Source of the DNA: a virus
Reading direction: 5' to 3' (one strand)
Length of the DNA: 26,035 nucleotides
IMG/VR virus record: IMGVR_UViG_3300007640_000201
Coordinates: 1 to 26,035 of that record
A program made the translations under genes and the position numbers. The notes below the pieces were generated by a model. The model searched no databases. It was not told where the DNA came from and saw only the letters and a program-made list of their open reading frames with translations. Shown here one piece after another: positions 1 to 26,035 of this stretch (position 1 is the stretch's first letter; every line of letters begins with the position of its first letter).

Positions 1-675
1 CAGACAAACACCATTATAGAATACCAAGATGGAATCAGAAGTATGACCAGCAGCAATTGTGTAATTTGAATTGCCACCAGTAAATGTTGATGTGGTATAT
101 GAGAGTGAAAGTTTTGAGGCAGTAATACTTCCATCTTGTACAGTATCAATTACATTGTTTGATTCTGCAAGCTGAATGGCAGTAATCTTTGCAGCATTGG
201 TAGGAATTGAACCTGCATTGAAGATTAGACTTTCACCAGATACCGTGTAATTATTTGATGAACCATAAATCTGATAAACACCATCAACAAACACAATCAT
301 ATTTGCGCCATTTGCAACTGAAGGTGTTCTTGTCAGTGTATATGTTCCAGTGGAACCGTCACCTGTGAATGAATCAATATGTGGTGAAGAGAGAGCCTGA
401 GTTGGAACAAGCAGTTGTCGTCCAAGATAGATAATCCAGATTCTACCATTCAGATCAGGAGGTTCTGAGAAATTGATGGTACTGCTTCCATTTGAAAAAG
501 AAACAGCATAAGAATATTCTGGTTCTTGAATAATACCATCAACAGAAACCAACAATTGAGTTGGAGTTGTGACAGTATAATCTAGATTGAATACTGTTGT
601 GGAACCATCACCAGCAAATACTTGCCTTTGAAATATTCCGTATGCCGGAGATGCGCCAATGTAACTACTTTCCAT
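1..675 (-). CDS. Tail fibre / virion structural protein, partial (C-terminus outside window)
   Basis: The first 225 residues of a longer protein are present; the frame stays open to the left edge. The ATG at 675 directly follows an in-frame TAA, so translation cannot start further upstream. The visible part holds about three copies of a beta-rich repeat that begins F(A/T)GDGST, continues with an alternating hydrophobic strand and ends in V(D)G(I/V)xQ (FAGDGSTTVFNL near residue 20, FTGDGSTGTYTL near 105, a degenerate FTGGNSNYTI near 195). Such repeats are common in fibre and adhesin proteins of marine T4-like phages, and one copy also occurs inside the 2111-aa baseplate protein of this window. 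It is the last gene of the fibre cluster and has a late-promoter-like AATAAATA 35 bp upstream. The role as an external fibre is inferred from repeat type and position; the receptor-binding end is not visible. Confidence 0.75.
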   Translation of the reverse strand, partial: MESSYIGASPAYGIFQRQVFAGDGSTTVFNLDYTVTTPTQLLVSVDGIIQEPEYSYAVSFSNGSSTINFSEPPDLNGRIWIIYLGRQLLVPTQALSSPHIDSFTGDGSTGTYTLTRTPSVANGANMIVFVDGVYQIYGSSNNYTVSGESLIFNAGSIPTNAAKITAIQLAESNNVIDTVQDGSITASKLSLSYTTSTFTGGNSNYTIAAGHTSDSILVFYNGVCL

Positions 676-710
676 TTACAGTTGTTCCATAATAGATTGT
701 GTTCTTTTTA

Positions 711-718
711 TATTTATT
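711..718 (-). promoter_or_regulatory. Late-promoter-like motif AATAAATA
   Basis: AATAAATA (minus strand) overlaps the stop codon of the 99-aa gene and lies 35 bp before the fibre gene that starts at 675. It matches the NATAAATA form of the T4-type late promoter recognised by gp55-family sigma factors. It is a 7 of 8 match to the T4 TATAAATA consensus, so use as a promoter is inference. Confidence 0.4.
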
Positions 719-1013
719 GATCTTTTTGTAGTTGTTTTGATGTATATTCAAAATTTTCAGCAACTACCCATGTCAAACCATTCTTAGAATATATTCCTGT
801 GTATTCTGTTTTTGGAAATGTGAATATTGTATCTACGATTTCTGGGTTCAATGCAAGAACAGTTCCCTTGTGTTCTTCTGATGCATTGGTGAAATATTTT
901 AGCCTTCCTTTTGGATAAGAAGACAAATCTAAAGGTTCAACTCTAGCAGAAACGGTGGTTGTGGAGGATGAGATTCCACCAGAGAGAACCTTGAGATTTG
1001 GTTTATCACTCAC
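714..1013 (-). CDS. Small virion-cluster protein of unknown function (99 aa)
   Basis: I do not recognise this family. The protein begins MSDKPNLKVLSGG and has a Ser/Thr-rich stretch near residues 15-22. Its second half looks like a small beta domain (TGIYSKNGLTWVVAENFEY). It overlaps the 3' end of the upstream 130-aa gene by 8 bases in another frame, which indicates translational coupling, and it sits between adhesin-type genes. A role as a fibre-associated or assembly protein is suggested only by that position. No signal peptide or membrane segment is visible. Confidence 0.65.
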   Translation of the reverse strand: MSDKPNLKVLSGGISSSTTTVSARVEPLDLSSYPKGRLKYFTNASEEHKGTVLALNPEIVDTIFTFPKTEYTGIYSKNGLTWVVAENFEYTSKQLQKDQ

Positions 1014-1398
1014 TCGGTATCAAATCCCAAGTTTGATTTTCTTCATTCCAGTTGTATCTTTCTCCATCAGTTGGATATGGTACTGGAGAATCCCAGAGGC
1101 ATGTTTCTTCATTTAGAGTCCAAGACGGATAAGGTTGTGGTGGAATGAAGGCATCTCTTGATTCATCATAAGTGTAGCCGATACCAGCATAATTTTTACG
1201 CATTCTTGCTGAATCGCCTTGAATTACTGATTGGTCTTCAGCAGGAGAGTTGGTTGATGAATCATAATAAACTCCACCTCTCATGTTATAGCTAGTTTTA
1301 ATCCATTGATTTGAATCAGGTAAACTATCAATAAAATCTTGTTCTGCTACAATTACATTTACTACTATATTGTTTTCTACTTTTGCAAAATGTGCCAT
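1006..1398 (-). CDS. Fibre-associated small virion protein, paralogue 1 of 2 (130 aa)
   Basis: It begins MAHFAKVENNIVVNVIVAEQ and carries a C-terminal domain with the motifs RKNYAGIGYTYDESRDAF, PPQPYPSW and WNEENQTWDL. Proteins of this pattern recur next to tail-fibre genes in marine T4-like phages; no biochemical role is established that I know of. It is a paralogue of the 134-aa protein at 2353-2757: from RKNY to TWDL 58 of 60 residues are identical, whereas the first ~50 residues differ strongly. Each copy lies directly downstream of a glycine-rich adhesin-like gene, so it may cap, chaperone or attach that protein (inference). A Shine-Dalgarno-like AAAGG lies a few bases before the ATG. 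Confidence 0.8.
   Translation of the reverse strand: MAHFAKVENNIVVNVIVAEQDFIDSLPDSNQWIKTSYNMRGGVYYDSSTNSPAEDQSVIQGDSARMRKNYAGIGYTYDESRDAFIPPQPYPSWTLNEETCLWDSPVPYPTDGERYNWNEENQTWDLIPSE
1022..1197. repeat. Duplicated block, copy 1 (paired with 2366-2541)
   Basis: About 176 bp covering the C-terminal coding part of the 130-aa gene match 2366-2541 at high identity, in the same orientation and 1344 bp apart. Many of the differences are silent (for example in the codons for PPQPYPSW), so the protein sequence is better conserved than the DNA. Confidence 0.85.
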
Positions 1399-1406
1399 AT
1401 TTACCT

Positions 1407-2342
1407 TTAAATTGGATAACGAATGATTACGATTCCTGAGCCTCCAGCAGCACCACCACCAGTACCACCGCCACCACCACCGCCAGTGTTCATAGTTCCA
1501 TCAGTCTGTCCTGTGCTACCTCCACCTTGTCCACCTCCACCTTGTCCACCAGCAGCATTTCCTGATGTCGCAGCGCCACCTCCGCCGCCTGCTCTATAAG
1601 TTGGTGTTCCAGTAATATTAGATTCTACTCCAACTCCTCCTGTGCCTCCGCCATTTGCATCACCAATATCACCAACACCACCAGCACCTCCACCACCGCC
1701 GCCTGGTAAATTTGCCATTCGTTGGCCACGACCGCCAGCAAATCCTTGCCCAGAAGTTCCAGCTCCGCCAGTCGTACCGTCAATACCACTACCACCTCCC
1801 GATCCACCACTGTTTCCTAAATCAGAACCTGTAGGTGTATCAGAACCACCACCGCCACCACCGATAGATGTAATTGAACCAAAAACAGAATTATCTCCGT
1901 TAGTTCCAGTTGCAACAGATGTTGTTGATGCTCCTGGGCCACCACCACCAACAATAACATTATACGAGCCAGCAGTCAGTGTTACCTTAGATTCTGATCC
2001 CGTTCCTCCACCAGAAGATTCTCCTGTCACTGAAGAACGATAACCACCAGCACCACCACCACCAGCCCAATCACATCCACCGCCACCACCACCAGCAACA
2101 ACAAGATATTCAACTTCTCCGGAACCTTCTGTGACTTCAAAAGTTCCACTGGATGTAAATGTATGAATTCTATATCCACCAGATTCTGTTATAGTGCCGC
2201 CAGTTGCAGTAATAAATCCTGGCCATATTCTATCTTTTATTGCACCATAAACTTCATTCAAACTCCACATTCCGGATGCTGCATTCAGAGTTGGAACATT
2301 TTCAACTCCAATTATTCCACCGTTTTGTCTCTTGCTTACCAT
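1407..2342 (-). CDS. Glycine-rich adhesin-like tail protein, copy 1 (311 aa)
   Basis: An N-terminal segment (about residues 1-45) has the motif AASGMWSLNEVY followed by WPGF, a start seen in several phage fibre-tip proteins and likely an attachment segment. A short beta region is followed, from VEYLVVAGGGGGG near residue 77 to the end, by a very glycine-rich domain with many runs of 4-7 Gly, ending GGGAAGGSGIVIIRYPI. Known relatives by type are the glycine-rich domains of marine phage proteins and the polyglycine-helix adhesins of the T2/S16 gp38 kind. Loops between Gly runs differ from those of the second copy at 2802-3686, while both ends are alike, as expected of a receptor-binding tip under diversifying selection. 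Adhesin function is inferred. The plus-strand Pro-rich open frame across it is only a shadow of the glycine codons. Confidence 0.85.
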   Translation of the reverse strand: MVSKRQNGGIIGVENVPTLNAASGMWSLNEVYGAIKDRIWPGFITATGGTITESGGYRIHTFTSSGTFEVTEGSGEVEYLVVAGGGGGGCDWAGGGGAGGYRSSVTGESSGGGTGSESKVTLTAGSYNVIVGGGGPGASTTSVATGTNGDNSVFGSITSIGGGGGGSDTPTGSDLGNSGGSGGGSGIDGTTGGAGTSGQGFAGGRGQRMANLPGGGGGGAGGVGDIGDANGGGTGGVGVESNITGTPTYRAGGGGGAATSGNAAGGQGGGGQGGGSTGQTDGTMNTGGGGGGGTGGGAAGGSGIVIIRYPI

Positions 2343-2352
2343 TCTTTTATCC

Positions 2353-2757
2353 TTACTGTGTTACTAAATCCCAAGTTTGATTTTCTTCATTCCAGATATA
2401 TGGTTCTCCATCAGTTGGATATGGTACTGGAGAATCCCAGAGACATGTTTCTTCATTCAATGTCCAACTTGGGTATGGTTGAGGTGGAATGAAGGCATCT
2501 CTTGATTCATCATAAGTGTATCCGATACCAGCATAATTTTTTCTGAATGCTTTGGATTGGTCTTGACTTGGTTCATTTGTTTCTGAGTCATAATAAACTC
2601 CACCTCTGGTGTTATAGGATGTACGCTTGCAAACTGCGCTTCTGAACTGCCCGTACCAAACTTCGGGTGTTTGTTCTTCAATTAATTCAGTTTCATCTAT
2701 TCCAGTAATTACTTCTGTAACCACTGAGTCTGCATCTAAAAATGCGTAATGTGCCAT
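2353..2757 (-). CDS. Fibre-associated small virion protein, paralogue 2 of 2 (134 aa)
   Basis: Paralogue of the 130-aa protein at 1006-1398. It begins MAHYAFLDADSVVTEVITG and shares TSYN(T/M)RGGVYYDS and the almost identical C-terminal domain (RKNYAGIGYTYDESRDAF to WNEENQTWDL). The segment around residues 25-45 (EEQTPEVWYGQFRSAVCKR) has no counterpart in the other copy, so the N-terminal half may be the part that adapts to each partner. Start choice: GGAG lies about 9 bases before the ATG, and the preceding 40 bp contain a degenerate copy of this same start region. It lies between the two glycine-rich genes. The molecular role is unknown. Confidence 0.8.
   Translation of the reverse strand: MAHYAFLDADSVVTEVITGIDETELIEEQTPEVWYGQFRSAVCKRTSYNTRGGVYYDSETNEPSQDQSKAFRKNYAGIGYTYDESRDAFIPPQPYPSWTLNEETCLWDSPVPYPTDGEPYIWNEENQTWDLVTQ
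2366..2541. repeat. Duplicated block, copy 2 (paired with 1022-1197)
   Basis: The C-terminal coding part of the 134-aa gene, a direct repeat of 1022-1197. The 1344-bp offset equals one whole adhesin-plus-cap module, which points to tandem duplication of the pair of genes and not to a separate repeat. Confidence 0.85.
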
Positions 2758-2761
2758 TTAT

Positions 2762-2797
2762 TTAACTCCAAATATAAAAAAACATATAATGTGTCAT
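2762..2797 (-). pseudogene. Vestigial gene start (11-codon remnant of the MAHYAFL-type gene)
   Basis: The minus strand at 2787-2811 repeats the ribosome-binding site and first codons of the 134-aa gene (2747-2771) with 21 of 25 bases identical. Its ATG at 2797 reads MTHYMFF, against MAHYAFL in the intact gene, and hits a stop after 11 codons. It looks like a duplication scar or leftover of a further copy of the small gene. Whether it is translated is unknown. Confidence 0.5.
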
Positions 2798-2801
2798 CTG
2801 C

Positions 2802-3686
2802 TTAACTCCAACTCACAGTGCCAGTACCTGCTGTAATGGTGGTGACCTTATCGTTTCCTACGGTTGTAGTTGATAGGGTTAATCCGGTTTGGCTGATTGT
2901 GTAACTTGCTGGGTATCTAAGAATGACTACTCCCGATCCTCCTGAGCCTCTTCCACCACCACCTCCACCACCAGTGTTGGCATCTCCTGATGTGTCGGCT
3001 GAATTAGTACCATTTTGGTTCAGTCCATTTCCGCCACCTCCTTGTCCGCCTTGACCTATTGGATTGTTAAATGCAGTTCTTTCCTCAGAACCTCCGCCCC
3101 CAGCGTAATAATTCCCAGAACCGACAGGCCACTCTATTCCAATCCCGCCATTAAATGATGTGGCTGCAGCACCAGCACCACCTCCACCACCTTGCTGACC
3201 ATATCCAGGAGTAGAAGCGCCATCATTTCCTTGACCTGGAGTTCCAGCCCCACCAGTTCCTCCAGCTTGTGTGCCGCCACCTCCAGACCCACCATCAGCT
3301 CCAGTATTAATAGCGTTAGGATGCGCTCCACCACCTCCTCCACCAATTGCAGTCAAAGAATTAAATACTGAATTTGACCCATTGTATCCTCGATTAGTAG
3401 GTTCACTAGGAGCACCAGCACCAATAGTTACAGTGTAGCTACCTGTAGTTAAAAAAGCACTTCCAACGATTGCACCACCAGCACCACCACCTGCACCTGC
3501 GTTATATGGAGATCCACCACCCCCACCACCTCCAGCAACAACTAGGTGTTCCACTAAAAACTGAATAATGGGCCATCTTCCTGCTTTCTGTTCCAAAAGT
3601 ACAGAATCCAACCCCCAGATTCCGGATGCATCAGATTGACTCACATTCTTTTTAATTCCTAAAAATCCACCTCTTCTTCGTGACAT
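2802..3686 (-). CDS. Glycine-rich adhesin-like tail protein, copy 2 (294 aa)
   Basis: Same architecture as the protein at 1407-2342: a short N-terminal attachment-like segment (DASGIWGLDSVLLEQ, then WP near residue 39), then EHLVVAGGGGGGG and a glycine-rich domain with Gly runs separated by variable loops, up to GGSGVVILRYPA near residue 260. It differs in an extra C-terminal beta-rich tail of about 30 residues (YTISQTGLTLSTTTVG to TGTVSWS). Lengths are 294 and 311 aa. ATTAGGAG about 10 bases before the ATG is a good ribosome-binding site. The gene is followed by the 134-aa small gene in the same arrangement as the second module. Host-recognition tip is the best inference from family type and position. 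Confidence 0.85.
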   Translation of the reverse strand: MSRRRGGFLGIKKNVSQSDASGIWGLDSVLLEQKAGRWPIIQFLVEHLVVAGGGGGGGSPYNAGAGGGAGGAIVGSAFLTTGSYTVTIGAGAPSEPTNRGYNGSNSVFNSLTAIGGGGGGAHPNAINTGADGGSGGGGTQAGGTGGAGTPGQGNDGASTPGYGQQGGGGGAGAAATSFNGGIGIEWPVGSGNYYAGGGGSEERTAFNNPIGQGGQGGGGNGLNQNGTNSADTSGDANTGGGGGGGRGSGGSGVVILRYPASYTISQTGLTLSTTTVGNDKVTTITAGTGTVSWS

Positions 3687-3714
3687 TCAACTAATCTCCT
3701 AATGGATTATTATA

Positions 3715-4068
3715 TTATTGGTCGGTCATGTCTTCCCAAGAAGCAACTGCTTCTAGGTCACCATCTGCACTTGCTTGTACCCAAAGACTCCAGGTGGCTT
3801 CTAAATATATACTTTTACTAATAATATCTAAAGTTGAATCAGCAGGAACAGTAATTGTTGAAGCAATATTCCAATCATTTGACCCATCATTCACATAAAC
3901 ATTAACAGTAGCATCATTTGTTCCATCAACATTTGACACATAAAGAGCATTTACCTTTGCAACATGATTTGCTGCAATTGCAGGAACAATTGCGGCTGAT
4001 GGTGTAGCAAGAACTGCTTGACCAGCAATTTTTCCGTTAATTGTTGTTACATTTACAATATTTGCCAT
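3715..4068 (-). CDS. Small beta-rich virion protein (117 aa)
   Basis: It begins MANIVNVTTINGKIAGQ and reads as one small beta domain: HVAKVNALYVSNVDGTNDATVNVYVND, then ITVPADSTLDII, SIYLEATWSLWVQA and LEAVASWED. The order 'LYVSN..DGTN..V.V', 'PADSTL', 'YLE', 'A.AS' is typical of small proteins found among tail-fibre genes of marine T4-like phages. It appears distantly related to the 115-aa protein at 5138-5485, and the two flank the 224- and 122-aa genes. AAAGGAAAA before the ATG is the ribosome-binding site. The structural role is inferred from context. Confidence 0.7.
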   Translation of the reverse strand: MANIVNVTTINGKIAGQAVLATPSAAIVPAIAANHVAKVNALYVSNVDGTNDATVNVYVNDGSNDWNIASTITVPADSTLDIISKSIYLEATWSLWVQASADGDLEAVASWEDMTDQ

Positions 4069-4091
4069 TTTTCTATTTTCCTTTTATAAAA

Positions 4092-4766
4092 TTATCCGCC
4101 AAAGACGATTGAGAATGCAACTGCTTTTCCTGTTGCATATGATTGAGTTGCATATGATGATAATGCACTTTCGTTTGCTACTGGAACCCAATTCCCAGCA
4201 TGAGCAAAATATGCTTTTCCTTCTCCATGAACATGAGCAAACATTCCATGATAATCAGTGGCAGAAGGCAAATCACCAAGAGTTGAATACACATTACCAA
4301 ATAAAATTTTATTTGTTGTTCCACCAACTCTTAAATCTACATCACCATCAACTGTCATTTTTCCTGTGCCATTTGGAACAATTGCTACATCACCATCAGC
4401 GGTTGTTGTGGTAATTGAATATGTTGTAACATCAAGATTACCACCAAGCACAGGACTTGTATCTTCTTGTACACTAACAATACCCGTATCGGTATCATTC
4501 ACAAATGAAAGATTTCCACTTCCATCTGTTCTTATAACTTGATTTGGTGTACCATCAGCAGTAGGAAGTGTAAATGTAACATTGGATGAAACTGCACCTG
4601 ATTGAAGAGTTGTAGAAAATGTATTTGCAGCATTGTTCAAAGCCAATGCACCTGCAACTGTACTTCCATCACCTTTCATAGTAACAGTATCACCTGCTGC
4701 CAATTCTCCTAGACTGGTAACAACATTACCATTTTTGATTGCTTTTACTAATTCTACATTTGCCAT
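4092..4766 (-). CDS. Tail-fibre / virion protein with HGMFAHVHG motif (224 aa)
   Basis: The N-terminal part (residues 1-60) resembles fibre-protein starts. The middle has a typical fibre segment (TFTLPTADGTPNQVIRTDGSGNLSFV and QEDTSPVLGGNLDV, near residues 65-115). The C-terminal part carries LGDLPSATDYHGMFAHVHG followed by GKAYFAHAGNWVPVANES, a motif that recurs in structural proteins of marine T4-like phages. The first codon is separated by one base from the TAA of the upstream 122-aa gene (TAAAATG), so the two are translationally coupled. It probably forms a trimeric fibre part or fibre connector (inference). Confidence 0.75.
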   Translation of the reverse strand: MANVELVKAIKNGNVVTSLGELAAGDTVTMKGDGSTVAGALALNNAANTFSTTLQSGAVSSNVTFTLPTADGTPNQVIRTDGSGNLSFVNDTDTGIVSVQEDTSPVLGGNLDVTTYSITTTTADGDVAIVPNGTGKMTVDGDVDLRVGGTTNKILFGNVYSTLGDLPSATDYHGMFAHVHGEGKAYFAHAGNWVPVANESALSSYATQSYATGKAVAFSIVFGG

Positions 4767-4776
4767 TTTAGTTTAC
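4764..4776. repeat. 13-bp junction repeat, copy 1 (pair at 5134-5146)
   Basis: CATTTTAGTTTAC at the stop/start junction of the 122- and 224-aa genes is identical to 5134-5146 at the junction of the 115- and 122-aa genes. On the minus strand it reads GTAAAC TAA A ATG, so both upstream proteins end in ...VN. It may be a module boundary used in gene shuffling. Confidence 0.6.
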
Positions 4777-5136
4777 CTTATATTCTATTTCTGTTACTCC
4801 ATCAGCAAGCAAGAAAGGAACTACACCTGCTTTCAAACATATGGGTGAAAAATTGCCATTGGACAAATAGAATGGCAATGCTGATAGATAAATTGTTTGA
4901 ACTGTTGAATTTGCTAAAGTGAATGCGCCTTCAAATCCACCGCCAATACTACCCCATTCAGAACCATCATATCCTTCAAAGGAACTTTCATCTGTATTGA
5001 ACCGAAACATTCCTGCTTCTGCAACTGGAATAGTAGACCTTTGTGCAGTTGTTCCGTTTGGTATTTTGACGTATTGACCTTCAAATTCTAGATTATATGC
5101 TTGGTCAGTAACGTACGGATAACCTATGTATGACAT
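4768..5136 (-). CDS. Fibre-associated virion protein (122 aa)
   Basis: It begins MSYIGYPYVTDQAYN. The central motif PNGTTAQRSTIPVAEAGMFR continuing FNTDESSFEGYDGSEWGSIGGG is a common element near the C-terminal ends of phage tail-fibre proteins; here it forms about half of a free-standing protein (near residues 27-70). A second beta-rich part follows (TLANSTVQTIYLSALPFYLS). The gene is coupled on both sides by TAAAATG junctions with one spacer base. It could be a separated fibre tip or a short fibre of its own; I favour fibre-associated structural protein. Confidence 0.7.
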   Translation of the reverse strand: MSYIGYPYVTDQAYNLEFEGQYVKIPNGTTAQRSTIPVAEAGMFRFNTDESSFEGYDGSEWGSIGGGFEGAFTLANSTVQTIYLSALPFYLSNGNFSPICLKAGVVPFLLADGVTEIEYKVN

Positions 5137-5146
5137 TTTAGTTTAC
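5134..5146. repeat. 13-bp junction repeat, copy 2 (pair at 4764-4776)
   Basis: Identical to the junction sequence at 4764-4776. It contains the stop of the 115-aa gene and the start codon of the 122-aa gene. Confidence 0.6.
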
Positions 5147-5485
5147 ACCTTCTAGAATTGATGCTATCACATCAACAGTTGCTGCTGTTGCATACACTCT
5201 AACTTGATCGCCACCATTTAAAACTATTTTTTGTCCAGAAACTACTTTCATTGTAGATCCAGCTGGAATTGGAGCATTTTTCACAATATGATATGATGTT
5301 GTTAAATCATTGTCATACATAAGAACAGAAGCAGAAACTGCGCTTGTTCCAGTGTTTGCAACATCCAATTCAATTAAAATAGAATTAACATCGACAGATC
5401 CATCATTTGATGTATAAATTGTAGTTGGTGATGCGCTATTGGTACTTACGCCACTTACACCAGCATTTTTAAAATTATTTGCCAT
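5138..5485 (-). CDS. Small beta-rich virion protein (115 aa)
   Basis: It begins MANNFKNAGVSGVST and continues with alternating strands: TTIYTSNDGSVDVNSILIELDVANTG, then YHIVKNAPIPAGSTMKVVSG, KIVLNGGDQVRVYATAA and VIASILEGVN. Small proteins with the start MANNFKNA and the 'PAGSTM..V.G.KI.L..GD..RV.A' pattern accompany tail-fibre genes in marine T4-like phages. It is distantly similar in layout to the 117-aa protein at 3715-4068. Transcription probably starts at the exact TATAAATA 24 bp upstream (5510-5517). Its place in the virion is not known from sequence. Confidence 0.75.
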   Translation of the reverse strand: MANNFKNAGVSGVSTNSASPTTIYTSNDGSVDVNSILIELDVANTGTSAVSASVLMYDNDLTTSYHIVKNAPIPAGSTMKVVSGQKIVLNGGDQVRVYATAATVDVIASILEGVN

Positions 5486-5509
5486 TCTACTATCTTTCCT
5501 TTATAGTTC

Positions 5510-5517
5510 TATTTATA
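5510..5517 (-). promoter_or_regulatory. T4-type late promoter TATAAATA
   Basis: Exact TATAAATA on the minus strand in the 39-bp gap between the 549-aa fibre gene and the 115-aa gene, 24 bp before the ATG at 5485, with AAAGGAAAG as ribosome-binding site in between. It matches the T4 late promoter consensus. Confidence 0.7.
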
Positions 5518-5524
5518 TAAGACT

Positions 5525-7174
5525 CTAACTTAAAGCTACAGAAATTGCAATAGAAAAACTTTCTGTAGCAACAGGTTCTTGTGTCTGAATAAAAATATTT
5601 CCAGAAGCAACAACATCACCACCAACATATAAATTTTCTGCAATTCCTGCACCACCAGAAACAACCAAAGCGCCTGAAGTTGTATTTGTTGCTCCTGTTG
5701 TTCCTTGTAAAAATGAATTCCTTGTTACATATAAATCTTGTCCAGCTGTTATATCTAAAGTTGAAGAAATGTTTCCTGCAGAAAACGCATCACCAGTTAA
5801 AGAATCAATTGTAAATTTGTTTGTAGCAATTGCGAAATTACCATCAATTCCAGTATCACCTGTAACATCTAATGTGCCAGCAATTGCTGTATTACCTGTT
5901 GAAACATTAACAGTAAAAGTTTCTGCTGCAGCAGCACCAATTAATAAATCAGTGCCATCAAAACGAAAGTTTGCATCATCTTCTAATTCACTATTAGTTC
6001 CAGCAATAACAATTCTATTATCAGACAAATCGCTTACAATGGCAGTGCTTAAAACTACTTCTCCAACACCATCTGGTGTCAAATTAATATTGCCATCAGT
6101 ATCAGTTGATATGATTGTATTACCATTAATGTTAATATTGCCTACATCTAAAATTCCAGATATTGTAACATCATCATCTATTTCAATCGTTCCACCAACA
6201 CTATTAAGTTTTAAATTTCCAGATGTTGTGTCAATTGTGTTGTCATCAGTAATTGCAATTTGAATATTATCAGTAGTAAGACCTGTAAAATAACCATTTC
6301 CAAAAACAACATCTCCAGAAGTTCCAGAAAATACTTCACCAGTATTAGAAGCATTTGGAATAAACGTGAATTTTCCAGAACTATCATCAAATCCAAAAAA
6401 TCCTATTTTTGCAGTAGTAGTAAGTCCATCATACCATTGAAATTCAATACCACGATCTTTATTATCAGCTGAAGTAGGTGCGGTTTCTCCGCCTAATGTA
6501 AATACAGGATCTTCTACTGTTGTTACTGTGCTTCTAACTGTGGTAGTTACCCCATTAACAGTTAAATCACCATCAACAGTTAAATCTCCTCCGACTGATG
6601 TATTACCAGAAGCAACTGTAACTCTAAATGTCTCATTTCCTGCTGGACCTATGTCAAAATTGGTAGCGTCAAATCTAAAGTTTTCATCATCTTCTAGTTC
6701 GCCAGAAGCTCCAGAAATAACAATTCTATTATCTGTTAAATCTTCTACATTAGCACTAGCTAGAGTTGCTTGTGTTGTTACGAAAAGATTTCTCCATCCT
6801 TTTAATGAAGAACCTATATCAAATGTATTTGTAGAATCAGGAATTATGGAACTGATTAGTTCAGCCCCAAGATTTATCGTATCGGTATCTTGATCACCAA
6901 TGGTAATATTACCTTCTAGAGTTAAATTACCTGTAACATGAACATCTGATTGGAAAGTAATATCGCCTGTAAATTGATGAGTACCATCAATTATTTTATT
7001 AACATCATCAATTAATTCTAAAACTGTATCTTCTGTTGTTACATGAACATTAGATCCAGAAGGGATACTTCCAGTAATTCCGCTATTAAAATCTCCTAAA
7101 TCATCAGATAAATTATTAAATTCTACACGCCATTGCTCAAAAGTAAAATTTGGTGTTGCGTTACGATTAGCCAT
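5525..7174 (-). CDS. Long repeat-rich tail fibre / virion structural protein (549 aa)
   Basis: The N-terminus MANRNATPNFTFEQWRVEFN with an acidic follow-on is a start often seen in large structural proteins of marine T4-like phages and probably attaches the fibre to the baseplate. The rest is a chain of short beta repeats (VTGNLTLEGNITIG, VGGDLTVDGDLTVNG, ISGILDVGNININGN), the pattern of trimeric beta-helical shafts. A longer unit occurs twice: EDLTDNRIVISGASGELEDD near residue 145 and SDLSDNRIVIAGTNSELEDD near 390, each followed by NFRFD, an ET(F)xV strand and SGNT. Between them lies TVEDPVFTLGG followed by DRGIEFQWYDG and IGFFGFDDSSGKFTFIP. It overlaps the upstream 77-aa gene by 8 bases. 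Fibre assignment is strong; equivalence to T4 gp34 or gp36 is not claimed. Confidence 0.85.
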   Translation of the reverse strand: MANRNATPNFTFEQWRVEFNNLSDDLGDFNSGITGSIPSGSNVHVTTEDTVLELIDDVNKIIDGTHQFTGDITFQSDVHVTGNLTLEGNITIGDQDTDTINLGAELISSIIPDSTNTFDIGSSLKGWRNLFVTTQATLASANVEDLTDNRIVISGASGELEDDENFRFDATNFDIGPAGNETFRVTVASGNTSVGGDLTVDGDLTVNGVTTTVRSTVTTVEDPVFTLGGETAPTSADNKDRGIEFQWYDGLTTTAKIGFFGFDDSSGKFTFIPNASNTGEVFSGTSGDVVFGNGYFTGLTTDNIQIAITDDNTIDTTSGNLKLNSVGGTIEIDDDVTISGILDVGNININGNTIISTDTDGNINLTPDGVGEVVLSTAIVSDLSDNRIVIAGTNSELEDDANFRFDGTDLLIGAAAAETFTVNVSTGNTAIAGTLDVTGDTGIDGNFAIATNKFTIDSLTGDAFSAGNISSTLDITAGQDLYVTRNSFLQGTTGATNTTSGALVVSGGAGIAENLYVGGDVVASGNIFIQTQEPVATESFSIAISVALS

Positions 7175-7400
7175 TATTTTTATCCAATAATTTTAAAAGC
7201 ATAGATTTAATTTCGCACATTTCATTTTTTATATTATTTATTTCTACTATAGCATTTTTCATATCATCATTATCCCTTTTTCTTTGTTTTGCTCTAGATA
7301 TATAATCATGATATCCAGTAGAATCTGTATTTAATATTGCTCTTGAATTTGAATCTCTTATTAAAGAAGAAGATCCTTCTACTTTTAAATAATTACTCAT
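7167..7400 (-). CDS. Small coiled-coil protein of unknown function (77 aa)
   Basis: It begins MSNYLKVEGSSSLIRDSNSRAILNTD, then a basic stretch (YISRAKQRKRDNDD) and a C-terminal heptad-type coiled coil (MKNAIVEINNIKNEMCEIKSMLLKLLDKN). Proteins of this layout sit beside the large structural gene in marine T4-like phages; function unknown. Its ATG overlaps the TGA of the 2111-aa gene (ATGA), and its own 3' end overlaps the start of the 549-aa fibre gene, so the three are translationally linked. A coiled-coil linker or assembly factor between baseplate and fibre would fit (inference). Confidence 0.75.
   Translation of the reverse strand: MSNYLKVEGSSSLIRDSNSRAILNTDSTGYHDYISRAKQRKRDNDDMKNAIVEINNIKNEMCEIKSMLLKLLDKNNG
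7235..7242 (-). promoter_or_regulatory. Late-promoter-like motif AATAAATA
   Basis: AATAAATA on the minus strand inside the 77-aa gene, 60 bp before the start of the 549-aa fibre gene. It fits NATAAATA but is a 7 of 8 match to TATAAATA. An internal late promoter would allow separate expression of the fibre; this is inference. Confidence 0.35.
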
Positions 7401-10400
7401 AATGCTAATGCAATTGCCCTTAAATCAGTTATTCTAGGAGGATATGCAGGATTATTACCCTTCATTACAATCTTTATTTGAAATGATGTAAATTCTTGTA
7501 AACCATCTGCAGAAAATCTATATTCTGAAAAATCTTTTTTATAATTTTCATTATAAGGAGATTGTGATCTATCTTCACTAAATGGTGGAGAATTTAAAGC
7601 ATCAAATTTTACAAAAGGAATTTCAATCAATAATCTGCTATCTTCTGGACCTTTCGTTTTGTGATAAACTTCTACTGATGAAGAAGAAAATATTGATGCA
7701 GACAATCTCAAATCAATAGCTGTTGATGGGTTGCTTAACAAAATCTCCTTTGTAATATATTTAGCTGCTGCGCTTCCGCCTTGTCCTGCAGTTTCATCAA
7801 CAAATGTATCCAATGGATCGCTTAGATTTGCAGAAGGAATATTAATTCTATTACTGATAGCAAACAAATTTGTTCTTTTTGTATCAATAACAGGTGAGAG
7901 ATTTTTGTTAAATGATACCAAAGAAATTCTATACAATAAAGATTTATTACCACTCAAATAAATTTCTTCATTTACATCAGATAACACTGTACGATTAGTT
8001 GTGAAATAAAAATTATCATTTGGAACAATGGAGCTATATGATGATTCTAATACATAAGGATTTTCAATACCATCAATAGATCTAGCAGATGTTGTTCTTA
8101 TTAAATGATTTACCTTGGTGCTATCATATACCATTTCTCCAATTTGTGGCTGCAAAATTTGGAAATTAATATCTTCTGTAGCAGTAACTTGTGATGTTCC
8201 TATTGCACCTGTTGCAGTTGCAGCTGCAGCTGGATTATTTACCAAATTAAGCTTAATGGTATAAGAATCAAGTGTTACGTTATCAACATCATAATATCCA
8301 TTAGGAACTCCATTAACTTCATAATCAGAATTAATAGCAGCACCATCAATACCATTATAATCAACACCTACTTCAAATCCAGTAATATAAACTTTACTAG
8401 GCTTGGCAGAATTCATTCCATGATTTTTATGTATCACCTTTAAGATACTAGGATTCTCTCCAAAATAAGTTCCATTCCCAGCAGTATCATTTGTAAATAC
8501 TGAAATATTATTCAATTTATAAACTGGATTAGAAACATTTTGGAAATCAACATTACCGAAAGTAGATTGAGTAAAGCTGGCATTATACAAAGTAAACGTC
8601 AAATCTTCATATTGATCTTCTGTCCAAAGAGTAGAATTTTGTGATCTAAAAAATGAACCTAAAAGTGGTTGCTGAGTAATTCTATCTGTTGTTCCAATTT
8701 TATTTTGCCCTAATCTTGATACCCAAACTTCATATTCTTGACTATCTGGACGAAGAACTATAGCATATTCTTTATTTGGTTGTAGATAAACAGGACTTGG
8801 GAATGATACAGTTGTAACAGCTGTAGCATCTTCAGAAACATTAATATCTGAAGGATTAACCACTACTCTACTAAATGGGAGAATAGTTGTAGTAGGTCTT
8901 CCAGTAAGAGTAGATGTCATATAAATTTCAATAGGAATTGTTGAATCTTTTTTCCTGAAATATAAATCCACCTTTGTTACAAAACAACCACCAGATTTAT
9001 CAACAAAAAATGTTTGAGCTAAAGGATCTCTATAAACAAATCGTTCTAAAGTTGTAATTCGATTATTAGTTTGATTTATCTGAGATTGTATATTATTATT
9101 TTGTTGAGCCAATGAATTAATTTGATTCTGGAAAGCTGTACCTTGAGCTGCTACTTGTGCTCCAACATTAGCAACCATACCTTCTAAATTATTTACATCT
9201 GCTTGTACACTGGTAACAGTAGAACTTACATCAGAAAGTGCTGCACCTTGAATAGCAACAGTATTTTGCACATTTCCGACCAAAGTAGACAATGCTCCAA
9301 TATCTCCTTGAGCATCGGATAATTGTGATGCTAAATTTTCTGCATTTACAGTATTGGCTTGGATTGCTGCAGCATTTTCATTAATTGCTGCAGCATTTGC
9401 AGCAGCTGCAGCATTTAAATTATTAATATTTGCAGCATTTAAATTAATTGAATCTCTATTTCTGTTAGTAGCATCTTGTATATTTGATATGCTATTCAAA
9501 ATAGCATTAGCTGATGCATTAACACTAACATTATCAATAGTTGTTCTAGATTGAGTTTCTGTAGACGATCTTGTCGTAATTATAGGGACTCTAGTAGATT
9601 GCACTGTTTGTTCATTTGTTGTCAACAACCCTCTTGCTGTATATGTAGCTTCAGCAAATGTTGTAATTTCATCATTTGTAACAGCACTTGCCAGAGAGTT
9701 ATTTTGTGAGCTTGTTAATCTAAAAACTCTATCACCAGTTCTAAATCTAACTGTATCAGTATTAGGTATAGCAAATGTTCCCGTAATTTCGCCAGAATTA
9801 TTTGTTATTAAATCACCACCTAAAGTTCCTCCTGTAGGTGTGCAGTATGCTGAAACATCTATATTATCAAAAAAAGCATAAACTCTTGTATTTGGTTTTA
9901 ATCTTGCACCTCTAAAATTAATCGTTCTTTCACGAATAAACGTAATAAAAGAAGTATCAATAACTTTATCACCAAATGAACTACTTTGTACTGTGCTTCC
10001 TGTAAGTTCTCTAGTGCTACCAGTTCTTGTAGATGTTTCTGTTGATCTAGAAATAACAGTATTTACATCAAGTTGCCCAGAAAATGGATTTGTTGTCGAA
10101 GAACCGCTCCAAGAAGTTTGCCAATCATTCCAAACTGTTCCTAATGTATTGTTTACAGAAAAGTCTGAAAATGTATCAAATAAATTATTGTTGTTAACAA
10201 TCAAATCTGGTCTTCTATTAACATCTCTCCATTCATCAATATCTGGGTCCAAAAATATTGTTCCAACATATTGAAACACCATATATGGATTACAGTTTAC
10301 ACTTTTAGAAGCAAATAAATTTTCTGCTAATTTCTCATGTGTGTATGGAAGTGTTATTAAATCGCCAGTTTTAGCATAACCTAATCTATTTCTTCCTTCA

Positions 10401-13400
10401 TCAGTGGTTTGTGTTTCTTCTAATTCAATAAGTTGCTGAGAAAAAGATGGTCTCAATTCAGATTCTACCATATCAATTGAGCATAAATTGTCTATAGATG
10501 TTACGTCAGAAATATTATGCCCTTTAAAAGAATCCACCAAAATACCATTTTTAAATCTATCTAATCCAGAAGAATCAGGAATTTGAGTATTAATAGCACT
10601 TTGTTCTAGTAAAGAAAGCTGTGTATAATATTCTAAATTTTTAATTCTTTGCTCTAATTTTCCAATATCACGCATTGTAAATCTGCGATTATCTACTGGA
10701 GTTATTTTAATATCAGATGTTTTAAATGTATATGGAGGCAAATATAAATGATACAATGGCATCATATCAGAAACAATTTCTGGCTTCTGTGGATCTAGTG
10801 AGGCTTCGCCTCTTGCAATTTTAAATTGACCATGAATATTCATTCCTATTGTATCAACTCTAGCAATATAATATTCTAAATCACAAATAAAATCACTTCC
10901 AGGTTTTGGAACTTCTACAGCAGATGCAGTGTTATTTGTAAAATCTTTAGCATTAGATGCATCACCATCATAACCAATAACATTAGAATTATCAGAAACT
11001 CTTGGCCTAAAATCAATACAATCTCTTAAATATAATTTACCCTTTGTAACACTATTAAATACAGGAATTTCAGAATAATCAATATCACCAGTATAACTAT
11101 CAACAGAAAAATGGCTTCCTGATCCATGCGTAAAATAATCAAAATTAACTCTTAAACTACCAGTAATTGCTGTAGCACTTGGTTTTTTTATAATTCTTCC
11201 CAAATCATAAAAACTTTCTCTTTGTCCATCATCTAATATAAACCTATCTGTAACATCAATATCGGTATTTGTAGCATTAGACCCAAATCCATTTGCCATA
11301 TAAATTGAATTTATTCTAAATACATCAGCCTTTCCTAAACTAATAACATTAGAAGTAGCATTTTCTAAAGCTGTAATATTTAAATCTACATTAACTAATG
11401 CTTTAGTTTTTTCTGTTGCAGTATTTTTAGTAATAGTAGCAACAAATTTTACCTGCAACCCTCCATAATCAGAACCCAAATTTACAGTAACGCTAGTGTT
11501 AGAAGGATTATAACTTAATAATCCAGATAAATCTACTATATCACCAGAATAATCATTAGCTGTTGATATAATAGAAAGCATAAAATCAGTAGCAGAAAAA
11601 GAATCAAACTGTTCATCAGCTAGTGCAGTAAAGGTAGCAGAACCTCCTGCAGTTAAAGTTTGTGAATATGTTCTTCTTATTTTATGAGAAGTATCTACTA
11701 AATTATCATTATCATCAGTCTTTAATGTTTTTACTACATTTTGGGGAAGTTTAAATATAGGACATGCATATTCTGTTCCAGATAAAACAGCTTCATTATT
11801 TGAATTTAACACAACATCAGCAGTAAATGGAACATTTCCGCTCATGTATATTTGTTTTATATCTTTTATGGAATAATTATTAACAGCTGTTGTTTGGAAT
11901 CTATTTCCTTCATCATCTTCTACTGTTTCATCAACTTGGAATGATCCAGAAACATTAGAAAGAATAAAAGTTCCTGGATTTGTGGCTGAAGTAGTTGTAT
12001 TACTTTCAATAATTCCAGTTGCACCAGATGATATTCCAATAAGTTTTTTACCAGGATTTAATGTATAAGCTGGAGAATTTGCTAAAAAAGTAGGCGCACC
12101 AACTATTACATGCGTAAAGAATTTAATATCAAACATACCTAATTTATAAATGTCAGTATGTTGTTTAACTTCTATAGTATCTGTATTAGATGGAGTAGCA
12201 GTAACAAAAGTTAAAGTTGTTCCGCTAACAGTATAATCAGTAGTTTCAGATTGCAATGTTCCATTTATTTTTACAGTCAAATCGAAACCATCAGTTACAG
12301 AAGAACCTAAAGTATAAGTTGATCCTCCATCTCCATTTCCAGTAAATAAAGAAGTTCCGCCTATAGTTCCAGATTGATATTCATAAAATCTAGATTTTGC
12401 TCTTCCTATTTCATTATAAGAAGTTCCAGAACCAGTATTCGCAACACTTCTTGTTTCAGTAGCTTCTTTATATAATATTAATTCTCTGTACGCTTCTACA
12501 TTTGTTGCATTTCCTAAATCAGGAGTGCCATAAGAATTAGTGACAGTTAAACTATTATCAATATTCAATCTTGTATATGAATTGTTTTGTACAAGAATTT
12601 CTCTGGCTTTTGATAATGTTATAAATTTTGGATTTGTCAATTCACATCGATAACCTTTGACATAAGCTGTTCCGCCAGACATTTGTATTGATAGCAATGC
12701 TTCTGATTGTTCTTGTGTAAAAACAGTTTCATATTTTTGATTACTATCAGCAAAATAAACACCTCTATTTGTACCTGAATTTAAATGCTCTCTTATATCA
12801 ATATCAAAGTTTTTAACAACATAATTTCCCGACTCATCATAAGTTCTATCAGCAAGAGTATCCTCTAAAATATTATATTCAGATTTATTGAGTACAGTTT
12901 CTTCAACCCCATTAACCATTTCAATCAATTGTACAAAATCTGTAAGATTACTATCATCTAATTCTTTTTTAACTAATGTAACAGAAATAGAATATCTGTC
13001 TGCTCCTGGAGCATTTAAATTTGATGTTCCAGTTGCATTATCATTTAATGATGCATCATTAAATGAATTTAAAAAAGACTGTTGTACTAAAAATCCAACT
13101 TTATAAGAAGGGAAACTAAAATACTTTTCTAAAATCAAAGTTTGTTTATTATTTCTTACAAAATATCCATTTATAAAATAAACACCTTCTTCAATTTCTA
13201 CGCTAGAACCTCTACCACAAACCAAAAGAAAATCATTAAGATGCTGCGCTTCAACTTGACATGCTATCGTAGTATTATTAGAAGAAACACCAATCAAAAC
13301 TTCATCTTGTTCAAATCTGTTCACTCTTTCGTTTGAATCATCTTCAACATCGGATTGTTTTTTATATTGAACAAATATAGTAGCTGGATCAACACCTTCT

Positions 13401-13732
13401 GCTTCTACTGCATTTACAATAGTGGCTTCTATTCCAGTAACCATTCCTCTTACAACAGAACCAATTAAATCTGTAACTGTACTTGTTGTAAAACTTCTTA
13501 ACCTCACATATTCATATTCTCTATTAATTGTAATAGATCCAGGAATAACCATAGAACCATCTTTAAAAATATGCTCGCCCAAATGTGTTACTTGTTGTTG
13601 CAAGATACTTTGTATTTGAGTAAGTTCTCTAGCTTGAACTGAATAAGATGGTTTAAATAAAATTTTATAGAAATTTTTATTTACATCAAAATCATCATTA
13701 TATGGTTCTATGTTAAAATTAGTCAGTGCCAT
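7397..13732 (-). CDS. Giant gp10-like baseplate/virion structural protein with DUF4815-type N-terminus (2111 aa)
   Basis: The N-terminus (FNIEPYNDDFDVNKNFYKIL, then FKPSYSVQARELTQIQSILQ and HIFKDGSMVIPG) matches the DUF4815-type start of the very large structural protein that follows gp8 in marine T4-like phages, where it takes the place of T4 gp10 and other peripheral baseplate proteins. Near residues 460-525 it holds one fibre-type repeat (FTGNGDGGSTYTL to TIEVKQHT). Near 1390-1565 lies a long Ala/Asn-rich coiled coil (NLNAAAAANAAAINENAAAI, then Q/N-rich heptads up to ITTLERFVYRDP). After it come beta domains (DPLAQTFFVDKSGGCFVTKV, LSPVIDTKRTNLF) and the C-terminal FQIKIVMKGNNPAYPPRITD ending LRAIALAL, typical of these proteins. 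T4 gp10 is about 600 aa, so this one is far longer. It likely forms a trimeric rod linking wedge and fibres (inference). Confidence 0.85.
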   Translation of the reverse strand: MALTNFNIEPYNDDFDVNKNFYKILFKPSYSVQARELTQIQSILQQQVTHLGEHIFKDGSMVIPGSITINREYEYVRLRSFTTSTVTDLIGSVVRGMVTGIEATIVNAVEAEGVDPATIFVQYKKQSDVEDDSNERVNRFEQDEVLIGVSSNNTTIACQVEAQHLNDFLLVCGRGSSVEIEEGVYFINGYFVRNNKQTLILEKYFSFPSYKVGFLVQQSFLNSFNDASLNDNATGTSNLNAPGADRYSISVTLVKKELDDSNLTDFVQLIEMVNGVEETVLNKSEYNILEDTLADRTYDESGNYVVKNFDIDIREHLNSGTNRGVYFADSNQKYETVFTQEQSEALLSIQMSGGTAYVKGYRCELTNPKFITLSKAREILVQNNSYTRLNIDNSLTVTNSYGTPDLGNATNVEAYRELILYKEATETRSVANTGSGTSYNEIGRAKSRFYEYQSGTIGGTSLFTGNGDGGSTYTLGSSVTDGFDLTVKINGTLQSETTDYTVSGTTLTFVTATPSNTDTIEVKQHTDIYKLGMFDIKFFTHVIVGAPTFLANSPAYTLNPGKKLIGISSGATGIIESNTTTSATNPGTFILSNVSGSFQVDETVEDDEGNRFQTTAVNNYSIKDIKQIYMSGNVPFTADVVLNSNNEAVLSGTEYACPIFKLPQNVVKTLKTDDNDNLVDTSHKIRRTYSQTLTAGGSATFTALADEQFDSFSATDFMLSIISTANDYSGDIVDLSGLLSYNPSNTSVTVNLGSDYGGLQVKFVATITKNTATEKTKALVNVDLNITALENATSNVISLGKADVFRINSIYMANGFGSNATNTDIDVTDRFILDDGQRESFYDLGRIIKKPSATAITGSLRVNFDYFTHGSGSHFSVDSYTGDIDYSEIPVFNSVTKGKLYLRDCIDFRPRVSDNSNVIGYDGDASNAKDFTNNTASAVEVPKPGSDFICDLEYYIARVDTIGMNIHGQFKIARGEASLDPQKPEIVSDMMPLYHLYLPPYTFKTSDIKITPVDNRRFTMRDIGKLEQRIKNLEYYTQLSLLEQSAINTQIPDSSGLDRFKNGILVDSFKGHNISDVTSIDNLCSIDMVESELRPSFSQQLIELEETQTTDEGRNRLGYAKTGDLITLPYTHEKLAENLFASKSVNCNPYMVFQYVGTIFLDPDIDEWRDVNRRPDLIVNNNNLFDTFSDFSVNNTLGTVWNDWQTSWSGSSTTNPFSGQLDVNTVISRSTETSTRTGSTRELTGSTVQSSSFGDKVIDTSFITFIRERTINFRGARLKPNTRVYAFFDNIDVSAYCTPTGGTLGGDLITNNSGEITGTFAIPNTDTVRFRTGDRVFRLTSSQNNSLASAVTNDEITTFAEATYTARGLLTTNEQTVQSTRVPIITTRSSTETQSRTTIDNVSVNASANAILNSISNIQDATNRNRDSINLNAANINNLNAAAAANAAAINENAAAIQANTVNAENLASQLSDAQGDIGALSTLVGNVQNTVAIQGAALSDVSSTVTSVQADVNNLEGMVANVGAQVAAQGTAFQNQINSLAQQNNNIQSQINQTNNRITTLERFVYRDPLAQTFFVDKSGGCFVTKVDLYFRKKDSTIPIEIYMTSTLTGRPTTTILPFSRVVVNPSDINVSEDATAVTTVSFPSPVYLQPNKEYAIVLRPDSQEYEVWVSRLGQNKIGTTDRITQQPLLGSFFRSQNSTLWTEDQYEDLTFTLYNASFTQSTFGNVDFQNVSNPVYKLNNISVFTNDTAGNGTYFGENPSILKVIHKNHGMNSAKPSKVYITGFEVGVDYNGIDGAAINSDYEVNGVPNGYYDVDNVTLDSYTIKLNLVNNPAAAATATGAIGTSQVTATEDINFQILQPQIGEMVYDSTKVNHLIRTTSARSIDGIENPYVLESSYSSIVPNDNFYFTTNRTVLSDVNEEIYLSGNKSLLYRISLVSFNKNLSPVIDTKRTNLFAISNRINIPSANLSDPLDTFVDETAGQGGSAAAKYITKEILLSNPSTAIDLRLSASIFSSSSVEVYHKTKGPEDSRLLIEIPFVKFDALNSPPFSEDRSQSPYNENYKKDFSEYRFSADGLQEFTSFQIKIVMKGNNPAYPPRITDLRAIALAL

Positions 13733-13756
13733 TATTGATTTTCCGTTAGTTTATAA

Positions 13757-13764
13757 TATTTATT
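13757..13764 (-). promoter_or_regulatory. Late-promoter-like motif AATAAATA
   Basis: AATAAATA on the minus strand overlaps the gp8 stop codon and lies 24 bp before the ATG of the 2111-aa gene, the same spacing as the exact TATAAATA sites before the gp5-like and 115-aa genes. A 7 of 8 match to the T4 consensus. Confidence 0.5.
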
Positions 13765-15320
13765 TAAAATTCAATAGTGATTTTAATATCTTCAGATTGA
13801 TCTGCTGCTCTGGAAATTGGTCTACGATTTTCCAAATATATTATGTCCCCAGAATCTGGTTCCAATTCAGGATATGCATATCCATTAGAGAATACAATAG
13901 TATTCCCTCCACTTAATGAAATAGAAACCTCTAAAGTAGTGTCAATGGTTCCTGTTGCCCCTGAATCTCCTGATACTATATTGTCTCCAGAAAATGCAAC
14001 ATAATTATAATTACTTGTTATACCATAATCATAATGTCTTTCTTGAACAAAATATAATATTTTATTTGTTCTGTCCCATTCAACAACTCTTCCTACTGCA
14101 CCTGTTGTGGCTTGAGTAATTTTTTCATCCACAGCAAAATCTTGTGTACTAATAGCATCAAAATGAATTGCATATGTTTGTCTTCTAGTGGATTCAGTTG
14201 ATATCGTGCTATCATTGTAATTTAAAGGATTAACAACAATTCCTAATTGTCTAAAATCATTTTCTACCGTAATATCATCTCCTTCAAATTGATTTAATTT
14301 AATATTCATTAAAACATAATGAGCTCCCAATTCAGAAACTACATCATATCCATGTCCACCATTTGGAGAAATAATTGGTTTAACTATAGCTTCTAATGAA
14401 GGTGTTCCTGCTGAAATAGATACTTGATTAGAAAGGTTAGTATCATCATAAACATCATTTAAATTAATATATCCGTATGTATATCCAGAATTAATTACTG
14501 TAATAGATTCGTCAATAACTCCGGAATTTAAAGAAGAACTAGGACCAAATGGTTGAATAACACCATTTGCTGATACAACAATTCTAGCAACAGCACCAAC
14601 TCCATCACCCTGTATTCTTGTATAATAAATTCCTTCTGTATAACCACTTCCACCATTTACAACATCAATAACATTTATTTTTCCAGAATCAGAAGGATTA
14701 TTTCTATCGACAGGAACAGGAATAAAATTAGTTGTTAAAAATTTATCTATTTCAGATGCTGTCATTGTATACAAATATTTTATTAAATAATTTCCAGAAA
14801 AAAATGGTTCAACATCTTCATCTGACGGTTCTGTTGTTTCTGTATGGGGATTTCCATTATCATTATATAAAACTTTATAAACTCTATAGGCAGAAGTCAT
14901 AAAATAAAAATCTGATTCCCACAAATTATCATAACCATTTGTAGACAAATTTCCGGTAGGATCTAATGATGATGGACCTCTCAAATCATTTCTATACATA
15001 TCATAAGTAGCACCAGTTGTCCAATTTTTTCTATGCACCACATGAGTTATATCAGTAGATGAAATTCTTTTGGCAGCAATCATAGAATCCCAAGCATAAT
15101 TCTCAGATGTAACATCATCTTGTGCCAATGGAGGTAAATTATCATTAACTGAATTGGTTATTCCGTAATTGTCACCATCGATATATGATGTTGTTTTCCC
15201 GATGAAAAAATAATAAAACGAATTTAATGAATTACCCTCATCTGATCCTGTCTCATTAAAACTCTCATAAAATTGTTTAGCATTATGGAGTCTAAATTTT
15301 TCTGTAATAATGGCGGACAT
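13764..15320 (-). CDS. gp8: Baseplate wedge subunit gp8
   Basis: The first ~190 residues have the pattern of T4-like gp8: KFRLHNAKQFYESFNE, NSFYYFFIGKTTSY, WDSMIAAKRISSTDITHVVH, RKNWTTGATYDMYRND and a later LIKYLYTMTASEIDKFLTTNFIPVPV. The later part has extra beta-rich repeats (NGGSGYTEGIYYTRIQGDG and an AVGRVVEWDRTNKILYF element) not expected in T4 gp8 (about 334 aa); at 518 aa it is of the enlarged type found in marine relatives. In T4, gp8 joins gp7 and gp10 in the wedge arm. Here it lies between the gp7-like gene and the giant gp10-like gene, the T4 gene order. AAAGG precedes the ATG, and an AATAAATA motif lies 31 bp upstream. Confidence 0.75.
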   Translation of the reverse strand: MSAIITEKFRLHNAKQFYESFNETGSDEGNSLNSFYYFFIGKTTSYIDGDNYGITNSVNDNLPPLAQDDVTSENYAWDSMIAAKRISSTDITHVVHRKNWTTGATYDMYRNDLRGPSSLDPTGNLSTNGYDNLWESDFYFMTSAYRVYKVLYNDNGNPHTETTEPSDEDVEPFFSGNYLIKYLYTMTASEIDKFLTTNFIPVPVDRNNPSDSGKINVIDVVNGGSGYTEGIYYTRIQGDGVGAVARIVVSANGVIQPFGPSSSLNSGVIDESITVINSGYTYGYINLNDVYDDTNLSNQVSISAGTPSLEAIVKPIISPNGGHGYDVVSELGAHYVLMNIKLNQFEGDDITVENDFRQLGIVVNPLNYNDSTISTESTRRQTYAIHFDAISTQDFAVDEKITQATTGAVGRVVEWDRTNKILYFVQERHYDYGITSNYNYVAFSGDNIVSGDSGATGTIDTTLEVSISLSGGNTIVFSNGYAYPELEPDSGDIIYLENRRPISRAADQSEDIKITIEF

Positions 15321-15351
15321 AAGTATTACCTTTACTTGTCATTTTTAAAAT

Positions 15352-15359
15352 TATTTATT
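15352..15359 (-). promoter_or_regulatory. Late-promoter-like motif AATAAATA
   Basis: AATAAATA on the minus strand in the 60-bp gap between the gp7-like and gp8 genes, 31 bp before the gp8 ATG. It fits NATAAATA and lies in one of the longest gaps of the late block, which supports a real promoter. Confidence 0.5.
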
Positions 15360-15380
15360 TGATTTCTAAACAATCTCTTT

Positions 15381-17981
15381 TTAACTTATTAAAGAAATTT
15401 CTGCTGGTGGAGGCACATTAACACTGGTAGAATATGCACTATCTGGTATTATATCATAGTCACTTTGTATATAACCTGATCCATCTTCTAAGGTTACAAA
15501 TTCTTCATCATCCATTATTATATAGAAATAATCAGAAACATCAACTATTCTATAATTAGAAAATTGATTTATGGTATAGTAATCACCATCAACAACAGAA
15601 CTTCCAGAAACTGTTCTAAACATTGTTCTTGCATTTTTAGACAATCTTTCCGTATCATTTATTTGCGGAATAGAAAATGCATATATCGGCAAATTAGCCA
15701 AAGAATTTGGCTTTCTTTTTGTATATAATTTAGGAGTATTATATGGATTAATTTGTACATGACTATGTAATGTTAATTCTCTTTTAGGCTTCTCAAAAAG
15801 AATTTTGCCAAAATCTTCATATACGATATTTTCTCCACTTTCTGACAAAATAAAATCATATCTTAATTGAGTTGGAGTATTTCTTCCTAGATTAGGATCC
15901 GTGTTTAAAATTCCTTGATAAACAGTTCCCAACCTTCTTCCAAAAACTTTACCCAAAATAATAGGAGAAAATGTAGATTTTAATAATATTTTATCAGAAA
16001 TACTATTAGAAACAAATTCTTCTAAAACAACAGCACCAAAAACATTCCATCCTGATGGATGAATAGTCAACTTTAATAAATTTCTCCAATTATTAATAGA
16101 TTCACTTGTTTTTATTTGATATGAAAAATCTTGATAAAAATAACTATCTTGTATTTTAACATAATCAGAAGATATTTTACTTCTTTCAGAAATAAATTTT
16201 CCTGAAGTCTGAGCTACACTTCCCAACGCAGATGTAATAGAAGCAGAATTATCTACATAAATGTATAATTGAGCACCAGAATTAGTAGTAATAATATCAC
16301 CAACATTAAATGTATCATCACTATTCAATGTCAAAAGATTTAATGAAGAATTATAACTAACAATAGTTCCTGTATGCGACGTCAATGTATCATTAGATAA
16401 AACATTTCCTGCAATAATTTTTATTAAAAACTTTTTATATAAAGTTACAGATGGAACAGATGAAAAATCTAGTCCATGATTAATAACTTTTACATTTTGT
16501 ATTTCTCCAATTCTTGGTTCATTTATTGATGCTGCAATAATTTTAGCACCTGTCCCATTAGTTGGATTGTCAACTGTACCTACTGTAATTATGGGAAGAC
16601 TTGTATAGCCATTTCCTTTATTTGAAAGCAGTACTTTAGTTATTTCTCCTGCTTCATCAGGAACACCCAAATTTGTAAATGTAAATGGTTCTATTATTAC
16701 TTCATCACTACCTGCAAGCAATAATTTATTTGGAGAATATTCTGTGGAATCTTCTAAAATAATTGATCCACCAACAATTAAAACTCTACCTTCTGCTCCA
16801 GAACCATTAGTATATGTTTCATCAAAACTTAATTCATCTCCAATCTCATAATCTTTTCCACCTTCTACAATTATCGCTTGATCTACCTTACCAAATCCTA
16901 TATTAAAAATTGATGCTGTAGCTTCATCTAAACCAATATTTTCAATTTGAAAATAATCATCAAGTGTATAACTTGATCCTTTATTTTCAATATTAACATT
17001 TTTAACAATATTTTTAATTTCTCCTGTTAATAATGCATCATTAACAGGATCAATACAAAATACTTGTGAGCTTTGTTCAAAATCACCTACAATTTTATAT
17101 TTCTCTAATTTTATTTCAGTAACAATATTATTACTTCTTATTAAATTAACAACGCTAGAAATATAAGCACTAGATATTTCGTTTCCAAAACTATCAACAG
17201 AATATATTTTTTGTCCAATACAATTAGAAAATCTGGAAGAATCACTAGTGATAATTCTCATTATTGTATCATATTCCCATTGACCATCAGAGCATTTTAA
17301 TATTTTTTGATTGGGGAAATCTGTTTCTGCAGTAGTATTAAAAAAAGCATTAAAGAATACTTTATTAGCTTCTGTTGTGCCCTTTAAAGAATTTATTTCT
17401 TTAATTTTTTTAATTACTAATTTTTCATCTATTCCTAATTCTGCAAAATTAGGATAATTTTTGAAATAGTCCTTTTTAATTTCATCAAATAAAATATCTA
17501 ATGTAAAATCTACATCATAATAATTCTCGTAATTAAAAATAGAGGATAAAGGATTTGGTTTGTAATCAACTATAGTAGAAGAAGAATTTGATATGGAACC
17601 TACAACAGTCTCACCTATAATAAAACTATTATCAGTTGTAATGTATAAAACTTTATTTCTATTAAAATCATTAACTAAAATTTTAGCAACCGCACCAGAT
17701 TGAGATCCAACAATATTTTCATTAACAACAAAATCTTTACTAGATGTTTCTAATAAAATAAAATTATTATCTTCATTAATTATATGTTCTGGTGCTAAAT
17801 ATTTTTCTTCCAGTATAAAGTCATTATTTCCAGATAATGTAATTATAGAAGATTCTAAAAAAAGATAATATTTTTTTAGAAATTCTAAGAAAACTGGATG
17901 ATGCTCCTGAATAAAACTAGGAGTTTGATTAGATATAACAGAAGATATTCTATTTGCTAATTTATTTCTGCTAATTGACAT
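15381..17981 (-). CDS. gp7: Baseplate wedge subunit, gp7-like (866 aa)
   Basis: The N-terminus (SSVISNQTPSFIQEHHPVFL, then EFLKKYYLFLESS) and the region near residues 155-225 (YENYYDVDFTLDILFDEIKK, IKEINSLKGTTEANKVFF) correspond to the large wedge protein between gp6 and gp8 in marine T4-like phages. Throughout are repeated beta elements with 'GKGYTSLPIITVG'-type and 'GxSYTLDDYFQIENIGL'-type turns, and SGAVAKIL / GTIVSYNSSLNLLTL elements. T4 gp7 is 1032 aa; gp6-gp7 contacts form the core bundle of each wedge. Assignment rests on position and N-terminal pattern, since gp7 is poorly conserved. It starts 12 bp after the gp6 stop with a weak ribosome-binding site, so coupling to gp6 is likely. 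Confidence 0.7.
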   Translation of the reverse strand: MSISRNKLANRISSVISNQTPSFIQEHHPVFLEFLKKYYLFLESSIITLSGNNDFILEEKYLAPEHIINEDNNFILLETSSKDFVVNENIVGSQSGAVAKILVNDFNRNKVLYITTDNSFIIGETVVGSISNSSSTIVDYKPNPLSSIFNYENYYDVDFTLDILFDEIKKDYFKNYPNFAELGIDEKLVIKKIKEINSLKGTTEANKVFFNAFFNTTAETDFPNQKILKCSDGQWEYDTIMRIITSDSSRFSNCIGQKIYSVDSFGNEISSAYISSVVNLIRSNNIVTEIKLEKYKIVGDFEQSSQVFCIDPVNDALLTGEIKNIVKNVNIENKGSSYTLDDYFQIENIGLDEATASIFNIGFGKVDQAIIVEGGKDYEIGDELSFDETYTNGSGAEGRVLIVGGSIILEDSTEYSPNKLLLAGSDEVIIEPFTFTNLGVPDEAGEITKVLLSNKGNGYTSLPIITVGTVDNPTNGTGAKIIAASINEPRIGEIQNVKVINHGLDFSSVPSVTLYKKFLIKIIAGNVLSNDTLTSHTGTIVSYNSSLNLLTLNSDDTFNVGDIITTNSGAQLYIYVDNSASITSALGSVAQTSGKFISERSKISSDYVKIQDSYFYQDFSYQIKTSESINNWRNLLKLTIHPSGWNVFGAVVLEEFVSNSISDKILLKSTFSPIILGKVFGRRLGTVYQGILNTDPNLGRNTPTQLRYDFILSESGENIVYEDFGKILFEKPKRELTLHSHVQINPYNTPKLYTKRKPNSLANLPIYAFSIPQINDTERLSKNARTMFRTVSGSSVVDGDYYTINQFSNYRIVDVSDYFYIIMDDEEFVTLEDGSGYIQSDYDIIPDSAYSTSVNVPPPAEISLIS

Positions 17982-17993
17982 TAATTATCCGAT

Positions 17994-19853
17994 TTAAACT
18001 TCTATAAAAGAATCTTGTTTTGTTATATTAAAAGATGAAAACAAACCTAAAGGATTTTCTGAAACAGTATTTACTAGCAAATCTGAAATTCCTGTTACTT
18101 CTATATTCAACATATCTACTGTTAAAATTTGTTGTCTGACGGAATATATGTCTGTATCATTTGGAACAGCAATCAATCTAATACTTCCATCTGTATTAGA
18201 AGTAGATGTAACAATTAATGAATTAATAATTATTTTACCACTGCTATAATCAACAGTTCCTAAATTGTTGTTTATATATATTTTTTGATCATTTAAAATG
18301 TAATATAATCTAAGATTTCCTGCACCATCATCATCAATATAAAAATTTTGAGTATATCCTTCTATAGTAAATTTTGTTGATGTTATTATAGATTCATGTC
18401 CTGTATGAGGATTAAATATAGGATTATAAAAATTAATTACATATTGTTTCTCAGCTGAAATAATAGGTGTGAAACTTTTTGACATATTAAATTTAACACT
18501 ACTAGAAGTAATAAAAGAATCTGAACTATTAATAATATTTGTTAAATTTGTATATCGTAAAAATGAATCAAATTTTTCTAAATCAGTAACTGCATAGTTT
18601 TTAATACTATTCTTTATCAATGTTGATATATCATCTGGTGTTTTGGTAGAACCAACTTCATCATATTTAAAACGAACCTTCATGAACAATGATACAATTT
18701 CTGGATCCACTATTATCTGTGATGTGGAAGCAATCGTATATGGTTTTAATAAATTGATCAATTGATTTTTTTGCGTTTCTGTCAAACTATTTGCACTGTA
18801 AGGTTTAATTGCTATATAAACTCTTCCATAATTTGGAATTTCATTATCTTCTCCACCCCAAACTTTTATAGAACTTGTATTTGTATAAATTTTAGGAATT
18901 ATTGTTTTATAATCATTTACAGTTACTGCTCTATTTTGTGTTGACAAATATAATGGAGCATATCTTTTAATCGAATCTATAGATTCTGCGACATCACCTC
19001 CCAATGCCTCACTTACAGTTGTAATGGTAATATCATTGGTGCCACTAATGTTTCCTTGGATACTAAAAATAGAAGCCTTATTAGCAGCATCTTCATTAGT
19101 AACAATATAATCCATATTTACAATGTTACCATTTTGAATTGATGAACCAAATGTTCCATCTCCAAAAAATATTTCATATGTTTGATCTTCAACTTCATTT
19201 AAAAAATATATTTTGCTATTACTATCAATATTAGAAATTGATTTAGAAAGTATATAAGAATTTGTAGTAGTATCAGAAGAAGAATTTTGAACGGTAACTT
19301 TCAATGTTTCCGTATCAACTTTATTACTTAATATCAAAAATCTTTGTTCTGCATTTGATGTATCAACAGTATACTGAGTAGTTACAAGTGTGCCTTCATA
19401 TATTGGAATATTTAAAAATTCTAAAACTCCCAATGTTCTTACTGCTGTATAATCTGATATTGTAACAAATGTATATTCAACTTCATCAACTGTTGTTGTA
19501 AATAATGTTCCTTTTTCTAATACTGCTTGAGAAATATTTAAATCATTAACAACAATGTTAATATAAGCAACTGGAGATCTAGATGATCTGGGAGTATAAC
19601 CTAATGTTTTTGCATGTGATATTACTGATGATCGTAAACTGGCTCGATTTAAAAAAGATTCGTTTACTGCCATATTTAAATTATATGCCAGATAATGAGT
19701 ATTGTATGCCAACAAATCCATCAAAACATTCATTCCAGAACCTTCCAAATCATAATCCGAAAATTCAGACTGTCCCTTTAAAAAAGTTTTAAAATTATTT
19801 TTAATATTGTCAAAGTCTAATTCTGTGACTTGAAGTTTTTTTGTAGTTGCCAT
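17994..19853 (-). CDS. gp6: Baseplate wedge subunit gp6
   Basis: The N-terminal ~110 residues carry the gp6/J-like signature: LDFDNIKNNFKTFLKGQSEF, DYDLEGSGMNVLMDLLAYNT, NMAVNESFLNRASLRSSVIS and AKTLGYTPRSSRSP. Further on are YEIFFGDGTFG (near residue 225), APLYLSTQNRAVTVNDYKTI (near 300) and KVWGGEDNEIPNYGRVYIAI (near 330), all expected in this family. Length 619 aa compares with 660 in T4. Dimers of gp6 form the continuous inner ring of the baseplate and bind gp25 and gp53. It starts 4 bp after the gp25 stop, so it is in the same transcription unit. Confidence 0.92.
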   Translation of the reverse strand: MATTKKLQVTELDFDNIKNNFKTFLKGQSEFSDYDLEGSGMNVLMDLLAYNTHYLAYNLNMAVNESFLNRASLRSSVISHAKTLGYTPRSSRSPVAYINIVVNDLNISQAVLEKGTLFTTTVDEVEYTFVTISDYTAVRTLGVLEFLNIPIYEGTLVTTQYTVDTSNAEQRFLILSNKVDTETLKVTVQNSSSDTTTNSYILSKSISNIDSNSKIYFLNEVEDQTYEIFFGDGTFGSSIQNGNIVNMDYIVTNEDAANKASIFSIQGNISGTNDITITTVSEALGGDVAESIDSIKRYAPLYLSTQNRAVTVNDYKTIIPKIYTNTSSIKVWGGEDNEIPNYGRVYIAIKPYSANSLTETQKNQLINLLKPYTIASTSQIIVDPEIVSLFMKVRFKYDEVGSTKTPDDISTLIKNSIKNYAVTDLEKFDSFLRYTNLTNIINSSDSFITSSSVKFNMSKSFTPIISAEKQYVINFYNPIFNPHTGHESIITSTKFTIEGYTQNFYIDDDGAGNLRLYYILNDQKIYINNNLGTVDYSSGKIIINSLIVTSTSNTDGSIRLIAVPNDTDIYSVRQQILTVDMLNIEVTGISDLLVNTVSENPLGLFSSFNITKQDSFIEV

Positions 19854-19857
19854 TCTG

Positions 19858-20295
19858 TCAACTTCTTTCTAAAATAGTTTCTAAAGTTATTAATTCTGAT
19901 TTATAATTGGCAATATAAAATTCTATAGTTATTTTTAATTCATTGTTATCAGAATTATCTTCCACATCTACTGATACTAAATCAACTCTTGGTTCATATA
20001 CCTTTATCGTTGCTTCTATTCTGTTTTTAATAATATCTGAAACGAATGGCGAAAAAGGCTCAAACAAAAATTCACGAATTCCAGAATAAATTTCCGGATG
20101 AAAAGGTTTATCAAATTGATTAAGAAAAACTAAATTTCTTACACTTCTTTTGATAGCTTCAACATCATATAAAATTTGAATATCTTTTTTAACAGGATGC
20201 GCAAGAAAGTTTAAATTTAAATCTTTATAAATTTTTAAACTTCTTTCAGATAAATTAGTAGATTGAGCATCTATGTAGGGATTTGAAACTGCCAT
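19858..20295 (-). CDS. gp25: Baseplate wedge subunit gp25 (sheath initiator)
   Basis: At 145 aa (T4 gp25: 132 aa) it has the gp25-like fold pattern: LNFLAHPVKKDIQILYDVEA, IKRSVRNLVFLNQFDKPFHP, SGIREFLFEPFSP and a C-terminal strand-rich part (YEPRVDLVSVDVEDN, ELKITIEFYI). gp25 sits at the junction of wedge and inner ring and nucleates sheath assembly; the conserved Glu in the 'REFLFEP' loop is characteristic of the family. A late promoter TATAAATA lies 18 bp upstream and GTAGGAG is the ribosome-binding site, so gp25 begins the wedge operon gp25-gp6-gp7. Confidence 0.93.
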   Translation of the reverse strand: MAVSNPYIDAQSTNLSERSLKIYKDLNLNFLAHPVKKDIQILYDVEAIKRSVRNLVFLNQFDKPFHPEIYSGIREFLFEPFSPFVSDIIKNRIEATIKVYEPRVDLVSVDVEDNSDNNELKITIEFYIANYKSELITLETILERS

Positions 20296-20313
20296 TTAAA
20301 ATTCTCCTACAAT

Positions 20314-20321
20314 TATTTATA
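20314..20321 (-). promoter_or_regulatory. T4-type late promoter TATAAATA
   Basis: Exact TATAAATA (minus strand) in the short gap between the 83-aa gene and gp25, 18 bp before the gp25 ATG and just ahead of its GTAGGAG ribosome-binding site. It would give a very short leader for the wedge operon. Confidence 0.75.
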
Positions 20322-20324
20322 TCA

Positions 20325-20576
20325 TTACAACCATGTATCTAACATTGTATGTTTATTCAATTCTTCAACTTTATCTTCATAATAAAATTCTTCACCAGTT
20401 TCTCTGTCTATTTCGCCAATAATAATTCCATTAATACAACTGGCCATGAATTCTGCATTTTCATATGACATCGCACGAATCAATCCACCATAACGATTTA
20501 CATTATAAAGGTCTTGAAATACAACTATGTATTGTGTTCTGTTATCTCTTTTTCTTATTCTTCTTTTTGTTGCCAT
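20325..20576 (-). CDS. Conserved-type small protein of unknown function in the spike operon (83 aa)
   Basis: It begins with a strongly basic stretch (MATKRRIRKRDNRTQYIVVF) followed by a small alpha/beta part (DLYNVNRYGGLIRAMSYENA, FMASCINGIIIGEI) and an acidic end. I do not recognise the family. It starts directly at the base after the PAAR gene stop, so it is translated from the same message, and it precedes the gp25 promoter. Its position is consistent with a baseplate or assembly protein; T4 gp53, a wedge protein expected near here, is not otherwise seen, but this protein is much shorter and I see no match. Confidence 0.7.
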   Translation of the reverse strand: MATKRRIRKRDNRTQYIVVFQDLYNVNRYGGLIRAMSYENAEFMASCINGIIIGEIDRETGEEFYYEDKVEELNKHTMLDTWL

Positions 20577-20924
20577 TTAGCCTCCAGCAAATACGTTTCC
20601 TGATCCAGATAATATAACTGCACCACAAGCATATGTATCGCCTTGTCTTCCTATATTTTTTCCATTCGCAAAAACTGTTCCACTAAATGATGCAAGTGGA
20701 GGTGAATGTACTGCACAATCACATGGAAAAGTGTGAGGTTCTACAGCATCACCTGCTCTTACAACACCTATACTATTAGCAAACACGTTACCTGAACCTG
20801 CTAATGTTCCAACTACAATTGGATCTACATCACATGCGCAATTATCTTTTGGGTCAGCATCTCCAACTGCTGGATGAACAGTATTTACTGGTTCCGTTCC
20901 GTCTTTTCTTGCTACTGGTGGCAT
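20577..20924 (-). CDS. PAAR-like spike-tip protein
   Basis: 115 aa, beginning MPPVARKDGTEPVNTVHPAV, with Gly/Ala-rich short strands repeated through the chain (GTLAGSGNVFANSIGVVRAG, FSGTVFANGKNIGRQGD, LSGSGNVFAGG); this is the pattern of PAAR tip proteins (T4 gp5.4 type, 97 aa). PAAR proteins cap the hub spike with a sharp cone held by a metal ion bound by His and Cys. Candidate ligands here are His17, His64, His73, Cys100 and two CxC pairs (Cys29/Cys31, Cys68/Cys70), more than the usual three. Its ATG shares one base with the stop of the cysteine-rich gene upstream (TAATG), which in turn follows the gp5-like hub gene. The tip role is well supported; the use of the extra cysteines is inference. 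Confidence 0.85.
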   Translation of the reverse strand: MPPVARKDGTEPVNTVHPAVGDADPKDNCACDVDPIVVGTLAGSGNVFANSIGVVRAGDAVEPHTFPCDCAVHSPPLASFSGTVFANGKNIGRQGDTYACGAVILSGSGNVFAGG

Positions 20925-21019
20925 TATTTACATTCCAATCCACAAGGATTTACTTCATCACATGTACAATTATCACCGCATTTACAATTTTTACATTTAC
21001 ATTTTGGATTATTACACAT
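20924..21019 (-). CDS. Metallothionein-like cysteine-rich micro-protein (31 aa)
   Basis: A 31-codon gene between the hub and the PAAR gene. Nine of 31 residues are Cys (positions 2, 7, 9, 12, 14, 18, 20, 26, 30), with the core CKCKNCKCGDNCTC; lysines fill many gaps and there are no aromatic residues. Repeated CxC and CxxC spacing is the hallmark of metallothioneins and other small metal-thiolate peptides. It looks translated: AAGGA overlaps the hub stop codon (TAAGGA) and lies 6 bases before the ATG, and its stop overlaps the PAAR start as TAATG. Likely role by context: binding zinc or iron for, or as part of, the metal-containing spike tip (inference). A cytosolic metal scavenger expressed late in infection is an alternative. 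It is not a fragment of either neighbour, being in its own frame with both signals intact. Confidence 0.8.
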   Translation of the reverse strand: MCNNPKCKCKNCKCGDNCTCDEVNPCGLECK

Positions 21020-21028
21020 ATCTTTTCC

Positions 21029-22243
21029 TTAGTTTAGATTAATAATTCCTGCATCCATATCAATTTCTGGACCAGATGTTATTGTTATTTTTCCACTAGC
21101 ATTTGTTGTTTGTGTTGAATTATATGTTTCAGAAACTGCGCCACCAACTGTTTCACTTCTTGTAGAAGAAACATTTGTGGAGTGACTGCTGCTATATGTT
21201 TCTTTTACATAATCTGTAACTTCTTGTTCCATCCACCCTTTAATAATTTCCTTCTTGTTTCCATCGACTTGTATATCCCAATCACCTTTAATGTATGTCT
21301 TACAATTTGAATCAATAGTTAAATTTACATCACCTTTGACATTTATAAAATCTGTTCCTGCAACAATTGTATAATTATTACCAACTATTCTGGTAACTGA
21401 ATTACCATCAGCATCCCATTCTTGAAAAGTGCCAGTACGATGTTTTCTATACATTCGTTCAGCATATGGTGTATCATCTATTTCAACGATATGCCCTGAT
21501 TCTGATTCATACACTCGATTATATGGATATTCAGTCTGTCTTCTTTTATAAGTTGGTGTGCGATCTTCTAAAGTTTCTGGATTCTTTCCGGATGCTTCTT
21601 CTCCCCTTAAAGAAACGTCAAGTGCTTTTGGCTCATTCCAAGATGATGCAGCTGCACTTGTATTGACTGAATCTTTATATGTTCCTGAGAAATCTTCTGT
21701 TCCTGATTTTACTATTCCTTGAGATAATGCTGTAGGAACACCAAGAGTTGCAGCTGCATCTCTTTCTGCGATTTCCTCATGTGGTGTAGTTCTTCCTCTG
21801 GCTAATCGAGAGGTATCTTGTTCACCAACACGAGTTGGATATGGTCCGTAATCAGGAGTATTTTTGTATTTTCCGATCTGAGGATCAGGAGCACTAGGTG
21901 AGTTCGGATCCGAAAATCCTTTTGCAGGATTTGGTCCAGAGGAAGGATATCCTGGAATAGTGCCAATAACAACAGGCTCTTGCATGGATTGAGGATCTCG
22001 CCAGAAACCCATTACCCACATTCCAGGAGTCAAATTGTGGACTGCTCCATATGGAGCAGTTGGAGGAAGAATTACATGAGCCCATGGAAGATCATCAGTG
22101 GCTATTTTTTGAAGATCATCAGTATGATAACCTAAACATCGTACTCGAACACGACCAATTAGATCTGGATCATCTCGATCTTCAACAACACCAATCCACC
22201 AAACAAATCCATCTCGACCCATGAAATAAGAATAGTTGTCCAT
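21029..22243 (-). CDS. gp5: Baseplate central hub / spike protein, gp5-like without lysozyme domain
   Basis: 404 aa. Residues ~10-100 form the gp5 N-terminal OB-fold: FVWWIGVVEDRDDPDLIGRV, RVRCLGYHTDD, DLPWAHVILPPTAP, TPGMWVMGFWRDP and PVVIGTIPG. A long polar linker (about 100-245) replaces the lysozyme domain of T4 gp5 (575 aa), so no muramidase activity is expected. NRVYESESGHIVEIDDTPYA and RKHRTGTFQEWDADGNSVTR (near 242-285) lead into the C-terminal triple-stranded beta-helix with repeats such as VKGDVNLTIDSN and IKGDWDIQVDGN up to about 345, then a Ser/Thr-rich end (MDAGIINLN). The trimer forms the membrane-puncturing spike at the tail tip, capped by the PAAR protein encoded two genes on. 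It is headed by an exact TATAAATA late promoter and GGAG. Confidence 0.9.
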   Translation of the reverse strand: MDNYSYFMGRDGFVWWIGVVEDRDDPDLIGRVRVRCLGYHTDDLQKIATDDLPWAHVILPPTAPYGAVHNLTPGMWVMGFWRDPQSMQEPVVIGTIPGYPSSGPNPAKGFSDPNSPSAPDPQIGKYKNTPDYGPYPTRVGEQDTSRLARGRTTPHEEIAERDAAATLGVPTALSQGIVKSGTEDFSGTYKDSVNTSAAASSWNEPKALDVSLRGEEASGKNPETLEDRTPTYKRRQTEYPYNRVYESESGHIVEIDDTPYAERMYRKHRTGTFQEWDADGNSVTRIVGNNYTIVAGTDFINVKGDVNLTIDSNCKTYIKGDWDIQVDGNKKEIIKGWMEQEVTDYVKETYSSSHSTNVSSTRSETVGGAVSETYNSTQTTNASGKITITSGPEIDMDAGIINLN

Positions 22244-22266
22244 AAAAACTCCGACTTATGAACAAC

Positions 22267-22274
22267 TATTTATA
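22267..22274 (-). promoter_or_regulatory. T4-type late promoter TATAAATA
   Basis: Exact TATAAATA on the minus strand, 23 bp before the gp5-like ATG at 22243, in the 38-bp gap after the 172-aa gene. It would drive hub, cysteine-rich peptide, PAAR and 83-aa genes as one late operon. Confidence 0.75.
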
Positions 22275-22281
22275 TTGACTA

Positions 22282-22800
22282 TTACAAAGCAGCAACCTTT
22301 TTGAAAATGTCAAGAACATCATCAATGGTCAGCCAACCTTTAACAGTATCACCTTCATCAGTAATTCCATTAACAGAAACCATGTTTCCATCTGGTCCAA
22401 ACAATCCTATTTCGAACCTTCCCTGCTTATGTCCATATGACATGTTGTTTCGAATGACAGATACACAATATCCATTATCAAATTCCTTTTGCCTTCTGAC
22501 TGTCATATTGTCTGGCAACATTTGATCTTCAGAAGTTGGTAATTCTGTTCCTAACAAATCTAGATTTTCCATAATGCGTTCATTTTTGGTGTAGTGGCTT
22601 CTTCGTTTGGAATGTTTCAAAACCCCAAATCGATTCTCCATCTCTCGCCATGCAGCGACAGGCAGATCCTCATATTCGGTTGGTGGTAGAGCTTTGTTTC
22701 GAATCCCATACTCATCATTCATCGCACGAAGTGCAGACTTGTATCGAGGATGACGAATCATCTTTTTCAGTGCTCTCGGGTCTCGGTAGGTTCTTGACAT
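22282..22800 (-). CDS. Conserved-type phage protein of unknown function (172 aa)
   Basis: The N-terminal part is highly basic (SRTYRDPRALKKMIRHPRYK, LKHSKRRSHYTKNER). The C-terminal ~65 residues form a separate small domain (DNGYCVSVIRNNMSYGHKQG, RFEIGLFGPDGNMVSV, ending GWLTIDDVLDIFKKVAAL) resembling short domains in uncharacterised proteins of T4-like phages. It starts at the ATG at 22800 with TTGGAG 9 bases upstream, preceded by a sigma70-type promoter (22844-22872), so unlike its downstream neighbour gp5 it is likely expressed early. The basic N-terminus could bind nucleic acid (inference). No membrane segment or enzyme motif is seen. Confidence 0.75.
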   Translation of the reverse strand: MSRTYRDPRALKKMIRHPRYKSALRAMNDEYGIRNKALPPTEYEDLPVAAWREMENRFGVLKHSKRRSHYTKNERIMENLDLLGTELPTSEDQMLPDNMTVRRQKEFDNGYCVSVIRNNMSYGHKQGRFEIGLFGPDGNMVSVNGITDEGDTVKGWLTIDDVLDIFKKVAAL

Positions 22801-22843
22801 CGGTAGTCTCCAAAAAGTTTTGAGAACTAATGATTATGAATAT

Positions 22844-22872
22844 ATTTTATATTATAAAAATAAAAATGTCAA
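22844..22872 (-). promoter_or_regulatory. Sigma70-type promoter TTGACA-N17-TAAAAT
   Basis: On the minus strand TTGACA (22867-22872) is followed after exactly 17 bases by TAAAAT (22844-22849), within an A/T-rich gap just downstream of the tRNA-like gene and 44 bp before the 172-aa gene. It matches the host housekeeping-sigma consensus at 11 of 12 positions. Confidence 0.65.
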
Positions 22873-22884
22873 GTATTTTTTGGA

Positions 22885-22971
22885 TGGTACGGGATGGAGG
22901 AGTTGAACCTCATTGGCACCGCCACTCTGTTTTGCCGCATGCTTATAAGACATGTGAATGGAACATCCCGC
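22885..22971 (-). tRNA. tRNA-like gene, Ile(UAU)-type anticodon loop, D arm not recognisable
   Basis: The acceptor GCGGGAT (22971-22965) pairs with ATCCCGT (one G-U) and is followed by A and an encoded CCA (22887-22885). The T arm has loop TTCAACT on a GAGG/CCTC stem, with one mismatch at the outer pair. The anticodon arm CATGT / GCATG has a 7-base loop CTTATAA, giving anticodon UAU (22947-22945) and the C-U-NAU-A-A loop of isoleucine tRNAs. Only 10 bases lie between acceptor and anticodon stem, with no D stem. About 25 bases between anticodon and T arms contain a short TGGC/GCCA hairpin. Total length 87 with CCA. It could be an unusual phage tRNA reading AUA, a decayed tRNA, or a tRNA-like RNA. 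It begins 7 bp after the 66-aa gene. Confidence 0.5.
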
Positions 22972-22978
22972 ATGCGTC

Positions 22979-23179
22979 TTATTGTATTATATTGCTATTG
23001 TAACCAAACTCGTATTGTTTGATTTCAATATCCATCATTCTTTCTGCTGCAAATTTTTTATTAGAAAGTGCCAGAATACTGGGCATATAGTGCGGATTAC
23101 TTTTAACACCTTTAAGTGCATCTTGTTTTCCACACCAATATGGTGTTCCTTTAGTAGTCAACACATCTTCAATCTTCAT
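22979..23179 (-). CDS. Small protein of unknown function (66 aa)
   Basis: It begins MKIEDVLTTKGTPYWCGKQD, with SNPHYMPSILALSNKKFAAE in the middle and a Tyr/Asn-rich end. Not recognised. It starts 2 bases after the stop of the membrane-protein gene (TAATCATG) with AAGGG just upstream, so it is coupled to it, and it ends 7 bp before the tRNA-like gene. No transmembrane segment; a single Cys. Confidence 0.6.
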   Translation of the reverse strand: MKIEDVLTTKGTPYWCGKQDALKGVKSNPHYMPSILALSNKKFAAERMMDIEIKQYEFGYNSNIIQ

Positions 23180-23181
23180 GA

Positions 23182-23460
23182 TTACCCTTGTCTGTTTGTT
23201 GCTCTTTCAATTTTTCTATCCAACAATTGTTGTAATAGAATGGTATGCTCATTAAATACATTCTTCATATCACCAAGAATCTTATTTGAGTCCATAAGCA
23301 ATTCTCTCAATGCTTTATCAGATTCTGTGTCTTTATCCATCCATAGTTTTCTTTCTACTTCATGTCTCTCCGTCAAAAACTTAATATACCAAAAACATGC
23401 GATTAGTGCTGCTAGTGTACCACCAACGTCCACTAGAGATTGAATCATTTCAGTATCCAT
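23182..23460 (-). CDS. Small single-span membrane protein, possible holin (92 aa)
   Basis: Residues ~9-29 (LVDVGGTLAALIACFWYIKF) form one hydrophobic membrane segment with a short outer N-terminus, followed by a charged coiled-coil region (TERHEVERKLWMDKDTESDK, MKNVFNEHTILLQQLLDRKI) and a basic end. This one-span plus coiled-coil layout is that of small holin-like proteins (BhlA/UviB/XhlA type), and an exact late promoter motif lies 58 bp upstream. Holin function is inference; no endolysin gene is in this window to support it. AAAGGAG precedes the ATG. Confidence 0.7.
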   Translation of the reverse strand: MDTEMIQSLVDVGGTLAALIACFWYIKFLTERHEVERKLWMDKDTESDKALRELLMDSNKILGDMKNVFNEHTILLQQLLDRKIERATNRQG

Positions 23461-23480
23461 TTAATGGGTACTCCTTTAGT

Positions 23481-23852
23481 TTACCTTCGCATAGTTGCTA
23501 GGTCTTTTGCTACAGTATTATTTATAACAGGAACAAGATTGGATTTATGCATCACACCAATTCCTGTTATCAAATCACCTGTATATTCTCTTTTTGGTTT
23601 CGTTTTCGTTTCAATTGAAACTTTTCCCAATGAATTCATAGAAGATACCTGTTGTTCCTTTTTTCGGAACACAGGCTCTTCTACGATAGAAACATTTCTA
23701 GTTTTTGAAGAAACAACCTTTCCATAACGATATGCTATGAACTCATCAAATGATTTCTGAAGAAAATGACAATGAAGCTGTCGCATTTCTTTATTATATT
23801 TCTTGTGCTCAATTCTCAATTTGTCAAGATCTTTTTGTGAAAACTTTTTCAT
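23481..23852 (-). CDS. Conserved-type phage protein of unknown function (123 aa)
   Basis: The N-terminal half is helical and basic (MKKFSQKDLDKLRIEHKKYN, KEMRQLHCHFLQKSFDEFIA). The C-terminal motif KPKREYTGDLITGIGVMHKS continuing NLVPVINNTVAKDLATMRR resembles a block seen in uncharacterised proteins of marine T4-like phages. No enzyme motif is visible. The 3' end of the gene contains an exact TATAAATA in the codons for INN, which may serve the next genes. The ribosome-binding site is weak (GAGAG). Confidence 0.7.
   Translation of the reverse strand: MKKFSQKDLDKLRIEHKKYNKEMRQLHCHFLQKSFDEFIAYRYGKVVSSKTRNVSIVEEPVFRKKEQQVSSMNSLGKVSIETKTKPKREYTGDLITGIGVMHKSNLVPVINNTVAKDLATMRR
23519..23526 (-). 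promoter_or_regulatory. T4-type late promoter TATAAATA inside a coding region
   Basis: Exact TATAAATA (minus strand) near the 3' end of the 123-aa gene, 58 bp before the 92-aa membrane-protein gene. It could add late expression of the membrane protein, the 66-aa protein and the tRNA-like gene to the early transcript. Confidence 0.5.
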
Positions 23853-23869
23853 AATATAACTCTCACTAT

Positions 23870-24070
23870 TCAGGTTCGTTGCAAAGAATACCTATCATTA
23901 ATATCTACAATCTCTCCAACACGCATGTTTCTAACTTCTGGTTTTACTTCGTCATCATATCGATATATTTTACCAACATAATAATTCTCATGACTATGAT
24001 CAATCAACCAATACTGTTTACGAATTCTACCATTGATATCATCAATAGATCCTACTGCTGCTGGCATCAT
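23870..24070 (-). CDS. Small protein of unknown function (66 aa)
   Basis: It begins MMPAAVGSIDDINGRIRKQY and continues WLIDHSHENYYVGKIYRYDD and MRVGEIVDINDRYSLQRT, a small beta-type domain without recognised family. The first of the two Met codons is favoured because GGAG lies 7 bases before it. It follows the 61-aa gene by 32 bp and belongs to the same early-promoter cluster. Confidence 0.6.
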   Translation of the reverse strand: MMPAAVGSIDDINGRIRKQYWLIDHSHENYYVGKIYRYDDEVKPEVRNMRVGEIVDINDRYSLQRT

Positions 24071-24102
24071 CGGACAACTCCAAGAAAAAAGTTAAGAAAG
24101 AA

Positions 24103-24288
24103 CTAGAAACTCATATTTAGAGTACCCTTCAAACGTGACATTTCAAGAGTCTTGTCAATCTTCTCTGCAAACAGATTCTCATATGCATTCCAATCATAAC
24201 GATTCCTTGCCCTTTCTAGTCGCATGTTTAGAGTTTGAATCTGCTCTTGCAATTCCTTGACTTTTTTAATAGTGATATCTTGACTCAT
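24103..24288 (-). CDS. Small coiled-coil protein (61 aa)
   Basis: Almost wholly helical with a heptad pattern: VKELQEQIQTLNMRLERARN, RYDWNAYENLFAEKIDKTLE. Not recognised. Its ATG overlaps the TGA of the upstream 62-aa gene (ATGA), so translation is coupled; both come from the consensus promoter at 24514-24542. Likely a dimerising small phage protein; function unknown. Confidence 0.65.
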   Translation of the reverse strand: MSQDITIKKVKELQEQIQTLNMRLERARNRYDWNAYENLFAEKIDKTLEMSRLKGTLNMSF

Positions 24289-24473
24289 TTTAGAAATCCT
24301 AATGGAATGAATTGTTTTTTCTCGATTTTGCCATACTGAATGACAAACCGATCAAGTCCGGAGAGATCATCTATTTCGATAATTTTGGCAGGAAACCCAA
24401 TCTTGGGTTTGATTTGATTAGCTTCATATTCGGTGAGGATGGAGGCAGAACGAGGCAAGTCTTCCAGAATCAT
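24285..24473 (-). CDS. Small protein of unknown function, first gene of an early operon (62 aa)
   Basis: It begins MILEDLPRSASILTEYEANQ, then KPKIGFPAKIIEIDDLSGLD and RFVIQYGKIEKKQFIPLGFL, a short beta-rich chain. Not recognised. The start is well supported: CAGGAG lies 7-8 bases before the ATG, and a consensus promoter ends about 40 bp upstream. First of at least five linked small genes. Confidence 0.65.
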   Translation of the reverse strand: MILEDLPRSASILTEYEANQIKPKIGFPAKIIEIDDLSGLDRFVIQYGKIEKKQFIPLGFLK

Positions 24474-24513
24474 AATGAACTCCTGAGGGAGAGTGATTAA
24501 TGAAGAAAAATAT

Positions 24514-24542
24514 ATTATACTAAATTTATTCTAAAATGTCAA
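24514..24542 (-). promoter_or_regulatory. Consensus sigma70-type promoter TTGACA-N17-TATAAT
   Basis: On the minus strand a perfect TTGACA (24537-24542) and a perfect TATAAT (24514-24519) are separated by 17 bases, in a 77-bp gap before the 62-aa gene. The full consensus implies strong recognition by the unmodified host RNA polymerase, as for early phage genes. Confidence 0.85.
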
Positions 24543-24550
24543 GTAAAAAA

Positions 24551-24889
24551 TTAATCCCATTTGACTGGAGTCCAGCCCATTTCTTCTAGAACCAAAACAA
24601 TGTGTGGTGTAAGCACACCTTCTTGTACATATCCTTCTCCGTTGTCTATTGCATCCACGATTCCGCTGCAATACCAATCTAGATAATCACCTTCTTCTCG
24701 AATCTTGGAAATAATCTCTCCTGCATAGCGCCATGAACAACTCCAGAGTTTCTCCAAATTCTCTTCCTCTTTATGCTTCCATCTCATGTTACAGAGTGCT
24801 GCATAAAGATTCTGAGCAAACACATGATCATGTTTGGCATGATCACAGAGTGTTACATTACGATACAAGTCCATCTCTAAACTACGCAT
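24551..24889 (-). CDS. Conserved-type phage protein of unknown function (112 aa)
   Basis: It contains FAQNLYAALCNMRWKH, the Trp/Cys-rich motif WSCSWRYAGEIISKIREEGD followed by YLDWYCSGIVDA, and the C-terminal EGYVQEGVLTPHIVLVLEEM ending GWTPVKWD. This 'SWRYAG..I...R.EGDY.DWYCSGI' block resembles small uncharacterised proteins of T4-like phages; its biochemical role is unknown to me. It starts 2 bp after the 349-aa gene with a poor ribosome-binding site, so it probably depends on coupling. Composition is less A+T-rich than the late genes. Confidence 0.75.
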   Translation of the reverse strand: MRSLEMDLYRNVTLCDHAKHDHVFAQNLYAALCNMRWKHKEEENLEKLWSCSWRYAGEIISKIREEGDYLDWYCSGIVDAIDNGEGYVQEGVLTPHIVLVLEEMGWTPVKWD

Positions 24890-24891
24890 TT

Positions 24892-25941
24892 TTATTTCTT
24901 GAATCCTTCTAGGAAATTAGGAAGAAGTCGGTATGCCATGTCACCAGAAATAAACTCAACAGGAAATGGGAATCCAGCTTTCTTCTGAACTTCATCCCAA
25001 CTTGGTTCTTCGAAACCATCCTCAAATCGATCCTCATCAGGAATCTTGGCAAACCAATTCACAAACTCGTCATAGTATTCATCATCAACATATACCTTGA
25101 CAATTTCAAAATTACCCATCACCAATTCGTCATACTCATCTGCAACAAAGTTCCAGCTTTTACTCTGTTTCTTAGCCCAGTTAATATACATGCTGGCAAA
25201 TACTTTGCTGTGCTTCTTGAGAATCTTCTCAGTTCCATCAATATACTTCTTGATAAAATCACGCTTGACATTTGGTGGCACATTTGGTGTATCAATTGCT
25301 CGATCAACATATGATTCTACAGGAATGCTTTTCTTGCCAACAGCCAACAACTTCTTGGTGAGACTGTTTCGAAACTTCTTGAGATCCTCCCACATGCTCT
25401 TGTATTCAGGACTTCGCATGACTCCTTTATAGTCATAGCTATGTGCCAGTTCGGTATCTGGTCCAAGATCAACCAGTCTTCGTCCCTGCTTGTCAACAAT
25501 GCTCATGATGTCCATGCTTGCCCCTGCATAGACATTTCCTCGGAGAATCGAATAGACTCCTCCACCTCCCCAGACTCCAGAAGCCAATCGTCCTTCCTCG
25601 TCTGTTGTATAAACAGATATCTGTTTGGCTTTCTTCTTCTGTATCTTTATCAGCTTCTCAAGATTCTCAGCACTGCTTGCATGAATCCCATAGGTGACTA
25701 CAGACCCAACAACTCGTTCAATCATCGATGGAACCAATGATAGTTGGTATCTTCGATCCTCGTCTGGAATCAGATACCTATAGTTGATGACCTCCGGATT
25801 AGTTCTCTCTGCCTTCAGAATTGCTCGAGTCAACAGCTGTTCATTCTTGATCTGACTATACTCTAGTGTAAAGAGATGATCAAACAGACTTTTTGTCCAT
25901 TGAACTTCTTCTTTGATTAAAAAAGATTTAAAAGTTTCCAT
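24892..25941 (-). CDS. Phage protein of unknown function (349 aa)
   Basis: It begins METFKSFLIKEEVQ, like the short 'M(K/E)xFxxFL..E' starts frequent in marine T4-like phage proteins. Recognisable elements are LVPSMIERVVGSVVTYGIHA (near residue 70), KKKAKQISVYTTDEEGRLAS then GVWGGGGVYSILRGNVYAGA, and SIVDKQGRRLVDLGPD (near 105-160), followed by a helical Lys-rich half (KKYIDGTEKILKKHSKVFAS) and an acidic, Trp/Phe-rich end. I recognise the type as recurring in such phages but know no function. No membrane segment. Base composition is closer to balanced than in the baseplate genes. There is little ribosome-binding signal before the ATG. Confidence 0.7.
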   Translation of the reverse strand: METFKSFLIKEEVQWTKSLFDHLFTLEYSQIKNEQLLTRAILKAERTNPEVINYRYLIPDEDRRYQLSLVPSMIERVVGSVVTYGIHASSAENLEKLIKIQKKKAKQISVYTTDEEGRLASGVWGGGGVYSILRGNVYAGASMDIMSIVDKQGRRLVDLGPDTELAHSYDYKGVMRSPEYKSMWEDLKKFRNSLTKKLLAVGKKSIPVESYVDRAIDTPNVPPNVKRDFIKKYIDGTEKILKKHSKVFASMYINWAKKQSKSWNFVADEYDELVMGNFEIVKVYVDDEYYDEFVNWFAKIPDEDRFEDGFEEPSWDEVQKKAGFPFPVEFISGDMAYRLLPNFLEGFKK

Positions 25942-25949
25942 ACATTTAT

Positions 25950-26035
25950 TTAGCTAAACAGTGAGAAAAATCTCTCTGTTTCTTTTGCCAACTCCTCTGC
26001 CTGAACTTCGTATTTCTCCATTGCCCAACTATTGC
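25950..26035 (-). CDS. 3' end of a gene entering from the right edge
   Basis: An open minus-strand frame from the right edge ends at TAA 25950-25952, reading ...NSWAMEKYEVQAEELAKETE followed by RFFSLFS. Of the open frames here this one has phage-like composition and ends 8 bp before the next gene. The C-terminus is helical and charged with a hydrophobic end. Too little is visible to name it. Confidence 0.55.
   Translation of the reverse strand, partial: NSWAMEKYEVQAEELAKETERFFSLFS

Follow-up and report, generated by a model that had tools for sequence, protein, structure and literature searches.

A conserved nine-cysteine mini-gene between hub and PAAR in a marine T4-like phage, and its apparently undescribed family of metallothionein-like peptides

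The locus between the hub and PAAR genes

The window analyzed here is the whole 26,035-nucleotide stretch of the IMG/VR record IMGVR_UViG_3300007640_000201 (positions 1-26,035), whose source is a marine T4-like phage. A preliminary description had reported a 31-residue, nine-cysteine open reading frame between the hub and PAAR genes of this window; its coordinates (Table 1) are correct, and the strand, which had been left out, is minus. More specifically, the peptide MCNNPKCKCKNCKCGDNCTCDEVNPCGLECK (as read before the stop codon) contains nine cysteines among its 31 residues (29%), in a pattern that includes C7-x-C9-xx-C12-x-C14, and is devoid of phenylalanine, tryptophan, tyrosine and histidine. 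These are the features that characterize the metallothionein class, namely small size, cysteine richness, CxC and CxxC spacing and few or no aromatic residues. At the 5' end of the gene (...CTAAACTAAGGAAAAGATATG) the TAA stop of the hub overlaps the sequence TAAGGA, which lies 6 nt ahead of the peptide ATG, and at its 3' end (...AAATAATGCC) the peptide stop overlaps the ATG of the PAAR gene as TAATG. Both the ribosome-binding site on the hub stop and the overlap with the PAAR start had been described previously and were found again in the sequence.

Table 1. Coordinates of the peptide gene and its neighbors in the window.
Feature	Position	Strand	Evidence or remark
Cysteine peptide ORF, 31 aa, MCNNPKCKCKNCKCGDNCTCDEVNPCGLECK	20924..21019	minus	Translation, conservation in 14 contigs, family HMM
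Hub stop overlapping the peptide ribosome-binding site, CTAAGGAAAAGAT	21020..21034	minus	Sequence; conserved throughout the close relatives
gp5-like baseplate hub / central spike protein, 404 aa	21029..22243	minus	PF06714, PHROG 430
PAAR spike-tip protein, 115 aa	20577..20924	minus	PF05488; start codon overlaps the peptide stop
83-aa gene	20325..20576	minus	Homolog directly after the hub in sister lineages
gp25 baseplate wedge protein	19858..20295	minus	PF04965, PHROG 261

The identities of the two flanking genes are well defined. The hub protein matches the Gp5_OB domain at 47 bits and the PHROG family annotated as 'baseplate hub subunit and tail lysozyme' with an E value of 3e-76. The PAAR protein scores 40.6 bits against its Pfam family (cut-off 27), and its predicted model (mean pLDDT 75) has the conical PAAR fold, with Foldseek matches to 4jiw, 4jiv and 4ku0 (c1882, VCA0105 and T4 gp5.4). 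Among 21 PAAR sequences H64 is invariant and C70 and H73 are nearly so; by analogy with a PAAR protein that needs its Cys/His-bound zinc to work (PMC10715212), these conserved residues would act as metal ligands. The window protein also possesses two CxC pairs, C29-C31 and C68-C70, which are present in every variant of its clade. Like T4 (gp5 and gp5.4), the window phage has a hub and a PAAR gene, and its PAAR fold matches both gp5.4 and type VI secretion PAAR structures, but it adds a cysteine-rich gene between the two and its PAAR protein carries additional CxC pairs.

The peptide ORF is the only one in the window with at least seven cysteines at a content of at least 25%. Among simulated copies of the window, 300 generated by an order-1 Markov model contained no such ORF and 300 generated by an order-2 model contained two. 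Because simulated windows are almost without ORFs of this kind, the cysteine-rich ORF is not due to chance composition.

Conservation and origin of the peptide and PAAR pair

Relative loci were collected using the PAAR and hub proteins as queries, without the peptide. The ORF is intact in all 14 IMG/VR contigs that hold both the hub end and the PAAR start (full-length hub matches of 72-100%, with one partial match at 64%; PAAR matches of 81-100%). These contigs, like those behind the family counts below, are fragments, several from related samples, and their counts are therefore not independent events. Thirteen of them encode the 31-residue form, in which G15E and N17E are the sole replacements, all nine cysteines are kept, three cysteine codons (14, 20 and 30) vary silently and the stop/start overlap with PAAR is always present. 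The remaining contig (L013, the same as L054) encodes a diverged 21-residue form, MCNNKNCKCHDCKCENCKCLQ, which has seven cysteines and runs into the PAAR start. Absence of the gene, a broken frame or loss of cysteines at kept length in close relatives, any of which would have refuted the preliminary proposal, was looked for and seen in none of the 14 contigs. Likewise, the comparison of synonymous and non-synonymous change that had been suggested gave a pooled pN/pS of 0.07 for the clade (six alleles of a 93-nt gene). The 31-residue, nine-cysteine ORF is a genuine gene, conserved together with its cysteines and placed tightly between hub and PAAR.

Sister lineages with hubs 54-70% identical to that of the window (L048-L052, L056-L059) have a different PAAR gene (38-42% identity), located upstream of the hub. 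In the sisters inspected (L048-L052 and L056) the hub runs directly into a 79-92-aa gene resembling the 83-aa gene of the window, followed by gp25; thus, the cysteine peptide and PAAR of the window clade occupy a site at which the sisters have neither gene. From these sequences, the clade appears to have exchanged its PAAR type, gaining the new PAAR gene and the peptide together as a two-gene insert. The nearest matches of the clade PAAR (61-64%) are PAAR genes from other phages; these lack the cysteine peptide (L014-L020) and have glutaredoxin and RNR-like genes nearby, sometimes also IscU- or IscA-like genes. In these relatives a single cysteine is found at each of the two sites where the clade PAAR has CxC (C29xC31 and C68xC70). 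The gain of CxC is one correlated change and is therefore only suggestive of a tie between peptide and PAAR.

Two further arrangements were observed around PAAR genes. In other phages (L014-L022, L031 and L033), PAAR is grouped with RNR-like, glutaredoxin and 96-aa genes, joined in L017 and L020 by IscU- or IscA-like genes, so that these contigs have a thiol/metal cassette located away from the baseplate genes. A distant T4-like contig (L025:1222-1380) contains a different 52-aa ORF with nine cysteines (MNNCQNCGHICHCGVTC...) three genes upstream of PAAR.

The wider family and its genomic company

The peptide is one of a family of phage proteins, 14-40 aa in length, whose core consensus MC[NE]N[EP]xCKCx[ND]CTCDPCECxxxxPCGC contains nine cysteines. 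The pattern MCNNPxCKC was found in 47 stretches of IMG/VR and, among approximately 85,000 prokaryote genomes, only once, in a Chloroflexi MAG contig (L215). Since this contig shares its gene order with phage counterparts, it may be misbinned phage DNA. The looser pattern MCxxxxCKCxxCxC matches at least 119 stretches, some of them from outside the family. Every cysteine examined in 32 core sequences alternates between TGT and TGC, and the family core exhibits purifying selection with invariant cysteines (pN/pS 0.14), this set, like the wider family, having been picked partly by its cysteine motif. With an HMM of 19 members, none of them starting with MCNNP, the window peptide scores 26.6 bits, whereas shuffles of the peptide with fixed cysteines average 7.4 bits and only 1 of 3000 reaches 26.6. 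Thus, the family match exceeds what cysteine spacing alone provides.

Comparison of the peptide and its relatives with Pfam, PHROGs, NCBIfam and PDB returned no significant family. A tblastn search of INPHARED with the peptide and two relatives gave no match, which says little about cultured phages because BLAST masks such low-complexity queries. A literature search, with subscription papers mostly outside its reach, returned no account of phage metallothioneins or of cysteine peptides beside IscU or PAAR. A family of tiny metallothionein-like proteins is thus widespread across several phage lineages and apparently undescribed. Separate ORFs of 18-19 aa, M(P/S)(E/D)CKCxNCKC(R/G)K..., with four cysteines, were also observed in viral contigs (L087, L114, L117, L119 and L175), adjoining small lysine-rich genes.

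The term metallothionein-like, used in the preliminary description, holds as an analogy and not as homology to a curated metallothionein family. Like the mammalian beta domain and the sea-urchin chain 1qjl, the peptide is small and free of aromatic residues, with nine cysteines, CxC and CxxC spacing and a KCKxxCKC motif. In contrast to metallothioneins, the family is phage-encoded, only 14-40 aa in length and without significant sequence match: the sole phmmer match of the peptide in PDB is 1qjl itself, at a non-significant E value of 0.5, the mammalian beta domain reaches only 3.5-5 bits with the family HMM, inside the range of shuffles, and no curated family in Pfam, NCBIfam or PHROG is matched. 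The likeness is likely of convergent origin. Both its sequence and its genomic context lend good support to the reading as a putative metal-thiolate peptide.

The gene order is hub, peptide, PAAR in group A (the window clade); Grx, 97 aa, 58 aa, PAAR, 43 aa, peptide in group B; IscA, IscU, peptide in group C; and peptide followed after 0.5-1.7 kb by IscU in group C'. Podo-like contigs have the order IscU, a 15-aa MCKCKDCKCNPCKC and the terminase region, and other family members come after Hsp20, nucleotidyltransferase or tail genes. Phage IscU is the commonest neighbor, its NifU_N domain occurring in 26 of 47 family contigs versus 0 of 45 control contigs fetched via random motif matches. In reverse, a search starting from IscU found a cysteine mini-ORF on the same strand at 27 of 80 loci and on the opposite strand at none of the 80; in podo-like contigs this mini-ORF begins between 22 nt ahead of and 2 nt past the point where the IscU match ends. 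Of the 30 contigs of the MCNNP set, 12 contain PAAR, all from groups A and B; the other set has none among its 47 contigs, and the 45 controls have one. At the PAAR loci of group B, the peptide lies approximately 165 nt downstream, one small gene later, in 12 of 18 cases. Thus, two lineages are PAAR-linked, the window clade and group B, and the company of the family is enriched for metal proteins (IscU, IscA in some lineages, and PAAR).

No such ORF accompanies PAAR in seven INPHARED regions, and no cysteine mini-ORF is present in the hub region of Pelagibacter phage Mosig or the IscU region of Phage C48C1. IscU was sought in the window and in 20 contigs of groups A and B, all fragments, and none was found. 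Cysteine-rich frames between gp5 and PAAR genes, a search for which had been suggested beforehand in other marine T4-like phages, are present in the 14 clade contigs and missing beside related PAAR genes elsewhere, the seven INPHARED ones included. PAAR as a general partner of the family is ruled out by the contexts of its members.

Two groups of contigs bear separate description. Podo-like contigs such as L063, L070, L107, L108, L129, L315, L317 and L358 carry an ORF of 14-16 aa, for example MCKCKDCKCNPCKCN, that is found within a few nucleotides of where IscU ends, or after one intervening small gene, and just before or near a terminase gene; these ORFs are possibly the smallest conserved phage genes in these data. 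In L184, L186, L189, L194, L206, L208, L209 and L215, IscA-like and IscU-like genes are followed by a 37-38-aa cysteine peptide and then an acidic gene. T4-like marine phages with Fe-S assembly genes (IscU and an A-type carrier) have been described (PMC5332604), in a text that mentions neither a cysteine-rich peptide nor PAAR. They are the same kind of phage and contain the same IscU genes that neighbor the wider family, but the window contig differs from them in having no IscU.

Candidate functions in infection

By analogy with metallothioneins, the peptide is probably a phage mini-metallothionein, encoded in the structural (late) operon, which would buffer or pass on metal during infection. 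Its nine thiols would most likely fold round a small metal-thiolate cluster, analogous to the Zn3Cys9 cluster in the beta domain of mammalian metallothionein (PMC10243857); the metal bound during infection may be Zn(II), Cu(I) or Fe. While virions are being built, the peptide could then buffer metal locally or donate it to phage metalloproteins. In the window clade PAAR would be its most likely local client, a plausible one because a PAAR protein depends on bound zinc, as noted above. Weighing against the mini-metallothionein reading are the lack of a significant match to any metallothionein family, the position of some members beside Hsp20, nucleotidyltransferase and tail genes without known metal link, and the failure to find IscU in the window or in the searched contigs of its clade.

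A more specific possibility, proposed in the preliminary description, is that the peptide is a chaperone or an extra part of the PAAR tip. As a dedicated metallochaperone it would hand Zn, or Fe, to the PAAR protein of the spike tip, with the additional CxC pairs perhaps mediating the transfer. The overlap of the peptide with PAAR in all 13 contigs of the 31-residue form and in the 21-residue form, the presence of both genes where sister lineages have neither, the restriction of the CxC pairs to the PAAR of the window clade and the second PAAR-linked lineage all speak for this, as does the need of PAAR for Cys/His-bound zinc. Yet most family members do not lie near PAAR, most PAAR genes (among them relatives of the clade PAAR) lack such a neighbor, the CxC change happened only once in evolution, and recombinant PAAR without a helper was found to be about 74% zinc-loaded (PMC10715212). 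PAAR-tip chaperoning is therefore not the general function of the family, since IscU is the commonest partner and most family contigs are without PAAR; such a role is possible in the window clade, and a dedicated metallochaperone is on balance unlikely. Incorporation of the peptide into the virion, as a structural add-on to hub or PAAR at the spike tip, would fit a gene lying between two spike genes. It is nevertheless very unlikely, given that family members of other phages lie far from spike genes and that the 21-residue variant departs from the conserved length of a fitted structural part.

The strong association of the family with IscU would fit a helper of IscU type or a general thiol-redox helper, involved in Fe-S or sulfur handling or in protection against oxidants, for which the PAAR neighbor would be an incidental insertion in the late operon. 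This explanation agrees with the glutaredoxin gene of the group-B cassette, with the adjoining IscA and IscU genes of group C and with the few nucleotides separating peptide and IscU in podo-like contigs, while the failure to find IscU in the window and the 20 fragments of groups A and B, together with CxC-rich spacing that is commoner for metal-thiolate clusters than for redox pairs, leaves it a real but lesser chance. That the peptide has no function at all, being a chance cysteine-rich ORF or a mere translational coupler of hub and PAAR, is suggested by its very short length and lack of a database family. This reading is largely refuted and extremely improbable: cysteines are kept despite codon drift, the family is spread across different phages on the coding strand only, and chance is ruled out by the simulations and the low pN/pS.

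The mini-metallothionein reading may be extended, speculatively, to a dedicated metal-delivery module carried by tailed phages, in which the peptide would load the PAAR tip with Zn or Fe, or deliver Fe or Fe-S via phage IscU, depending on lineage. This extension is rather unlikely at present; if true, metal supply to the virion and to phage enzymes would be under phage control.

A whole class of conserved 14-40-aa phage genes escapes gene finders with a length cut-off as well as searches that mask low-complexity sequence. The company of IscU, IscA and PAAR points to metal handling in infection and bears on the source of the spike-tip ion and on the idea of phages moving host iron. The 31-residue peptide and the 115-residue PAAR protein form a compact pair for direct tests of metal transfer.
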